Shown here: piece after piece, positions 1 to 64,000 of the stretch
How the letters are laid out: each line of letters opens with the position of its first letter
Position numbering within the stretch: position 1 is the first letter of the stretch
Assembly (NCBI RefSeq): GCF_040024445.1
Contig: NZ_CP157276.1
Span: 4,712,001 to 4,776,000 of the forward strand
Length of the DNA stretch: 64,000 nt
Reading direction: 5' to 3'
Source of the DNA: Prescottella soli
GTDB taxonomy: Bacteria; Actinomycetota; Actinomycetes; Mycobacteriales; Mycobacteriaceae
Notes under the pieces: model-generated
Databases searched by the model: none
Seen by the model: the letters and a program-made list of their open reading frames with translations, nothing else
What the model was told of the DNA's origin: nothing
Program-made: the position numbers and the translations under genes

Positions 1-356
1 AGGCCGAGGGCCGGGTCGAGCAGCACGATGCCGCGGATCCGGTCGGGCACGGCCTGCGCGAGGTGCAGCGCGATCGCGCCGCCGTACGAGTGGGCCACCA
101 CCACGACGGGGCCGGTGGCGTGCTCGTCGAGCACCTGGACGAGATCGCTCACGTGGGTGTCGAGCCCCCACGGCGGGGTCCACGGCGAGCGCCCGTGCCC
201 TCGCAGATCGGGCGCGATGATGCGGGTGTCGCCGAGCTGACCGCCGCCGAGGGCCTCCCACCGCCGGCCGTGCCCCGTGAGTCCGTGGAGGGCGAGCACC
301 TCGGGTGCCCCGGGAGTGCCGAACAGGTAGGTGTGGAGACCGCGCATGGCCTTCAT
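1..356 (-). CDS. alpha/beta hydrolase, N-terminal part (cut by window edge)
   Basis: About 118 N-terminal residues of an alpha/beta-fold hydrolase are visible; the rest lies left of the window. The sequence shows an oxyanion-side HG in LALHGLTGHG (residues 21-30), the PDLRGHGRSP loop (49-58) and a nucleophile elbow AHSYGG with Ser90. The start is taken at the first ATG of MKAMRGLHTY; a second ATG lies three codons in. It is divergent from adnA with under 50 bp between them. The substrate cannot be told from this part; esterases, lactonases and haloperoxidase-like enzymes share these motifs. Confidence 0.8.
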   Translation of the reverse strand, partial: MKAMRGLHTYLFGTPGAPEVLALHGLTGHGRRWEALGGGQLGDTRIIAPDLRGHGRSPWTPPWGLDTHVSDLVQVLDEHATGPVVVVAHSYGGAIALHLAQAVPDRIRGIVLLDPALG

Positions 357-403
357 GATGCCGGATGCAGTCGATGTCGGACGCGTCTGGTGAGATTCTT
401 CGC

Positions 404-3400
404 ATGACCGATTCGGGCGCACGCACCAGGCCGTCGGCGCCGGCCGCGCGGCTCGTCGGCCGCACCGTCGCGGCGCCGGCCGCGCGGACGTGGGCGCCCG
501 GTCCGGCACGCGTGCTGACCGGTGCGCCCCCCGGGCGCGGCTGGCACCCGTGGCAGATCCTCGGCGGGCCCGGCACGGGCAAGACGTCGCTGATCGTGGA
601 TGCCGCAGTGGCTCGGATCACGGCCGGTGCGGACCCGGAATCGGTGCTGGTGCTGACGCAGTCGCGGCGCGCGGCCAACGCCGTGCGCGAGCAGATCACG
701 GCGAGCCTGCTCGCGGCGGAGGCCGTCTCGGGCCCCGACGCGCGCCCGCGGGCGACCCGGGAGCCGCTCGTGCGCACGGTGCACTCGTACGCGTTCGCGG
801 TGCTGCGGCTGCAGGCCGCCGCGCACGGCAACCCGCCGCCGCGCTTGATCACCGGTTCCGAGCAGGACTCGGTGCTGCGCGAGCTGCTGCGCGGTGACAT
901 CGCCGACGGCGCCGAGGCGTGGCCCGAACGGCTGCGGCCCGCCCTCGGCATGACGGGGTTCGCGGTGGAACTGCGCAACCTCATGCTGCGGGCCAACGAG
1001 CGCGGGCTCGGACCCGAGGACCTGATCGAGCTGGGGCACGCGCACGACAAGCCGGAGTGGGTCGCGGCGGGCCGCTTCGCGATGCACTACGAGCAGGGCA
1101 TGCTGTTGCGCGGATCGGTCGGCATGGAGGCGCCCGAGGCCACCGCGCCCGCGCTCGATGCCGCCGAACTCATCAGTGCCGCACTCACCGCGTTCGCGAC
1201 CGACCCGGACCTGTTGCGGCGGGAGCGGGTCCGCGTGCGGCACCTTATGGTCGACGATGCGCAACACCTCGATCCGCAGGCCGCGCAGCTGGTCCGCCTG
1301 ATCGGGACGGGCACTGCGATGACCGCGATCGCCGGCGACCCCGACCAGTCGATCTTCGCGTTCCGCGGCGCCGACGCGCACTTCCTCGCCGAACTGGGCG
1401 ACCGCGACGACCCGGCGCAGGTGATCCTCGACACCAACTTCCGGTCGGCCCCCGAGGTCGCGGCCACCGCGGCGCGGGTCGCGGCGCGGCTGCCCGGCAA
1501 TCCGCCGCATCGCGGCGCGGGCGTGCACGCGTCGGACGACGACTCGCCCGGCCGGGCCGTGGTGCGGGTGCTCACCACGCCGGCCAAGGAGGCGGCGCTG
1601 ATCGCGGACACGTTGCGGCGCGCACACCTGATCGACGGCGTGCCGTGGTCCGAGATGGCGATCGTCGCGCGGTCGGTGCCGCGAGTGCTGCCGCCGCTGC
1701 GACGGGCCCTGCTCGCCGCCGGTGTGCCCGTCACGACCGCGGCCAGTGAGCTGCCGCTCGCGAAGCAGCACGGCGTCGCGGGCCTGCTCGCGGTGCTGCG
1801 GGCGCTCTCGGGTGGCGACTTCACCGGCGAGGACGCGCTGGCGCTGCTGTCGGGGCCGATCGGCGGGGCAGAACCGGTGAGCTTGCGGCGACTGCGCCGC
1901 GGTCTGCGCCGCGTCGAACTCGCGTCGGGCGGCGACCGGGACTCGGCGGAGCTGCTGCGGGCCGTCATCGTCGACGGACCGAAGTCCGAGCATGTCGCGC
2001 ACCTGCTGCCCGGCCTCACCGACGTCGAATCCCTCTCCCTGCGACGGGTGCTCAAGGTGCTACGCCGTGCGCGCGTGCCGCTGGACCGGGGGCGCGGCAT
2101 CGAGGAGGTGCTGTGGGCGGCGTGGCAGGCGACCGGACTCGAACGCCGCTGGGCGGCGGCGTCGGCGTTCGGCGGGCCGATCGGTGCGCAGGCCGATCGT
2201 GACCTCGACGCCGTCGTCGCGCTGTTCGACGCTGCCGCCGACTACGTGGACCGCCTGCCCCGGGCCCAGCTCTCCGGATTCGTGGACTACCTGGTGGAGC
2301 AGGAGATCCCGGGTACCGCGCGCGCCCGCGCCGTGGCGGCGCAGGAGACCGTGACGATCCTGAGTGCGCACTCCGCCGCGGGCCGGCAGTGGCAGGTGGT
2401 CGCGGTGGTCGGCGTGCAGGAGGGCCTGTGGCCGAGCCTCGGCGCCCGCGGCACCCTGCTCGGCACCGAGGAACTCATCGACCTCACCGGCGGTGTGGGG
2501 CAGGTCGACACGACGCTGTCGAGGACGGCACCGCTGCTCGCCGAGGAGCGCCGCCTGTTCCTGGTCGCGTGCAGCCGTGCCCGGTCGTCGCTGCTCGTGA
2601 CGGCCGTGGATTCGTCGAGCGGGGACACCGACCTGGTCCGATCACGGTTCGTCGACGACCTCCTCGGTGCCGGCGAGACCGACAGCGACGACTCCGACGT
2701 CGCGCCGGTGCAGAGCGAAACCCCCCGCGTGCTGGCGCTGCCCGCGCTGGTCGCGGAACTGCGCAGCGTCGTGTGCGACCCGGACATCGCCGCGTCCGAT
2801 CCGGAGCGGCAGCGTCGTGCCGCGCACCAGCTGGCGCGGCTGGCGGACGCCGGCGTCCGCGGCGCGCACCCCGACCAGTGGTACGGCACCGCCGAGCCGA
2901 GTTCGGATGCGGCGCTGTGGGATCCGGACGACGGACCGGTGCCGCTGTCGCCGTCGACCATCGAGCTCATCGCCAACTGTCCGCTGCGTTGGATGCTCGA
3001 ACGGCACGGCGGCAGTGACGGCGACAACACACACGCGATCGCCGGCACACTTGTGCACACTCTCGTGCAGGCACTGGCCGGCCACATCCCGCCGGACCAG
3101 GTGGACCACGCGCTGGAGACGGCCTGGGACTCGGTGGACCTGGGGTCCGAGTGGTACTCGCGGCGCGAACTGGAACGCACCCGCGGCATGCTCGACACCT
3201 TCGCGAACTGGCTGCGCGGCACGCGGTCCGAGCTCACCGAGATCGGCGTCGAGGTCTCGGTGGACGGCGTGCTCGAGCCGCGGGTCGAGGGCGACCCGAC
3301 GGTGCGCATCCGCGGCCGTATCGACCGGCTCGAGCGCGACGCCGAGGGCCGCCCGGTGATCATCGACGTCAAGACCGCGAAGAACGCGGTGACGAAGGAA

Positions 3401-3721
3401 CAGGCCCAGTTGCATGCGCAGCTCGCCGCGTACCAGGTCGCGGCGGCGCGGGGCCTGATCGACGGCGAACCGGCGTCGCAGCCGGGCGGGGCGCGACTGG
3501 TGTTCGTCGCGAAGCCGCACAACAAGGAGGGCGCGACGCAGCGGGCGCAGCTCGCGCTCGACGATGAGGGCCTCGAGCTGTGGGAGAACGTGATCCACGA
3601 CGCGGCGGCGGCGACGCAGGGACCCACGTTCACGGCACGGATCAACGACGGGTGCAGGCACTGCCCGGTGCTCTCGAGCTGCCCGGCGCACGACGAGGGA
3701 CGGCAGGTGACCGCAGAATGA
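404..3721 (+). CDS. adnA: AdnA-type subunit of the AdnAB helicase-nuclease
   Basis: 1105-residue UvrD-like motor joined to a RecB-like nuclease, the AdnA partner of mycobacterial AdnAB, which unwinds and resects double-strand break ends. Walker A GGPGTGKTS lies at about residues 54-62. The Walker B position reads VDDAQHLDP rather than the DExQ seen in the partner. The C-terminal nuclease has IIDVKTAK and QLAAYQ, a lone Cys in IANCPLRW, and a terminal triplet in CRHCPVLSSC (1084, 1087, 1093). These four Cys fit the Fe-S staple of AddB/AdnA nucleases. I chose ATG 404 (MTDSGARTRP) over an in-frame ATG at 365. The stop overlaps the adnB start (ATGA), implying coupled translation. Confidence 0.9.
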   Translation: MTDSGARTRPSAPAARLVGRTVAAPAARTWAPGPARVLTGAPPGRGWHPWQILGGPGTGKTSLIVDAAVARITAGADPESVLVLTQSRRAANAVREQITASLLAAEAVSGPDARPRATREPLVRTVHSYAFAVLRLQAAAHGNPPPRLITGSEQDSVLRELLRGDIADGAEAWPERLRPALGMTGFAVELRNLMLRANERGLGPEDLIELGHAHDKPEWVAAGRFAMHYEQGMLLRGSVGMEAPEATAPALDAAELISAALTAFATDPDLLRRERVRVRHLMVDDAQHLDPQAAQLVRLIGTGTAMTAIAGDPDQSIFAFRGADAHFLAELGDRDDPAQVILDTNFRSAPEVAATAARVAARLPGNPPHRGAGVHASDDDSPGRAVVRVLTTPAKEAALIADTLRRAHLIDGVPWSEMAIVARSVPRVLPPLRRALLAAGVPVTTAASELPLAKQHGVAGLLAVLRALSGGDFTGEDALALLSGPIGGAEPVSLRRLRRGLRRVELASGGDRDSAELLRAVIVDGPKSEHVAHLLPGLTDVESLSLRRVLKVLRRARVPLDRGRGIEEVLWAAWQATGLERRWAAASAFGGPIGAQADRDLDAVVALFDAAADYVDRLPRAQLSGFVDYLVEQEIPGTARARAVAAQETVTILSAHSAAGRQWQVVAVVGVQEGLWPSLGARGTLLGTEELIDLTGGVGQVDTTLSRTAPLLAEERRLFLVACSRARSSLLVTAVDSSSGDTDLVRSRFVDDLLGAGETDSDDSDVAPVQSETPRVLALPALVAELRSVVCDPDIAASDPERQRRAAHQLARLADAGVRGAHPDQWYGTAEPSSDAALWDPDDGPVPLSPSTIELIANCPLRWMLERHGGSDGDNTHAIAGTLVHTLVQALAGHIPPDQVDHALETAWDSVDLGSEWYSRRELERTRGMLDTFANWLRGTRSELTEIGVEVSVDGVLEPRVEGDPTVRIRGRIDRLERDAEGRPVIIDVKTAKNAVTKEQAQLHAQLAAYQVAAARGLIDGEPASQPGGARLVFVAKPHNKEGATQRAQLALDDEGLELWENVIHDAAAATQGPTFTARINDGCRHCPVLSSCPAHDEGRQVTAE

Positions 3722-6700
3722 GTTCAGCAGCGAGCATGCCGGGGATCGGGCGCCGGGTCGGCCCCGCCGAACTGGCCGAGGCGCTCGGCCAATTCCCGCC
3801 GACGGCCGAACAGGCCGCGGTCATCGAGGCGCCGCTGGGCCCGACGCTGGTCGTCGCCGGTGCGGGCGCGGGCAAGACCGAGACGATGGCCGCGCGTGTC
3901 GTGTGGCTGGTAGCCAACGGACTCGTGGATCCCGAACAGGTCCTCGGCCTGACGTTCACCCGCAAGGCCGCGCAGCAGCTCACCAGCCGGATCCGGCAGC
4001 GGCTCGCCAAGCTCGCCGGGTCGTCGCTGGTGCGGGACCTCGACCCGGGCGGCGGGCTGCGTGCCCGGATCCTCGGCAGCGAGCCCGAGGTCAGCACCTA
4101 CCACTCGTACGCCGGCCGGCTGCTGTCCGAGCACGGGCTGCTGTTGCCGATCGAGCCGTCGGCGACGCTGCTGTCCGAGACCGAACTGTGGCAACTCGCG
4201 TACCGTGTGGTGAGCGCGTGGGACGGCGACCTCGACACCGACCGCAACCCGGCGTCGATCACCGAGTCGGTGTTGGCGCTGTCGGGGCAGCTCGCCGAGC
4301 ACCTCGTCGAACCGGAGGATCTGCGCGAGGCGCACACCGAACTCGACAAGCTGATCCACACGCTGCCCGCCGGTCCGAAACAGCGTGGCGGACCGTCCAA
4401 GTCGCTGCTCGGCCTGCTGGAGGTGCAGCACCAGCGTCTGGACCTGCTGCCGCTGGTGCAGCGCCTGGCCGAGACCCTGCGCCGCGAGGGCGCGCTCGAC
4501 TTCGGCAGTCAGATGTCGCTCGCGGCGCGGGTGGCGTCCGAACACCCGGAGGTGGGCCGCAGCGAACGCGCGCGCTTCCGTGTCGTGCTGCTCGACGAGT
4601 ACCAGGACACCGGTCACGCGCAGCGGGTGCTGCTGTCGTCGCTGTTCGGCGGCGGCGAGGACGCCGGGCTCGCGCTCACCGCGGTCGGTGACCCCATGCA
4701 GTCCATCTACGGTTGGCGCGGCGCATCGGCGGCCAACCTGCCGCGCTTCGCCACGGACTTCCCGCTCGCCGACGGCACCCCCGCCCCCACACTCGAGTTG
4801 CTCACCAGTTGGCGCAACCCGCCGGAGGCGCTCGCGCTGGCGAACATGGTGTCCGATCCGCTGCGCGACCGGGGCGTCGAGGTCAGCACGCTGCGGGCGC
4901 GGCCGGGCGCGGTCCCGGGCGACGTCCGTCTGGCGCTGCACGACACCGTCGAGACCGAGCGGGCGTGGGTGGCCGACCGGATCGCCGAGCAGTACGAGGT
5001 CGCGCGGTCGGACGGCGGGAAACCGCCCACCGCCGCGGTTCTCGTGCGCCGCAATGCCGACGCCGCCCCCGTCGCCGAGGAACTGCGGGCCCGCGGCCTG
5101 TCGGTGGAGGTCGTCGGCCTCGGCGGTCTGCTGCACACACCCGAGGTCGCGGACGTCGTCGCGATGCTGCGCCTGGTCGCCGACCCCATGGCCGGTAGCG
5201 CCGCGGTTCGTGTTCTCACCGGCGCGCGGTGGCAGATCGGCGCCGCCGACCTGCGCGCGTTGTGGAAGCGCGCCGGCGAACTCGGCATCCGGTCGGGTTA
5301 CGGCACGTCGGGCGCCGTCACCGACTCCGAAGCACTCGACGAGGCTCTGGGCAGCGCGTTGCCGGGGGAACACTCCGAGCAGGCGGGCCTGGCGGATGCG
5401 CTCGCGGATCCCGGTCCGGCGCAGCGCTATTCGGAGTCCGGGTACGTTCGAATCTGTGCGCTCGCGGCCGAGTTGGCGTCGCTGCGCGAGCGTCTGGGAC
5501 AGCCGCTGACGGAACTGGTGGCCGAGGTCGAACGGGTGATCGGCATCGGTATCGAGGCGCAGGCGCGTACCCGGCAGTCCGACGTCGGGGGAGCGGGACG
5601 CGAGCACCTCGACGCGTTCGCCGACGTCGTGTCCGGGTACGCGAGCCGCTCCTCGGCGACCCTGACGGGACTGCTGTCGTACCTCGCAGCCGCCGAGCAC
5701 GTCGAGAACGGCCTGGCCCCCGGTGAGATCGAGGTCGCGCCCGACCGGGTCCAGGTGCTGACCGTGCACTCAGCGAAGGGCCTCGAGTGGGAGGTCGTGG
5801 CCGTGCCGCACCTCACCGAGGGCGTGTTCCCGTCCACGCAGGCGTCGGCCACGTGGCTCGGTTCGGTGGCCGAACTGCCGCCGACGTTGCGGGGCGACCG
5901 CGCGCTGTCCGGCGAATCCGCCGACGGCGTCCCGGTTCTCGACCTCGAGAACGTGTACGACCGCAAGGACCTCGAAAACGAGATCGAGGCCCACAAGAAG
6001 GCACTGGGGAACCGGCGGCTCGACGAGGACCGGCGCCTGTTCTACGTCGCGCTCACCCGCACCGAACGGGCGTTGTTCGTGTCCGGCCATCACTGGACCG
6101 AGTCCGGCCCCAAGCCGAAGGGGCCGTCGCCGTTCCTGCTGGAACTGCACGACCTGGTCTCGACGCGGGAGGGCGCGCCGCTCGGCGTGATCGACGTGTG
6201 GGCGCCCGCCCCCGAAGACGGCATCGAGAACCCGCTCACCGCGACGCCGCGGGAGGCGCCGTGGCCCCGCGACCCGCTGGGGCGGCGCCGTCCCGACGTC
6301 GAGCGCGGTGCGCAGCTGGTCCGGGACGCGCTCGGTGCACTCGACGGACCGACTTCCGAACCCGAAGAGCCGGAAGACGATCCGGACAACTGGGCCGCCG
6401 ACGTGGACGCACTGCTGGCCGAGCGCAGCGCCCGGGTGGCCGGGACGGCCGACGTCGAGCTGCCTGCGCAGATGTCGGTGAGTCAGCTGGTGGACCTGGC
6501 CGCCGATCCCGACGAGTTGGCCGCGCGGCTCCGTCGACCGCTCCCGTTCCCGCCGAACCCGTTGGCGCGCCGTGGAACCGCGTTCCACGCGTGGGTCGAA
6601 CAGCGCTTCGGGGCGACGCGACTGCTCGACTTCGACGAGCTGCCCGGCGCCGCCGACACCGGTGTGGGCACCGAGACCGAGCTCGCGCTCTTGCAGGACG

Positions 6701-7104
6701 CGTTCCTGCGGTCGCCGTGGGCCGACCGCAACCCGGTCGAGGTCGAGGTGCCGTTCGAGACCTCGGTCGCGGGCACCGTCCTGCGCGGCCGGATCGACGC
6801 GGTGTTCGCCGACCCCGACGGCGGCTGGACCGTCATCGACTGGAAGACCGGCGCCGAGCCGTCCGCCGCGAACGAGCGGTCCGTCGTGATGCAGCTCGCC
6901 GCCTACCGGCTGGCGTGGGCGGAGCTCATGGCCGCCCGGCAGTCGCACGCCACCGGCCGACCCGTCGCCCCACCGCTGGACAAGGTGCGCGCGGCGTTCC
7001 ACTACGTGCGGACCGGACGGACCATCGCCCCGGAGAATCTGCCGGACGCCGAGCATCTCGCCCGGTTGATCCGCAGCGCGGGGGCGGAGCAGACGCCCGG
7101 ATGA
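3718..7104 (+). CDS. adnB: AdnB-type subunit of the AdnAB helicase-nuclease
   Basis: 1128-residue second subunit of the AdnAB heterodimer. It has a complete superfamily-1 motor: Walker A AGAGAGKTE (47-55), Walker B LLDEYQDT, GDPMQSIYGWRGA, VHSAKGLEWE and YVALTRTERA. The C-terminal RecB nuclease carries GTAFHAWVEQRF, VIDWKTG and VMQLAAYRLAW. Unlike AdnA it lacks the four-Cys Fe-S set. Intact helicase motifs here and a weaker Walker B in AdnA fit the known division of labour in which AdnB is the main motor. The start ATG overlaps the adnA stop by 4 nt. Next gene is 115 bp downstream. Confidence 0.92.
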   Translation: MSSAASMPGIGRRVGPAELAEALGQFPPTAEQAAVIEAPLGPTLVVAGAGAGKTETMAARVVWLVANGLVDPEQVLGLTFTRKAAQQLTSRIRQRLAKLAGSSLVRDLDPGGGLRARILGSEPEVSTYHSYAGRLLSEHGLLLPIEPSATLLSETELWQLAYRVVSAWDGDLDTDRNPASITESVLALSGQLAEHLVEPEDLREAHTELDKLIHTLPAGPKQRGGPSKSLLGLLEVQHQRLDLLPLVQRLAETLRREGALDFGSQMSLAARVASEHPEVGRSERARFRVVLLDEYQDTGHAQRVLLSSLFGGGEDAGLALTAVGDPMQSIYGWRGASAANLPRFATDFPLADGTPAPTLELLTSWRNPPEALALANMVSDPLRDRGVEVSTLRARPGAVPGDVRLALHDTVETERAWVADRIAEQYEVARSDGGKPPTAAVLVRRNADAAPVAEELRARGLSVEVVGLGGLLHTPEVADVVAMLRLVADPMAGSAAVRVLTGARWQIGAADLRALWKRAGELGIRSGYGTSGAVTDSEALDEALGSALPGEHSEQAGLADALADPGPAQRYSESGYVRICALAAELASLRERLGQPLTELVAEVERVIGIGIEAQARTRQSDVGGAGREHLDAFADVVSGYASRSSATLTGLLSYLAAAEHVENGLAPGEIEVAPDRVQVLTVHSAKGLEWEVVAVPHLTEGVFPSTQASATWLGSVAELPPTLRGDRALSGESADGVPVLDLENVYDRKDLENEIEAHKKALGNRRLDEDRRLFYVALTRTERALFVSGHHWTESGPKPKGPSPFLLELHDLVSTREGAPLGVIDVWAPAPEDGIENPLTATPREAPWPRDPLGRRRPDVERGAQLVRDALGALDGPTSEPEEPEDDPDNWAADVDALLAERSARVAGTADVELPAQMSVSQLVDLAADPDELAARLRRPLPFPPNPLARRGTAFHAWVEQRFGATRLLDFDELPGAADTGVGTETELALLQDAFLRSPWADRNPVEVEVPFETSVAGTVLRGRIDAVFADPDGGWTVIDWKTGAEPSAANERSVVMQLAAYRLAWAELMAARQSHATGRPVAPPLDKVRAAFHYVRTGRTIAPENLPDAEHLARLIRSAGAEQTPG

Positions 7105-7219
7105 CCGGACTGGGGAGTCACCGTTCGGTCCCGTTTGCCCGTGCCGTTCGTTGAATGCCGGAACCGCGGCTAGGCTGCGATCCGATGTCGGAGGCCGAGA
7201 AGGAGATAGGGACGAGTGA

Positions 7220-8287
7220 ATGCCCGGTAGGTTGAGGGGCCGGTTCCGGAACTCGGACACGCTGACGGATCGGCCGGATTTCGCCCTCGTCGGCGTGCTC
7301 AAGGTTCCGGAGATGCAGACGAGCCCGGCTCGCGCCATCGCGCGACGGTTGTCGTACGCGCTGGCCGCCCTCGCGCTCGCCGTGGTAGTCGTCTACATCG
7401 ACCGGGACGGTTACCAGGATGCGCAGGGTAACCAGATGTCGCTCCTGGACTGCATCTACTACTCCACGGTGTCGCTGTCGACCACGGGATACGGCGACAT
7501 CACCCCGATCACCCCGACGGCGCGGTTGCTGAACGTCCTGATCATCACGCCGCTCCGGATCTTCTTCCTCATCGTCCTGGTCGGAACGACCCTCTCGGCA
7601 CTCACCGAGAGCTCCCGGCAGACATTCAAGATTCAGCGCTGGAGGCATCGCGTGCGCAACCACACCGTCGTCGTCGGATTCGGCACCAAGGGACGCACCG
7701 CCGTCGACGCCATGCTCGGCGACGGCATCTCGCCGTCGGACATCGTCGTCGTCGACACCGACCAGGTGGTGCTGGACGCGGCCGCAGGCCTGGGCCTGGT
7801 CACGGTGCTCGGCTCGGCGACCAAGTCGGACGTCCTGCGCCTGGCCGGTGTGCAGAACGCGGCGTCGATCATCGTCGCCGCCAACCGCGACGACACCGCG
7901 GTGCTGGTGACGCTCACGGCGCGCGAACTCGCGCCCAAGGCGAAGATCGTCGCCGCGATCCGCGAGACCGACAACTCGCATCTGCTGCGCCAGTCCGGTG
8001 CCGACTCCGTCGTCGTCTCCTCGGAGACCGCGGGCCGACTGCTCGGTATCGCGCGGACCACACCGAGCGTCGTCGAGATGGTCGAGGACCTGCTCACCCC
8101 CGAGGCCGGGTTCGCGATCGCCGAGCGCGAGGTCGAGCCCGAGGAGGTCGGCGGCTCGCCGCGGCATCTGTCGGACATCGTCCTCGGCGTGGTGCGCGAC
8201 GGCCGACTGCTGCGGGTGGGATCGCCCGAGGTCGACGCCGTCGAGGCCGACGACCTCCTGCTCTACATCAAGCGCGTCAGCAACTGA
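7220..8287 (+). CDS. two-TM potassium channel with RCK/TrkA-N domain
   Basis: 355-residue membrane protein. TM1 is at about 43-60, a pore loop has selectivity filter TTGYGD at 88-93, and TM2 is at about 103-125. A cytosolic Rossmann RCK domain begins at HTVVVGFGTKG (about residue 148), followed by a TrkA-C-like tail (GSPEVDAVEADDLLLY). It should gate K+ flow in response to a nucleotide or ion bound by the RCK domain. It corresponds in order and type to the mycobacterial channel gene next to adnAB (Rv3200c). A clear ribosome binding site (AAGGAGA) precedes ATG 7220; an upstream GTG runs straight into a stop. Confidence 0.9.
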   Translation: MPGRLRGRFRNSDTLTDRPDFALVGVLKVPEMQTSPARAIARRLSYALAALALAVVVVYIDRDGYQDAQGNQMSLLDCIYYSTVSLSTTGYGDITPITPTARLLNVLIITPLRIFFLIVLVGTTLSALTESSRQTFKIQRWRHRVRNHTVVVGFGTKGRTAVDAMLGDGISPSDIVVVDTDQVVLDAAAGLGLVTVLGSATKSDVLRLAGVQNAASIIVAANRDDTAVLVTLTARELAPKAKIVAAIRETDNSHLLRQSGADSVVVSSETAGRLLGIARTTPSVVEMVEDLLTPEAGFAIAEREVEPEEVGGSPRHLSDIVLGVVRDGRLLRVGSPEVDAVEADDLLLYIKRVSN

Positions 8288-8332
8288 CCGTCCGACGCGT
8301 CGGTGTCCGGCCACCGCAGTAGGGTCGTTCGC

Positions 8333-9250
8333 GTGCCCGACTTCACAGCGCCCGATTTCACGCTGACCGAAACACCACTGCTGTCGCGTGCGGTCGTCGA
8401 CCGTGCCGAGCAATTGCGTTCGGACACGGATGCATTGCGAGCCGGCTGGGCGGACGCGCTGCTGTTGCGGGTCAACCCCCGCGGGCAGTTCCGCGTCGCC
8501 GACCGCGAACTGGTTCTCGAACCGGCGACATCGCTCGGCGGGGAACCCGCGTCCGGGACGGTGTTCCTGGGGTTGCGCGGCGAGCGTCACGTCTGGGCGG
8601 TGCGGGTGCCGGCGATGACCGGCGAGTTGGGCGATCTGCGGATGCTCGGTCACCAGCTCGACGAGGCGAGCGCCGGCCTGGTGACGACAGCGGTGGCGCT
8701 GCTGAACTGGCACGACCACGCCGGGTTCAGCGCCATCGACGGCGCCCCGACCGAGCCGACCATGTCGGGGTGGTCGCGGATCAGCACGACCACCGGGCAC
8801 GAGGAGTTTCCGCGCACCGACCCGGCCGTGATCTGTCTCGTGCACGACGGCGGCGACCGGGTGCTGCTGGCGCGTCAGCCGTCGTGGCCGCCCCGGATGT
8901 TCTCGGTGCTGGCCGGTTTCGTGGAGGCGGGGGAGTCGCTCGAGACGTGCGTCGCGCGGGAGATCCGCGAAGAGGTGGGAGTGGACGTCTCCGACATCCG
9001 GTACCTGGGCAGCCAGCCGTGGCCGTTCCCGCGGTCGATCATGCTCGGGTTCGCGGCCGTCGGCGACCCCGCCGCCGCTTTCGAGTTCGCGGACGGCGAG
9101 ATCGCCGAGGCCCACTGGTTCACCCGCGATCAGGTGCGTGCCGCGCTCGGCGCGGGCGACTGGAGCACGTCGTCGGATGCCGAACTGCTGCTGCCCGGCT
9201 CGATCTCGATCGCGCGGGTGATGGTCGAGTCCTGGGCGAAGGCCGACTGA
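8333..9250 (+). CDS. nudC: NADH pyrophosphatase / NAD-decapping Nudix hydrolase
   Basis: 305-residue NudC-family Nudix enzyme, hydrolysing NAD(H) to NMN(H) and AMP and, in characterised members, removing NAD caps from RNA. The Nudix box GFVEAGE-5x-REIREEVGV is at 195-217 and the diagnostic SQPWPFP follows at 227-233. Between the N-terminal domain and the Nudix fold, the place of the usual four-Cys zinc ribbon reads HAGFSAIDGAPT and GWSRISTTTG, so all four Cys are absent. GTG 8333 lies 7 nt after a -10 box TAGGGT, suggesting a leaderless start; GTG 8303 is an alternative. Stop abuts the convergent mycoredoxin gene. Confidence 0.88.
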   Translation: MPDFTAPDFTLTETPLLSRAVVDRAEQLRSDTDALRAGWADALLLRVNPRGQFRVADRELVLEPATSLGGEPASGTVFLGLRGERHVWAVRVPAMTGELGDLRMLGHQLDEASAGLVTTAVALLNWHDHAGFSAIDGAPTEPTMSGWSRISTTTGHEEFPRTDPAVICLVHDGGDRVLLARQPSWPPRMFSVLAGFVEAGESLETCVAREIREEVGVDVSDIRYLGSQPWPFPRSIMLGFAAVGDPAAAFEFADGEIAEAHWFTRDQVRAALGAGDWSTSSDAELLLPGSISIARVMVESWAKAD

Positions 9251-9502
9251 CTACAGCCCCAGTGCCTGCTTGACCTGCGCGAGCGTCGGGTTGGTGGCGG
9301 TGTTGCCGTCCGCGTACTTGACCGTGGGGACGACGTGGTTGCCGCCGTTGACGCTGCCGACGAACTCGGCCGAAGCGGGATCGTGCTCGATGTCGATCTC
9401 GACGTACGAGATGCCGTTCTCGTCGAGCTGCTTCTTGAGGCGGCGGCAGTAGCCGCACCAGGTGGTCGAGTACATGGTCAGGGCGGGAGCTTCGGTAGTC
9501 AC
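9251..9502 (-). CDS. mrx1: mycoredoxin (glutaredoxin-like)
   Basis: 83-residue thioredoxin-fold protein reading VTTEAPALTMYSTTWCGYC from the chosen GTG, with redox motif CGYC, cis-Pro in HVVPTVKYADG, and no extension. It matches the size and motif of actinobacterial mycoredoxin-1, which reduces mycothiol mixed disulfides. Location between nudC and uvrD2 is the same as in mycobacteria. An upstream in-frame start would add 18 unrelated residues, so GTG 9502 is preferred. Specificity for mycothiol is inferred from the family and the order, not visible in the motif. Confidence 0.88.
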   Translation of the reverse strand: MTTEAPALTMYSTTWCGYCRRLKKQLDENGISYVEIDIEHDPASAEFVGSVNGGNHVVPTVKYADGNTATNPTLAQVKQALGL

Positions 9503-9609
9503 GGCGCCTATAACACCATGATCGGTCCGGACTGTTCCCGCGCGGGCGAACGTCACACCCGCGGCGGGTGCGCCGTCCCGTGTCGGTGAGCCCTGAGAGT
9601 ATGGACGGC

Positions 9610-11772
9610 ATGTCAGCGGATGCCACCCCGGAGAACACTCGAACCCGGCCCGACGAGGGATTGGATCCGCAGCAGTCGGCCGCGGTGCTCGCCCCGCGCG
9701 GCCCGGTCTGCGTGCTCGCTGGTGCCGGCACCGGCAAGACCCGGACCATCACCCGCCGCATCGCGCACCTCGTCGCCGGCGGGCACGTCTCGGCCGGGCA
9801 GGTGCTGGCGGTCACGTTCACGGCCCGCGCGGCCGGCGAGATGCGGGGACGGCTCCGCGGGCTCGGCATCGGGGGAGGTGGCCCGCAGGTGCAGGCCCGA
9901 ACCTTCCACGCCGCCGCGCTGCGGCAGCTGAAGTACTTCTGGCCGCAGGTGATCGGGGACACCGATTGGCAGCTGCTCGACCGCAAGTTCGCGATCGTCG
10001 GGCAGGCCGCGAGCCGGGTGGGGCTGTCGACCAGTACCGAGAGCATCCGCGACCTCGCCAGTGAGATCGAGTGGGCCAAGGGCTCGCTCGTCGCGCCCGA
10101 GGACTATCCGGCCGCCGCCGCCCGCGCCCGCCGGGACATCCCCGCCGACGCCGCGCAGGTCGCGGCCGTCTACACCGGGTACGAGCAGCTCAAGGCCCGC
10201 AACTTCGACGGCATCCTGCTGGACTTCGACGACCTGCTGCTGCACACCGCGGCGGCGCTCGAGGACAACGCGTCGGTCGCCGAGGAGTTCCGGGACCGCT
10301 ACCGCTGCTTCGTCGTCGACGAGTACCAGGACGTGACGCCGCTGCAGCAGCGGGTGCTCGACGCGTGGCTCGGCGACCGCGACGACCTCACCGTCGTCGG
10401 CGACGCCAACCAGACCATCTATTCGTTCACCGGCGCCACCCCGAAGTACCTGCTGGACTTCTCGCGCCGATTCCCGGACGCGACCGTCGTCAGGCTCGAG
10501 CGCGACTACCGGTCCACCCCCGAGGTGGTGTCGCTGGCCAACCGGGTGATCGGCGCCGCCCGCGGCCGCATCGCCGGAACCCGGCTGCAGTTGATCGGCC
10601 AGCGGCCGCCCGGCCCCGAACCGACGTTCGCCGAGTACGACGACGAACCCGCCGAGGCGGCGGCCGTCGCCAAGCAGATCAAGAAGCTGATCGACCAGGG
10701 TGTCGAGCCCGCCGAGATCGCGGTGCTGTACCGCATCAACGCACAGTCCGAGGTGCACGAGCAGGCGCTGACCGAGGCGGGTATCCCGTACCAGGTGCGC
10801 GGCGGCGAGGGCTTCTTCACGCGCCAGGAGGTGCGCCAGGCCATCACCGCGCTCCGCCAGGTTGCCGGTCGTGACGACCTGCCCGACGGCGCCGACACCG
10901 GCGACGCCCTGGTCACGCTGGTGCGTGCGGTGCTGGTCCCGTTGGGACTGACCGACGTCGAGCCGGCCGGTGTGCAGGCGCGTGAGCGGTGGGGCTCGCT
11001 CACCGCACTGGTCGCGCTCACCGAGGAACAGCTGGCACACGACCCGAATCTCACGCTCGGCGGGCTGCTGAACGAGCTGGCGGCCCGCGCCGAGGCCCGA
11101 CACCCGCCGGTGGTGCAGGGTGTCACCCTCGCGTCGCTGCACGCGGCGAAGGGACTCGAGTGGGACGCGGTGTTCCTCGTCGGCCTCACCGAGGGGACGC
11201 TGCCGATCACGCACGTGCTTGGCGATGCCAACTCGCCCGGCGACGAGGCCGGGATCGAGGAGGAACGACGGCTGCTCTACGTCGGTGTCACCCGCGCCCG
11301 CGAGCACCTGGCGTTGTCGTGGGCGTTGGCCCGTAACGAGGGCGGACGCAAGAGCCGGCGCCGGTCCCGGTTCCTGCACGGACTGATCCCGGAGGACTCG
11401 CCGGCCTCGCGCATCGCGAAGCCGACGCAGTCCAAGCGGCAGCGTCCGCGGTGCCGGGTGTGCGGCAAGCAACTGATGGGGTCGACGGCGACCATGCTCG
11501 GCCGCTGCGAGCAGTGTCCGTCGAACCTCGACATCGAGTTGTTCGAGGCGCTCAAGGAGTGGCGGCGGGAGAAGTCCCGCGAGATGAACGTGCCCGCGTA
11601 CGTGGTGTTCAGCGACAATACGTTGACGGCGATCGCGGAGCAGCAACCGCAGGACGAGAAGGCGCTCGTGGCGATCCCGGGGATCGGTCCGAAGAAGCTC
11701 GAGCAGTTCGGGGCCGACGTTCTCGCCGTGGTCCGCGGTGAGCGTTCGGCGCCTGCGTTGGATCTGACGTGA
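9610..11772 (+). CDS. uvrD2: ATP-dependent DNA helicase UvrD2
   Basis: 720-residue superfamily-1A helicase with the hallmark C-terminus of actinobacterial UvrD2. Walker A is [10 protein letters not shown], Walker B VDEYQD, then [20 protein letters not shown] and [10 protein letters not shown]. After the motor come a tetracysteine module (Cys 615, 618, 633, 636) and an HRDC domain (about 650-715, [14 protein letters not shown]). In M. tuberculosis UvrD2 the tetracysteine region, not HRDC, is needed for unwinding. ATG 9610 is chosen; ATG 9601 is three codons upstream. It is followed by a weak hairpin (GCGGT/ACCGC at 11793-11805) and the whiB7 promoter. Confidence 0.92.
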
Positions 11773-11810
11773 CATGACGTGACGGGAGGCCGGCGGTAAA
11801 ACCGCAGGTC

Positions 11811-11848
11811 ATAAATAACTTGTGCGGTCTGTTCGGGTCCCATACCCT
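11811..11848 (+). promoter_or_regulatory. whiB7 promoter with AT-rich WhiB7 site
   Basis: A -35-like TTGTGC (11820-11825) and a -10-like TACCCT (11843-11848) are separated by exactly 17 bp. Directly upstream of the -35 lies ATAAATAAC, an AT-rich patch in otherwise GC-rich DNA. Known WhiB7 promoters carry such a patch, which the AT-hook of WhiB7 contacts, so autoregulation is expected. Start of transcription would be near 11855, giving a leader of about 450 nt. Confidence 0.7.
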
Positions 11849-11947
11849 GGACTGCACGCCACGGGGAAACTCGTGTGCGGTGACCGTGTCCAGCACACGG
11901 AGCCCCGGAGACGGGGTCCGTGACGACGTGAAAGGGAGGTGGCAACG

Positions 11948-12142
11948 ATGAACGATTGGAACGCAGCAACTGCGGCACGTGCGTCGGTGCATGCATTCGC
12001 ATGCGCATACCTCCCGGCGGCCGAAATGGCCGCCGCGAGCGTCGCGGCGACAGCACCGCACGCAATCCGTCTGCGCACTGCAGCACAGGCAGCAGCCCGC
12101 GCATCCGTGGCCAGGAGCCGACACCGAACCATCGTTCGGTAG
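11948..12142 (+). CDS. whiB7 leader peptide (upstream ORF)
   Basis: A 64-codon reading frame starting MNDWNAATAARAS and rich in Ala and Arg. It lies wholly inside the whiB7 leader and is preceded by a very strong ribosome binding site (AAAGGGAGGTGG). No homology is expected for the product. The role inferred from other actinobacterial whiB7 leaders is to sense slow translation: stalled ribosomes in the uORF change leader folding and allow readthrough into whiB7. It ends 20 nt before a terminator-like hairpin, the arrangement needed for such attenuation. Confidence 0.65.
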   Translation: MNDWNAATAARASVHAFACAYLPAAEMAAASVAATAPHAIRLRTAAQAAARASVARSRHRTIVR

Positions 12143-12161
12143 ACACTCTGCCCGTCCTCCC

Positions 12162-12200
12162 GAGGCCACGGATCGCAACCGCGAACCGTGGCCTTCGTGT
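12162..12200 (+). terminator. conditional terminator in whiB7 leader
   Basis: Arms GGCCACGG (12164-12171) and CCGTGGCC (12186-12193) form an 8-bp GC stem, extendable by an A-T and a G-T pair, followed by TTCGTGTTT. It sits between the uORF stop and the whiB7 start. This is intrinsic-terminator-like on the plus strand and is presumably overcome when translation of the uORF stalls. Confidence 0.6.
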
Positions 12201-12310
12201 TTCGAGCTCATCGATTCGAGTTTGGATCCGAGCTTTCGACCACGGTTCGTCCGAACCCCGAAAGCCCGCACGAGCTACGAGCCGATCGCTCGAAACGACA
12301 AGGAGAAGAC

Positions 12311-12655
12311 GTGTCTACCGTGACATGCCGAGTACGCACCACGAACCACACCGTTTCCAACGGACTGGGAGTCGTCCGCTCGGCACGCCGGGAGCTGCCC
12401 TGCCGGGTCGACGAGAATCCCGACCTGTGGTTCGCCGAGACCCCGGCCGATCTCGAACGCGCGAAGGAGCTGTGCAGTGGATGTCCCATCCGCAGCCGAT
12501 GCCTGAACGCGGCCCTCGACCGCGCGGAGCCGTGGGGAGTGTGGGGCGGTGAGATCTTCGACCAGGGCGTCGTCATCGCCCGCAAACGGCCGCGAGGTCG
12601 ACCACGGAAGAACCCCGTGACCCCGGAGAAGGAGAAGACCCTGGTGTGCGCGTAA
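12311..12655 (+). CDS. whiB7: WhiB7 antibiotic-resistance transcription factor
   Basis: 114-residue Wbl protein. The [4Fe-4S] ligands are Cys31, Cys55, Cys58 and Cys64 (spacing CxxC-5x-C at the end). They are followed by the G[VI]WGG turn (EPWGVWGG) that contacts SigA, and a C-terminal AT-hook RGRPRK. The AT-hook separates WhiB7 from other Wbl proteins. It activates ribosome-targeting antibiotic resistance genes and itself. GTG 12311 is chosen because AAGGAGAAG lies just upstream and the product then begins VSTVTCRV. The long leader with uORF and hairpin supports regulation by translational stress. Confidence 0.93.
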   Translation: MSTVTCRVRTTNHTVSNGLGVVRSARRELPCRVDENPDLWFAETPADLERAKELCSGCPIRSRCLNAALDRAEPWGVWGGEIFDQGVVIARKRPRGRPRKNPVTPEKEKTLVCA

Positions 12656-12670
12656 CGCCGCCGCGATGAC

Positions 12671-12721
12671 GCGAAAACCCTTGCGGACGACCGAAAATCG
12701 GTAATCCGCAAGGGTTTTCGC
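12671..12721 (+). terminator. whiB7 terminator, strong 17-bp inverted repeat
   Basis: A perfect 17-bp inverted repeat (12671-12687 with 12705-12721) whose right arm ends in GGGTTTTCG. The loop holds a nested CCGA/TCGG hairpin. The A-rich left and T-rich right arm ends make it a good terminator on the plus strand. It reaches to the edge of the broken gene that follows. Confidence 0.85.
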
Positions 12722-12751
12722 GAATCCGTACGAGGCACGGCGCGTCGCCGA

Positions 12752-13307
12752 TTGCTCGAACTGCTGGTCGACGGTCCCATGACGGCCGGTGATCTGGCTG
12801 CGGAGTTCGACATGAGCCGGCCGGCGGTGGCCGAACACCTTCAAGTGCTTCGGCGTGCCGAGCTCGTCGATGTCGAGCCCGTGGGGCGGCAACGGTTCTA
12901 CCGACTCGCGACCGAGCCCCTAGAGTGCGTCAGCGAATGGTTGCACCCGTTCGAGCGCTTCTGGCGCACCCGACTGCGGCACATGCAGAACATCTGGAGA
13001 AAAAGGATCTCGATGACTGAAGCATGTATCGGAACCATCTCGGTGGACCAGTTCATCGCCGCCCCGCCGGCGAAGGTGTGGTGGGCGCTGACCGAACCCG
13101 AGCTCCTCGCGAAATGGTGGGTCCCGGGCGATGTCGAGGCGACGGTGGGGCACCGATTCCACCTCGAGATGCCGGGATTCGGTTCGATTCCACACGGGTT
13201 TCGAGATCGACGACAAGCGCGAGCAGGGCGCCTACGAACGCATGGGCATCGGATGGCGCGACACCGTGCTTCCCCGGCTCGCGCAGGCGGTGCCGCAGAT
13301 CGACTGA
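12752..13307 (+). pseudogene. broken ArsR-type HTH / SRPBCC (AHSA1) gene
   Basis: The first part encodes an ArsR-type winged helix (RRRLLELLVDGPMTAGDLA, then SRPAVAEHLQVLRR). It runs without a stop into an AHSA1/SRPBCC start (MTEACIGTISVDQFIAAP, 13013). After residues matching the first third of that fold the frame is lost near 13190. The end of the domain (HTGFEIDDK, then MGIGWRDTVLPRL) continues in the next frame to a TGA at 13307. Roughly 45-60 central codons are therefore missing. No good start codon precedes the helix-turn-helix; the usual N-terminal dozen residues are eroded beside the whiB7 terminator. Intact pairs normally form a regulator plus small-molecule-binding protein. Confidence 0.75.
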
Positions 13308-13342
13308 CCGCCCCCCGGCGGGCGACCGAACCGTGGGGCGCT

Positions 13343-14695
13343 CTACGCGCCGTCGAGGCTTTCGAGGTCGACGGATTCGACGGACTCGTCCGAGAAGCCC
13401 GGCAGCCACTTGGTGAGGATGGCCATGTACGGCGCGTAGGCGTCGAGCTGGGCGCAGATGCCGACCGACCCGAGCAGCACGCGGAAGATCATCAGGTACT
13501 CGGGCGGCAGGTTGAGTGCGCGCGCGGTCCGGAAATGGGTGCTCGAGAAATCGGTCGCGGTCCCGGCGGCCTTCTGCAGCCACGCTCGGGTGAAGTGGAA
13601 CGACTCGGTGCGGATGGGGTCGGTGAACGGGCGCAGGTAGTCGGCGATCTCCTGATCGGTGACGGTGCGGCCGGGCAGGACGAAACCGTTGGCGCGCAAC
13701 AGTTCCGTGAGTTCGTCGAAGCGCTCCTCGAGGTTCAGTCGGACCATGCGGCCCAGCACCGGCGGCAGCCCGTCCGGCATCGGGGCGGTGGCGCCGAAGT
13801 CGATGATCCCGAGGCGGCCGTCGTCGTGCAGCATGAAGTTGCCCGGGTGCGGATCGCAGTGCAGCAGCCCGACGCGGGCGGGGGAGACGAAGTGGAACTC
13901 CGCGAGCAGCGCGCCGGCGGTGTTGCGCTGCTCGGGGGTGCCGCGGGCGATGATCGTCGACAGCGGCGTGGCCGACATCCATTCGGTGACGACGACCTTG
14001 GGGGCGCTCGCCACTACGCGCGGCACGACGAACAGCGGATCACCCTCGAAGGCCTTCGCGAACGCGCGCTGGTTGTCGGCCTCGATGCGGTAGTCCAGCT
14101 CCTCCTCGGTGCGGGCGCTGAGCTCGTCGAGGATCGGCTTGACGTCGGTGCCCGGCATCACCGACGTGAACATGCCCGCGAACCGCGACAATGTCTTCAG
14201 ATCGGCGCGCAGCGCCTCGTCGGCACCCGGGTACTGCACCTTGACCGCGACCTCGCGACCGTCGGCCCACACGGCGCGGTGCACCTGCCCGATGCTGGCC
14301 GAGGCGGTGGGGGTGTCGTCGAACTCGGCGAAGCGGGTGCGCCACTTGGTGCCGAGCTGTTGGTCGAGCACTCGGTGCACGGCCTTCGCGGGCAGCGGGG
14401 GAGCCTCGGCCTGGAGCTTGGTCAATGCCTCTCGGTACGGTTCCGCGAACTCCTCGGGAATCGCGGCCTCCATCACGCTGAGGGCCTGTCCCAGCTTCAT
14501 CGCACCGCCCTTGAGCTCGCCGAGAACGGTGAACAACTGTTCGGCAGCCTTCGACGTCAACTGCGCGTCGATCGCGTCCCTGTCGCCGCCGGCAAGCTTC
14601 CTGCCGAAGCCCATCGCGGCCCGTCCGGCGATCCCCAGCGGAATGCTCGCGAGCTTGGCGGTGCGGGCAGTGCTTCTGCGGGGAATTTCGGGCAC
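13343..14695 (-). CDS. ABC1/UbiB-like atypical kinase (Rv3197-type)
   Basis: 450-residue ABC1-family atypical kinase. Visible are the family KxGQ motif in GGAMKLGQALS, ASIGQVHRA, the ATP Lys in VAVKVQYPG, the catalytic loop HCDPHPGNFM and metal-binding IIDFG. Members regulate or support lipid and quinone metabolism. The mycobacterial ortholog next to whiB7 (Rv3197) is a WhiB7-regulon gene tied to macrolide tolerance. GTG 14695 (VPEIPRRSTART) is chosen; an upstream extension is unconserved-looking. It lies 7 nt downstream of the E1-like gene and is probably cotranscribed with it. Confidence 0.85.
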   Translation of the reverse strand: MPEIPRRSTARTAKLASIPLGIAGRAAMGFGRKLAGGDRDAIDAQLTSKAAEQLFTVLGELKGGAMKLGQALSVMEAAIPEEFAEPYREALTKLQAEAPPLPAKAVHRVLDQQLGTKWRTRFAEFDDTPTASASIGQVHRAVWADGREVAVKVQYPGADEALRADLKTLSRFAGMFTSVMPGTDVKPILDELSARTEEELDYRIEADNQRAFAKAFEGDPLFVVPRVVASAPKVVVTEWMSATPLSTIIARGTPEQRNTAGALLAEFHFVSPARVGLLHCDPHPGNFMLHDDGRLGIIDFGATAPMPDGLPPVLGRMVRLNLEERFDELTELLRANGFVLPGRTVTDQEIADYLRPFTDPIRTESFHFTRAWLQKAAGTATDFSSTHFRTARALNLPPEYLMIFRVLLGSVGICAQLDAYAPYMAILTKWLPGFSDESVESVDLESLDGA

Positions 14696-14702
14696 CTGAC
14701 CA

Positions 14703-15596
14703 TCATGGCGGAAGATTCTCGGGTCCGTCCACGAACATCGTCGATCGTGAGCATCCACACCGTGGGTTGCGGGGCCACGGCCGGACCGCGAGGCGGTGCG
14801 AATCGAGGTCGAGTTCGAGGGTTGCGTCGAGACTCGCGGGTGCCGGTCGTGCCACCCCGGACAGCACCTTCTCGAGCTGGCCGAGCGCGACCGCCGCGGT
14901 GGCCATGACGGTGGCCGGTCCGGCGTGGCCCACCCGACCGAGCAGTTGTGCGGCCACGTGCGGCCACTCCTCGTCCGCCGCGCACCGGGTGAGGTCGGCG
15001 CACCGCAGGCAGCTGGTGCGACCGGGCAGCACGAGCGGTCCGACGATGCCGCGGCCGTCGCGCAGGCGGACCTGCAGGTGCGGGGTGCCGGCGGTGAACA
15101 GTGCGTCCACCAGCCGCGGATCCGCGATGAGATCGTCCGTGAGGACCACGCACATGCAGTTCCACCGGGTGACGTCGGTGTCGGTGGTGAAGTGGGTGGA
15201 CCGCGTCACTCGCGCCGGGGCGCCGACGAGGCCCGCGGCGATCGCGTCCGCGAGCGGCCCGCGTCCGTGTATCCGGATGGCGGGAGTCGGGTCCTGCGGC
15301 GCCGCCGCCGGCCGCAGCAGCCCGGCCTCGTCGAGTTCGCTGAGCAGGGTCGACATGTCGGTGGGCGAGATGCCGTAGTCGACGGCTCGCCACACCACCG
15401 ACGGTCGCGGCGTGCGGCCGTCGAGCAGCTGCAGGACCGACACGAGCGCGTCGGCGTCCACGCCGGCCGGCGGCGTCAGGATGAGGGCGGTGTCGGGGTC
15501 CCAGCCGATCTGGACGCGGCCGCTGGGCCGGACGACGACGGGACGGCGCGGATCCAGCGTTGGGCGGTGGGCGCGCCGGACGGAAGCCTGGGTCAT
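14703..15596 (-). CDS. E1-like / TOMM cyclodehydratase-related protein (Rv3196-type)
   Basis: 297-residue protein with no trans-membrane segment. It resembles the E1-like (ThiF-fold) partner domain of azole-forming cyclodehydratases. It has a winged-helix-like N-terminal part, a Rossmann-like middle (IRIHGRGPLADAIAAGLVG), and the signature GPLVLPGRTSCLRCADL...EEWP...AAQL. A zinc site of CxxC (CLRC) is completed by CxC near the C-terminus (RCGC). No YcaO partner, precursor peptide or exporter is nearby, so it acts alone or with the ABC1 kinase gene 7 nt downstream. Orthologs keep this position in mycobacteria; the function is unknown. Confidence 0.7.
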   Translation of the reverse strand: MTQASVRRAHRPTLDPRRPVVVRPSGRVQIGWDPDTALILTPPAGVDADALVSVLQLLDGRTPRPSVVWRAVDYGISPTDMSTLLSELDEAGLLRPAAAPQDPTPAIRIHGRGPLADAIAAGLVGAPARVTRSTHFTTDTDVTRWNCMCVVLTDDLIADPRLVDALFTAGTPHLQVRLRDGRGIVGPLVLPGRTSCLRCADLTRCAADEEWPHVAAQLLGRVGHAGPATVMATAAVALGQLEKVLSGVARPAPASLDATLELDLDSHRLAVRPWPRNPRCGCSRSTMFVDGPENLPP

Positions 15597-15754
15597 GTCG
15601 TCGACGATCGCACCCCGCGACCGCCGCAGATGCCCGCCGGACGGGGTTGTCCACAGGCCCGGACGAGGTGTGACGTGCGGTTTCGTGTCGTCGCGCGGAT
15701 TCGTCCGAAATCCGCGTCGGACGCTGTCCGAGCGGGCCGCTAGCGTGGGTGCCC

Positions 15755-16384
15755 GTGACTGGCACCGGAATCTCCGACAGCGGACGCCCCGAGGTGGAGA
15801 TCCGACGCAGCGCGCGGCGGCGGCGCACCGTCAGCGCACGCCGCGAGGGCGACAAGGTGGTCGTGCTGATGCCGGCCGGTCTCTCGAAGTCGGCGGAGGC
15901 GGACCTGGTCGCCGAGATGATCGGGAAGCTCGAACGGTCGGACCGCCGCGCCGCGGCCCGCGCCGAACGCAGCGACGTCGAACTGGCCGAGCGCACCGCC
16001 CGGCTGTCGGCGCGGTGGCTCGGTGGCGCGGCGGCACCCGTGTCGGTGCGCTGGGTGCCGTCGATGCGGACCCGCTGGGCGTCGTGCACGCCGAACGACG
16101 GCACCATCCGGGTCAGCGAGCTGCTGCAGACGGTGCCGTCGTACGTGTTGGACTACGTGCTGGTGCACGAATTGGTGCACCTGTATGTCGCCGGCGGACA
16201 CAACGACCGCTTCTGGCGGGAGGTGCGCCGCTATCCGAAGACCGAGCGGGCAATGGGCTACCTGGAGGCGTACTCCGTGGTGACGCGGCAGCCCGGCCTG
16301 CTGGACGGGATCGACCTCACCGATCCCATGGTCGACGCCGTCGGCTGCGGGGCAGCCGACGACGTTGGTGTTCCTACCGCTTAG
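15755..16384 (+). CDS. YgjP-like zinc metallopeptidase domain protein
   Basis: 209-residue protein with the zincin signature VHELVHLYVAGGHNDRFW: HExxH plus a distal GHNxxFW, typical of the YgjP/SprT-like metallopeptidase fold (PF01863). The basic N-terminus (RRSARRRRTVSARR) and MRTRWASCTPNDGTI before the active site are also family features. Substrate unknown. GTG 15755 sits 8 nt after a -10 box TAGCGT, suggesting a leaderless start; GTG 15749 would be too close to that box. Its 3' end overlaps the convergent DUF2342 gene by 4 nt. Confidence 0.75.
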   Translation: MTGTGISDSGRPEVEIRRSARRRRTVSARREGDKVVVLMPAGLSKSAEADLVAEMIGKLERSDRRAAARAERSDVELAERTARLSARWLGGAAAPVSVRWVPSMRTRWASCTPNDGTIRVSELLQTVPSYVLDYVLVHELVHLYVAGGHNDRFWREVRRYPKTERAMGYLEAYSVVTRQPGLLDGIDLTDPMVDAVGCGAADDVGVPTA

Positions 16385-17799
16385 GCGTCGCCCTCGTCGC
16401 TGCCGCTCTCGCGGTTCTTCTCCTCGCGTTCGCGGGCCTCGGTCTGCTCGAGCTGCGCGATCGGATCGTGGAAGGTGCCCGAGTCGCCGCCGAGGATGCG
16501 GTCGACGAACGCGGCCGGGCTGTCGAGATCCGAGGAGTCGGGCAGCAGGTCGGGGTGCGCCCACACGCCGTCGCGGGCGTCGACGCCGGTGTCGGAGGTG
16601 AGCCGACGCCACAGCTGCGCGGCCTCGCGCACCTTGCGGGGCCGCAGTTCCAGACCGACGAGGGTGGCGAAGGTCTGCTCGGCCGGACCGCCCGTGGCGC
16701 GACGACGTCGCAGCGTTTCGGTCAGGGCCGCGACACCGGGGAGCCGCTCGCCGAGCGCCTCGGAGACGACGGTCTCCACCCAGCCCTCGACCAGCGCCAG
16801 CATCGTCTCGAGGCGCTCGAGGGCCTGCTTCTGCTCGGGCGTGGTCTGCGGTTCGAACGCGCCCTGCTGCAGGATCTTCTCGATCTGCGACGGGTCCGTC
16901 AGGGCCGACGGGTCGAGGCCCTGCGCCGCCTCCTCGATCGCGGAGAAGTCCATCTTGATACCGCGCGCGTAGTCCTCGACGGTGGCCAGCAGACGCTGCC
17001 GCAGCCACGGCACATGGCTGTAGAGGCGCTGGTAGGCGGCCTCGCGGGCCGCGATGAACACGAGCACCTCACGGTGCGGCTGCTCGAGTCCCTCGCTGAA
17101 CGCCTCGATCGCGGCCGGCAGCAGCGCTGCGGTGCCGGCGGGGCCGAGTGGCAGCCCGATGTCGGTGGAGGTGAGGACCTCCTTGGACAGCTGGCCGAGG
17201 GCCTGACCCAGCTGGGAGCCGAACGTGAGGCCACCCATCTGGGTGAGCATCCCGGCCATCGGGCCGATCATGCTGCGGGCCTCCTCGGGCAGGCCCTGCA
17301 CCCACATGCCGGACACCTGCTGGGCGACCGGGTCGCACAGGCGCTTCCACGTGTCGAGAGTGCCGTCGAGCCAGTCGTTGGGGGTCCAGGCGAGGGTGCG
17401 GGTGGCGCCGGCGGGGAGCGTCGTCGCGCCGTCGAGCCACAGTTCCGCGAGTCGGGCGGCGTCGGCGACAGCTGACGCGGTGCCCTCGGTGATCGGGGTC
17501 ACCGAGCCGATCTGCTGCCGGGCGAGGTTCTTCGCTACGTCGTAGTTGACGGGACCGGACTGGCCGCCCTCGCCCATCGCGCTGCCCATGCCGCTCAGCA
17601 TCTGACCGAACTGCGTGAGCATCTGGCCGAGGGCCGCGGGGTCGAAGCCCGCGCCGCCGGCCCCACCGAGGCCGAACGCGTTGGGATCGAAGCCGAACGG
17701 CTGACCGGCGCCTTGACCCCCGCCCTGTTCGCGGCCCGAGTCCTTCTTGCGGTCCGGGTCGTCGTCGGAGTTGGAGAAACCAAAGGGCAGATCGCTCAT
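16381..17799 (-). CDS. DUF2342 zincin-like protein (Rv3195-type)
   Basis: 472-residue protein. A Gly/Gln-rich, low-complexity N-terminus (about 1-90) precedes a helical domain of the DUF2342 / F420-associated putative hydrolase family. The segment EVLVFIAAREAAYQRLYSHV occupies the place of the metallopeptidase-like helix of the family. Here it reads R-E-A-A-Y, so it is not a canonical HExxH. No signal peptide or TM. It is convergent with the YgjP-like gene and divergent from the PDZ-Lon protease. Activity is unproven for the family. Confidence 0.75.
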   Translation of the reverse strand: MSDLPFGFSNSDDDPDRKKDSGREQGGGQGAGQPFGFDPNAFGLGGAGGAGFDPAALGQMLTQFGQMLSGMGSAMGEGGQSGPVNYDVAKNLARQQIGSVTPITEGTASAVADAARLAELWLDGATTLPAGATRTLAWTPNDWLDGTLDTWKRLCDPVAQQVSGMWVQGLPEEARSMIGPMAGMLTQMGGLTFGSQLGQALGQLSKEVLTSTDIGLPLGPAGTAALLPAAIEAFSEGLEQPHREVLVFIAAREAAYQRLYSHVPWLRQRLLATVEDYARGIKMDFSAIEEAAQGLDPSALTDPSQIEKILQQGAFEPQTTPEQKQALERLETMLALVEGWVETVVSEALGERLPGVAALTETLRRRRATGGPAEQTFATLVGLELRPRKVREAAQLWRRLTSDTGVDARDGVWAHPDLLPDSSDLDSPAAFVDRILGGDSGTFHDPIAQLEQTEAREREEKNRESGSDEGDA

Positions 17800-17911
17800 A
17801 GTTCAACGGTACAAGGCGAGACGGGCCATGGCCCGCGCACCGATCACGCTGACGGCGAACAGCCGGTGGGGTGACGGGGAGCACCGCGGTCGGCGCTCTA
17901 TCCTGGGCCTG

Positions 17912-18949
17912 GTGAACCGACGGATGGTGACCCTGCTGGCAGCGTTGGCCCCGGTCGTGGCGCTCGGAGTGCTCGGGACGACCGTCCAGGTGCCGTTCGT
18001 AGCGCTCGGTCCCGGTCCCACGTTCAACACCCTCGGCGACGTCGACGGCAAGCCCGTCGTCGAGATCGACGGCACTCAGGTCGATCCGACCAGCGGCAAC
18101 CTCAACATGACGACGGTCGCGGTGCGCGACAAGCTGACGCTGTTCGACGCCCTGGGGCTGTGGGCGAGCGGGCGGCAGGGCCTGGTGCCCCGCGAGGAGG
18201 TGTACCCGCCGCAGAAGTCGAAGGTCGAGGTCCAGGAGGAGAACACCGCCCAGTTCGAGAACTCCGAGAACAGCGCCGAACTGGCGGCGCTGCGGTATCT
18301 CGGCAAGCCGGTGGCACTCGAGGTGACGACGGTGAGCGACGGCGGGCCGGCCGCGTCGGTGCTTCGGGACGGCGACCTCCTGCTGCGGGTCAACGGCACT
18401 CCCGTCGACACGCTGACCGGTCTGCAGGACGTGATCGGTTCATCGGCGCCCGGCACGACCGTGCAGGTGACGTACCAGCGGGACGGCGTCGAGTCGACCG
18501 CCCCGATCACGCTCGGTTCCCGCCCCGACACCGACGGCGGGGAGAACGCGAACAAGGGCTACCTCGGCGTCAACGCCAAGCAGGTGCCGAACGTGCCGTT
18601 CACGATCGACTTCAACCTCGCCGACATCGGTGGCCCCTCGGCCGGTCTGATGTTCAGCCTTGCCGTGGTCGACAAGCTCAGCACCGGCGAGATCAACGGC
18701 GGCAAGTTCGTCGCGGGCACCGGCACGATCGACCCGGACGGCGACGTCGGACCGATCGGCGGCATTCCCTACAAGATGATCGCCGCGCACGACGCGGGGG
18801 CGACCACGTTCCTGGTCCCGGCGAAGAACTGCGACGAGGCCCGCGCCAACAAGCCGGACGGACTCGACCTGGTCAAGGTCGAGACCCTCGGCGGTGCCGT
18901 CGACGCCCTCTCCACCATCAACTCCGGCGGCACCGCGCCGTCCTGCTAG
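17912..18949 (+). CDS. membrane-anchored PDZ-Lon protease (Rv3194c-type)
   Basis: 345-residue YlbL-like secreted or anchored serine protease. An N-terminal signal anchor (VTLLAALAPVVALGVLG) is followed by PFVALGPGPTFNTLG, a PDZ domain (about 130-220; DGGPAASVLRDGDLLLRVNG) and a Lon catalytic domain. The catalytic dyad is the Ser of GGPSAGLMF with the Lys of GGIPYKMIAA. It would degrade or process envelope proteins. GTG 17912 lies 7 nt after a -10 TATCCT, again a leaderless pattern. Synteny with the DUF2342 and UPF0182 genes is conserved in mycobacteria. Confidence 0.88.
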   Translation: MNRRMVTLLAALAPVVALGVLGTTVQVPFVALGPGPTFNTLGDVDGKPVVEIDGTQVDPTSGNLNMTTVAVRDKLTLFDALGLWASGRQGLVPREEVYPPQKSKVEVQEENTAQFENSENSAELAALRYLGKPVALEVTTVSDGGPAASVLRDGDLLLRVNGTPVDTLTGLQDVIGSSAPGTTVQVTYQRDGVESTAPITLGSRPDTDGGENANKGYLGVNAKQVPNVPFTIDFNLADIGGPSAGLMFSLAVVDKLSTGEINGGKFVAGTGTIDPDGDVGPIGGIPYKMIAAHDAGATTFLVPAKNCDEARANKPDGLDLVKVETLGGAVDALSTINSGGTAPSC

Positions 18950-18952
18950 CGG

Positions 18953-19594
18953 CTAGTCCTCGTCGGCGTCGAGCGTCGCGTACAGCGCGGCGACGACACC
19001 GGGTGCGAGGTTGTCGTAGGTGCGCAGCTCGATCCCGGCGAACGGGTCGTCGTTGTCGGTGGGGCGCAGCTGCAGCAACGCGATCGACGGCCCGTCCCTC
19101 AGCACCGCCGCGATCAGGCGCGCCTCCCGACGCTCGGGGTGCTCCTCGGCGGCGGTGCGCGCGACCTCGTCCGCCGCGTGCCGGTCGGAGATCACCGGGG
19201 CGAGGGCGTCGTCGAGGTCGGATTCGGCCTCGGGCGGCAGGACGACGATCTCCTGCACGAGCGCGCAGCCGACCACCTCGGACGGCCAGCTGGTGGTGGC
19301 GAGGAACTCGTCGAGTGCGGGCGAACCGCCCTCGACGTCGTCGGGCAGTGCGCCCTGTTCGATCGGGGTGAGTTCGGCGCCCTCGTCCAGTTGATCCAGG
19401 AGGGACGGCTCGGCCGCGGCGACGAGTGCGGTCGGAACGATCGCGAACATCGTCGGCGCTTGACCCCATCCGCCGGCATCGACGAAGTCGATCACCTCGT
19501 GCACGCATCTGCGCAGGGACTCGTCGGACAGGCTCATGTTCGGGTTGCCGGTGAACGGGTCATCCCCGTGGAATACGCCATCGCTATCGATCAC
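18953..19594 (-). CDS. PPA1309-family protein
   Basis: 213-residue acidic soluble protein of the PPA1309 family, known only from actinobacteria and usually encoded between the PDZ-Lon and UPF0182 genes, as here. Recognisable stretches are MSLSDESLRRCVHEVIDFVDAGGWG at the N-terminus (in parts) and PEVAxx-free middle GCALVQEIVVLPPEAE, then HPERREARLIAAVLRDG. Function unknown. GTG 19594 is preferred because AAGGA lies 7 nt upstream; ATG 19537 (MSLSDESL) is an alternative and begins where the conserved part starts. Confidence 0.7.
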   Translation of the reverse strand: MIDSDGVFHGDDPFTGNPNMSLSDESLRRCVHEVIDFVDAGGWGQAPTMFAIVPTALVAAAEPSLLDQLDEGAELTPIEQGALPDDVEGGSPALDEFLATTSWPSEVVGCALVQEIVVLPPEAESDLDDALAPVISDRHAADEVARTAAEEHPERREARLIAAVLRDGPSIALLQLRPTDNDDPFAGIELRTYDNLAPGVVAALYATLDADED

Positions 19595-19758
19595 GTCCTT
19601 ATCCTTGCACCAGGGGGTCGCACCGGCACTCGTCGGTGGCGGCGCTCCCGACGCCCGCTGGTTACGTAGAGTGGGACGAAACGGTCACTCTCAGGTGACG
19701 CTGGACGGTGCATTGGCTGCGGCGCGAAGGCGTCGCCAGATTGTTGGGAGAGTGGCAA

Positions 19759-22683
19759 GTGGGCATGCGGCCCCCCGCCGGTTTACCTTCGTTGTCGAAA
19801 CGCACACGCGTGCTGCTGATCCTGGCGCTGGTCGCCGCAGCACTGTTGCTGATCGGCCCTCGTTTCATCGACATCTACACCGACTGGTTGTGGTTCGGTG
19901 AGGTCGACTTCCGTGGTGTGTTCAGCAAGGTGCTGTTCACCCGATTGGCGCTGTTCGTGGTCGTCGGCCTGGTCGTCGGCGCGATCGTCTGGCTGGCGTT
20001 GCTGCTGGCGTATCGGTCGCGGCCGATGTTCCTGCCCTCGCCGGGCGCGAACGATCCGGTGGCGCGCTACCGCACCGCGGTGATGACCCGACAGAAGCTG
20101 TTCGGGATCGGCATCCCCGTCGTGATCGGCCTGTTCGCGGGTCTGGTCGGTCAGGCCAGTTGGTCGACGGTGCAGATGTTCTTCAACGGCAGCTCCTTCG
20201 GCGTCACGGATCCGCAGTTCGGCAAGGACATCGGGTTCTACGCGTTCGATCTGCCCTTCTACCAGTTCGTGCTGAACTGGCTCTTCGTCGCGGTCATCAT
20301 CGCGTTCTTCGCCAGCCTGATCACGCACTACATCTTCGGCGGTCTGCGGCTCAGCGGGCGGCAGGGTGCGTTGACGCGGTCGGCGCGCGTGCAGCTGGCG
20401 ATCCTCGCTGGCACGTTCGTGCTGCTCAAGGCCGTCTCCTACTGGTTCGACCGATACGCGCTGCTGTTCAGCAGCCGCAAGGAGCCCACGTTCACCGGTG
20501 CCGGATACACCGACATCAACGCGGTCCTGCCGGCGAAACTGATCCTGATGGCGATCGCGATCATCTGCGCCATCGCGTTCTTCGCCGCGATCTTCCTGCG
20601 CGACTTGCGGATCCCCGCGATGGCGGTGGTCCTGCTGGTGTTGTCGTCGATCCTCGTCGGCGCGGTGTACCCGCTGATCGTCGAGCAGTTCTCAGTCAAG
20701 CCCAACGCGGCCGACAAGGAGCGCGCGTACATCGAGCGCAACATCACGGCGACGCGGCAGGCGTACGGGATCACCGACGAGACCGTCGAATATGTGCCGT
20801 ATTCGGGCAAGGCGGAGAAGCAGCCCAAGGACGTGCCGTCGGACGTCACGACGATCGCGAACACCCGACTGCTCGACCCGAACATCCTCTCACCCACGTT
20901 CACGGCGCAGCAGCAGCTGAAGAACTTCTACGCGTTCCCCAAGTCGCTGAACATCGACCGCTACGACATGAACGGCGAACTGCGCGACTTCGTCGTCGCC
21001 GCGCGTGAGCTGTCCCCGTCGAGCCTGCAGGGCAACCAGACGGACTGGATCAACAAGCACACCGTCTACACGCACGGCAACGGCTTCGTGGCCGCGTACG
21101 CCAACCAGGTGACGGCGGTGAGCGGTGACGTCCAGAACAACACCGGCGGTTACCCGATCTACAGCGTCAGCGACCTCACGACCAAGCCCGCCGACAAGGC
21201 GCTCGAGGTCGAGAACCCGCGCATCTACTACGGCCCGGTGATCGCGGCGTCGGATGCCGACTACGCGATCGTCGGCGGTGCGCAGGGCAGCGCGCCCCGC
21301 GAGTACGACACCGACGACCAGAAGTACACGTACACCGGTGACGGTGGCGTCGGGATCGGCAACTGGTTCAACCGGTTGGCGTTTGCGGCCAAGTACACCG
21401 AGCGCAACATCCTGTTCTCGGGTGCGATCGGGTCGGATTCGAAGATCATCTACAACCGCGATCCGGCGGAGCGCGTAAACAAGGTGGCGCCGTGGCTGAC
21501 CACGGACGGCACGGTCTACCCGGCCGTCGTGGACGGACGCATGCAGTGGATCGTCGACGGGTACACCACGCTCGACAACTACCCGTACGCCCAGCGCTCG
21601 TCGCTCGACGGATTGGTGCAGGACAGCACCAACCAGGCGACCGGGCGGATGCTGCCGAAGAAGGAGGTCTCGTACATCCGGAACTCGGTGAAGGCGACCG
21701 TCGACGCGTACGACGGCACCGTCACGCTGTACCAGGTGGACGACAAGGATCCGGTGCTCAAGGCGTGGATGGGTGTGTTCCCCAACACGGTCAAGCCCAA
21801 GTCGGACGTCTCGGCCGATCTGCAGGCGCACTTCCGGTACCCGGAGGACCTGTTCAAGGTGCAGCGCGAGATGCTCTCGAAGTACCACGTCGACGATCCC
21901 AGCGTGTTCTTCGGCAACAACGCGTTCTGGTCGGTGCCGAGCGACCCGACGGTCGACACGGACAAGAACCAGCCGCCGTACTACGTGCTGTCCGGCAACC
22001 CGAAGACGGCGAAGCCGCAGTTCGTGTTGACCAGCCCGATGGTCGGCTACCAGCGTGAGCTGCTGTCCGCCTACATCTCGGTGCAGTCGGATCCGCAGAA
22101 CTATGGCAAGTTCACGGTGCTCCAGTTGCCGACGGAGACGCAGACGCAGGGTCCGCAGCAGGCGCAGTCGGCGATGACGTCGAATCCGCGTGTGGCGAGC
22201 GAGTTGTCACTGCTCAAGCAGTCCAACAAGATCCAGTACGGCAACCTGCTGACGTTGCCGATCGCCGACGGCGGCATCCTGTACGTCGAGCCGATCTACA
22301 CGCAGCGGAACTCGCCGAACGCGTTCCCGCAGCTCGCGCGTGTGATGGTGAGCTTCACCGACACCAACGGCATCAAGGTCGGCTACGCGCCGACGTTGGC
22401 CGAGGCGCTGGATCAGGTGTTCGGTTCGGGGACCGGCAATGTCGCGACCGCGCCGAGTGGCGAGACCGCGCCTTCGCCGGAGCAGAATGCCGGCCAGACG
22501 CCGACACCGCCGGCGCCGCCGGCGGCCGGTCAGACGCCGGACAAGGCCGCCGCGGTCGCGCAGTTGGATGCGGCGCTGTCGAATCTGCAGTCGGCGCAGC
22601 AGAAGGGCGATTTCAAGGCCTACGGTGACGCCCTCGCGCAGCTGCAGAAGGCTGTCGAGGCGTACCAGAAGGCCGGAGGCTAG
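19759..22683 (+). CDS. UPF0182 large membrane protein (Rv3193c-type)
   Basis: 974-residue protein. The N-terminal third has about seven TM segments (for example VLLILALVAAALLLIGPRF, LALFVVVGLVVGAIVWLAL, MAVVLLVLSSILVGAVYPL). A large extracytoplasmic domain follows, with many Tyr/Gly-containing motifs. The tail has a Pro/Ala/Thr-rich linker and a final helix (about 60 residues, AVAQLDAALSNLQSAQQKGD) predicted to be amphipathic. The family is universal in actinobacteria and has no agreed function. GTG 19759 (VGMRPPAGLPSLSKR) follows GGGAG by 8 nt; ATG 19765 is close by. A strong terminator follows. Confidence 0.88.
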   Translation: MGMRPPAGLPSLSKRTRVLLILALVAAALLLIGPRFIDIYTDWLWFGEVDFRGVFSKVLFTRLALFVVVGLVVGAIVWLALLLAYRSRPMFLPSPGANDPVARYRTAVMTRQKLFGIGIPVVIGLFAGLVGQASWSTVQMFFNGSSFGVTDPQFGKDIGFYAFDLPFYQFVLNWLFVAVIIAFFASLITHYIFGGLRLSGRQGALTRSARVQLAILAGTFVLLKAVSYWFDRYALLFSSRKEPTFTGAGYTDINAVLPAKLILMAIAIICAIAFFAAIFLRDLRIPAMAVVLLVLSSILVGAVYPLIVEQFSVKPNAADKERAYIERNITATRQAYGITDETVEYVPYSGKAEKQPKDVPSDVTTIANTRLLDPNILSPTFTAQQQLKNFYAFPKSLNIDRYDMNGELRDFVVAARELSPSSLQGNQTDWINKHTVYTHGNGFVAAYANQVTAVSGDVQNNTGGYPIYSVSDLTTKPADKALEVENPRIYYGPVIAASDADYAIVGGAQGSAPREYDTDDQKYTYTGDGGVGIGNWFNRLAFAAKYTERNILFSGAIGSDSKIIYNRDPAERVNKVAPWLTTDGTVYPAVVDGRMQWIVDGYTTLDNYPYAQRSSLDGLVQDSTNQATGRMLPKKEVSYIRNSVKATVDAYDGTVTLYQVDDKDPVLKAWMGVFPNTVKPKSDVSADLQAHFRYPEDLFKVQREMLSKYHVDDPSVFFGNNAFWSVPSDPTVDTDKNQPPYYVLSGNPKTAKPQFVLTSPMVGYQRELLSAYISVQSDPQNYGKFTVLQLPTETQTQGPQQAQSAMTSNPRVASELSLLKQSNKIQYGNLLTLPIADGGILYVEPIYTQRNSPNAFPQLARVMVSFTDTNGIKVGYAPTLAEALDQVFGSGTGNVATAPSGETAPSPEQNAGQTPTPPAPPAAGQTPDKAAAVAQLDAALSNLQSAQQKGDFKAYGDALAQLQKAVEAYQKAGG

Positions 22684-22716
22684 ACGGTTCGCCGCCGGTC
22701 GCCTCGGACCGGCGAA

Positions 22717-22766
22717 AGCTGAAGGGACCCTCCGTGCGCTGCGAGCGCGCGGAGGGTCCCTTCAGC
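22717..22766 (+). terminator. bidirectional terminator between UPF0182 and rpf
   Basis: An inverted repeat of about 17-18 bp (arms 22717-22734 and 22750-22766, core GAAGGGACCCTCCG). The loop contains a second short stem. It separates two convergent genes and can serve both. Confidence 0.85.
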
Positions 22767-22773
22767 TGTGGGG

Positions 22774-23520
<747 letters not shown>

Positions 23521-23634
23521 ACAGAGATTCGGCGGGCGTCATCCCACGGAAACGGACCGGTCGACCCGTTCGATTTCGCTACGGCGAGGAGAATGCGCAG
23601 GTGGGAGCGGGTCGTTGCCGAGTCGAATCCGGAG

Positions 23635-23651
23635 CGTTACATGCTCGTTAT
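23635..23651 (-). promoter_or_regulatory. MtrA-like direct repeat upstream of rpf
   Basis: On the minus strand ATAACG-AGCAT-GTAACG is a direct repeat of TAACG with an 11-bp period. This is the layout of MtrA response-regulator sites (GTAAC repeats), which control rpf and cell-wall hydrolase genes in other actinobacteria. It lies about 300 nt upstream of the rpf start, compatible with a promoter ahead of a long leader. Confidence 0.45.
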
Positions 23652-23797
23652 GTGAGATGGATTACTCGGTTTTCGTGAACTGCGTCACGCCGGAGGCGGG
23701 TGTCGGTGGGCGGAAGGCGCGTCGATGCGCCCCGAACGGGCCCCGCTGCAGGCGATTTGCCTTCGGTTCGCCTGCTCGTGTAACTTCGTTCATGCAT

Positions 23798-23871
23798 CGC
23801 GGGGTGGAGCAGCTCGGTAGCTCGCTGGGCTCATAACCCAGAGGTCGCAGGTTCAAATCCTGTCCCCGCTA
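23798..23871 (+). tRNA. initiator tRNA-fMet (CAT)
   Basis: A 74-nt cloverleaf with anticodon CAT in loop CTCATAA. It has a stem of three consecutive G-C pairs (GGG/CCC) and a non-Watson-Crick 1-72 position (C1 opposite T72). Both are hallmarks of initiator tRNA. The T loop is GTTCAAATC. CCA is not encoded (ACT follows). A strong hairpin terminator comes directly after. Confidence 0.93.
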
Positions 23872-23876
23872 CTAAA

Positions 23877-23912
23877 GAAGGCCCGGAAGTCCAACTGGAC
23901 TTCCGGGCCTTC
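23877..23912 (+). terminator. terminator after tRNA-fMet
   Basis: A perfect 17-bp inverted repeat with a 2-nt centre (GAAGGCCCGGAAGTCCA against its complement). It begins 5 nt after the tRNA. The arm ending in CCTTC gives weak T-richness on the plus strand. It can also serve the convergent fadD gene. Confidence 0.8.
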
Positions 23913-23971
23913 GTGCATGTGGCGGTCAGTTCGGGAGCGGCAGCTCGGTGCGGTTCCGGTGCGATCGAACT

Positions 23972-25615
23972 TCAGTCGGACTCGACATTCATCTCGATCA
24001 GCACCCGACGCAGCACCTTGCCGGTCGTGTTGCGGGGGATCTCGTCGAGGAAGACGACGTCGCGCGGCACCTTGTAGCGGGCCAGGTTCGCCTTCACGTG
24101 CGCACGTATCTCGTCCGCGTCCCGGGCGGACGTCGGCGCGGGCACGACGAACGCGCGGAGTCGCTGGCCGAACTCGTCGTCCGCGACGCCGATCACCGCG
24201 ACCTCGAGGACGTCGGGGCGTTCGGCGATGAGGTTCTCCACCTCGAGCGGGTACACGTTCTCGCCGCCCGAGACGATCATGTCGTCGTCGCGCCCGTCGA
24301 CGAAGAGCAGCCCGTCGCGGTCGAAGTGGCCGACGTCGCCGGTGGCGAGCATCCCGTCGATGTGCTCCTTGTCGCGGCCGTCGGTGTAGCCCGCGAAGCT
24401 CAGTCCGCTCTTGGCGAAGATGCGTCCGACGACGTCCGGTTCGGTGACGCGGTTGCCGGCGTCGTCGAACAGGGCGATGTGGCACGTCGCCGGGACGCGT
24501 CCTGCGGTGCCGGGGGCGCGCTCGAGGTCGTCCGGGGTGGCGACGGTGACGGCAGCGACCTCGGTGGAGCCGTAGAAGTTGTACAGCACCTTCCCGAATG
24601 CCTGTTGGGTGCGGACGCTCAGGTCCGGCGGGATGGCCGAGCCGGCCGCGAAGATCACCTTCAGCGACGAGGTGTCGTACTTGCCGAGCACGTCGGGGCC
24701 GAGGTCGATGATCCGCTGCAGCATCGTCGGCACCAGCACGAGGGTGTCGGCGCGGTGCTCGGCGAGCAGGCGGACGGTGGTCTCCGGATCGAAGCGGCGC
24801 TGCATCACGACGGTGTTCTCGAGCGCCATCCCCAGGCCGAGTTGGGAGATGCCGGTGCCGTGGAACGCGGGCGCGGCCATCAACATGGTCTGCTCGGGGC
24901 GCAACGGGATCCGGTCGAGGAACTGTGCGGTGACCAACGGGGACGTGTGCCCGCGCGGTGCGCCCTTGGGGGTTCCGGTGGTGCCGCTGGTGAGGAGGAT
25001 GAGTGTGCCCGGTTCCTCCGGGGCGGGCACGGAATCGGTGGACTGCTCGGCGATGAGTTCGTCGAGTGTGCGAGGGGGTGTCTCGGCCGGTGGCGTGCGC
25101 ACAGGACCGTCCGTCCACGACAGGAACGGGGTGACCTCGGTGGGCAGCGCGTCAGCGACGTCGGCGAACTCGCTGTCGAACACGAACCAGCGCACCCCTT
25201 CTCGCTTCGCCACGTCGGCGAGTTGCGGTCGGCCGAAGCCGGTGTTCATGAGCACCAGGCGTGCGCCGCTCTTCCCGGCAGCGAGCATCGTCAACACCAG
25301 ACCGCGGTGATTCCGGCACATGGCGCCGACGGGGGAGTCGATGCCGATCCCCACCGCCTGCCACGCGCGGACCAGCGCATTGGACTGGCCCTCGAGTTTG
25401 CCGTACGTGAGGAGTCCGCGTTCGTCGATCAGCGCGACGCGGTCGGGGTCGCGCGCGGCGTGCGTGTGCACCGACCCGGCGAACGGCCCGTACTTGCCGA
25501 CCGCGAGAAGTTCTCGGACACCCAAGTCGACGCGGGGGAAGGGGATCAAGCCGGAGCGCTGCATCACTCGTACGGCGCTGAGCGTGTCGGTGATCTTCGT
25601 CAGAACGTCCTGCAT
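23972..25615 (-). CDS. acyl-CoA synthetase (FadD-type AMP-forming ligase)
   Basis: 548-residue adenylate-forming enzyme that would activate a fatty or other carboxylic acid to its CoA thioester. It has the P-loop-like LLTSGTTGTPKG (209-218), YGSTE for AMP binding, TGDVGHFDRDG, GRDDDMIVSGGENVYP (hinge region) and the catalytic Lys in NTTGKVLRRVL near the C-terminus. Length and motifs fit medium/long-chain FadD proteins; the acid is not identifiable. ATG 25615 (MQDVLTKITD) has GGGAG 6 nt upstream. It is divergent from a membrane-protein gene, with a CRP-like palindrome between them. Confidence 0.88.
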   Translation of the reverse strand: MQDVLTKITDTLSAVRVMQRSGLIPFPRVDLGVRELLAVGKYGPFAGSVHTHAARDPDRVALIDERGLLTYGKLEGQSNALVRAWQAVGIGIDSPVGAMCRNHRGLVLTMLAAGKSGARLVLMNTGFGRPQLADVAKREGVRWFVFDSEFADVADALPTEVTPFLSWTDGPVRTPPAETPPRTLDELIAEQSTDSVPAPEEPGTLILLTSGTTGTPKGAPRGHTSPLVTAQFLDRIPLRPEQTMLMAAPAFHGTGISQLGLGMALENTVVMQRRFDPETTVRLLAEHRADTLVLVPTMLQRIIDLGPDVLGKYDTSSLKVIFAAGSAIPPDLSVRTQQAFGKVLYNFYGSTEVAAVTVATPDDLERAPGTAGRVPATCHIALFDDAGNRVTEPDVVGRIFAKSGLSFAGYTDGRDKEHIDGMLATGDVGHFDRDGLLFVDGRDDDMIVSGGENVYPLEVENLIAERPDVLEVAVIGVADDEFGQRLRAFVVPAPTSARDADEIRAHVKANLARYKVPRDVVFLDEIPRNTTGKVLRRVLIEMNVESD

Positions 25616-25654
25616 GGTGGCTCCCATCGGTGACGTCGGCAGCCCCAGCCTAGT

Positions 25655-25670
25655 AGTGATGTGCATCACA
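25655..25670. promoter_or_regulatory. CRP/GlxR-like operator between fadD and membrane gene
   Basis: The minus strand reads TGTGATGCACATCACT, matching the CRP-family consensus TGTGA-N6-TCACA at all but the last base. The fadD -10-like TAGGCT lies at 25647-25652, so the site covers the fadD promoter and may repress it. For the plus-strand gene it sits near -80, an activator-like distance. Two further inverted repeats (TACTA/TAGTA at 25708-25724, AGTA/TACT at 25721-25733) lie next to the plus-strand -10. Confidence 0.55.
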
Positions 25671-25741
25671 GTGGGTCGATTGCTCCTGGTCGGCGGGCTG
25701 CGAGATGTACTAGGAGTCGTAGTAGGCGCTACTCTCGCGTG

Positions 25742-26278
25742 GTGAAATCCCGAGCCGACGCCGTCGCGCAGCTGCGCGGCACGTTCGTCGGCTCGCTGTC
25801 CGGAGCGATCAGCATCGCCGCGCACGGCCTCGGCGGCGGAACCGCCGCACCGAGCGAGGAGGCGATCGTGCTGCTCGTCGCGGCCGCCGCGGTGGTCGGC
25901 GCCGCAGTCGCGTCCCTGCGCAGCCGGTGCAATCCGCTGCTCCTCCTCGTCGCGGTCCTCGCGGCAGGACAGGGGATCGGGCACTTCACGTTGACGCTGG
26001 CGTCGGATCACGCGCACGGCCTGAACCTGCCCCCGCAGATGATCGCGGCGCACGTGGCGGCCACCGCGGTCGGCGCGGTGCTGGTCCGGGCCGCCGAGAT
26101 CGCACTGCTCGGCGTGATCGCCTCGGTGGTCCGCGTCGTCGTCGCGGTGCTGTCGACGCCGCCTGTGCCCGACGTCCGACGCTGGACGCCCACGGTCGTC
26201 CGCCGTGTCGACCCCACCATCTCCCGCATCGCCCGGGCCGCGGGCGGAACTCGCGGACCTCCGGCTCTTTCCCGGTAG
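25742..26278 (+). CDS. small His-containing membrane protein upstream of PepSY gene
   Basis: 178-residue protein with four to five TM helices (IVLLVAAAAVVGAAVASL, PLLLLVAVLAAGQGIGHF, AATAVGAVLVRAAEIAL and others). His residues occur in or near membrane segments (SIAAHGLGGG, GHFTLTL, DHAHGLNLPP), suggesting metal or heme handling. GTG 25742 lies 6 nt after a -10 TACTCT; GTG 25739 is also possible. It is the first of three membrane-protein genes in one direction (with the PepSY gene). I do not recognise a named family. Confidence 0.65.
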   Translation: MKSRADAVAQLRGTFVGSLSGAISIAAHGLGGGTAAPSEEAIVLLVAAAAVVGAAVASLRSRCNPLLLLVAVLAAGQGIGHFTLTLASDHAHGLNLPPQMIAAHVAATAVGAVLVRAAEIALLGVIASVVRVVVAVLSTPPVPDVRRWTPTVVRRVDPTISRIARAAGGTRGPPALSR

Positions 26279-26324
26279 ACACCCGGCCACGCGCTCGCGT
26301 GCCCGGCATCTGCTGCTGCCTTCA

Positions 26325-26405
26325 CCGCCGATACCGGCACACCCGCGCAACCGTGTGCGGGTGCCCGTCGGCGTGTCCTTCGCGGCGCGCGCTCTCTCGC
26401 GCGCC
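26325..26405 (+). promoter_or_regulatory. structured leader ahead of PepSY gene
   Basis: Two potential stem-loops lie in the 156-bp gap. The first has arms GCCGA...TCGGC enclosing GGCACACCCGC against GCGGGTGCC (26326-26372). The second is a perfect 8-bp hairpin GGCGCGCG-CTCTCT-CGCGCGCC (26384-26405), ending 29 nt before the start codon. No T-tract follows, so a terminator is unlikely; an RNA regulatory element is possible. No known riboswitch motif was recognised. Confidence 0.4.
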
Positions 26406-26434
26406 GATTCGAAACTTCAGGAAAGAGCTGTTTC

Positions 26435-27922
26435 ATGCACGCTTCCGAAGGCGTGGGGACCGCCCCTGCGCACCTTCCGGACGACCCGAAAACCCGCCCC
26501 GAATCGAATGATTCGTCGCCGCCGGGCGCCTTCCGCAGGCTGGTCCTCCGGCTGCACTTCTACGCCGGCGTCTTCGTCGCGCCGTTCCTGGTGATCGCGG
26601 CGATCAGCGGCGGGCTCTACGCGATCGCCCCCACCCTCGAACAGTTCGTCTACCGCGACTACCTGCACGTCGAGTCGACGGGACCGGCCGCGCCGGTGAG
26701 TGACCAGATCGCCGCCGCGCGGGCCCAGCGCCCGGACCTGACGGTGTCGGCGGTGCGACCGTCGACCGAACAGGGCCAGACCACCCGGGTGCTGTTCACC
26801 GACCCGACGCTCGGCGAGTCGGAGCGCCTGTCGGTGTTCGTCGACCCGGTGACCGCGAAGCCCGTAGGCGAACTCGTCGTCTACGGCAGCAGCAGCGCGC
26901 TGCCCATGCGAACGTGGATCTCGCAGCTGCACCGACACCTGCACCTGGGTGAACCCGGCCGGATCTACAGCGAGCTCGCGGCGTCGTGGCTGTGGGTGAT
27001 CGCGCTCGGCGGCGTCTACCTGTGGGTGCGCCGCTACCGGACCGCGAAGGCCCGCAACGGGTCCGCGGCCCCGCGGTTGTGGACGGTCAAGCGTGGTGGA
27101 CGCGGGCGCAACGGGGCGCTCGGCTGGCACGGCGCGATCGGGCTGTGGATCGCCCTCGGCCTGGTGTTCCTCTCGGCGACGGGCCTGACCTGGTCGAAGT
27201 ATGCGGGCGAGAACATCGGCGACCTGCGGGCCGACCTGGGCTGGGGCACGCCGTCGGTGTCGAAGTCGCTCGACGGTGCGGCTGCCGCGCCTTCGGGTGG
27301 CCACGACGGTCACGGTGGCGGGCACGCCGCCGCGGCGGCCGGGACGGGCATCCTCGACAGCAACGTCGCCCGCATCGACGACGTCCTCGCGGTCGCCGCG
27401 AACGCGGGCGTGACCGGTGTGGTGGAGGCGTCGATTCCGTCGAAGCCCGACACGGCGTTCACAGTCGCCCAGACGCGGCAGCCGTTCCAGTTCTCGACCG
27501 ATTCGGTGGCGATCGACGGTGCGACCGGGCAGATCACCGACACCGTGCGGTTCGCGGACTGGCCGTTCGCGGCGAAGCTCACGTTCTGGGCCATCGGCCT
27601 GCACATGGGCATCCTCTTCGGACTGCTCAACCAGATCGCGCTGTTGGCGCTCGCCGTGGCACTGCTGGCGGTGATCGTCCTCGGTTACACCATGTGGTGG
27701 CGGCGCCGCCCGACCCGCGGCACGCAGCGGTGGGGCCGTCCGCCTGCCCGTGGCGCCCTGCGCGGCCTGCATCCGGCGGCGGTCGGCGCGATCGTGATCG
27801 GGTCCGTACTGATCGGATGGTTCGTGCCGCTCCTGGGGCTGACCCTGCTCGGGTTCGTTGCCGTCGATATGGTTTTCGGTGTGTTTCAACGCAGACGAGC
27901 ATCGACCGGCGCAAGCAGATGA
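26435..27922 (+). CDS. PepSY-associated TM protein with His-rich loop
   Basis: 495-residue membrane protein of the PepSY_TM family (PF03929), relatives of which act with iron- or siderophore-related reductases. It has four TM segments: about 45-65 (FYAGVFVAPFLVIAAISGGLYA), 180-200 (LAASWLWVIALGGVYLW), 225-245 and 395-425, plus a final hydrophobic pair. Conserved His in LHFYAGVF, QLHRHLHLGE, GWHGAIGLW and GLHMGILFG could ligate heme. A central GGHDGHGGGH stretch looks metal-binding. GAAAGAG precedes the ATG. Its stop overlaps the next gene (ATGA). Confidence 0.8.
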   Translation: MHASEGVGTAPAHLPDDPKTRPESNDSSPPGAFRRLVLRLHFYAGVFVAPFLVIAAISGGLYAIAPTLEQFVYRDYLHVESTGPAAPVSDQIAAARAQRPDLTVSAVRPSTEQGQTTRVLFTDPTLGESERLSVFVDPVTAKPVGELVVYGSSSALPMRTWISQLHRHLHLGEPGRIYSELAASWLWVIALGGVYLWVRRYRTAKARNGSAAPRLWTVKRGGRGRNGALGWHGAIGLWIALGLVFLSATGLTWSKYAGENIGDLRADLGWGTPSVSKSLDGAAAAPSGGHDGHGGGHAAAAAGTGILDSNVARIDDVLAVAANAGVTGVVEASIPSKPDTAFTVAQTRQPFQFSTDSVAIDGATGQITDTVRFADWPFAAKLTFWAIGLHMGILFGLLNQIALLALAVALLAVIVLGYTMWWRRRPTRGTQRWGRPPARGALRGLHPAAVGAIVIGSVLIGWFVPLLGLTLLGFVAVDMVFGVFQRRRASTGASR

Positions 27923-28395
27923 GTGAGGATCTATCGCTGCTGCGGCGTGAACTGGCGATGATCGAGGAGCGGGTGGCCCGTGAGGTCGACCCGCGCGGGC
28001 GTGGACCGTTCATCGCGGCAACAGTGATGATCCTGCTGATCGCGCTGGCCGCCCCGCAGGTCGACGGCCTGCGCGCGTGGCAGGTCCTGGCCGGTGGGCA
28101 CCACGAGGTGGCGTCGCTGGCCCGGCTGTTCACGTGGTTCGTGGTCGTGTTCGGGATCGGTGTGTCCGCGCTCGCGGCATGGACGCGGCGCTGGGTGCTC
28201 GCGTGGATCGCGATGGCCGGCGTCACGGTCGGCACGGTCCTCGGCCTGCTCACGTACTGGTCGCAGCACAGCGTCCGCGGCGTCCACACCGGCAGCATCG
28301 GCTACGGCCTGCTCGTCGAGTGGGCGGCGATGGCACTGCTTGCGGTGCTCTGGATCCCGGTGGTCGCCGGCCGCTCCAACGTCATGCAGCGCTGA
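27919..28395 (+). CDS. four-TM hypothetical protein, PepSY operon
   Basis: 158-residue protein: a charged helical N-terminus (SLLRRELAMIEERVAREVD), then four TM helices (PFIAATVMILLIALAAP, LFTWFVVVFGIGVSALAAW, VLAWIAMAGVTVGTVLGLL, LLVEWAAMALLAVLWIPVV). It starts in a 4-nt overlap with the PepSY gene, so the two are translationally coupled and likely work together. No recognised domain. A strong terminator follows the stop by 15 nt. Confidence 0.75.
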   Translation: MSEDLSLLRRELAMIEERVAREVDPRGRGPFIAATVMILLIALAAPQVDGLRAWQVLAGGHHEVASLARLFTWFVVVFGIGVSALAAWTRRWVLAWIAMAGVTVGTVLGLLTYWSQHSVRGVHTGSIGYGLLVEWAAMALLAVLWIPVVAGRSNVMQR

Positions 28396-28410
28396 AGTCC
28401 TCACACGGAG

Positions 28411-28440
28411 GGCCCCGTCGCCGGTGCGACGGGGCCTTTC
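28411..28440 (+). terminator. intrinsic terminator of PepSY operon
   Basis: Perfect 11-bp stem GGCCCCGTCGC / GCGACGGGGCC with a 4-nt loop, followed by TTTC. Confidence 0.85.
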
Positions 28441-28516
28441 GTGTTCCGGAATCCCGCCGCGCACCACATTCGACCTGGGACACTGCCTTCGACGTCGTCG
28501 GAAGGGGTGGTCGGTG

Positions 28517-29425
28517 ATGGAGATCGGTCGGATGGTGTGGCCGTCGGCACGGCTAGACGAGGTGGTCGCGCGGGTGGCGCAGGTGGAGGCCGACGGTTTC
28601 GCCGCGGCGTGGGTGCCGCAGATCTTCGGGTGGGACGCGCTGACGGTGCTGGCGCTGGCGGGGGAGCGGACGGCGTCGGTTCGGCTGGGAACCGCGGTGC
28701 TGCCGACCCATCCGACGCATCCGCTGCTGATGGCGTCGTCGGCCCTGACCACGCAGGCCGCGGTCGGCGGACGCCTGCAGCTCGGGATCGGCGTCTCGCA
28801 CCGGTTCATCGTCGAGGACGTGTGGGGCCTGAGCTTCGAGCGGCCGGTGCAGTGGGCGCGGGACTATCTGGCGGCCCTGGTGCCGACGTTGCGCGGGGAG
28901 CGGACGCAGGTCGACGGCGTGCGGTTGCGGGCCGAGTTGCCCCGTCCGCTGGACACTTTCGACACCCCGGCCCCGCCGGTGCTCGTGGCCGCGCTGGGGC
29001 CCGCGATGCTGCGTCTGGCGGGCGAGCACGCCGACGGCACCGTCACCCTCATGGCGGGCACCCGCACGGTCCGCGAGCACATCGTCCCGACCATCAGCGT
29101 CGCCGCCGCGGCCGCCGGTCGCCCCGCCCCGCGGATCGTGGTGGGCCTGCCGATCTGCGTGACGTCGGACTCGGACTCGGCGCGGCAGCGGGGCCGTGCG
29201 GAGTTCGCGGCGTACACCAATACGCCGTCGTACCGGGCAATGCTCGACAAGGAGGGTGCCGCGGACTCCGCCGACGTCGCGCTGATCGGAGTGCGCGGCG
29301 AGGTTCTCGAGCGGCTCGACGCACTGCGCGACGCCGGGGCCACCGAGTTCATGGCCTGGGTCTTCGGGACCGATGAGGAGCAGGCCGCGACGGTCGAGTG
29401 TCTGCAGAAATACGCGCGTCGCTGA
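28517..29425 (+). CDS. F420-dependent LLM-class oxidoreductase
   Basis: 302-residue luciferase-like monooxygenase-fold enzyme (TIM barrel) of the F420-type subgroup. Visible are GRMVWPSARLDEVVARV at the N-terminus, AAWVPQIFGWDALTVLA, RLGTAVLPTHPTHPLLMA and GGRLQLGIGVSHRFIVEDVWG, the barrel strand motifs that bind the deazaflavin. Substrate unknown. ATG 28517 is preceded by AAGGGG. It stands alone between two terminators, so it is probably monocistronic. Confidence 0.85.
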   Translation: MEIGRMVWPSARLDEVVARVAQVEADGFAAAWVPQIFGWDALTVLALAGERTASVRLGTAVLPTHPTHPLLMASSALTTQAAVGGRLQLGIGVSHRFIVEDVWGLSFERPVQWARDYLAALVPTLRGERTQVDGVRLRAELPRPLDTFDTPAPPVLVAALGPAMLRLAGEHADGTVTLMAGTRTVREHIVPTISVAAAAAGRPAPRIVVGLPICVTSDSDSARQRGRAEFAAYTNTPSYRAMLDKEGAADSADVALIGVRGEVLERLDALRDAGATEFMAWVFGTDEEQAATVECLQKYARR

Positions 29426-29562
29426 CTTCGGCGGGGAATCTCGTTCGCTCGCGCATTGTCGGCGAAACCGAGACGCGCCCGGACCTGGGCGGTTATCGTC
29501 AGGTTGCTCGATCGGATGTGCACGCCCGTGAGGGATATCGCCTCCTGTGCCCTCCGGGGTGA

Positions 29563-29604
29563 ACCTCCTCCCGTGACCCATGCGCGGGAGGTGGTTTGCT
29601 TTTA
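29563..29604 (+). terminator. terminator after LLM oxidoreductase
   Basis: Inverted repeat ACCTCCTCCCG / CGGGAGGTGGT with one mismatch, followed by TTTGCTTTT. It lies about 140 nt after the stop. The gap 29426-29709 otherwise holds only this and the fadE23 terminator. Confidence 0.65.
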
Positions 29605-29645
29605 CGCGGCGGTTCTCGCCCAACCAAGTCGCAGGGTCTGACGAG

Positions 29646-29680
29646 TCCGTCCCCACCGCTCGGGGAGCGACGGGGACGGA
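29646..29680 (-). terminator. terminator after fadE23
   Basis: Perfect 9-bp stem TCCGTCCCC / GGGGACGGA, with a loop that can pair further (CGCTC/GAGCG). It is placed 30 nt beyond the fadE23 stop on the minus strand. Confidence 0.65.
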
Positions 29681-29709
29681 TCGTGTCGTGAGAGGTACTC
29701 CGGCGCAGG

Positions 29710-30930
29710 CTACTTGAGCTCGGCCGACGACTTGCCCAGCAGGCGCCGGGCGATGATGAGCTGCTGGATCTGCTGGGTTCCCTCGAAGATGTCGAGAATC
29801 TTGCTGTCGCGGGCCCACTTCTCGAGCAGTGGACGCTGCGAGTAGCCCAACGTGCCTGCCAGTTCGACGGCCTTGAGCGACACTGCGGTTCCCGTACGGC
29901 CGGCCTTCGCCTTCGACATCGATGCCTCGAGCGAGTTGGGCTTCTTGTTGTCGGCCATCCACGCCGCGCGCAGCGCCAGCAGGTACGACGCCTCCCAGTC
30001 GGCCTCGAGCGCGAGGAACTCGGCCGCGGCGGCGTGCTGGTTGTAGGCGGGGATGTCGTACGAGATCTCGACGCCGGCCTCCTCCAGGATGCTGCGCAGC
30101 TCCTCGAGGACCGCGCGGCCCAGGCCGACCGCCATACCGGCGACGATGGGGCGGGTGTTGTCGAACGTCTGCATGACGCCCGCGAAACCCTTCTCCACGT
30201 TCACTTCCGGGCTGCCGAGCAGGTTGTCCTTCGGGATGCGGCAGTCCTGCAGCAGCAGCACTGCCGTGTCGGACGCCTTGATGCCGAGCTTGTGCTCGAG
30301 GCGGGCCACGCTCAGGCCGGGGGCCTCGCGCGGCACGACGAACGACTTGATCGCCGCGCGGCCCTTGCTCTTGTCGACCGACGCCCACACCACGACGTGC
30401 GTGGAGCGTTCGCCCGCGGTGACGAAGATCTTCTCGCCGTTGAGGACCCATTCGTCGCCGTCGAGCACGGCGGTGGCGGTCACGGCCGCGGAGTCGGAAC
30501 CGAAGCTGGGTTCGGTGATGGCCATCGAGGCCCACACCTTGCCGAAGCGCTCGAGCTGTTCGTCGGTGGCGACCGCGGCGATCGCCGAGTTGCCGAGACC
30601 CTGGTAGGGGATCGACAGCGTCAGACCCACATCACCCCAACAGGTCTCGATCACGTTCATCAGCGACGCCATGTTGCCGCCGTTGGCGTTGCCCATGACC
30701 TTCGGGGCGTCGCCGTTCTGCTCGCCGGTCCGGCCCAGGGCGGCGCCGGACGCGCCCTGCCCCGAGTCGCCCAGGCCCTCGACCATGGCCGCCATGGTGT
30801 CGAGTTCCTTGGGGTACTCGTGCTCGGCGAGGTCGTACTTGCGGGAGATGGGGCGGAAGATCTGTGCTGCGACCTGATGCGCCTGGTTCGCAGAGGCCCT
30901 CAGCTTCTTGGGCAGTTCGAGATTGATCAT
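29710..30930 (-). CDS. fadE23: acyl-CoA dehydrogenase, FadE23-type
   Basis: 406-residue flavoprotein dehydrogenase forming trans-2-enoyl-CoA. Signatures: ITEPSFGSDSAAVTA (FAD and substrate loop), WVLNGEKIFVTAGE and the FAD-contacting DIFEGTQQIQQLIIARRLL at the C-terminus. Together with the fadE24-type gene 33 nt upstream it forms the pair found in mycobacteria (Rv3140-Rv3139). Paired FadE genes often make alpha2-beta2 enzymes, with each subunit supplying part of the active site. The physiological substrate is not set by the sequence. Confidence 0.88.
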   Translation of the reverse strand: MINLELPKKLRASANQAHQVAAQIFRPISRKYDLAEHEYPKELDTMAAMVEGLGDSGQGASGAALGRTGEQNGDAPKVMGNANGGNMASLMNVIETCWGDVGLTLSIPYQGLGNSAIAAVATDEQLERFGKVWASMAITEPSFGSDSAAVTATAVLDGDEWVLNGEKIFVTAGERSTHVVVWASVDKSKGRAAIKSFVVPREAPGLSVARLEHKLGIKASDTAVLLLQDCRIPKDNLLGSPEVNVEKGFAGVMQTFDNTRPIVAGMAVGLGRAVLEELRSILEEAGVEISYDIPAYNQHAAAAEFLALEADWEASYLLALRAAWMADNKKPNSLEASMSKAKAGRTGTAVSLKAVELAGTLGYSQRPLLEKWARDSKILDIFEGTQQIQQLIIARRLLGKSSAELK

Positions 30931-30963
30931 CGAAAGGTCTCCTGTAAACGGATCGGGTCGGCG

Positions 30964-32364
30964 TCAGATGAGGACGATGCCTTCGGCAACGCCGACGGCT
31001 CGCAGGTCGCGGTACCAGCGCTCCACCGGGTGCTCCTTGGTGTAGCCGTGGCCGCCGAGCAGCTGGACGCCGTCCAGGCCGATCTGCATTCCCTTGTCCG
31101 AGGCGAGCTTCCGTGCCAGCGCGGCCTCGCGGGCGAACGACAGGCCCTGTTCCGCGCGGGAGGCGCCGCGCAGCGTGACCAGGCGCATGCTGTCGAGTTC
31201 GATCGCGATGTTCGCCACCATGAACGCCACGGCCTGACGGTGGCTGATCGGCTCGCCGAACGCCTCCCGCTCGTTCACGTACGGGATCACGTAGTCGAGC
31301 ACGGCCTGGCAGGTGCCCACACCGAGCGACGCCCACCCCAGCCGGGCCAACCGGATGGCGTCGGCGTACTCGCGGGCACGCTGGTCGGCGTCGCCGTCGC
31401 CGAGGATCGCCGACTCGGGAACGGCGACGTCGGTGAGGATCAGCCGGCCCAGGCCGGCGGCGCGCAGACCCATGCTCGGATCCGCCTCCACGACAAGGCC
31501 CTTGGTATTGGACTCGACGATGAAGAACGCCGGACGGCCGTCGAGTTCGGCCGCGACGACGAACAGTTCCGCCGACCCGGCCGCCGGGACGAGGCTCTTG
31601 ACACCGTTGAGCTTGTAGCCGCTGGGGGAGCGGACTGCCTTGGTCTGCAGCGCGAACGGGTCGAACAGCGCGCGCGGCTCGCTCACCACCACCGCCGCGG
31701 CCGGGACGTTCTCGCCGGCGAACGCGGGCAGGTAGGTCTGCTGCTGCGCGTCGGTACCCCACTGGGTGAGCGCGACGGCCACGCCGCTGGGCGCGAGGAT
31801 CGGCAGTGCAAGTCCCATGTCGCCGTGCGCGAGGGCCTCGGCCACCAGCGCGTTGGTGACGGCGCCGCGCTCGGACGCCACACCCTCGAGTTCCTCGGGG
31901 ATGTTGATCAGTGTGATGCCGAGTTCGGCGGAGCGCTTCAGGAGGTCGGCGGGCGCGGCGGCGGCCTCGTCGGCGTCGTGTGCGGCCGGACGCAGGATCT
32001 CGGCCGAGAAGTCCCGGACCGTCTCGACGATCATCTGCTGCTCGTCGTTCGGCGTCAGGTCGAAGTACTCGGCGTTCTTGGTGGCGCCGTCGGGCAGGCG
32101 CTTGGGCGCGCCGCCGCCGGAGACGCGGTTGAACGTGCGGGTCGCGGCGCCGAGGGTCTTGAAGCCGGTCTTGGTGCCTTCGTAGGTGACGCGGTCGATG
32201 ACCTGTCGCAGGTTGTACTTCTCGGCCAGGTCGGAGCCGGTGATCCGGGTCAGTACGCGCATCGCGGCGCCCATTGCGTCACGCTTGACCGGGTTCAAGC
32301 CGACCGCCGAGGTATCGCGGGGCTGCTTGGCGCCGTTCGTCTTCACAACGTCTTGCTTGCTCAT
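30964..32364 (-). CDS. fadE24: acyl-CoA dehydrogenase, FadE24-type
   Basis: 466-residue acyl-CoA dehydrogenase-like protein with an N-terminal extension of about 80 residues (ITGSDLAEKYNLRQVIDR). The core has PSGYKLNGVKSLVP and LLGGHGYTKEHPVERWYRD. It lacks the usual FAD loop ExGT near the C-terminus (reads VAEGIVLI), which its FadE23 partner has, fitting a heteromeric enzyme with shared sites. ATG 32364 (MSKQDVVKT) is chosen; ATG 32373 is in frame. A perfect 16-bp palindrome 40 bp upstream probably controls the operon. Confidence 0.88.
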   Translation of the reverse strand: MSKQDVVKTNGAKQPRDTSAVGLNPVKRDAMGAAMRVLTRITGSDLAEKYNLRQVIDRVTYEGTKTGFKTLGAATRTFNRVSGGGAPKRLPDGATKNAEYFDLTPNDEQQMIVETVRDFSAEILRPAAHDADEAAAAPADLLKRSAELGITLINIPEELEGVASERGAVTNALVAEALAHGDMGLALPILAPSGVAVALTQWGTDAQQQTYLPAFAGENVPAAAVVVSEPRALFDPFALQTKAVRSPSGYKLNGVKSLVPAAGSAELFVVAAELDGRPAFFIVESNTKGLVVEADPSMGLRAAGLGRLILTDVAVPESAILGDGDADQRAREYADAIRLARLGWASLGVGTCQAVLDYVIPYVNEREAFGEPISHRQAVAFMVANIAIELDSMRLVTLRGASRAEQGLSFAREAALARKLASDKGMQIGLDGVQLLGGHGYTKEHPVERWYRDLRAVGVAEGIVLI

Positions 32365-32403
32365 GATGACCATTTCTCGGGGTGCGGTCTCGGACGCCCC
32401 TAC

Positions 32404-32419
32404 CTTACTCCGGAGTAAG
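32404..32419. promoter_or_regulatory. palindromic operator upstream of fadE24-fadE23
   Basis: CTTACTCCGGAGTAAG is a perfect 16-bp palindrome 40 bp before the fadE24 start. Its size and symmetry suit a TetR-family dimer, the usual regulators of actinobacterial fad operons. Which regulator binds it is unknown; no tetR gene is adjacent. Confidence 0.65.
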
Positions 32420-32561
32420 AAACGAAGTCGAGTCGAATCGAAAAGTGACGACCATCACGATTCGGGCAAGTCTACGGATGTGCGGACGGTGGTGGAAACC
32501 TGCACACAACCTTCACAACTCCTGCCGGGTATCCCCACAACCACGCAATACAGTCGATCTC

Positions 32562-32717
32562 GTGACCATCCGCGATCGAGGTAACCAGCGAAAAGTGCTC
32601 GTCGTCGACGTCGGCGGCGCGGACGTGGGGTTCGACTACAACGCCGCCCGGTCGCGGGCACACGCGATCGTCGAGGCCCGTCCGATCGGACCGTGCCCGG
32701 TCAGCTCCACGGAGTGA
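32562..32717 (+). CDS. small hypothetical protein, leaderless-looking
   Basis: 51-residue frame beginning VTIRDRGNQRKVLVVDVGG and ending PCPVSSTE. The GTG start is exactly 7 nt after TACAGT, the same promoter-start spacing as at other leaderless genes here. The product is basic at the N-terminus with a hydrophobic VLVVDVGG strand; no family recognised. Its last 17 nt overlap the convergent gene end. It may be chance; conservation must decide. Confidence 0.35.
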   Translation: MTIRDRGNQRKVLVVDVGGADVGFDYNAARSRAHAIVEARPIGPCPVSSTE

Positions 32718-33027
32718 TCGGGGGCTTGACCCACATGATCTTCTCGTCGGCATGCCGGGGGAGGGCGCGCGGATCGTCCGGATGGCTCTGCGCCCAGCGC
32801 GTCTTCTCGTCGATCAGTTGCGCCGCGACCGTCCATGTCTCGCGGGTGCTCGGCGGATTCGCATCCGCTGCGCGGGCCAGCTTGCGGAGCCGATCATCAC
32901 GCAGATCGAGCAGTTCGGCGCCGGTGATGCCGCGCTCCCACGCGAACCGCGCCAACCCCAGCGCCTTCTCCCGACGCTTGCGGCTCGCCTGATCGGTGTG
33001 GGCGAAGTCGACCTCGTCGGCGTCCAT
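32701..33027 (-). CDS. hypothetical protein
   Basis: 108-residue soluble, charged protein starting MDADEVDFAHTDQASRKRR. It is helical and Arg-rich with motifs GLARFAWERGITGAELLDLRDDRLRKLARAA and AQLIDEKTRWAQSHPDDP. GGGAG 8 nt before ATG 33027 decides the start; an in-frame ATG lies 15 nt upstream. The pattern of a short helical repeat ending in LIDEKTRW is not one I can assign. Divergent from the DUF1304 gene. Confidence 0.65.
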   Translation of the reverse strand: MDADEVDFAHTDQASRKRREKALGLARFAWERGITGAELLDLRDDRLRKLARAADANPPSTRETWTVAAQLIDEKTRWAQSHPDDPRALPRHADEKIMWVKPPITPWS

Positions 33028-33112
33028 CCGTGTCACTCCCATGCTGACTTGATCTTGTCCGGCGGCCGCGGATGTGCCGCGTCGGCCGTACCGAGTGTGA
33101 CACCGTGGACGG

Positions 33113-33481
33113 ATGCCGGTGATCGCGCAGGTCTTCGCAGCGTTGGCGGCCGCCCTGCACGTGGTGATCTTCGTGATGGAGAGCGTGCTGTGGCAGCGAC
33201 CGCAGGTGTGGCGGCGCTTCGGCCTGGCCAGCCAGCAGGACGCCGACGTCACCCGCCCGCTCGCCTACAACCAGGGGTTCTACAACCTCTTCCTGGCGCT
33301 CGGCATCATCGCCGGGCTGATCGCCGGCGGGACCGGGGGCGACGCGGTGGTGCTGTTCTGCTGCGCCGCGATCGTCGGCGCCGCCGTTGTCCTCGCCTCG
33401 ACCGGGGTCCGCTACCTGCAGGCCGCGCTCATCCAAGGTGTCGCCCCGGCGCTCGCGCTCGTCACGGCCGCCGTCTTCTGA
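33113..33481 (+). CDS. DUF1304 membrane protein
   Basis: 122-residue protein with four TM helices and the DUF1304 signature: FVMESVLWQRP in or after the first helix, WRRFGL, and the NQGFYNLFLALG motif at the start of the second. The family is widespread in bacteria, and no biochemical role is established. It ends 4 nt before a long perfect inverted repeat. Confidence 0.85.
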   Translation: MPVIAQVFAALAAALHVVIFVMESVLWQRPQVWRRFGLASQQDADVTRPLAYNQGFYNLFLALGIIAGLIAGGTGGDAVVLFCCAAIVGAAVVLASTGVRYLQAALIQGVAPALALVTAAVF

Positions 33482-33484
33482 CCC

Positions 33485-33544
33485 CGTTTTGCGCACTTAT
33501 CGGTGTTCCGGGAGCCCGAAACACACCGATAAGTGCGCAAAACG
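33485..33544. repeat. 22-bp perfect inverted repeat between convergent genes
   Basis: Arms CGTTTTGCGCACTTATCGGT-GT (33485-33506) and its exact complement (33523-33544) flank a 16-nt loop that itself can fold (CGGG/CCCG). It separates the DUF1304 gene and hisN. Neither strand has a T-run after the stem, so although it may end transcription it is not a textbook intrinsic terminator. It could be a dispersed extragenic palindrome. Confidence 0.8.
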
Positions 33545-33551
33545 TGGGGAA

Positions 33552-34334
33552 CTAGCGCAGGCGGGCGAGGACCTCGTCGTGCAGCAGGCCGTTGGTCGCG
33601 ACGGCACTGCCGCCGTGCGGGCCGTCGGCACCCTCGAGGCTGGTGAAGCGTCCGCCGGCCTCACGGACCAGCAGGTCCAGCGGCGCGAGATCCCACAGCG
33701 ACACCTCGGGTTCGGCCGCGATCTCGAGCGTGCCCTCGGCGAGTAGGCAGTAGGAGAAGAAGTCGCCGTAGCCGCGGATGCGCCACACGTCGTCGGTGAG
33801 GTCGACGAACTGCTCCCGGATGCCGCGGTCCTTCCAGCCGGACAGCGACGAGAACGCCAGGCTCGACGACGCCAGCTCGCCCACCCCGGACACCGACAGC
33901 CGGCGCGGGTCACCGCCGTCGTACGACGCCCACGCGCCCTCACCCGCGGCCGCCCACCAGCGCCGGTTGAGCGCCGGAGCACTCACCACGCCCACGACCG
34001 GCACGCCGTCCTCGAGCAGCGCGATCAGGCTGGCCCACACCGGGACGCCGCGGACGAAGTTCTTGGTGCCGTCGATCGGGTCGATCACCCACTGGCGGCC
34101 CTCGAACTTCGCGTCGCCGCCGAACTCCTCGCCTAGGACGGCATCCGCGGGACGCTCCGCGGCCAGCGTCGCGCGCACAGCCCGCTCCACCGCGAGATCC
34201 GCGTCCGACACGGGGGTGAGGTCGGGCTTGGAGTCGACCTTCAGGTCCAGCGCTCCGAACCGGGCGCGGGTGATGGCGTCGGCCTCGTCGGCGATGCGGC
34301 GGGCGAGGGTCAGATCGGCGGTGCGTGAGGTCAC
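33552..34334 (-). CDS. hisN: histidinol-phosphate phosphatase, IMPase family
   Basis: 260-residue Mg-dependent phosphatase of the inositol monophosphatase fold. It has metal-binding [20 protein letters not shown] and [15 protein letters not shown]. In actinobacteria this ortholog (Rv3137-type) is the histidinol-phosphatase of histidine synthesis, and it lies close to fadE24-fadE23 as here. GTG 34334 ([16 protein letters not shown]) is 8 nt after a -10 TAGGCT, so leaderless; an upstream extension has a random composition. Suhb-like inositol phosphatase activity is the alternative. Confidence 0.88.
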
Positions 34335-34547
34335 GACCGCACAGCCTACCGGCGCCTGCGTGCCGTCGCCGACCGTGAGCCCACCCCCGCGTCGGCGGTG
34401 GGGCGGGAAGCCCGCGTAGGCGGATCTGGATGCGGAATCAGCCATGTATGACGAATGCGAACCGTTGATTGCCGAATATTGGCGGATATGTCACTCTTGT
34501 TCGCGAATCGTGGCGGAAGCCACAATCCGCGTCGAAGGGACGGTCAC

Positions 34548-36047
34548 ATGTCGCTCAGCTCCACCGCACGGGGCGTGATTCAGGACATCGAGCGGCTCGA
34601 GGGGGCCTACGTCGGCGGGCAGCTCGTGTCGTTCGACGGCGTCGAACACATCCCGGTCATCTCGCCTCGGGACGGCCGCCCGATCGGGGTCCTGCATGCG
34701 GCTGACGAGACTCAGGTGGATCTTGCGGTCCACGTCGCCCGAACGGCCTTCCGCATGTCGGGCTGGGCCACCGCACCGGCGCGCGATCGCGGCGATGTCC
34801 TGAAGAAGTGGGCGCTGCTCATCGGTGAGAACGCCCAGGAGCTGGCCACCATGATTTCGCTCGAGATGGGCAAGCCGGTGTCCCAGGCGCTGGGCGTCGA
34901 GCTCGCGGCGGTCGAGAAGTGCATCAGGTGGTACGGCGAGCTCGCGGACAAGGTGTCCGACAAGCTGATTGCGCACGAGCAGTCGGTACTGGCGTACTCG
35001 GTCGAGGCCCCGGCGGGTGTGGTGGCGGCCGTGGTGCCGTGGAACTTCCCCCTCACCATGACGGCCTGGAAGCTTGCTCCCGCGCTTCTCGCCGGCAACT
35101 CGGTGGTGGTGAAACCGTCCGAGCAGACCCCCTTCTCGGCGCTCCGTCTGGCGGAGCTGGCGGGCGAGGCGGGCCTGCCGGCCGGAGTGCTGAACGTCGT
35201 GAACGGCCTGGGCAGGGTCGCCGGGCAGGCGCTGGGCCGACACCCCGACGTCGATGTCCTGACGTTCACCGGCTCGCCCGTCACCGGCCGCGCCTTCCTG
35301 AAGTACAGCGCGGAATCGAACGGCAAGCGGGTGTGGCCGGAGCTCGGCGGGAAGTCCGCGACGATCGCCCTGCCCGACGCCGACATCCAGGCCGCGGCAG
35401 CCAGCGCCGCAGAGAACGCCTTCTTCAACCAGGGGCAGATGTGCAGTGCGTCGTCCCGGCTGATCGTGTTCGAGGAGAACGCCGACGAGGCGGTGGCCGC
35501 GGCCTGCGAGGTCGCGGCGGCACTGCAGCCCGCGGATCCGCTCGACGCGGGCACCGCGTTCGGTGCCGTCGTCAGCGCGGCCGCCGTCACCGGGATCGAG
35601 GCGAAGGTTGCGGACGCGCTCGAACAGGGAGCCGCGCTCGTCGCCGGCAGTCCGCGGCGCACCGTCGTCGACGGTCTCGAGGGCGGCTCGTACTTCGCTC
35701 CCGTCGTTCTCGATCACGTCGACCCGGGCTCTCGGATCGCACGGGAGGAGGTATTCGGGCCGGTCCTGTCGATCATCCGGGTCGGCAGCGAGGCGGAGGC
35801 GATCCGCGTCGCCAACGACACCCGCTACGGGCTCGCCGCGTCGGTCTGGGGGCGCGACGTCTCCGCGATCCACCGGGTGACGCGGGCCGTGAAGGCCGGG
35901 GTCATCTGGGTGAACTGCTACGAGGAGGGCGACATGCGTCTGCCGTTCGGTGGCGTGAAGGAGAGCGGCTTCGGACGCGACAAGGGCGCCGACGCACTGC
36001 ACAAGTACACCGACACCACCGCGGTCTGGATGAAGCTCGATGCCTGA
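34548..36047 (+). CDS. puuC: aldehyde dehydrogenase, PuuC-like
   Basis: 499-residue NAD(P)-dependent aldehyde dehydrogenase, most like gamma-glutamyl-gamma-aminobutyraldehyde dehydrogenase. It has WNFPLTM, FTGSPVTGRAF (nucleotide loop), the general base in WPELGGKSA, catalytic Cys299 in NQGQMCSAS, and EEVFGPVLSII. GAAGGGA lies 7 nt before ATG 34548. It overlaps puuD by 8 nt. With puuD it would convert gamma-Glu-aminobutyraldehyde to gamma-Glu-GABA and then GABA. The upstream gap has AATATTCGGCAAT (minus strand), similar to a motif before the importer operon. Confidence 0.85.
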   Translation: MSLSSTARGVIQDIERLEGAYVGGQLVSFDGVEHIPVISPRDGRPIGVLHAADETQVDLAVHVARTAFRMSGWATAPARDRGDVLKKWALLIGENAQELATMISLEMGKPVSQALGVELAAVEKCIRWYGELADKVSDKLIAHEQSVLAYSVEAPAGVVAAVVPWNFPLTMTAWKLAPALLAGNSVVVKPSEQTPFSALRLAELAGEAGLPAGVLNVVNGLGRVAGQALGRHPDVDVLTFTGSPVTGRAFLKYSAESNGKRVWPELGGKSATIALPDADIQAAAASAAENAFFNQGQMCSASSRLIVFEENADEAVAAACEVAAALQPADPLDAGTAFGAVVSAAAVTGIEAKVADALEQGAALVAGSPRRTVVDGLEGGSYFAPVVLDHVDPGSRIAREEVFGPVLSIIRVGSEAEAIRVANDTRYGLAASVWGRDVSAIHRVTRAVKAGVIWVNCYEEGDMRLPFGGVKESGFGRDKGADALHKYTDTTAVWMKLDA

Positions 36048-36777
36048 CCGTCCGCTGATCGCCCTCACCACGTGGCGGCGTGATCTGCCCACCTACCTCG
36101 GCGAGCGCACGGACCTGTTCACCGTGGGCACCGAGTACGTCCGATTCTTCTCCGCCCGCGGTCTCTCCGTGATCCTCGTCCCGGAATGCACCGGCGACGA
36201 GGCGACGGCACTGCTCTCGCATGTCAGCGGGTTGGTCCTGTCCGGCGGAGAAGACGTGGGTGAGTGGATCGCCCGCGGCGAGAACACGGACGCCCCGCCC
36301 GACGCCACCACCCGCGACGTCACCGAGCGGGCGCTCGTCGTGGCCGCACGGGAGATGGGACTGCCCGTCTTCGGCATCTGCCGGGGCATGCAACTGCTCG
36401 CGGCCCTCCACGGCAGCCGGGTGGTGGACCTACCGGCGACCCGGGAACTGCATACGTACGGACTCGAACCCGATGCGCAACTCGGCTACCGGCACGAGAT
36501 CGAACTCGCGGCGTCCCCCGCAGGCACCCGGGTGGCGTCGAGGATCATCGTCAATTCGATTCACCAGCAGGCGATCTCGCACTGTCCCGAAGGGTTCTCG
36601 GTGACGGCGAGCGCGGCCGACGGGACGATCGAAGCGATCGAGTCGACCACCGACTGGTACGCCGCGGGTGTGCAGTGGCATCCCGAGAAGATGTGCGGCG
36701 CCGACGAACTCGCCGAGCAGGAACGATTCGTCGCCCCGTTCCTGGGCGCCGTCGAGAGATACCGACAAACCCCCTGA
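36040..36777 (+). CDS. puuD: gamma-glutamyl-GABA hydrolase, PuuD-like
   Basis: 245-residue class I glutamine amidotransferase-like hydrolase (peptidase C26). The nucleophile is Cys114 in FGICRGMQLL, and the His-Glu of the triad is VQWHPEKM. LSGGEDV and HSIHQQA-like NSIHQQAI are further family marks. Expected reaction: gamma-Glu-GABA to glutamate plus GABA. It starts inside the 3' end of puuC, implying coupled translation. No puuA (ligase) or puuB (oxidase) is nearby, so those steps are encoded elsewhere or a different gamma-glutamyl amine is the substrate. Confidence 0.85.
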   Translation: MPDRPLIALTTWRRDLPTYLGERTDLFTVGTEYVRFFSARGLSVILVPECTGDEATALLSHVSGLVLSGGEDVGEWIARGENTDAPPDATTRDVTERALVVAAREMGLPVFGICRGMQLLAALHGSRVVDLPATRELHTYGLEPDAQLGYRHEIELAASPAGTRVASRIIVNSIHQQAISHCPEGFSVTASAADGTIEAIESTTDWYAAGVQWHPEKMCGADELAEQERFVAPFLGAVERYRQTP

Positions 36778-36820
36778 TCATGCACGACCGAACAGTGCAG
36801 TCAAGAGAGAGAGAAACCCA

Positions 36821-37294
36821 GTGACCGACCAGAAGCTCTTCTTCGAGTACGAGAACGGCCCCATCGCCGTGGCGACCATGCACCTCGATCTGGCACCGAA
36901 GACGTGCGAGGCGTTGTGGAACGCACTGGCGAAGCCGGTGACCGTCGACGCGATGCACGCGATGTACGCCGGGCCGGAGGTGATGACCGGTCTCCCCGAG
37001 GAGGCGCAGAACTTCGATCCCGAGGCCGTCCCGTTCGAGAACCAGCAGGTCATCCCCGGCGTCGGTGACGTGCTCTGGTACTACCAGCGTCCGATGCAGA
37101 TGGGCGGCCTGCCGTTCGAGTGGTACGAGGTCGGCGTGTGTTACGCCCCCGGCGTGCGCACGTTCGGCCCGCTGGGCTGGACCCCGGTCAACGTGTTCGC
37201 CACCGTCACCGAGGGGCTCGCCGACTTCGCCAAGGCCTCCGCCGACATCCGCATCACCGGCATCAAGAAGCTCACCATCGGCCGCGTCGTGTAG
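36821..37294 (+). CDS. DUF3830 cyclophilin-like protein
   Basis: 157-residue soluble protein of the DUF3830 family (cyclophilin-like fold). Stretches include MTDQKLFFEYENGPIAVATM at the N-terminus (written with its GTG start) and FENQQVIPGVGDVLWYYQRP, GVRTFGPLGWTPVNVFA. Relatives occur with amino-acid and amidohydrolase genes and have no proven enzymatic role. It is the third gene of the puuC-puuD operon (43 nt after puuD) and is followed by a strong terminator. A role in handling the gamma-glutamyl amine substrate is inference from position only. Confidence 0.75.
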   Translation: MTDQKLFFEYENGPIAVATMHLDLAPKTCEALWNALAKPVTVDAMHAMYAGPEVMTGLPEEAQNFDPEAVPFENQQVIPGVGDVLWYYQRPMQMGGLPFEWYEVGVCYAPGVRTFGPLGWTPVNVFATVTEGLADFAKASADIRITGIKKLTIGRVV

Positions 37295-37310
37295 CGCAGT
37301 CGCACCACGA

Positions 37311-37357
37311 AATGGGGACCCTGCCCGCCGACGTTGCCGGCGGGCAGGGTCCCCATT
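37311..37357. terminator. bidirectional terminator after DUF3830 gene
   Basis: Perfect 20-bp stem (37311-37330 with 37338-37357; starts AATGGGGACCCTGCCC) and a 7-nt loop. The A- and T-ended arms give a short T-run on each strand. Confidence 0.88.
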
Positions 37358-37417
37358 CGTGTGCGTGGACCTCGCCGGCGCCCCGCGCCGACGTCGGGGG
37401 GGGTAGCGCATGCAGAA

Positions 37418-37448
37418 GCGCCGCACCACATGTCGTGTGGTGCGGCGC
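37418..37448 (-). terminator. hairpin after asnC-type gene
   Basis: Perfect 13-bp stem GCGCCGCACCACA / TGTGGTGCGGCGC with a 5-nt loop, 27 nt beyond the regulator stop on the minus strand. No T-run follows. Confidence 0.6.
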
Positions 37449-37474
37449 CGAGGTGCCTGGTGAGCGGTGGGCGG

Positions 37475-38470
37475 TCAGGCCACGACGTCGTCGACGTACA
37501 ACGGGCCGCGTCGAACCGCCTTGAGGACGACCCGCGATTCTGCGATCTCCACGGTCGGCAGGGAGCCGATGACGCCGTTCTGGAAGTCGAACAGCGCTTC
37601 CTCGTCCAGGAACAGGCCGTCGACCAGCAGGCCGGCGTGCCCGGTGAGTGCCGCGCAGTAGCGGACGGACGGGTCTGTCGCCAGGGAGTTTCCGATGCTC
37701 TCGATATCGCCGTTCCGGATGTGCAGCCACAGCATGGCCTCGACCTTGTAGCCGAAGAACACCGGCGCCACCTCGGTCCGGACCCGGAGCACGCCGACAC
37801 CGAACAGTGTGTCGAGCCGGCGGCGCACGGTCTGCGCGTTGATGCCGGCCTCCTGGGCGAGCACCGATATGGTTGCTCGCCCGTCGTGGCTCAGCTGGTC
37901 GATCAGGTTCTGGTCCACGGAATCGAGAACCACCGGCGTGGAACTGGTCGACGGCGCGTGCCACGGCGCGGATGCGCGGAGGGCGTCGACCTGTTCGGCG
38001 GGGAGCACCCCCGCGTGCCAGTCGAGACCCATGCGGTACGACCGCAGGACGGTACTCACCTCGAACGACCGCACGCCGGGAATCGCCGGAAGTGTCTGCA
38101 GCAACAGCATCTGGTGCGCCTCGGCGTTCTCCACGAGAACGAGGGCGACGATGTCGCCGGATCCCTCGAGGATCGACACGGACGAAGCGCCCGGAAGTGC
38201 GGCCACACCTCGGGCCACCTGGGCCACCTGGTCGATCTCGGTCCCGAGGCGGATCAGCACGCCGCGCGCGTGGAGCAGCTTGTTCGCGTCGACGAACGTG
38301 GACACGCGCACGCATCCCGTGTCGATCAGGTGCTGGCCGCGGCGCATCACCGTCCGAGACGGGAGATCGATGACACGGCTGATCGCCTCCCACGAGGCGC
38401 GCCCGTTGACCTGGAGTGCGCTCGCGATGAGCCGATCGGTGTCGTCCGTGTCATTGCCTTTCTGACTCAT
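37475..38470 (-). CDS. tandem-domain Lrp/AsnC transcriptional regulator
   Basis: 331-residue protein made of two Lrp/AsnC units. The first (1-150) has DTDRLIASALQVNGRASWEAISRVI then RRGQHLIDTGCVRV. The second (about 178-331) has DSVDQNLIDQLSHDGRATISVLAQEAGINAQTV in pieces, followed by RRRLDTLFGVGVLRV. Each helix-turn-helix is followed by a RAM-like ligand segment. Single-unit Lrp proteins are about 150 residues, so this is a duplication or fusion. It is the last gene of the importer operon (69 nt after potA) and likely senses an amine or amino acid. A palindrome TTACA-GAT-TGTAA lies just upstream. Confidence 0.85.
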   Translation of the reverse strand: MSQKGNDTDDTDRLIASALQVNGRASWEAISRVIDLPSRTVMRRGQHLIDTGCVRVSTFVDANKLLHARGVLIRLGTEIDQVAQVARGVAALPGASSVSILEGSGDIVALVLVENAEAHQMLLLQTLPAIPGVRSFEVSTVLRSYRMGLDWHAGVLPAEQVDALRASAPWHAPSTSSTPVVLDSVDQNLIDQLSHDGRATISVLAQEAGINAQTVRRRLDTLFGVGVLRVRTEVAPVFFGYKVEAMLWLHIRNGDIESIGNSLATDPSVRYCAALTGHAGLLVDGLFLDEEALFDFQNGVIGSLPTVEIAESRVVLKAVRRGPLYVDDVVA

Positions 38471-38512
38471 CGTCTACAGCCTTCGCGTGAGAATGTGTGT
38501 GCGGGAAGAGAA

Positions 38513-38525
38513 TTACAGATTGTAA
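38513..38525. promoter_or_regulatory. Lrp/AsnC-like operator
   Basis: TTACAGATTGTAA is a perfect 5-3-5 palindrome, AT-rich against the local GC background. It lies in the 69-bp gap before the AsnC-type gene, where an autoregulatory site would be expected. Confidence 0.55.
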
Positions 38526-38539
38526 CTGCATGGTCGTCG

Positions 38540-39580
38540 CTACTTCGGGAGGATCCGGCTGTGCGCGCTGCGCCACGACAACGTCACCTCGCTGTCCGGG
38601 TACGCGATCGTGGAGGTCGGGGCGACGACCCGAAGCTCCTGCCCCGCCGCGTCCAGGACGAGCAGCAACTCGCTGCCCCGGAACACCCGCGACCTGACCA
38701 CCGCGGTCAGGCGAGCGTCGCAACCCTCCGGTGCGTCCACCCGGATGTCTTCCTGTCGAATCATGAGCAGCGCTTCGCCACCGAAGTCCTCCGGGGACGG
38801 CACGGTCGCAGCGCCCACCGAAGCCCGACTGCCGGAGACGCCGGTGACGGCGAGTAGGTTCGCCGCCCCCAGGAAGTCCGCCGCGAAACGCGTGTCCGGG
38901 TTCCCGTACAGGTCCTCGGGGGTGCCGGCCTGTTCGACGACACCGCCGTGCATCAACACGACCTGGTCCGACATGCTGAGCGCCTCGTCCTGGTCGTGCG
39001 TGACGAAGACGGTGGTCACGCCCAGACTCCGTTGCAGTGACACCAGCTCCACCTGCATGTCCTCCCGAAGGCGGGCATCCAGATTCGACAGCGGCTCGTC
39101 GAGCAGGATGAGTCGGGGACCGCCGACGATCGCGCGTGCCAGCGCCACACGCTGTTGCTGGCCGCCGGACAGTTGCCGCGGCATGCGCGACGCCAGATGA
39201 TCCATCTGGACCTGCTCGAGCGCCCGCACCGCGAGGTCCCGCTGAGCGGCACGGTTTCCGTACGTCTTGCCGCGCATCCGCAGGGGGAAGCGGACGTTCT
39301 CGAGCACACTCATATGCGGAAGGAGCGCGTAGCTCTGGAACATCATGCTCAGCTTGCGATGTTCCGGCGCGAGGTTCGTGACGTCCTCGCCGCCCACCGA
39401 GATCGTTCCCGAGTCGACGGTTTCGAGGCCGGCGATGCACCGCAGCAGTGTCGACTTGCCGCAACCGCTGGACCCGAGCAGCGATACGAAGCTGCCCGAC
39501 TTCGCGTGGATGTCGACGCCCTTGAGCACCTGCACATCCCCGAATGTCTTGTGCACGGCGGCGATGGTGAGATCGGCCAT
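38540..39580 (-). CDS. potA: ABC transporter ATPase, PotA-like
   Basis: 346-residue importer ATPase. Walker A GSSGCGKST, Q-loop MMFQSYALLPHMSV, signature LSGGQQQRVALARA, Walker B LILLDEPLSNLDA and switch THDQDEA are all intact. A C-terminal TOBE-like domain (about 240-346, LMIRQEDIRV, RVFRGSELLLVL) is typical of PotA/FbpC ATPases. It is preceded by the PotC-type permease with a 1-nt overlap (TAATG). It energises uptake of a polyamine-like substrate with the three upstream proteins. Confidence 0.88.
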   Translation of the reverse strand: MADLTIAAVHKTFGDVQVLKGVDIHAKSGSFVSLLGSSGCGKSTLLRCIAGLETVDSGTISVGGEDVTNLAPEHRKLSMMFQSYALLPHMSVLENVRFPLRMRGKTYGNRAAQRDLAVRALEQVQMDHLASRMPRQLSGGQQQRVALARAIVGGPRLILLDEPLSNLDARLREDMQVELVSLQRSLGVTTVFVTHDQDEALSMSDQVVLMHGGVVEQAGTPEDLYGNPDTRFAADFLGAANLLAVTGVSGSRASVGAATVPSPEDFGGEALLMIRQEDIRVDAPEGCDARLTAVVRSRVFRGSELLLVLDAAGQELRVVAPTSTIAYPDSEVTLSWRSAHSRILPK

Positions 39581-40380
39581 TAGCTGAAGACCTTTCCGAG
39601 ACCGACGATCTTCTCGATCGCCAGGATTGCTATCGCAGTGAGTGCCATCGACAGCGTCGAGACGGCCGCGACCGTCGGTGAGGCGCTGAACTCGAGCTGC
39701 CCGTAGATGGCGAGGGGGAGGGTTTGCAGCTGCGGGGTGCGCAGGAACAGGGCGATGACCGCGTCGTCGAAGGAGACGATGAACGCCAGGAAGCCGCCGG
39801 CGATGATTCCGGGGCGACACATCGGCAGCAGTACGTGCCAATAACGTTGCCACCAGCTCGCTCCCATCACCCGGACGGCCTCTTCGGTGAAGACGTCCGA
39901 CCGGGCGATCACGCCGAGAACGGTTCGGACCACGTACGGGACTGTGATGACGATGTGCGCGAGCATCAGGATCCACGGGGAGGACCCACCCAGCAGTTGG
40001 GACACCGTCTGGAGGATGCCGATCGCGAAGATGATGCTCGGCATGGTCAAGGGGGAGAGCGCGAACGATTGCAGCGCCCCCGACCCGGGAACCTTGTGCC
40101 GTGCGATGCCGATGGCGAACAGCGTCCCGATCGCCGCCGAACCCACTGCCGTGATCAGTGCGATCTGAAGGCTGAACAGGAACGGATACGTATAGGTGGT
40201 GTCGGCCAGCGCATCAGCGAACCACTCGAAGCTGAGGCCTTCGGGTGGGAAGGCGAGGAACTGGTCGGCGTTGAACGCGGCTCCCACCACCACCGCGAGC
40301 GGTGCCAGCATGAACAGCGCGATCAGGACGAGGAACACCTTGCCGGCGATCCTCAGCGGAAGCGGAGTCGATCGGACCAC
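39580..40380 (-). CDS. potC: ABC transporter permease, PotC-like
   Basis: 266-residue inner-membrane permease with six TM helices and the EAA-loop motif EEAVRVMGASWWQRYWHVLLPMCRPG that couples to the ATPase (shown in part). It starts with GTG overlapping the stop of potB (TAGTG) and ends overlapping potA. These single-base couplings are typical of a tightly translated operon. Confidence 0.85.
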   Translation of the reverse strand: MVRSTPLPLRIAGKVFLVLIALFMLAPLAVVVGAAFNADQFLAFPPEGLSFEWFADALADTTYTYPFLFSLQIALITAVGSAAIGTLFAIGIARHKVPGSGALQSFALSPLTMPSIIFAIGILQTVSQLLGGSSPWILMLAHIVITVPYVVRTVLGVIARSDVFTEEAVRVMGASWWQRYWHVLLPMCRPGIIAGGFLAFIVSFDDAVIALFLRTPQLQTLPLAIYGQLEFSASPTVAAVSTLSMALTAIAILAIEKIVGLGKVFS

Positions 40381-41207
40381 TATTTCATCCTCGCGTTCGC
40401 AATTCGATTGGTCGCCGCGATCGTGATCACGACGACGGCCAGGATCAGCACCGCCTGCGTCGCGGCGAAGGGGATGTCGTTGCTGACCGTCGCGTCGTGG
40501 TAGATGAACCCGGCGATGACCGGAAGCTGAGCTCCGCCAATGAGGTTCGGGGTGATGAAGGAGCTGATCGACAGCGCGAAACACAGCGTGGCGCCGGAAA
40601 CGATGCCCGGCAGCGCCAGCGGAAGCACGACGTGCCGGAAGGTGCCGAGGAAGCTCGCTCCCATGGTCCGTGACGCCTCCCGCAGCCGCCCGTCGATCCC
40701 GTTGATGACACCGAGAACGGAGAGGACGGCGAACGGCACCAGGACCTGAACCATCGCGATGTTGACGCCGAGTTCGGTCCCCAGCAGGCCCTGACGTGCC
40801 TGGCTCAGATCCAGGAAGCCCGGAATCTTGGCGAGCGGGCCGGACGGACCCATGAGGATGACCCAGCCGAACGTGCGGATGACGACGCTGGTCATCAGCG
40901 GGAGGATCGTCGCGATCATCATGAACGCACGAGCCTTCGCGGACAGCCCGGCCATGATGTACGCGAGCGGAACGGCGATCACGATCGAAGCGATCGTCTG
41001 GATGAACGCCATCCGCAGCGACCGCTCCGACGCGCCGAGAGAGACCGACGATCCGAAGAACCTGGCGAAGTTGTCGAGCGTGAACCCCGAGGAGTCCGTG
41101 GTGAAGCTCGCCAGAAGTGTTCTGGCAACCGGGATCACGAATGCGATCAGAAGCAGTGCAATCAGCGGCAGTACCAGCAGCCAGGGTTCTACGGAGCGCC
41201 TCTTCAT
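40380..41207 (-). CDS. potB: ABC transporter permease, PotB-like
   Basis: 275-residue permease with six TM helices; the first is LLVLPLIALLLIAFVIPVA. The EAA loop reads LREASRTMGASFLGTFRHVVLP (in part). ATG 41207 overlaps the stop of the binding-protein gene (ATGA), which decides this start over one 33 nt upstream. Partner of the PotC-like permease. Confidence 0.85.
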   Translation of the reverse strand: MKRRSVEPWLLVLPLIALLLIAFVIPVARTLLASFTTDSSGFTLDNFARFFGSSVSLGASERSLRMAFIQTIASIVIAVPLAYIMAGLSAKARAFMMIATILPLMTSVVIRTFGWVILMGPSGPLAKIPGFLDLSQARQGLLGTELGVNIAMVQVLVPFAVLSVLGVINGIDGRLREASRTMGASFLGTFRHVVLPLALPGIVSGATLCFALSISSFITPNLIGGAQLPVIAGFIYHDATVSNDIPFAATQAVLILAVVVITIAATNRIANARMK

Positions 41208-42253
41208 CGCGTGATCTGTTCCTGCCACTGCTTCTGCCACGCCGCGGCGTTACCCGTGATCTGCTCCGGATCGAAGCGGACCAGCTTCTCCAGCGTCGGG
41301 CCGGCGAGGATCTTGGACTGCATGTCGGCGGGAACGACCGCCTTCGTGTTCACGGGCGAGTACGCCATTCCGGTGACGAACTTCTCCTGGGCTCCGGCGC
41401 TGAGTGCGTAGTCGATGAACTTCGTCGCGAGCTCGGTGTTGGACCGTCCGGCAACGAGATTGGCCGTGATGAACGATCCGGTCGTCCCCTCCTTGGGGAT
41501 CGCGAAGCCGACGGGCTGCCCCGCCTTGCGCAGTGTCTCCGCATAGTCCTGCGAGTAGGGGGCCATCCAGATGTCGCGTGCCGCGAACGCCTGCTGCAGG
41601 TCGGAGGACGTCTTGGTGATGATGGCGTCACCGGCGCGGGTCGACTGGCCGATCGCGTCGATTCCGGGGGTGACGTTGTCGATCGTCCCGCCGCGGGCCT
41701 GGTTGATCATCAGCATGCCGAGGGTGCCGTAGCTGTTCGACAGATCGGTGAACGCGACGTGCTGGCGGTAGTCGGGATTGAACGGGTCGTTCCACGACGT
41801 GGGTTCACTCACCTTGTCGGTGCGGTAGAGGAGCCCCATCGGCGTGATCTGGACGACGGGCCCGCGACCGCCGGCCAGCCCGGCGGTCGCCTGGCTGATC
41901 AGGTCGGGGGCGTTGGTGAGCGCGGCCGGGTCGATCGGAGCGAGGAGCCCGTCCTTCGCGGCCACCGTCTCCTGGCCACCGGAGAAGAAGACGACGTCCA
42001 TCTGGGGGCTGGACTTCTGGGCCTGGAGCTGGGCGAGCGCGTCGGAGCTGTACAGCGTCACCTGCTTGACCGTGACGTTGTTCTCCTTCTCGAACGGCTT
42101 CACCACGGCATCGGTGAAGTTCTTCTGCCACTCCCCACCGAACGTCGTGACGACGAGCTCGGTGCCGGAAGCCGTCCCGGGCGAGCATGCGGACAAGGAT
42201 GCGGCGGCGCCCACGGCGAGGGCGATTGCGGTGAGTGCAAGGCGACGTTTCAT
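41204..42253 (-). CDS. potD: extracellular solute-binding lipoprotein, PotD/PotF-like
   Basis: 349-residue periplasmic-type binding protein. The lipoprotein signal ends with lipobox LSAC (Cys23 or so) after a basic start MKRRLALTAIALAVG. The mature part has TTFGGEWQKNFTDAVVKPFEKE (in part), VVFFSGGQETVA and AYSQDYAETLRKAG-like PYSQDYAETLR, as in spermidine/putrescine binding proteins. AGGAAG lies just before ATG 42253. First gene of the importer operon; ligand inferred from the neighbouring puuC-puuD genes. Confidence 0.85.
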   Translation of the reverse strand: MKRRLALTAIALAVGAAASLSACSPGTASGTELVVTTFGGEWQKNFTDAVVKPFEKENNVTVKQVTLYSSDALAQLQAQKSSPQMDVVFFSGGQETVAAKDGLLAPIDPAALTNAPDLISQATAGLAGGRGPVVQITPMGLLYRTDKVSEPTSWNDPFNPDYRQHVAFTDLSNSYGTLGMLMINQARGGTIDNVTPGIDAIGQSTRAGDAIITKTSSDLQQAFAARDIWMAPYSQDYAETLRKAGQPVGFAIPKEGTTGSFITANLVAGRSNTELATKFIDYALSAGAQEKFVTGMAYSPVNTKAVVPADMQSKILAGPTLEKLVRFDPEQITGNAAAWQKQWQEQITR

Positions 42254-42347
42254 CTGACTTCCTGGATGTGGGTTGGGCGCCGGACGAATCGGCGCGGCCG
42301 ACGTGCGGCTCTGCGGGCATGTGACCCGCGCCACGATGCGGTGTGAG

Positions 42348-42412
42348 TGTTGCATATTCGCCAGATTGCCGCAATAGAGTGGAGAATCCAGACAATCGTA
42401 TTGCTGATTGTC
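42348..42412. promoter_or_regulatory. inverted repeats upstream of importer operon
   Basis: The gap between potD and prfB holds GACAATC-N8-GATTGTC (42391-42412), ATTGC-C-GCAAT (42365-42375) and TTGCATATTCGCCA (42352-42365). The last resembles AATATTCGGCAAT before puuC. These AT-rich repeats suggest binding sites for a shared regulator, perhaps the tandem AsnC protein. Confidence 0.5.
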
Positions 42413-42555
42413 ATCTACATTCGCCTTCAAGCGGGCCTGGCGTGAGCGCGGACAGTCCCGGCTCTTCGGCGCTTTCGGGACTGTGTCGGTGGGGGTTCCG
42501 GTGTGATCCTGGTCGCAGCGAGGGCATCTCGACCGACCCGGTAGCCTGGAGAACT

Positions 42556-43668
42556 GTGCATCCTGATGTTTCCGCTGACCTCGCCGAGCTCGACACCACT
42601 CTGACCACGGTCGAGAAGGTCCTCGATATCGAGGAGCTGCGACGCCGCATCGATGAACTCGAGCACCAGGCGTCCGATCCCGATCTGTGGAACGACCAGG
42701 AGCACGCGCAGAAGGTGACGAGCCAGCTGTCCCACGCGCAGGCTGAACTGCGCCGTGTCGAAGAGCTGCGCTCGCGGCTCGACGACATGACGGTTCTGTA
42801 CGAGCTCGCCGAGGAGGAGGGCCCGGACGCGGTCGCCGACGTCCACACCGAGCGGGCGGCCCTGCGCACCGACATCGAGGCGATGGAAGTCAAGACGATG
42901 CTCTCGGGCGAGTACGACGCGCGCGACGCGCTCGTCAACATCCGTGCCGGCGCCGGTGGCGTCGACGCCGCGGACTGGGCCGAGATGCTCATGCGCATGT
43001 ACATCCGCTGGGCCGAGAAGCGCGGCTACGGCGTCGAGGTCTACGACACCTCGTACGCGGAAGAGGCCGGCATCAAGAGCGCCACCTTCGCGGTCAAGGC
43101 CCCCTACAGCTACGGCACCCTGTCGATCGAGATGGGCACGCACCGGCTGGTGCGCATCAGCCCGTTCGACAACCAGGGCCGCCGCCAGACCTCGTTCGCC
43201 GAGGTCGAGGTCCTGCCGGTCGTCGAGACCACCGACCACATCGACATCGACGAGAACGACGTCCGCGTCGACGTCTACCGCTCGTCCGGCCCGGGCGGAC
43301 AGTCCGTGAACACGACGGACTCGGCGGTGCGCCTGACGCACATCCCCACCGGCATCGTCGTCACCTGCCAGAACGAGAAGTCGCAGCTGCAGAACAAGGT
43401 GTCCGCGATGCGCGTCCTGCAGGCCAAGCTGCTCGAACGCAAGCGTCAGGAGGAGCGCGCCGAGATGGACGCGCTCAAGGGCGACGGCGGCAGCTCGTGG
43501 GGCAACCAGATGCGCTCGTACGTGCTGCACCCCTACCAGATGGTCAAGGACCTGCGCACCGACTACGAGGTCAACAACCCGTCGGCGGTGCTCGACGGTG
43601 AGCTCGACGGATTCATCGAGGCCGGCATCCGCTGGCGGATGAGCGAAGCGCAGGAAGCCCAAGCCTAG
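42556..43668 (+). CDS. prfB: peptide chain release factor 2
   Basis: 370-residue RF2 that reads UGA and UAA. It has an N-terminal coiled domain, the stop-codon recognition tripeptide SPF in [11 protein letters not shown], and the catalytic GGQ at about 247-249 (SGPGGQSVN). The frame is continuous with no in-frame TGA, so the programmed +1 frameshift of E. coli prfB is absent. GTG 42556 follows TAGCCT by 8 nt, fitting a leaderless start. First gene of the conserved prfB-mscS-ftsEX-smpB block. Confidence 0.95.
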
Positions 43669-43673
43669 GCCGT

Positions 43674-44576
43674 ATGCAGACCACCGATCTCGCCCTGTCC
43701 CTCGCCCCGCTCGACCGACTGCAGAACTGGCTGGAGACCACCGGACTCCCGATCGCGCTGACGGTCCTCGGTGCGCTGATCCTCGCCCGCTTCGTCAGCT
43801 GGGGAGGCGGCCGCATCACCCAGCGCATCGACGACACCTACCAGCAGGGCGACGCACTCGTCCGCTCCGAGGCGACCAAGCACCGGCACTCGGTTGCGCA
43901 GGTCGTCACGTGGGTGGTCATCACGATGATCTACGTGATCGCCAGTGTGCAGGTGCTCGCACAGTTGGACATGCCGATCGGCAGTCTCGTCGCCCCGGCG
44001 ACCGTACTCGGTGCGGCGCTCGGTTTCGGTGCGCAGCGCGTCGTGCAGGACATCCTCGCGGGGTTCTTCATCATCACCGAACGGCAGTACGGGTTCGGTG
44101 ACACCGTCCAGATCGCGGTGACCGGCTCGTCCAAGGACGCCGAAGGCGTCATCGAGGACGTCACGCTGCGTGTGACCCGGATGCGGAACGCGGACGGCGA
44201 GGTCATCACGGTCCCGAACGGCCAGATCGTCAAGGCCGTCAACCTGTCGAAGGACTGGGCGCGGGCCGTCGTGGACGTGCCGATCCCGGCGAGTGCGGAC
44301 ATCAACCACGTCAACGACATCCTGCACCGGGTCGGTGTCGACGCCTACGAGGACAAGACGCTGCGTCCGCTCCTGCTCGACACCCCGACCGTGATGGGCG
44401 TCGAGAGCCTCGAGATGGACCAGGTGAGCGTCCGCTTGGTCGCACGGACGTTGCCGGGCAAGCAGTTCCAGGTGGGCCGCGCGCTGCGGGTCCGCGTCGT
44501 GACGGCCCTGCGTCGCGCGGGCATCACGGTGTCGGCGGAACTCGAGAATGACGCGGTGGAAGAAGGCGCCGAATGA
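43674..44576 (+). CDS. MscS-family mechanosensitive channel
   Basis: 300-residue membrane protein: three TM segments (about 24-45, 75-95, 98-120) and the MscS pore/beta signature VLGAALGFGAQRVVQDILAGFFIITERQYGFGD (in part), then VTLRVTRMRNADGEVITVPNGQI. It releases solutes on hypo-osmotic shock. It starts 5 nt after prfB and overlaps the next gene by 4 nt (ATGA). Confidence 0.9.
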   Translation: MQTTDLALSLAPLDRLQNWLETTGLPIALTVLGALILARFVSWGGGRITQRIDDTYQQGDALVRSEATKHRHSVAQVVTWVVITMIYVIASVQVLAQLDMPIGSLVAPATVLGAALGFGAQRVVQDILAGFFIITERQYGFGDTVQIAVTGSSKDAEGVIEDVTLRVTRMRNADGEVITVPNGQIVKAVNLSKDWARAVVDVPIPASADINHVNDILHRVGVDAYEDKTLRPLLLDTPTVMGVESLEMDQVSVRLVARTLPGKQFQVGRALRVRVVTALRRAGITVSAELENDAVEEGAE

Positions 44577-45067
44577 GCCCGCAGGAGAAGATGTCGCTGC
44601 TGTGGAAGCGGATTCCGCGCAAGCTGTTCGGCGGCAGGATGCGGACGACGACGGTCGTCATGTGTGTGCTGTGGCTGGCACTGGCGACCCTCAACTCTTA
44701 TCTGGTCGATCAGGCGAACACCTCGAAGGGCAACTCGCAGCGGACCGGGGTCGAGCAGAGTCAGCCCTACGACCCGGCACCCGCCAGGAGTCCGCAGGCG
44801 TCGACCTCTTCCTCCACCACAACGACGACGCCGCTGTCGTCCGAGACCTCCACGTCGTCCACCTCGGCGTCGCAGTCGGAGACGACTCGTTCGGACCGCC
44901 AGCCGGGTGCGTCGACGACCACGTCGGGCGCCGCACACAGCACCACGACCCAGCAGGAGTCGTCGGGTCAGTCGACGACCACGACGGAGTCCCCGAAGCA
45001 GACGCAGGAACCGCAGAAGACCACCGCCGGTGCGGAGGCCAGCACCATTCCGAGCCCGGCGGGCTGA
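44573..45067 (+). CDS. Ser/Thr-rich single-TM protein (Rv3103c-like position)
   Basis: 164-residue protein. A basic cytoplasmic start (LLWKRIPRKLFGGRMRTT), one TM helix (VVMCVLWLALATLNSYLV) and a low-complexity exterior of about 115 residues, dominated by Ser, Thr, Gln and Pro. The exterior is likely disordered and possibly glycosylated. The gene is coupled to mscS by ATGA and stands directly before ftsE-ftsX, as in mycobacteria. A role at the cell wall or division site is only suggested by position. Confidence 0.75.
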   Translation: MSPQEKMSLLWKRIPRKLFGGRMRTTTVVMCVLWLALATLNSYLVDQANTSKGNSQRTGVEQSQPYDPAPARSPQASTSSSTTTTTPLSSETSTSSTSASQSETTRSDRQPGASTTTSGAAHSTTTQQESSGQSTTTTESPKQTQEPQKTTAGAEASTIPSPAG

Positions 45068-45131
45068 CGTAACCCGGCGGGGCGCGTCGTTGCCCTAGAT
45101 CACCGTTAGATAACGGCTAGACTGACTTCTC

Positions 45132-45821
45132 GTGATCAGCGTCAAGGATGTCTCGAAGTTCTACAAGGCCTCCACACGGCCGGCCCTGGACAAGGTGAAC
45201 GTCGAGATCGACAAGGGCGAGTTCGTGTTCCTGATCGGGCCGTCGGGCTCGGGCAAGAGCACATTCATGCAGCTCCTGCTCAAGGAGGAGACGCCCACCT
45301 CCGGGGACATCTACGTCGCGGACTTCCACGTCAACAAGCTGTCCGGACGGCGCGTGCCGAAGCTGCGGCAGAGCGTCGGCTACGTGTTCCAGGACTTCCG
45401 GCTGCTGCCGAACAAGACGGTGTCGCAGAACATCGCGTTCGCGCTCGAGGTGATCGGCAAGTCCCGTTCGGTGATCGAGCGCACGGTTCCGGAGGTGCTC
45501 GAACTCGTCGGTCTCTCCGGCAAGGCCGACCGTCTGCCCAACGAGCTTTCGGGCGGCGAGCAGCAGCGTGTGGCGATTGCCCGTGCGTTCGTGAACCGTC
45601 CGCTGGTCCTGCTCGCCGACGAGCCCACCGGCAACCTCGACCCCGACACCAGCGCCGACATCATGTTGCTGCTCGAGCGGATCAACCGCACCGGCACCAC
45701 CGTGCTCATGGCGACGCACGATCATCACATCGTCGACTCGATGCGCCGGCGCGTCGTCGAACTCGACCTCGGTCGGGTGGTGCGCGACGAAGCGCGAGGC
45801 GTGTACGCCGTCGGCCGCTAG
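45132..45821 (+). CDS. ftsE: cell-division ATPase FtsE
   Basis: 229-residue ABC ATPase with Walker [10 protein letters not shown], signature [14 protein letters not shown], Walker [13 protein letters not shown] and switch HDHHIVD. With FtsX it regulates peptidoglycan hydrolases at the septum (RipC in mycobacteria). The GTG start follows TAGACT by 8 nt, so it may have its own leaderless promoter although it is in line with the prfB block. Confidence 0.95.
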
Positions 45822-45896
45822 GCCCCGGCACCCGTCAGCCCACACCGCGCCAGACACCCGCCATCGAACAGACGACACAAGGACTGCGATTCTCCG

Positions 45897-46802
45897 ATGC
45901 GTGCCAGCTTCATCTTCAGCGAGGTCCTGACCGGCCTGCGCCGCAACATCACGATGACCATCGCGATGATCCTCACGACCGCGATCTCGCTGGGACTGTT
46001 CGGCGGCGGCCTGCTGGTCGTGCAGATGGCCGACAAGACGCAGCAGATCTTCCTGGACCGGGTCGAGGTGCAGCTGTTCCTCACCGAGGACATCTCCGCG
46101 TCCGACCCGAACTGCGTGCAGGACATCTGCCGCGGCCTGCGCAACGACCTGGAGAACACCGACTCGGTGGTCTCGGTGCAGTACCTCAACCGCGACGACG
46201 CCGTCGCCGACGCCACCGACCGCGTGTTCAAGGACCAGCCCGAGCTGGCGTCGCTGGTGAGCCCGGAGAGCTTCCCGGCCTCGTTCAAGATCAAGCTCAG
46301 CGATCCCGAGCGGTTCGGTGTCATCAACGCCGAGTTCGGCGACCGGCCGGGCATCGACAGCATCCTCAACCAGCGCGAGCTGGTCGATCGTCTGTTCAGC
46401 GTTCTCGGCGGGATCCGCAACGCGGCGTTCGCGATCGCGATCGTGCAGGCGATCGCCGCGATCTTCCTGATCGCCAACATGGTGCAGGTGGCCGCGCTCA
46501 CCCGCCGGACCGAGGTCGGCATCATGCGGCTGGTCGGTGCCACCCGCTGGTACACGCAGCTGCCGTTCCTGCTCGAGGCCGTCGTCGCGTCGTTGATCGG
46601 AGCGGCGCTCGCCATCGTGGGCCTGTTCACCGCGAAGAACCTGTTCATCGACGACGTCCTCGCCGACATCTACGACGCGAACATCGTGGCCCGTGTCTCC
46701 AACAGCGACGTGCTGCTGGTCTCGCCGTTCATCGCGATCGTCGGCGCCGGCATGGCCGCGGTCACCGCGTATATCGCGCTGCGCCTGTACGTGCGGGACT
46801 GA
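45897..46802 (+). CDS. ftsX: cell-division membrane protein FtsX
   Basis: 301-residue FtsX: a short N-terminal tail, TM1 (about 22-42), an extracellular domain (about 45-165) with a Cys pair CVQDIC, then TM2-TM4 with VQVAALTRRTEVGIMRLVGA (in part), typical of FtsX permease-like cores. The large loop activates a cell-wall hydrolase. It lies 75 nt after ftsE. Confidence 0.93.
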   Translation: MRASFIFSEVLTGLRRNITMTIAMILTTAISLGLFGGGLLVVQMADKTQQIFLDRVEVQLFLTEDISASDPNCVQDICRGLRNDLENTDSVVSVQYLNRDDAVADATDRVFKDQPELASLVSPESFPASFKIKLSDPERFGVINAEFGDRPGIDSILNQRELVDRLFSVLGGIRNAAFAIAIVQAIAAIFLIANMVQVAALTRRTEVGIMRLVGATRWYTQLPFLLEAVVASLIGAALAIVGLFTAKNLFIDDVLADIYDANIVARVSNSDVLLVSPFIAIVGAGMAAVTAYIALRLYVRD

Positions 46803-46910
46803 CAGCGACGCTGCGGGAAAATCGGGTTGCTGCGGCCCCTATGCTGGTAGTCGTACCAACCCAGGTCACAGTGGAACTGAAGGCGGATCGAGGACAGTGA
46901 GGGCCCGCAC

Positions 46911-47384
46911 GTGAAAGAGAAGGGCCGCAAGGTCATCGCGACCAATCGCAAGGCGCGACACAACTACACCATCATCGACACCTACGAGGCCGGCGTCGCA
47001 CTGCTCGGTACCGAGGTGAAGAGCCTGCGCGAGGGCAAGGCGTCGTTGGTCGACGCGTTCGCGACCGTCGACGACGGCGAGGTGTGGCTGCGCGGACTGC
47101 ACATTCCCGAGTACACGCAGGGCACGTGGACCAACCACGCGCCGCGGCGCACCCGCAAACTGCTGCTGCACAAGCGCGAGATCGAGCACCTCGTCGGCAA
47201 GACCCGCGAGGGCAACCAGACGCTCGTGCCGCTGTCGATGTACTTCTCCGACGGCAAGGTCAAGGTCGAACTCGCTCTCGCGAAGGGCAAGCAGGACTAC
47301 GACAAGCGACAGGATCTGGCCCGACGCACGGCTGAGCGTGAGGTCACCCGCGAACTCGGACGCCGTGTGAAGGGCATGCGCTGA
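46911..47384 (+). CDS. smpB: SsrA-binding protein SmpB
   Basis: 157-residue SmpB, the partner of tmRNA in trans-translation. It starts with GTG ([19 protein letters not shown]), has [14 protein letters not shown] and the basic C-terminal tail [18 protein letters not shown] needed for mimicry of the codon-anticodon stem. Its RNA partner (tmRNA) is encoded 12.6 kb to the right in the same direction. In the ancestral order, without the island between them, the two would be about 4.5 kb apart. Confidence 0.95.
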
Positions 47385-47404
47385 CCCCAGTCCTCCTCGC
47401 GCTC

Positions 47405-48250
47405 GTGGCCGCAGTCGGCTACGGCGTCAGCGACTTCGTCGGTGGGGTGGCCTCCCGGCGCGTCGCTGCCCTGCGGGTGGTGATCGTCTCCTACCCGCTG
47501 TCGCTGCTGTTGGTCCTCGCGCTCGCCCCGTTCGTCGGCGGCGAGGTCACCACCGAGGCACTGCTGTGGGGCGCCGCGTCCGGCATCGGGTCGGGCCTCG
47601 CCGTGTGGTGGTTCTACCTGGCGCTCGCGTCCGGCCCGATGGCGGTCGTCTCGCCGCTGACGGCGGTACTGGTCGCGGGTCTGCCGGCGATAGTCGGCAT
47701 CCTCCTCGGGGAGCGGCCCGGGGCCGTCGCGTATCTCGGGATCGTCGTCGCGCTCGTCGCGGTCGTACTGGTATCCCGGGAGTCGCCGGACGAGGTGGCC
47801 GGGGAGGTGGCCGGGGGCCGAGAGTTGCGGTTCACCCGCACGGTCGCGTGGCTCACCGTCGGGTCCGGCGTGGCATTCGCGTTCGCGTTCGTCGGGCTGC
47901 ACGAAATTCCCGACGGCACCGGGCTGTGGCCGCTCGCCGCCGCCCGCGCCACGGCGACCGTCGTCGTGTGGGCGGTCGCGCTGACGTCGCGGCAGTTCCG
48001 CCCGCCGCACGGCGAGGTGCTGCGCCTGACTGCCTACATCGCGGTGCTCGACGTGGTCGCGAACGCCGCGATGATGTACGCGTTCCAGGGCGGTCTGCTG
48101 TCGCTGGTGAGCGTCATCGGCTCGCTGTATCCGGCCGCGACGGTGCTGCTGGCGATGGTGATGCTCGGCGAACGCGTCAGCCGGATCCAGCAGGCCGGAA
48201 TGCTGTTGGCGCTCGCGTCGGTTGCGATGATCGCGGTGGCCGCCACGTGA
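47405..48250 (+). CDS. EamA/DMT-family transporter
   Basis: 281-residue membrane protein with ten hydrophobic helices in two EamA repeats (VSPLTAVLVAGLPAIVGILLGERP-like and SLYPAATVLLAMVMLGERVSR). It exports or imports an unknown metabolite. The GTG at 47405 is used. The frame is open back to CTG 47381, which would add LTPVLLAL and complete the first helix, so the true start may be upstream or non-canonical. The last 22 codons are repeated almost exactly 8100 bp to the right, beyond the catabolic island. Confidence 0.85.
   Translation: MAAVGYGVSDFVGGVASRRVAALRVVIVSYPLSLLLVLALAPFVGGEVTTEALLWGAASGIGSGLAVWWFYLALASGPMAVVSPLTAVLVAGLPAIVGILLGERPGAVAYLGIVVALVAVVLVSRESPDEVAGEVAGGRELRFTRTVAWLTVGSGVAFAFAFVGLHEIPDGTGLWPLAAARATATVVVWAVALTSRQFRPPHGEVLRLTAYIAVLDVVANAAMMYAFQGGLLSLVSVIGSLYPAATVLLAMVMLGERVSRIQQAGMLLALASVAMIAVAAT
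48182..48248 (+). repeat. left direct repeat (intact EamA 3' end)
   Basis: These 67 bp match 56282-56348 at 64 positions. The mismatches are at 48189, 48193 and 48218. Just beyond, the stops differ (TGA here, TAA in the right copy). It forms the left boundary of the lower-GC catabolic cluster. Confidence 0.9.
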
Positions 48251-48309
48251 CGGGAGCGGGGCGGGCGCCGTAGCTCCAGGTGACCGGGTACGGCTGCCTG
48301 CCCTGCGTC

Positions 48310-50115
48310 TCAACCTTGACGCGTGTCGGCGTCACTGCGAATCCGGCAGAGCACGTCGCCGCCGGCTCGGGTGTCGCCGACTGTCACGTCGACGCTCTCG
48401 ATACGACCGGATTTGTGAGCACGGACCGGGTTCTCCATCTTCATTGCTTCGACCACCGCGATCAGTTCACCGGCCTGCACCTGCTGACCTTCTGTGACCG
48501 TCAGCTTCGTGATGGTGCCTTGCATCGGTGCCGACACGTCGTCACCGTTGTGATTCGGCGTCTGAAGTGCGGAGGTCGTTTGTTTCGACTGGGCGCGAAT
48601 GCCCTCTGCATCGGGTCCCAGAATGCCGAGGCCCGGCAGATTCACCCGGTGTGCGCGGCCACCGATCAGAACCGTGACCGAATTGGGGTCGGTGGCCGTG
48701 GAGCCGGATGGATGACCTGCGATCTCCTCGGCGGACCCTTCCTCCAGGCCGAGGAATGCGGCGGCTTCGGCCTCGATCCAGGTCGTGTGTACGGCGAACG
48801 CCACGCTGTCGGTAGTGAATTCGGGCGCTCGAGTAACGGTGCGGTGGAAGGGTAGTACCGTGGGCAAGCCTTCGACCCGCATCTCGGCGAGGGCGCGGCG
48901 ACTGCGGGCCAGCGCTGTGGCGCGGTCAGGACCCGAGACGATCAGCTTGGCCAGCATGGAATCGAACTGGCCACCGACAACGGTGCCCGCCTCCACGCCC
49001 GCGTCGATCCGGATTCCAGGGCCTTCGGGTACTTCCCACTTGGTGATCGTTCCCGGCGTGGGGATGAACCCACCGAATGGGTCCTCACAGTTGATCCGGA
49101 ACTCGAACGCGTGGCCGATGGGCTCGGGATCCTCTGTCAGGCTGAGTGATTCACCGCGTGCGATTCGGAATTGCTCGAGGACGAGGTCGAGTCCCGTTGT
49201 CTGCTCGGTGACGGGATGTTCCACCTGCAATCGAGTGTTGACTTCGAGGAAGGACACGGTGCCGTCGCAGCCGACCAGGAACTCCACCGTCCCGGCACCG
49301 ATGTAGCCGCTCTTGAAACAGATTGCGCGTGCACCCTCCCGGATCGCGGCTTCCTGCTCGGACGTGAGGAAGGGGGCGGGCGCTTCCTCCACCAGCTTTT
49401 GGTGGCGCCGTTGCAGGGTGCAGTCGCGAGTACCGACGACGACCACGTTCCCATGTGTGTCGGCGAGCACCTGGGCCTCGACATGGCGCGGTTTGTCGAG
49501 GTAGCTCTCGACAAAGCACTCTCCGCGCCCGAACGCCACGACAGCCTCTCGTGTTGCTGCTTCGAATTCGTCGGCGATATAGCGGGATTCGCGCACCACG
49601 CGTAACCCGCGGCCGCCACCTCCGAATGCCGCCTTGATTGCGATGGGAAGTCCATGTTCGGTTGCGAACGACTGGATCTCGGCGACACTCTGCACCGGAT
49701 CTCGAGTACCTGGCACCAAGGGAGCGCCGACGGTTTCCGCGATCGCTCGGGCGGTGACTTTGTCCCCGAGAGCGCGGATGGTTTCGGGTCGAGGTCCGAT
49801 CCACACCAGCCCTGCGGCGATCACAGCTTCGGCGAAATCTGCGTTCTCGGACAGGAAGCCGTAGCCGGGGTGGACGGCCTGCGCGCCGGCCGCGAGCGCG
49901 ACGTCCAGGATTTTCCGGGCGTCCAGGTAGGTATCTGCCGCGGTCACGCCGTGCAGCGCGTGCGACTCGTCAGCGAGTCTCACATGGGGTAGGTCTCTGT
50001 CGGTGTCGGAGTACACGGCGACGGCTCGTAGACCGGCGTCGTGGGCGGCGCGGATGATGCGGACCGCGATCTCACCGCGGTTGGCGATGAGCACACTGTC
50101 GAACGGCTTGTACAC
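48310..50115 (-). CDS. acyl-CoA carboxylase alpha subunit (biotin carboxylase + BCCP)
   Basis: 601-residue biotin-dependent carboxylase alpha chain. An N-terminal biotin carboxylase ([11 protein letters not shown], the ATP loop [29 protein letters not shown]) is followed by a linker and a biotinyl domain with EAMKMEN, biotin Lys559. With the beta subunit 88 bp upstream it would carboxylate an acyl- or 3-methyl-enoyl-CoA. Length fits AccA-type chains; acetyl/propionyl, 3-methylcrotonyl or a longer substrate are all possible. GTG 50115 follows AAAGGG by 5 nt. Last gene of the island operon. Confidence 0.9.
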
Positions 50116-50203
50116 GATTACCCTTTCGGTTTCGGGTGTGCCCAGTACAAATCGGGTTGTACGCAGGAATGCTCAGCTTCGAGCAGCAGGATTGTCTGGG
50201 GCC

Positions 50204-51733
50204 TCAGACGGGGCTGATCGCATGGTGGCGCGAACGGGGGCGTCGCTCCCATCCGTCTGCGTGCGCGAGACGATTCACCAGTTCGGTGCGCAGCTGATCC
50301 GGCTCGACGACCGAGTCGACCACGAGGTGGCTACCCATCCGGACGAGGCTCAGGTCAGCGGCCTGCTCGGCAATGCGAGCCTCGATGAAAGCCTCGCGCT
50401 CGAGGGGATCCGCGATCTCGGCGATCTTGTTCGCGTACACAGCGTTGACCGACGCTTCCGGTGCCATTGGGCCGATGGTCGCTGTGGGCAGCGCGATCGT
50501 GGCTCGTGGCTCGAAGCCCGGTGCGCACATCGCGTAGAAGCCCGCGGCGTAGGCCTTGCGGAGGATGACGCTGAACTTGGGAACCTCGGCGCTGGCCATT
50601 GCGGTGACCATCTTGGCTCCATGTCGGATGATTCCTTGGCGCTCGATAGCAGCGCCGACCATGAATCCGGGTACGTCGTGCAGGAAGATCAGCGGAATGT
50701 TGTAGGCATCGCACATCGAAATGAAGCGTGCAGCTTTGTCCGCGGAGTCGACGAAGATTGCGCCGCTGCGCACCAACGGTTGGTTGGCGATCAGTCCGAC
50801 GGTTCGGCCTTCCAGTCGGGCGAGACCGGTTACCAACTCGGTTGCCCAGGCCGACTTGATCTCGAAGAAGCTTCCGGAATCGACGAGACGTGAGATCACG
50901 TCGCGCACGTCGTATGCCTGGTTGGGATCGAGCGGAATCAGATCGGGTTCCCAACAGGTGACCTCGGGGTCGGCGCACGGCTTCCGTGCGGGCTCCGAAC
51001 GCCAATCGTCCGGAAGGTAGGACAACAACAGCCGTGCGGCTGCGATTACCTGCCAGTCATGGTCGAACACTTCATCGCAGCATCCGGACACCGTCGCGTG
51101 CATCCGGGCGCCGCCCATCTCCTCCAACGTGGTGTGCTCGCCGGTGACCTTCTCTGCCACACGCGGAGAGGCAAGGTACATGGACGCATTGCCGTTCACC
51201 ATGCCGACCCAGTCGGTGAACGCGGGCATGTATGCGCCGCCGGCAGCGGAAGGACCGTGCAGACAGCAGATCTGGGGGACACGACCGGAGAGCTGAACCT
51301 GGAGTTGGAAGATCCGTGATGCCCCCCTTCGTCCCGAGTAGAACCCGATCTGGTCTGTGAGTCGTCCTCCAGCGGAATCAACCAGGTAGATCACCGGCAG
51401 CAGGTCCCGGTCGGCGCGCTCGAGGATCCTGATCTGCTTCTCGCATGTCAGCTCCCCCCACGACCCCGCCTTGACGCCGAAGTCGTGTGCGATCACGGCC
51501 ACTGGGCGGCCCTCGATGCGCCCGACACCTGTCAGTACGCCATCGGCGGGCAATCCATCCTCGGCGGCGGCGAGGAGGCCGTCCTCGACCCAGCTTCCCG
51601 GATCGAGGAGCAGCGTGATTCTGTCGCGCACGGGGATTTTGGACGGCCAGCGTGAGGTGTCACCGCCGTCGAGTGCAGCAGCAATCGCCGTTCCGAGGTC
51701 TGATTTCGTCGACAGTTCGGTAGTGGTGCTCAT
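50204..51733 (-). CDS. acyl-CoA carboxylase beta (carboxyltransferase) subunit
   Basis: 509-residue carboxyltransferase with two crotonase-like halves. Oxyanion elements are [12 protein letters not shown] and [14 protein letters not shown] in the first half and [17 protein letters not shown] and [15 protein letters not shown] in the second. It transfers CO2 from carboxybiotin to the acyl-CoA. The start ATG overlaps the MaoC stop (ATGA). Similar in layout to methylcrotonyl-CoA and AccD1/D2-type subunits; I cannot fix the acyl group. Confidence 0.9.
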
Positions 51734-52230
51734 GGTTCGATGCCCTTCTCGGACCGGACGTCCGGCGCCCGATGCATCAGTCCTGTCCTCCGGACCCGGC
51801 ACACCAGGGCGTCCTTTTGGTTGAATGCGCGGTGCTCGAACACCACGAGTCCTGCGTCCGGCCGCGAGCGGGACGGACGTGAACTCACGATTTCGGTCTC
51901 CACGCGGATCGTGTCACCGGCGAAGACCGGGGCAGGGAACTCGACGTCGGACAGCGCGAGCTGGGCCACGATGGTGCCCAGCGTCAGCTCGGGAACCGAC
52001 AGTCCGACCACCAGGGCCGAGGTGAACATGCTGTTCATAAGCGGGCGGCCGAACTCGGTGCCGGCGGCGTAGTCGGCGTCCAAGTGGAGGGGAGCCGGAT
52101 TCATGGTCATCGTGGTGAACAACACGTTGTCCGTTTCGGTGACGGTTCGCCGTGTCACGTGGTCGACAACAGTGCCGGGGGTGAGATCTTCGAACCACCG
52201 GCCGGACACGGGCCGTGTCGGGGATGTCAT
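51730..52230 (-). CDS. MaoC-like (hot-dog) enoyl-CoA hydratase
   Basis: 166-residue single hot-dog domain. [13 protein letters not shown] at the N-terminus, then [25 protein letters not shown] holds the hydratase-2 motif (D...H; shown in part), followed by [19 protein letters not shown]. It would hydrate an enoyl-CoA or a mesaconyl/methylglutaconyl-like product. AGGAG precedes ATG 52230. Coupled to the beta subunit; 36 nt after the synthetase gene. Confidence 0.85.
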
Positions 52231-52266
52231 GTCTGCTCCTGAGAAGTGATCTGTTCGATTGGGCCG

Positions 52267-54204
52267 TCAGTTGGAGCCTGCGCGCACGGCGCGAGCTACG
52301 ACGTCGATGGCCGCAGAATCCTCGACCGCCGACGTATCTCCCTGCGGCTCACCATAAGTGGCGATATCGCGTAGGAGCCTGCGCATCAACTTGCCGGTGC
52401 GTGTCTTGGGCATGGCAGCGATCAGATAGACATGCCCCAGTGCGGCGTACTTTCCGAGCCGCTCGGAAACGGCGTTACGAATCTCTTGCACCGCCGCTTC
52501 CGGGTCTTCGTCGTGCAAGATCACGAATGCTGCAGGGACCGTGCCCTTCGTGTCGTCGGGGACACCGACGACGGCGGCCTCCATGACACGTGGGTGGGAA
52601 CTGACGATTGCCTCGATCTCCGCGGTGGAAATACGGTGAGCGGCAATGTTGATCACGTCGTCTGCTCGCCCGAGCACCCACACGTGTCCGTCGTCGTCGA
52701 CAACCGCCTCGTCGCTCGTGGCGTAGTAGCCCGGGAACTGGGTGAAATACGTCTCGAGGTATCGGTCGTGTTCGTTCCAGACTGTGCGTGCAAGCGTGGG
52801 AAACGGATGGGCGAGTACGAGGTTGCCTTTGACTCCTGCCTCGACGGGTACGCCGTTGTCGTCGACGACTCGACAGTGGTGACCTGGAACGGGTCTTCCT
52901 GCAGAGCCGGGCTTGAGGTCGTCGACGCCGTAGATCGGATAGCTCCATGTTGATCCGGTCTCGGTCTGGCCGTAGGCGTTGATCACCGGAACCCCACCTG
53001 CGAGGTTCTCGGTGGCCCAGTTGAAGGTTTCGCTGTCGAGGAGCTCGCCCTGCGCGGTCACCAGCTTCAGCTTCGGCAATGGATGGCACACGGTGAGTTC
53101 GTCGCCGAAGCCGCGCAGCATGCGGAGCACGGTCGGTGCTGCGAGGACCTTCGTGACGTTGTGCGATTCGCAGAACTCATAGAACCGTTCCGGTGTAGGG
53201 GAGTCCAGCGCGCCTTCGTAGCAGGCGATCGTCATTCCGTTGGCGAGTCCACCGACAACGGCCTGAATGGGGAATGTCAGCCAGCCCACGTCGGCCGCGA
53301 CCCAGTAGACATCTCCGTCCTCGGGCCCAGCCTGCCAGTGCGTGTTCGCCCACGTTCCCGCGAGGAATCCGCCGACACTGTGCACGAGCCCTTTCGGTCG
53401 CGACTGAGTTCCACTGGTGAAGATCAGGAAGGCCGGATCATTCGCGTCCATCGCAGCCAGCGGTGCCGGCGTGGATTGCTGATCGACGAGTTCGTGATAG
53501 TCGATCTCGTTTTCCTCGAGTGACAGTCCGGAACCGGTGCGATCGATGACGATGGTGCTGCGGATGCTGGGGACTGTGGTTCGAGCCTTGCGCAGCGTTT
53601 CCAATAGCGGCACCAGTTTGGTGCGGCGGTAGCTGGCGTCAGCCACTACCACGACCTTGGGCTTTGCCTGTTCCAGGCGCGAACGCGCAGCTTCTTCGCT
53701 GAAGCCGGCGAACAGGACTGTGTAGATGGCGCCGATCCGATTGCACGCGTGGATGGCTGCGAAGGCTTCGACCATGTTCGGCAGGTAGATGGCGACGACG
53801 TCGCCCCGTTCCACCCCGAGGTCGACGAGGCCGGCGGCGAGGCGACCGACCTCATGTGCGAGTTCGGCGTACGTGACCTTCCGTACGTCGCCCGGTTCCC
53901 CTTCCCACACCACGGCGTACTTGTCGCGGGTCACGGGGTCCTCGGCCCACCGATCGACGCAGTTGTCGGCGACATTGATCAGGCCGCCGACGTAATAACG
54001 AAAATCGCCGAGATCGCCTTCGACGACGCTCTCGTACCGCTGCAACCAGCGGAGGTGATCGCCCACCCAATCCCAGTAACGGTCGGAGCCTTCCTTGTGT
54101 AGAGCTCGGGCGTGGTCCGCCTCTGCCTCGTATTGGTCGGATCGCCACTCCGGCGCGAGTGGGATCAGAGGCGACGAAATCAGATCCTTGATGTTGTCCG
54201 ACAT
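52267..54204 (-). CDS. acyl-CoA synthetase of the AcsA/PrpE type
   Basis: 645-residue adenylate-forming ligase with the N-terminal extension (WRSDQYEAEADHARALH) and length of acetyl/propionyl-type synthetases. The adenylate loop reads FTSGTQSRPKGLVHS, where most relatives have TSGTTGxPKG. AYGQTETGSTW, YYATSDEAVVDDDGHVW and catalytic Lys in KTRTGKLMRRLL follow. It activates a short or branched acid for the pathway of this cluster. AAGGAG lies 7 nt before ATG 54204. Confidence 0.88.
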   Translation of the reverse strand: MSDNIKDLISSPLIPLAPEWRSDQYEAEADHARALHKEGSDRYWDWVGDHLRWLQRYESVVEGDLGDFRYYVGGLINVADNCVDRWAEDPVTRDKYAVVWEGEPGDVRKVTYAELAHEVGRLAAGLVDLGVERGDVVAIYLPNMVEAFAAIHACNRIGAIYTVLFAGFSEEAARSRLEQAKPKVVVVADASYRRTKLVPLLETLRKARTTVPSIRSTIVIDRTGSGLSLEENEIDYHELVDQQSTPAPLAAMDANDPAFLIFTSGTQSRPKGLVHSVGGFLAGTWANTHWQAGPEDGDVYWVAADVGWLTFPIQAVVGGLANGMTIACYEGALDSPTPERFYEFCESHNVTKVLAAPTVLRMLRGFGDELTVCHPLPKLKLVTAQGELLDSETFNWATENLAGGVPVINAYGQTETGSTWSYPIYGVDDLKPGSAGRPVPGHHCRVVDDNGVPVEAGVKGNLVLAHPFPTLARTVWNEHDRYLETYFTQFPGYYATSDEAVVDDDGHVWVLGRADDVINIAAHRISTAEIEAIVSSHPRVMEAAVVGVPDDTKGTVPAAFVILHDEDPEAAVQEIRNAVSERLGKYAALGHVYLIAAMPKTRTGKLMRRLLRDIATYGEPQGDTSAVEDSAAIDVVARAVRAGSN

Positions 54205-54259
54205 AGCTGACTCCTTGCCCTGTGGGTGCCGATTCGAGTGAGAATGATCGGGAGCGGGA

Positions 54260-55408
54260 TCAAGCGCCGGGCAGCAGCTGCTTCGCGATGATGTCGAGCT
54301 GTACCTCGTCGACACCGCCGCCAATTCGCAGAATGCGCATGTCGCGGTAGTGGCGAGCAACCCCGGACTCCTCGACGAATCCCGAACCACCATGCAGTTG
54401 GACCGCGTCGTCGACGATCTGGGACGTTGTTTCTGCGACGTAGTACTTGGCCATAGCCACGGTGTTCGCAGCCTGGGGGTCACCGTCCCTCAATTGTGCT
54501 GCCGCCTTGTATGTCAGCAGTCGAGCAGCCTCGAGCAGGGTGTGCATTCGCGCGAGGCGGTGGCGAACAGATTGACGATCTCCGAGACGCCCTCCGAATA
54601 CGCTGCGGTTCGAGACATAGTCGGTCGCACTTCGCAGACTGTCGGCCGCATGCCCCAACCCCATGGCGGCGAGACAGATTCGTTCGAGCTGAAACGCTCC
54701 CATGATCTGATAGAAGCCGCGCCCGATCTCGCCGAGTACCGCGCTGTCGGGCACTTCGACGTCGTCGAGCATTACCTCTCGCGTGTCTGATGAATGCCAG
54801 CCCATCTTGGGCAGAGGGGACCCTACCGAGAGCCCCGGCGTACCCGCGTCGACGAGGAATGTCGTGATGCCTCGGTGTCCCGCCTCGGGATCGGTTTTCG
54901 CCGCGACGATGAAAACGTCCGCGATCCCAGCGTTGGTGATGAACATCTTGCGGCCGTTGATCCGGTAGCCGTCCGCCGTGCGGACGGCACGTGTGGTGAT
55001 ACCTGCGACGTCGGACCCGGCGCCTGGTTCGGTGACCGCAATCGCGGCGATCTTTTCGCCGGCTGCAATGGCTGGACTGTAGGACGCGGCCTGGTCAGGC
55101 GTGCCGTAGTGGACGATGTGCGTGCCGGCCATATACGCGCTGACCAGTGCGCTTACAGCGATCCCGCCGCTGGCGCGACTCAGCTCCTCGGCGAGAATTG
55201 CCACGGCCAGCTCGTCCCGGCCGCTTCCACCGTGTTCTTCCGGGGTCATCAGGCCGAGCAGTCGTGCCTTTCCGAACTCGAGCCACAAGGTCTTCGGTGG
55301 ACGCCCGGCGGCTTCGGATTCCAGCACGACTGGTCGAACGTGTTTCTGTGTGAAGGCTCGGCACGTTCCCTGAAAGTCCAGGTACTCGTCTTCGAATGAA
55401 AAGTTCAT
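54260..55408 (-). CDS. acyl-CoA dehydrogenase
   Basis: 382-residue acyl-CoA dehydrogenase. AVTEPGAGSDVAGI and YRINGRKMFITNAG are the FAD/substrate motifs; VQLHGGSGFVEESGVARHYRDMRILRIGGG (in part) is the C-terminal catalytic region. First gene of the minus-strand operon, 55 nt before the synthetase. ATG 55408 (MNFSFEDEY) follows GTGGGGAAG; GTG 55417 is possible. A TetR-type palindrome lies just upstream. Confidence 0.88.
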   Translation of the reverse strand: MNFSFEDEYLDFQGTCRAFTQKHVRPVVLESEAAGRPPKTLWLEFGKARLLGLMTPEEHGGSGRDELAVAILAEELSRASGGIAVSALVSAYMAGTHIVHYGTPDQAASYSPAIAAGEKIAAIAVTEPGAGSDVAGITTRAVRTADGYRINGRKMFITNAGIADVFIVAAKTDPEAGHRGITTFLVDAGTPGLSVGSPLPKMGWHSSDTREVMLDDVEVPDSAVLGEIGRGFYQIMGAFQLERICLAAMGLGHAADSLRSATDYVSNRSVFGGRLGDRQSVRHRLARMHTLLEAARLLTYKAAAQLRDGDPQAANTVAMAKYYVAETTSQIVDDAVQLHGGSGFVEESGVARHYRDMRILRIGGGVDEVQLDIIAKQLLPGA

Positions 55409-55415
55409 CTTCCCC

Positions 55416-55439
55416 ACTTTCCCGACTGGTCGGTAAAGT
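55416..55439. promoter_or_regulatory. TetR operator between acyl-CoA dehydrogenase and tetR
   Basis: ACTTTCCCGAC-TG-GTCGGTAAAGT: 11-bp arms with a single mismatch and a 2-nt centre. It sits 7 bp upstream of the dehydrogenase start and 120 bp before tetR. Position and symmetry fit autoregulation and repression of the island operon by the adjacent TetR protein. Confidence 0.75.
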
Positions 55440-55558
55440 GAAAGTACCGGTCGAGTTGTCGAGGGTCAAGAGATGATTGGTGTTCGTCGAAATCGGCGCG
55501 CCCGATACGCTGAGTTGCGGCACCGGGACGTCGGGGGCCAGAGGAGGAGAAGCGTCGA

Positions 55559-56155
55559 ATGGCGACCCGAGGAAGGCCCAGTCATGCTGCGGCGCAACGT
55601 GAGCGAGTGCTGGCCGGGGCGGCGGATATCTTCAGTAAGCAGGGTTACCGTGCCACCAGCATGAATGAGATAGCCGCCGCCGTCGACCTGTCCAAACCGA
55701 CGCTGTACCACTACTTCCGGAACAAGGAAGAGCTCCTCATCCGTCTCTACGAGGACGTCATGAACGAGTCGCTCGCCACGGCCCGCCGCATCGTCGACAC
55801 GGTGCCGAACCCTCTCGATGCTCTACGCGATCTCATTGCGTACCGGGTGCGGTACACCTGTGAGAACCAGGCGATCCACAAGGTCTTCTTCGAGGAAGAG
55901 GAAGAACTACCCCCTGAGCTGCTCCATTCCGTAATGGAGATGCGCAAGCAGTTCGAAGACGTGATGAAGGGGTTGGTCGGCCAGCACCTCGATGGCACAG
56001 GTCGGTCCTTGATGGTGTCGGAGACGGTCTACGTCAATACCTGTCTCGGCGCAGCCAACTGGGTCTACAAATGGTACGACCCAGAGGGTCCGCTCGAACC
56101 AGAGCAGTTGGGTCAGGACGTCGCGAGCCTGCTTCTACTGCCGTTGTCGGCATGA
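55559..56155 (+). CDS. TetR-family regulator of the island operon
   Basis: 198-residue TetR protein. The helix-turn-helix is at about 33-60 (TSMNEIAAAVDLSKPTLYHYF), and a helical ligand domain follows (VFFEEEEELPPEL, then NTCLGAANWVYKWY). It resembles FadR/KstR2-like regulators that respond to acyl-CoAs. Divergent from the acyl-CoA dehydrogenase; GAGGAGGAG precedes the ATG. The likely inducer is an acyl-CoA intermediate of the pathway. Confidence 0.88.
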   Translation: MATRGRPSHAAAQRERVLAGAADIFSKQGYRATSMNEIAAAVDLSKPTLYHYFRNKEELLIRLYEDVMNESLATARRIVDTVPNPLDALRDLIAYRVRYTCENQAIHKVFFEEEEELPPELLHSVMEMRKQFEDVMKGLVGQHLDGTGRSLMVSETVYVNTCLGAANWVYKWYDPEGPLEPEQLGQDVASLLLLPLSA

Positions 56156-56281
56156 TCTTCGGTGTGGGAGGCCGCGTCGTCCGTGATCAGCATGGCTAGC
56201 TGAGTGCGCGATCGCTGTCAGTCGTACATCGCTGTCGTGCGCCGTGGACGGACCTCGGGATCGACACAGCGAGTTGGTGAT

Positions 56282-56348
56282 CGGATCCCGCAAGCCGGAA
56301 TGCTGTTGGCGCTCGCGCCGGTTGCGATGATCGCGGTGGCCGCCACGT
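56282..56348 (+). repeat. right direct repeat (EamA 3'-end remnant)
   Basis: In frame it still encodes the EamA tail with two changes (RIPQAGMLLALAPVAMIAVA, then AT and stop TAA). There is no gene upstream of it, so it is a remnant. The rest of 56156-56377 holds no recognisable gene. Confidence 0.9.
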
Positions 56349-56377
56349 AAGGGGAAGATGCGGCGGCCACCGCCGCC

Positions 56378-58450
56378 CTATTTCGCGACCCGCTCCCACA
56401 TCTGCAGGTACGCCTCCGCGCCACGGGACATGTCGTCCATGAACTGCTGCCCGTCGTCACCGGCGAACTTGCGCATGCCCTCGATCCAGTCCGGGATCAT
56501 TCCGTACTGCGCCAGGCCGTCGGTGTTGAAGTCGAACACCCGGGTGCCGGCGCGCTGCTGGTCCATCACGGTGCCGCCGTCGAACGTCGTGTACGGGTAG
56601 TCGACCAGGTGCCCGCCGTCCTTGGGCGGCGCCGGCTGGGAACCGAAGCCGTTGGTATCGGCGCCGTATCCGTAGCCGAAGTAGAACCGCCCGTCACGCT
56701 CGGCACGGGCGTCGCGCCACTCGGTGAGGAGGGTCTCCGGCGGACCGGCGTACGACGCGACGAAGCCGCCGAGCTTGTAGATGCGCGCGTAATTCGACGG
56801 GTCGGTCCAGCTGTGACTCGACACGACACCCGAGTAGTGCGCGTCCTCGAGGATCTTCAGCGCCGAGTCGGCGGTCTTGACGCCCATGTGGTCGATGTCG
56901 ATGATCATCCCGCGCTGCATCAGCCCGCGGACCGCGTGCGCACCGAGCGGGGTCAGGTCGCGGGCGTTGCACACGTCGCCCGGCGGGTAGACCGGGAGCG
57001 TGACACCCGGCGGCAGCGACTTCGTCACTTCCGCGGTCCCCTCGTCGACATTGCCGATCGGGTTGTCGGCGGCGACGCCGGTGCAGGGCTCGACCTTCCA
57101 GAACTCGCCGGTGCCCAGGAAGTTGCCGACGTTGACGGCGGTCCCGGTGAGGCCCTGGTCGAAGCGGACGCCGCCGAGGGCGTTGTCGAACTTGTGCGTC
57201 AGGATCACCTGCCGCACGCCCATCGAGTACAGCTCGTCGAGCCCGGTGTCGATGTCCTGCTCGGTGCATTGGGGCACGCCGTTCCGCACGCCGCAGCCGA
57301 ACGGCTCGGAGATCTCCACACCGAGCGTCACCGCGAGCTTGCCCGACGCCGCCACCCGCCGCGCGTCCGCGGGGGAATCGACGATCCGGAACCAGCCGCG
57401 GCCCGGTCCGCCGTACTGCGCGTCGACGTAGTCCTGGATCTCGTGCGCCTGCCGGGCCTCGATCCGGATGGTCTCGGTCTCGTCGCACGGGTTGCTGCGC
57501 AGCGGATACAGCTCGCACAGCACGCGGTTGGACACCAGCAGGTTGGTGAAGATGCGCAGCCCGCCGCGCCACGCCCGCTCGACCCAGCGGTAGTACGTCT
57601 GCTCGTGGGTCATCGAGTCGTACGCCGGCACGTCGGCGAAGCTGGGCCACATCGTCGTGTCGTGCGTCTCGAACGGGTTGCCGTGCGAGAGGACGTTTTC
57701 GAGCAGCGCGGGCATGCCGTCGGGCTTGTGGTCCGGGCAGTCCTGCAGTGCGTCGGTGACCCCGAGCGGGGAGTACGGCTTGCCGCAGCGGATCTCGCCG
57801 CCGATGAACTCGTTGGCGTTCATGTGGACGTGCGCGTCGATGAAACCCCGCACCTCGCCGGACGGCGCCGCCCCGACTGGTGTGCCGGTGGCGTTCACCT
57901 CCGCCTCCGGGAAGTCGGCGCAGCCGTCGGCGGCGGTCAGCCGGAACCGTCCGGCCTCGGGATCGGCACCCGGATCGGTGACCGTGAGACGCCCGTCGGA
58001 ACGGTTCACGCTCAACTGCTTGCCGGTCACGGTGCCGGTCGCCGTGTAGACGCCGTCGGTGAACGTCAGCATCCAGTCGGTCGCGGGTGTCGCCTGCGGT
58101 GACGCGGTCACCTTGCCCGACTCGCCGGCGATCAACGCGGAGTCGTTGCCGTACAGGAGGAATCGGCCGAGTTGTGCCGCCTGCATCCGGAACCGGGTGG
58201 CCGCCGCGGCGTCCCCTCCGGTGCGGAAGCCGTCGCCGTCACGAGTGACGGACCCCGGTGCGACGTCGGAGGTCAGCGTGTAGCAGCCGCCGGCGAGACC
58301 GTAGACGGGATCGGCGGGTGGCCCCGGATCGGTGGGGTCCGGGGAAAGGGGTGCCGACACCGCACTGGCGGTCACGGCGACGGCGAGGGTCAGTGTGGCG
58401 CCGAACAGCGCCATTGCCCGTCGTCGAACGGATCCGGATACACGGCTCAT
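56378..58450 (-). CDS. secreted M19-like (renal dipeptidase fold) hydrolase
   Basis: 690-residue exported protein. A signal peptide (MSRVSGSVRRRAMALFGATLT, shown in part) is followed by a roughly 190-residue beta-rich N-terminal domain (CYTLTSDVAPGS, QLSVNRSDGRL). An amidohydrolase barrel follows, with metal-site motifs FIDAHVHMNANEF, DIDHMG and SSHSW, and C-terminal DFNTDGLAQYGMIPDW. The HxH, DIDH and SSHS pattern suits M19 dipeptidases. ATG 58450 follows AGGAGATGG. Its 3' end lies 29 bp from the right island repeat, so this is the first core gene beyond the island. Confidence 0.75.
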   Translation of the reverse strand: MSRVSGSVRRRAMALFGATLTLAVAVTASAVSAPLSPDPTDPGPPADPVYGLAGGCYTLTSDVAPGSVTRDGDGFRTGGDAAAATRFRMQAAQLGRFLLYGNDSALIAGESGKVTASPQATPATDWMLTFTDGVYTATGTVTGKQLSVNRSDGRLTVTDPGADPEAGRFRLTAADGCADFPEAEVNATGTPVGAAPSGEVRGFIDAHVHMNANEFIGGEIRCGKPYSPLGVTDALQDCPDHKPDGMPALLENVLSHGNPFETHDTTMWPSFADVPAYDSMTHEQTYYRWVERAWRGGLRIFTNLLVSNRVLCELYPLRSNPCDETETIRIEARQAHEIQDYVDAQYGGPGRGWFRIVDSPADARRVAASGKLAVTLGVEISEPFGCGVRNGVPQCTEQDIDTGLDELYSMGVRQVILTHKFDNALGGVRFDQGLTGTAVNVGNFLGTGEFWKVEPCTGVAADNPIGNVDEGTAEVTKSLPPGVTLPVYPPGDVCNARDLTPLGAHAVRGLMQRGMIIDIDHMGVKTADSALKILEDAHYSGVVSSHSWTDPSNYARIYKLGGFVASYAGPPETLLTEWRDARAERDGRFYFGYGYGADTNGFGSQPAPPKDGGHLVDYPYTTFDGGTVMDQQRAGTRVFDFNTDGLAQYGMIPDWIEGMRKFAGDDGQQFMDDMSRGAEAYLQMWERVAK

Positions 58451-58509
58451 CGGCGACCATCTCCTGAGGGAGCCCAAACGTCATTGTCTGGCAGCAGGCT
58501 AGGACAATT

Positions 58510-58523
58510 TGGACGCCCGTCCA
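58510..58523. promoter_or_regulatory. palindrome upstream of the M19-like gene
   Basis: TGGACG-CC-CGTCCA: 6-bp arms, 2-nt centre, 60 bp before the start codon of the M19-like gene. TetR-type operators often have this form. No regulator gene is adjacent. Confidence 0.5.
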
Positions 58524-58596
58524 GGTATTTTCACGCACGAGTCCCGAAGTGTGGACATATACGATCGTCGCGCTGACGTAAACGCTGGTCGTGGGG

Positions 58597-59805
58597 TCAG
58601 CAGTTGGTCGGCGCGGGCAACCCGGCGAACCGATCCTTCAGGTACAGGAAGGCTTCGGGCAGGCCCACCACCGCGTTCGTCATGTGCTCGGCAACGGGGT
58701 AGCCGCGGAACATGAGGGTGGCGCCGGCCTTGCAGTACCGGTCGGCGGTGGCCGCGACCGATTGGTACGGCGTCAGCTCGTCGGTGGTGCCCTGCCACAT
58801 GAAGACCGGCGCGGTCGGGACGCCGGGGAAGTCGACCAGGCTGTTCTCGCGCATCACGGCGCGGATGCCGGCGTCCTGCAGCAGGCTCGTGGAGGCGGCG
58901 ACCTCGGTGACGCTGTGCACCAGGCCCTTCGCGATGATCATGGTCCGGCACTCGTCCTTGAGCTCCTCGCGCAGCGCCAGGCCGGCCGGGCGGAGCTGCG
59001 AGCCCACCGGGAGTCGATCGGGGTACTCGCGCTCGAGTCCCATCGCCGCCGCGAACCCGAGACCGAAACCGGGATGCCGATCCGCGAGCCCGAGCCCGAC
59101 GGCCATCTCCTCGATGTCGGCCGGGACGCCGCCCTGCGCGACACCGGCGAGCTTCACATCGGGCGCGTACGTGGGATTGAGGGCCGCCGCCCACGCGGTG
59201 GCCATGCCGCCGCCCGAGTATCCGGCCAGCGCGACGGGGCTGCCCGACAGTCGCAGTTCGGGTAGGCGCTTGACGGCGCGGACGCCGTCGAGCGTGATCA
59301 TCCCGCCCAGCTTCGCCGCGCCGTACGCGCTGTTGGGGCCGAGGTGGTCCGGGATCGCGACCGCCCATCCTTGCGCGAGTGCGAGCGGCAGCCCGAAGAC
59401 GTCCTTGATCTCGCCGGTGAACAGGGCCGCGGACGGGGCGCATCGCATGCCGAGCGAATTGACGATCGCCTGGTACGACAGGACCGGCATGTCGGACGGC
59501 GCGCCCACCGGCTTGATGACCGTCGTGACCGCCGGGATCGGGTCACCGGCAGAATTGGTGGACCGGTACTTGATCTGCCACACCTCGTTCCCCGGCGCCA
59601 GCCACGTGTCGGCGCGACGGACCGCGAGCACGTCGCCGGGTGCCTTCGACGTGATGTCCGGCGGCGCGGCATAGAACAGGTCCGGTAACGGCGTCGGATA
59701 CGCGGGTGACGCTGTCGCCGCCGCGGGCGCTGCAACTGTTCCGGCCAGCACGGTGGCGACGGCCAGCGCGGCCATGGTCGTGAATCGACGCGCCAGCGAC
59801 GTCAT
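58597..59805 (-). CDS. secreted lipase/esterase (LIP family)
   Basis: 402-residue secretory lipase-type alpha/beta hydrolase (PF03583-like). The signal peptide runs to about residue 32 (ATVLAGTVAAPAAATA). The nucleophile Ser is in LAGYSGGGMATAW, after IPDHLGPNSAYGA. The late FMWQGTTDELTPYQS supplies the acid residue and YPVAEHMT the His. Related actinobacterial enzymes hydrolyse acylglycerols or esters outside the cell. ATG 59805 follows a G-run ribosome binding site. The M19-like secreted enzyme gene lies 146 bp downstream on the same strand. Confidence 0.83.
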   Translation of the reverse strand: MTSLARRFTTMAALAVATVLAGTVAAPAAATASPAYPTPLPDLFYAAPPDITSKAPGDVLAVRRADTWLAPGNEVWQIKYRSTNSAGDPIPAVTTVIKPVGAPSDMPVLSYQAIVNSLGMRCAPSAALFTGEIKDVFGLPLALAQGWAVAIPDHLGPNSAYGAAKLGGMITLDGVRAVKRLPELRLSGSPVALAGYSGGGMATAWAAALNPTYAPDVKLAGVAQGGVPADIEEMAVGLGLADRHPGFGLGFAAAMGLEREYPDRLPVGSQLRPAGLALREELKDECRTMIIAKGLVHSVTEVAASTSLLQDAGIRAVMRENSLVDFPGVPTAPVFMWQGTTDELTPYQSVAATADRYCKAGATLMFRGYPVAEHMTNAVVGLPEAFLYLKDRFAGLPAPTNC

Positions 59806-60022
59806 ACGCGTTCCCCCCCAGGGATCGGAGTGATGAAGGTCACCGAATTGTGAGTCTCGCGGCAGGACCCTAATGGAACGTTCGGTAGATGGGAAATGCG
59901 CAGATAGACGGCCCACTGGCGGGCCGGCGCGGTCGCGGTACGGGTCGACGCGAATAATCGGGATGATTCGAACGTGTTCGCGGGTTACAGTAGGTAGCCC
60001 CACGAGAGACGTGGGGACGTAC

Positions 60023-60394
60023 GGGGCTGAACGGTTTCGACTGCGTACGTTGAGTCAGGGGAAGCGTGTCGGTGCAGGCAAGAGACCACCGTAAGCGTCG
60101 CTGCAAACCAATAAGCGCCGATTCCAATCAGCGCGACTACGCCCTCGCTGCCTAAGTAGCGACTGCGTGTCTGTCAGCCCGGGTTCGCCCTCGACCCGGA
60201 TCCTGGCATCAGCTAGAGGGCTCTACCGTTCCACTCGGTCGCGGAGTGGGTCGGGACAACCAACAGCGACTGGGATCGTCATCACGGCTTGTTCGCGAGA
60301 CCGGGAGATCCAAGTAGAGACATAGCGAACTGCACACGGAGAAGCCCTGGCAAAGCGGCGGAGGACCCGGGTTCGATTCCCGGCAGCTCCACCA
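60023..60394 (+). ncRNA. ssrA: transfer-messenger RNA (tmRNA)
   Basis: 372-nt one-piece tmRNA. The 5' end GGGGCTGAACGGTTTCGAC pairs with the 3' CAGCTCC-ACCA end, with CCA encoded. The T arm reads GGGTTCGATTCCCGG. The tag frame begins with resume codon GCC at 60117 and reads ADSNQRDYALAA, then TAA-GTAG; the mycobacterial tag is nearly identical. A TACAGT -10 box at 59986-59991 would give a short 5' precursor. It rescues stalled ribosomes with SmpB. Confidence 0.97.
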
Positions 60395-60396
60395 AG

Positions 60397-60443
60397 GGGC
60401 CTGATCGGAGAGTGTTTCGACACTCTCGGATCAGGCCCTTTTT
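60397..60443 (+). terminator. tmRNA intrinsic terminator
   Basis: An 18-bp stem with one mismatch (GGGCCTGATC...GATCAGGCCC with AGAGTG/CACTCT) and a short loop, followed by TTTTT. It begins 2 nt after CCA. Confidence 0.9.
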
Positions 60444-60611
60444 GCTGTCCGGGGATCGGAATCCGCGTGATCGGCGTTGCGGCGCCGCCGCGCGTGCCAT
60501 GATCGTTCGCGTTCGAATCCGGTGGGGGGAAACTGCCGGATCTGTCGGTTGTGCATGGGGTTGCGGCGCGTCCCGACAAGGGGGCGGGTCGTCACAGGGA
60601 GGGATGCTGCG

Positions 60612-62153
60612 ATGACGGATGTGCAAGACACCACTAACGAGCGACGAGCGGGGGACCTCGACGAGCTCTCAGGCGGACGGGTTGCGCTCTCGGACGGGCG
60701 CTACGCGTGGGAACTGCCGGTCTCGACGGTGTCGAGCTTCGACGACGTCGTCACTGCGGTTGCAGCCCAGGTGTTTCCGAATGCCCAGGTCTCCGCGGTC
60801 AGAACGCATGCCGACCTCCCGACGACCGGTTCGCTCAATGTGAGCGTGCGGCCGCACCTCGGTGGGGCCTCGGTTCAGATTCACTGCCGAGATCATCTGG
60901 CGACGTCACCCGTCGTCAATCCGGCGGGCTTCGCTCTGCTGTTCGAGGCCGTCGTCTCGTCCGGCGAGGCAGTCCCGGAATCGGTCCCTGCGGCGTCCAC
61001 GCCGGCCCGGCCGGCGGCACGGGCCGAGGCTCGTCCCGAATCCGCGGGCGCCACGGTCCAGTCCACCGGCCCGGACGTGCCGCCGCGTGACGCGGCCGAG
61101 CGTCTGACGTTCGCGACGTGGGCCGTGGTGACGGGCAAGTCGGCGAAGAGCATCTTCGCGACGCTGCCGATTCTCGACGACGAGACGGCCGAGAAGATGG
61201 CGGCGCGGCTGACGGAGCGGGCCGGCGGCGAGATCACCGTGGACGACGTGCTGGACGCGGAGACGGTCGAGCAGTTGGCGGAGACGGTGCGTCAGCATCT
61301 CGAGGACGGTCTGAAGATCGACGGTCTGGTGCGGACGCTGCGTCCGCGGGCCGAGGGTTCGGATGCGGTGCCGGTGTTCGTGTTCCATCCGGCGGGCGGG
61401 TCGACGGTGGCGTACGAGCCGCTGCTCAAGCGTCTGCCCGCGCACACGCCGATGTACGGACTGGAGCGGGTCGAGGGGCCGCTGAAGGACAGGGCGGCAG
61501 TGTATGCGCCGATCCTGCGTGAGATCCAGGGCGACGGCCCGTACGTGCTGGCCGGCTGGTCCTTCGGCGGCGCGCTGGCGTATGCGGTGGCGAAACAACT
61601 CCGGCGGGAGGGCGCCGACGTCCGGATCGTCGGCCTGATCGACACCGTCATGCCCGGCGAGAAGGTCGAGGACACCCCGGACGAGATCCGGGCCCGCTGG
61701 CAGCGTTACGCGGCGTTCGCGAAGAAGACGTACAACCTCGACGCGCCCCTGCCGTACGACAGGCTGGCGGCGGCCGGCAGCGACGAGGAGCAGATCCAGA
61801 TCCTCATGGACCTGCTCGAGCTGAGCGGTACCAAGATCCCTGGCGGCATCATCGAGCACCAGCGCACGTCGTGGCTCGACAACCGGGCCATCCCCACCAC
61901 CGACCTCGAAACCTACGACGGCGATGTCGTGCTCTACATGGCGGACCGGTACCTGGACGACCAGATCGCGCTCGAGCCCGCGTTCGCGACTCGCCAGCCG
62001 GACGGCGGTTGGGGAGAGGCGGTGGAGAACCTGGAGATCGTCCGTGTCGGATGCGACCACATCCAGATCGTCGACGAACCCTATGTGGCCGCGGTGGGGG
62101 CACACTTGAGTGAGAAGCTGGCCGCCATCGACGATGCGGTGCAACGGGTCTGA
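60612..62153 (+). CDS. stand-alone Pks13-like carrier-like domain plus thioesterase
   Basis: 513-residue protein. After an N-terminal segment of unclear fold (about 1-125) and an Ala/Pro linker comes a helical carrier-protein-like segment (about 170-245: FATWAVVTGKSAKSIFATLP, then RAGGEITVDDVLD). It lacks the GxDS phosphopantetheine site (LDDETAEK at that place). The C-terminus is a thioesterase very like that of mycolate condensase Pks13: VFVFHPAGGSTVAYEPLLKR (in part), nucleophile GWSFGG, IIEHQRTSWLDNRAI, LYMADRY, and the His in GCDHIQI. There is no ketosynthase or acyltransferase. AGGGAGGG precedes the ATG. Confidence 0.82.
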   Translation: MTDVQDTTNERRAGDLDELSGGRVALSDGRYAWELPVSTVSSFDDVVTAVAAQVFPNAQVSAVRTHADLPTTGSLNVSVRPHLGGASVQIHCRDHLATSPVVNPAGFALLFEAVVSSGEAVPESVPAASTPARPAARAEARPESAGATVQSTGPDVPPRDAAERLTFATWAVVTGKSAKSIFATLPILDDETAEKMAARLTERAGGEITVDDVLDAETVEQLAETVRQHLEDGLKIDGLVRTLRPRAEGSDAVPVFVFHPAGGSTVAYEPLLKRLPAHTPMYGLERVEGPLKDRAAVYAPILREIQGDGPYVLAGWSFGGALAYAVAKQLRREGADVRIVGLIDTVMPGEKVEDTPDEIRARWQRYAAFAKKTYNLDAPLPYDRLAAAGSDEEQIQILMDLLELSGTKIPGGIIEHQRTSWLDNRAIPTTDLETYDGDVVLYMADRYLDDQIALEPAFATRQPDGGWGEAVENLEIVRVGCDHIQIVDEPYVAAVGAHLSEKLAAIDDAVQRV

Positions 62154-62179
62154 GCCCGTCGAATCGAGGGGAGGCTGCA

Positions 62180-62614
62180 GTGCAGGTCGTGGAGCGGGCG
62201 GCGGCGACGATCGTCGGGATCGAGGTGGTGGCGCCGTTCGCCGAGCTCGCCGTCGTGGTGCCGCAGGCGTGGGCACGCGTCTTCGCCCGTCACCGCGATC
62301 TGCTGAGCGGTCCCGACGACGTGTTCGTGGAGTTCAGCACGGACCTTGGTGACGGCGACTACCGCGAGGTCCTCGGTGTCGTCGTCGACTCGCTGCCGGC
62401 GTCGCTGCCGGAGGGGTGGAGCATCGCGAAGGCACCGGGCGGCCGCTACCTGCATCATCGGCACCTCGGTGACGAGTCCACGATCGCCGACACCTTCGGC
62501 GCGATGCATCGCTGGGTCGAGGTGAACGGGCTGCGGGCCGGCGTGCACAAGCTCGACGTGGGATACCGTCCCGGTGGCGTCGCGGCCCACGACCTGTATC
62601 TCGATCTGGGCTAG
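62180..62614 (+). CDS. GyrI-like small-molecule-binding domain protein
   Basis: 144-residue protein with the GyrI/AraC effector-binding (SOUL-like) pattern: MQVVERAAATIVGIEVVAPF at the start, VPQAWARVFARH, LPEGWSIAKAPGGRYLHHRH and a C-terminal YRPGGVAAHDLYLDL strand. Such domains bind small cationic or hydrophobic molecules. The start is GTG after GAGGGGAGG, 26 nt downstream of the thioesterase, so the two form an operon. The 3' end overlaps the convergent acetyltransferase by 4 nt. Confidence 0.75.
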   Translation: MQVVERAAATIVGIEVVAPFAELAVVVPQAWARVFARHRDLLSGPDDVFVEFSTDLGDGDYREVLGVVVDSLPASLPEGWSIAKAPGGRYLHHRHLGDESTIADTFGAMHRWVEVNGLRAGVHKLDVGYRPGGVAAHDLYLDLG

Positions 62615-63162
62615 CCGCGGGGCCCGGTTGCCGGCCCCGCCGGCTCGTGGTCGGCGAGCGCGCGCTGCATGATGACCGTGTCGATCGACGTCGCGTTCTT
62701 GTACCCGACGCCCTTCAGTCGTCCCGCCACCTCGAAGCGTCGACTCCGGTGCAGGTGGAACGAACTCGATTCGGGCGCACCGGTTTCGGATGTCAGCACG
62801 GCGATCACGTCACGGATCCCGACGCGGGCGCACTCGTCGAGTGTGTGGTCGAGCAGTGCGCCGCCGATCCGTCGTCCGGTGGCCCAGGGTGCCAGGTAGA
62901 TCGACTCCTCGACGCAGTACCGGTAGGCCGACCGCGTCTTCCACGGCGAGCAGTACGCGTATCCGGCGATCCGCCCGTCCGTCTCGGCGACGAGGAACGG
63001 CAGTCCCCGCTCGGCCAGCGACCAGTAGCGATTGCTCCACGCCACGCTGTCCGGCGGCGTCTCGTCCAGCGTCACGGTGGTGGCGTCGACGTAGTGCCCG
63101 TAGATCGACGCGATGTCGACAAGGTCGGCGGGCCAGGCGGGACGCACGGTGGCTTCCGGCAT
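62611..63162 (-). CDS. GNAT N-acetyltransferase, Pat-like
   Basis: 183-residue GNAT enzyme of the phosphinothricin/methionine-sulfone acetyltransferase group. Marks are RPAWPADLVDIASIYGHYV, TLDETPP, GYAYCSPWKTRSAYRYCVEESIYL (in part) and the acetyl-CoA loop APWATGRRIGGALLDH, then GYKNATSIDTVIMQRAL. It acetylates a small amine or amino-acid analogue. The family is common, and detoxification of phosphinothricin itself is not implied. Confidence 0.85.
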   Translation of the reverse strand: MPEATVRPAWPADLVDIASIYGHYVDATTVTLDETPPDSVAWSNRYWSLAERGLPFLVAETDGRIAGYAYCSPWKTRSAYRYCVEESIYLAPWATGRRIGGALLDHTLDECARVGIRDVIAVLTSETGAPESSSFHLHRSRRFEVAGRLKGVGYKNATSIDTVIMQRALADHEPAGPATGPRG

Positions 63163-63240
63163 GACTACCTCGCAGTTCTTCTATAGAGGTCGAAGTGTCA
63201 CCACTATAGAGCACGCGAATCCGGAGGCTATCGGTGGCGA

Positions 63241-63600
63241 TCAGCGACAGCAGTTGGGGTCGAGCACCATGCGTAGTGCGTCGAGGGCTTGGCTCCGGGC
63301 GCGGTGGTAGACGTTCATTCCGCGGCGTTCCGACTCGACCATTCCCGCCTTGCGGAGTTGGCTGAGGTGGTGGCTGACCGTCGACTCCGCGAGTTCGACG
63401 CCTGTGGCGAGGTCGCAGGTGCAGACCTCGCCGGCATCGGTGGTGAGCAGGATCGACATCAGCTTGATGCGGGCGGGATCGGCGAGTGCCTTGAGTCGCA
63501 GCGCAACCTCGAGTGCGGCGTCGTCGCTCATCGGCGCGGCGGAGACCGGCGGGCAGCAGATGGGCGCGCTGACGTCGATGACCGGCAAGGCTTTCGGCAT
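63241..63600 (-). CDS. ArsR/SmtB metal(loid)-responsive repressor
   Basis: 119-residue winged-helix repressor. The metal site motif VCTCDL leads the recognition helix (STVSHHLSQLRKAGMV), as in As(III)- and Cd/Pb-sensing ArsR proteins. Extra Cys pairs occur at both ends (ICCP near residue 15, NCCR at the C-terminus). It is divergent from an ArsI/CadI-type enzyme gene, and the gap carries two copies of a TCGACAT half-site. Release on binding arsenite or cadmium would induce the neighbour. Confidence 0.87.
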   Translation of the reverse strand: MPKALPVIDVSAPICCPPVSAAPMSDDAALEVALRLKALADPARIKLMSILLTTDAGEVCTCDLATGVELAESTVSHHLSQLRKAGMVESERRGMNVYHRARSQALDALRMVLDPNCCR

Positions 63601-63628
63601 GGCGACAATGCTACCGAACTATCTTGAC

Positions 63629-63677
63629 TTATGTCGAAAAGGTGGGGCACCCTGTAGGCGAAAGAACTTCGACATAT
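63629..63677. promoter_or_regulatory. ArsR operator region
   Basis: ATGTCGAA (63631-63638) and its inverse TTCGACAT (63668-63675) flank 29 bp in the short intergenic region. One copy is near each gene, with AT-rich surroundings (TTGACTTATG; ATATATCGCATA). They probably are the sites of the adjacent ArsR protein for the two divergent promoters. Confidence 0.6.
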
Positions 63678-63698
63678 ATCGCATAGGTGGAGAATCTC

Positions 63699-64000
63699 AT
63701 GTCACGCGCTCAACTCGCACTCAACGTCGACGACCTGCAGCAAGCGGTCACGTTCTACTCGAAGCTGTTCGGCACCGAGCCTGCGAAGCTCGAGCCCGGG
63801 TACGCGAACTTCGCGATCGCCGAGCCGCCGCTGAAGCTGGTCCTGTTCGAAAACCCGGGCAAGGGCGGCACGATCAACCACCTCGGTGTGGAGGTCGAAT
63901 CGTCGGAGAAGGTGCACGCGGAGATCGCGCGCCTGACCGACGAGGGGCTGTTCACGGACGAGGAAATCGGCACCACCTGCTGCTTCGCCACCCAGGACAA
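63699..64000 (+). CDS. ArsI/CadI-family metal(loid)-inducible glyoxalase-fold protein, partial
   Basis: The first 100 residues of a vicinal-oxygen-chelate protein; the 3' end is outside the window. MSRAQLALNVDDLQQAVTFY-SKLFG is the family start (shown in two parts). FAIAEPPLKLVLFEN carries the strand before the metal ligand, NHLGVEV gives a His ligand, and GTTCCFATQDK holds the TTCC motif shared by CadI and the C-As lyase ArsI. AGGTGGAG precedes the ATG. The adjacent ArsR supports arsenic or cadmium induction. Confidence 0.85.
   Translation, partial: MSRAQLALNVDDLQQAVTFYSKLFGTEPAKLEPGYANFAIAEPPLKLVLFENPGKGGTINHLGVEVESSEKVHAEIARLTDEGLFTDEEIGTTCCFATQD

Follow-up and report, generated by a model that had tools for sequence, protein, structure and literature searches.

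An 8.0-kb foreign catabolic operon has almost certainly been inserted at the 3' end of an EamA-family transporter gene in one Prescottella lineage. The insertion lies within a 64,000-nt stretch of Prescottella soli contig NZ_CP157276.1, here referred to as the window. After insertion the EamA gene has a complete end, and the former gene end is found 8.1 kb away beside an M19-like gene. The features of the locus are as follows.

47405–48250, forward strand: intact EamA-family transporter gene, the target; 281 aa, ends in TGA (PF00892, E 1.8e-16)
48182–48255, forward strand: left repeat copy, gene-attached (attL-like); at 48189 and 48218 it agrees with both empty sites, at 48249 with neither
48256–56281, no strand assigned: inserted islet, 8,026 bp; full-length match absent from all 13 other genomes of the genus
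48258–48303, forward strand: imperfect hairpin immediately inside the left islet boundary; 15-nt arms, 73% complementary
48310–50115, reverse strand: biotin carboxylase/biotin carrier subunit, BC (PF02786, PF00289, PF02785, PF00364)
50204–51733 (ORF open to 51802), reverse strand: acyl-CoA carboxylase carboxyltransferase subunit, CT (PF01039, E 9.9e-138 for the longer ORF)
51730–52230, reverse strand: MaoC-like enoyl-CoA hydratase (PF01575)
52267–54210 (ORF open to 54483), reverse strand: acyl-CoA synthetase of the acetate/propionate-CoA ligase type (PF00501, PF13193, PF16177 for the longer ORF)
54260–55417, reverse strand: acyl-CoA dehydrogenase (PF00441, PF02770, PF02771)
55559–56155, forward strand: TetR-family regulator, divergent from the operon (PF00440, PF17932)
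56282–56355, forward strand: right repeat copy, distal (attR-like), the displaced original EamA 3' end; two amino-acid changes, then the host's own downstream DNA
56333–56373, no strand assigned: terminator-like hairpin between convergent genes; 12-nt arms, 100% complementary
56378–58477, reverse strand: M19-like gene on the right flank, neighbor of EamA in the empty site (PF01244, E 3.7e-8)

The preliminary description of this DNA had reported a repeat of 67 nt with 64 identical bases, a spacing of 8100 and an adjacent stop codon. All of this was reproduced, and the repeat extends to 74 nt at 93% identity (48182–48255 and 56282–56355). Mismatches within the first 67 nt fall at 48189, 48193, and 48218, and further ones at 48249 and 48251 lie within or directly past the stop codon, which is TGA in EamA (48248–48250) and TAA in the right copy (56348–56350). 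The end of the target gene has been restored, its ORF being open and complete through to the stop. The left copy keeps the EamA protein sequence; the right copy carries two amino-acid changes and joins the old downstream DNA and is therefore the displaced end. The pair is the only direct one of such strength in the window, where the other listed pair of at least 45 nt is 71% identical. Elsewhere in the 5.48-Mb genome there is one weak partial match (83% over 40 nt, E 2.7e-4); with two copies and this single match, an origin as a dispersed repeat was ruled out.

The DNA between the copies holds six genes separated by gaps of at most ~140 bp, and the earlier reading of a TetR-controlled catabolic operon lacking an integrase and of lower GC than both flanks proved accurate. 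The closest solved relatives of CT and of the acyl-CoA dehydrogenase are propionyl-CoA carboxylase beta (1vrg) and isovaleryl-CoA dehydrogenase (4kto), respectively; in the acyl-CoA synthetase, PF16177 scored just under its cut-off and NF001208 also fell below cut-off. The encoded enzymes, under TetR control, probably convert a short or branched acyl chain to the CoA ester, which is then desaturated, carboxylated, and hydrated. No integrase or recombinase was found among the six operon genes, the gaps are too short for one, and comparison of the islet with the genome's own tyrosine recombinases gave no match better than E 0.16. A domain search detected no transposase among the genes, and no terminal inverted repeats of note were present, end-to-end matches reaching at most 7 nt on either strand. 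Islet GC is 63.2%, compared with 66.5% in the left flank (8 kb) and 68.0% in the right (7.6 kb). A background of 2024 overlapping 8026-bp segments drawn from 2.056 Mb, with any that touch the island left out, has a GC of 68.9 +/- 1.65%, which places the islet at z -3.45, with 8 of the 2024 segments equally low. GC3 is 0.73–0.83 in the six island genes versus 0.86–0.96 in the five flanking genes measured.

Near-full-length EamA matches (80–98% identical) occur in four same-genus genomes, and a split match (98% and 97%) occurs in Prescottella defluvii (G008). P. defluvii and P. agglutinans (G002) are the two other genomes of the genus in which EamA adjoins M19, and in both a single repeat copy joins the two genes, as had been predicted for strains without the island. 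The right-flank match begins at 56282 in both species; the left-flank match stops at 48254 in P. agglutinans and at 48276 in P. defluvii. None of the 13 other genomes of the genus contains a full-length islet match, the longest being ~1.3 kb at 69–71% identity to the BC gene. Under strict thresholds, sampling of 397 genomes in the order and 394 in the class gave close relatives of CT in 3 and 5 other genomes, respectively, all belonging to other families. Collectively, the empty sites, the missing full-length islet match in the genus, and the placement of the CT relatives argue that the islet is a gain. An ancestral islet, lost from the relatives by recombination between the repeats, is very improbable: direct repeats permit such loss and the empty sites resemble deletion products, but this account is opposed by the zero-of-13 result, by the low GC and GC3, and by close CT relatives that all lie outside the family. 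Among 80 named EamA loci, neither a comparable second repeat copy nor any other repeat-flanked occupant was seen in the available DNA around the gene, and the 18–19 kb around eight operon relatives, themselves distant, contained no EamA match. Palindromes flanking a related operon in G450 (L172) were considered as a parallel and rejected as a dispersed terminator-like family; G450 and G428 have 80 matches apiece, and G482 has none.

The two copies bear on how the repeat arose. The right copy matches P. defluvii at 60 of 67 positions and P. agglutinans at 59 of 67, fewer than its 64 of 67 to the left copy; the left copy matches P. defluvii at 63 of 67 and, within 37 nt, is equally close to the right copy and to P. 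defluvii (34 of 37 for each). Three bases common to both copies are present in neither sister species. The proximity of the right copy to the left, together with these shared bases, suggests that the copy was made in, or very near, the present Prescottella lineage. Homologous integration through a single (Campbell) crossover, involving a small circle that by chance carried the EamA 3' end, would produce an identical anatomy and would account for the closer resemblance of the right copy to the left one than to either sister species. Homology of ~70 bp is, however, short for RecA, the donor would need exactly the last 67 nt of the gene, and two such occurrences at gene ends would be required (see below), so we consider this route improbable.

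The second occurrence emerged from a survey of repeat pairs covering 2.06 Mb of the same genome. A 63-nt repeat of the 3' end of a GntR/UTRA gene (C1:1024317 / 1028626) encloses 4,246 bp with an IclR-regulated catabolic cluster, in which no recombinase was found; the site is empty in three relatives (G002, G006, and G005). At the GntR gene end of G012, a decayed second repeat copy surrounds different DNA (0 of 300 shuffles equally good), and the distal copies in the two genomes begin within one base of each other. By eye, both the EamA and the GntR repeats start with GATC. The survey also returned a 43-nt repeat of a tRNA-Lys 3' end (C1:1957813-1957854 / 1960938-1960980), which shows that it is able to find gene-3'-end repeat pairs. 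Other pairs, set aside by eye, were ABC/NRPS motifs, tandem domains, terminator-like palindromes, an intergenic family, and an htpG remnant.

These data also bear on a repair-type capture. In this scenario the EamA end suffered a staggered break, to which the terminator hairpin may have contributed, and fill-in with end joining to a foreign fragment duplicated ~70 bp. The genome encodes Ku, the insert has its left edge at the position of the hairpin loop, three bases are shared by the two copies and by neither sister species, and the two islets have unrelated repeat sequences, all of which speaks for capture. It nevertheless requires a 63–74-nt duplication twice at gene ends, with C-terminus and stop retained, and in two species the GntR-end repeat encloses different DNA at an almost identical boundary, which indicates a site and not a chance break. 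We view repair-type capture as somewhat unlikely. The hairpin concerned (56333–56373) folds at -30.9 and -33.2 kcal/mol on its two strands (z -2.96 and -4.07); because its left arm is the EamA 3' end, the whole hairpin is kept only by the distal copy. The hairpin at the left end of the islet (48258–48303) is a possible replacement terminator for EamA; folding of 48225–48310 gave z -1.70, with 15 of 200 shuffles equally good.

Gene-end-restoring site-specific integration, with a recombinase that acted in trans or has since been lost, has in our estimate about an even chance of being correct, mechanism included. The incoming DNA, probably circular, would have brought an attP-like copy of the 3' end of EamA, and strand exchange by a recombinase inside the repeat would have left a hybrid at each side, attL-like next to EamA and attR-like next to M19, and restored the gene. 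Because the islet encodes no recombinase, the enzyme would have been supplied in trans or lost later. The preliminary description had likewise proposed integration into a gene end that brought a replacement 3' end; the insertion and the restored end are borne out, and a share of the left copy may have arrived with the insert. The gene-attached copy of each islet closes with an in-frame stop that differs from the one in the empty sites: EamA has TGA here and TAA in P. agglutinans and P. defluvii (TGA also occurs in the more distant G006), and GntR has TAA here and TGA in 11 of 11 relatives having the gene. In EamA, the changes in the distal copy (48189, 48218) are located 5' of those in the gene copy (48249 and, relative to P. 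defluvii, 48251), the order that a crossover inside the repeat would predict, but the changes in the gene copy come after the 67 nt of near-perfect identity and may be no part of the repeat. The order is not clean in GntR. Positions 8634, 8625, and 8623 (gene copy, 3' side) and 8644 and 8657 (distal copy) fit, and 8655 is undecided; at 8673, on the 5' side, the two nearest relatives have the same base as the distal copy, which places the change in the gene copy. Confidence in the site-specific reading is reduced because 8673 counts against the argument from order.

No candidate enzyme could be picked by location: no tyrosine-recombinase gene lies near the islet, and the nearest of eight matches in the genome is ~335 kb away. 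Three patterns from the EamA and GntR tails had no exact match in viral contigs, and phages and plasmids gave nothing convincing. The EamA and GntR repeats have no common motif (258 of 1000 random segments align equally well), which makes a single recombinase for both unlikely.

Components of this arrangement have precedents. The preliminary description had called such integration uncommon for a protein gene, which was too strong: in the available portion of a 2026 report (PMC12884075), many island attachment sites are in protein-coding genes and islands often reconstitute the gene. The integrase-encoding TIGER/Islander-type islands described there resemble the EamA islet in precise gene-end insertion, flanking direct repeats, a reconstituted gene, and a single-copy empty site; the EamA islet differs in that no integrase, mobility, or phage gene was found in it and it holds little beyond one operon. 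The microcin H47 island of Escherichia coli, as described in the part of PMC5426353 at hand, is likewise small, lies between long, imperfect direct repeats, and encodes no recombinase. Its RecA-independent excision was shown in the laboratory, whereas the EamA islet is known from sequence alone and its repeat is the 3' end of a protein gene. In the same bacterial group, Rhodococcus equi prophages and islands also have direct-repeat flanks, of 7, 23, and 26 bp and with integrases, and the accessible sections of that account (PMC6948317) mention neither an EamA nor a GntR site. Within the P. soli genome, the tRNA-Lys pair is likewise a direct repeat of a gene 3' end, differing in its tRNA target, 43-nt length, and 3.1-kb spacing.

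Protein-gene attachment sites and integrase-less islets are thus each known separately; of interest here is their combination, twice in one genome, with each islet holding barely more than a single operon. That whole operons pass between bacteria is clear, but the event that puts a bare one into a chromosome is rarely visible; in this genome the junctions can be read, as can the empty sites and a second case. One general route, host-encoded or helper-driven, could put recombinase-less single operons at the 3' ends of unrelated protein genes in Prescottella, duplicating or bringing ~65 bp of gene end, so that operons move with no mobility gene; we regard this as doubtful and offer it tentatively. 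If general, such a route would explain how soil actinobacteria collect catabolic operons without leftover mobile-element genes.

The EamA islet lies in a genome assembled as a single contig of 5,475,811 bp and is enclosed by a direct repeat of 74 nt (93% identity, spacing 8,100 bp):

48182-48255: left copy, the final 67 nt of an EamA-family gene, up to the first stop-codon base, plus 7 nt
48256-56281: insert of 8,026 bp
56282-56355: right copy, directly before an M19-like gene oriented toward EamA

Alignment of the copies confirmed the 67-nt repeat with three mismatches and an altered stop codon that the preliminary description had noted; since, apart from this pair, the whole genome has a single weak match, the repeat is not a common dispersed element. 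The right copy differs from EamA by two amino-acid changes (Q to P and S to P) and joins the same downstream DNA as the empty sites of relatives (one repeat copy without cargo), which together identify it as the displaced EamA end. The left copy leaves the protein unchanged, has a stop codon differing from that of P. agglutinans and P. defluvii, and is followed by foreign DNA. Crossover inside the repeat with an incoming molecule that carried a variant gene end of its own would give this pattern, which is also compatible with duplication followed by drift. Over 67 positions the right copy matches the left at 64, P. defluvii at 60 and P. agglutinans at 59, and the left copy is nearly equidistant from P. 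defluvii (63/67) and the right copy. Three bases are common to both EamA copies and occur in neither of these relatives, a result that a long-foreign attP would not predict.

The EamA end doubles as the left arm of a hairpin that lies between the convergent genes and is strong (arms of 12 nt, 100% matched). After insertion the distal copy retains the whole hairpin and EamA is left with one arm; an imperfect hairpin just within the islet now lies beside EamA. In genomes G009, G010 and G012, EamA is absent, yet the hairpin is kept between smpB and M19:

56333-56373 of the window, and loci L043, L044 and L045: hairpin between smpB and M19 with EamA-like tail bases

EamA is present in 5 of the 13 other genomes of the genus. 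In P. agglutinans and P. defluvii it is joined directly to M19 by a single repeat copy, as had been anticipated for strains lacking the island. In G006, G011 and G003 it is followed by a lipase gene, with one repeat copy and no M19 match; the other 8 of the 13 have no EamA match, and smpB adjoins M19. No full-length islet match was found in the 13 genomes, where the longest matches listed cover ~1.3 kb of the biotin carboxylase/biotin carrier (BC) gene at 69-71% and short ones reach 88% over 58 nt. Across 80 named loci in a wider group, scanned up to 10 kb each side of EamA (less at contig ends), no comparable second repeat copy was found; the strongest second matches were one of 27 nt at 89%, which lies within EamA, and another of 23 nt at 96%. 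The tmRNA gene starts 56-7,366 bp past the EamA match in 79 of these loci and 11.8 kb past it in the window; it was not found in the eightieth, a 5-kb contig. Searches by tblastn with the genome's own recombinases gave integrase-like matches at 2/80 loci, both in Nocardia and both past the tmRNA gene.

Six genes take up nearly all of the insert: BC, carboxyltransferase (CT), MaoC hydratase, acyl-CoA synthetase, acyl-CoA dehydrogenase and a divergent TetR regulator. The operon and regulator leave just 54 bp of the insert uncovered at its left end and 126 bp at its right end. The lower GC ascribed to the islet was borne out, at 3.45 standard deviations under the mean of 2,024 overlapping same-length windows (8 as low), with GC3 of 0.73-0.83 against 0.86-0.96 in five flanking genes. 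The nearest solved structures are propionyl-CoA carboxylase for CT and isovaleryl-CoA dehydrogenase for the dehydrogenase. No other CT-like gene in the genome exceeds 41% identity to the islet CT. With strict thresholds, close relatives (73-77%) were found in 3 other genomes of 397 sampled from the order and 5 others of 394 from the class, draws that overlap, and none of these belonged to the window's family. At eight relative loci CT is accompanied by MaoC (8/8), the dehydrogenase (7/8), BC (7/8), TetR (6/8) and a close synthetase (6/8); one (L162) has the gene order of the window with an extra ~0.9-kb gap before BC. The stretches read at these loci held no EamA match (0/8). Judged by these relatives and the shared gene company, the islet carries an operon of a known type that is scattered in its occurrence. 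Near-identical palindromes bracketing a related operon in G450 (L172:6922-6979 and 16282-16339) were rejected as a parallel, since they belong to a large, dispersed family of terminator-like sequences.

Within 2.056 Mb of the genome (C1:600001-2000000 and 4200001-4856000, ~38%), a survey for repeats no shorter than 40 nt, no less than 84% identical and 0.5-60 kb apart yielded 14 direct pairs, besides three inverted pairs. Most were ruled out as islands when the sequences were read by eye. Three are listed here:

L303:17813-17854 and L304:938-980: tRNA-Lys 3'-end repeat, 43 nt, 3.1 kb apart
L209:4317-4379 and 8626-8688 (C1:1024317-1028688): repeat copies of the GntR islet
L209:1334-1549 and 3092-3309 (C1:1021334 and 1023092): third pair, 220 nt, 88% direct repeat

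Recovery of the tRNA-Lys 3' end, possibly a small tRNA-site islet, indicates that the survey is able to find gene-3'-end sites. The third pair takes in a minus-strand gene's 3' end and surrounds a patatin-like gene (by eye), but its region is rearranged among relatives and it is given no weight here. Elsewhere, a degenerate partial htpG-like copy (named by eye) lies beside the full gene at L261:8056-12005, the two separated by a protein with many GSHDGS-type repeats, and matching palindromes (C1:4242731-4242782 and 4247362-4247413) flank one cluster of what we take to be putative mycofactocin genes.

The GntR islet is a near twin of the EamA islet. The terminal 63 nt of a GntR/UTRA gene recur 4,309 bp away, around an IclR regulator, an acyl-CoA-dehydrogenase-like protein, two SnoaL-like proteins and a short-chain dehydrogenase; no recombinase family was found among the proteins scanned. 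A check for the EamA repeat around other cargo found no such case at the 80 EamA loci. Cargo GC (65.7%) is not extreme, with 7% of 2,048 windows as low. The GntR gene occurs in 11 relatives, and its site is empty in P. agglutinans, G006 and G005 (P. defluvii, G007 and G001 left out). In G012, a decayed second copy of the gene end lies 8.7 kb off, around different genes that are partly common to G009, G010 and G013. In a shuffle test of five genomes (G009 left out), 0/300 shuffles were as good as the second copy in the own genome and in G012; no second copy was detectable in G010 (80/300 as good), G013 (281/300) or G004 (194/300). The distal copies of the own genome and G012 start no more than 1 base apart, as read from that test. 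This re-used boundary looks like an attachment site; one old duplication with cargo exchanged later is a possible alternative.

The preliminary description had called a protein-gene target uncommon; this is too strong, as insertion at attachment sites inside protein genes, with the gene restored, is already documented (PMC12884075). The EamA islet behaves like a gene-restoring, integrase-encoding island, yet an integrase was not found in it, as first described. It shares the lack of a recombinase and the imperfect direct repeats with H47 of E. coli, a known mobile island (PMC5426353). Island and prophage sites of Rhodococcus equi, as far as the excerpted source covers them (PMC6948317), differ from the EamA and GntR sites, and a limited search of partly available literature found no account of the EamA site or of an operon islet so built.

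Several observations count against site-specific integration: a recombinase was found in neither islet nor nearby, the EamA and GntR repeat sequences are unrelated, viral, phage and plasmid records bearing either site were not found, and the two EamA copies have some bases in common that neither P. agglutinans nor P. defluvii has. Base changes are ordered as a crossover would leave them at four EamA sites (two beyond the 67 nt) and at five GntR sites, with one further GntR site undecided; this order carries little weight, since GntR site 8673 conflicts. The chief rival is end-joining capture of foreign DNA at the gene end, and the genome encodes Ku. Site-specific integration is favored over it because of the clean empty sites, the restored gene, the replaced stop codons in both islets and the re-used GntR boundary. 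A recombinase working in trans, or lost afterwards, would have integrated the cargo at the gene end, and crossover inside the repeat with a molecule bearing its own gene-end version would leave hybrid copies and a restored gene.
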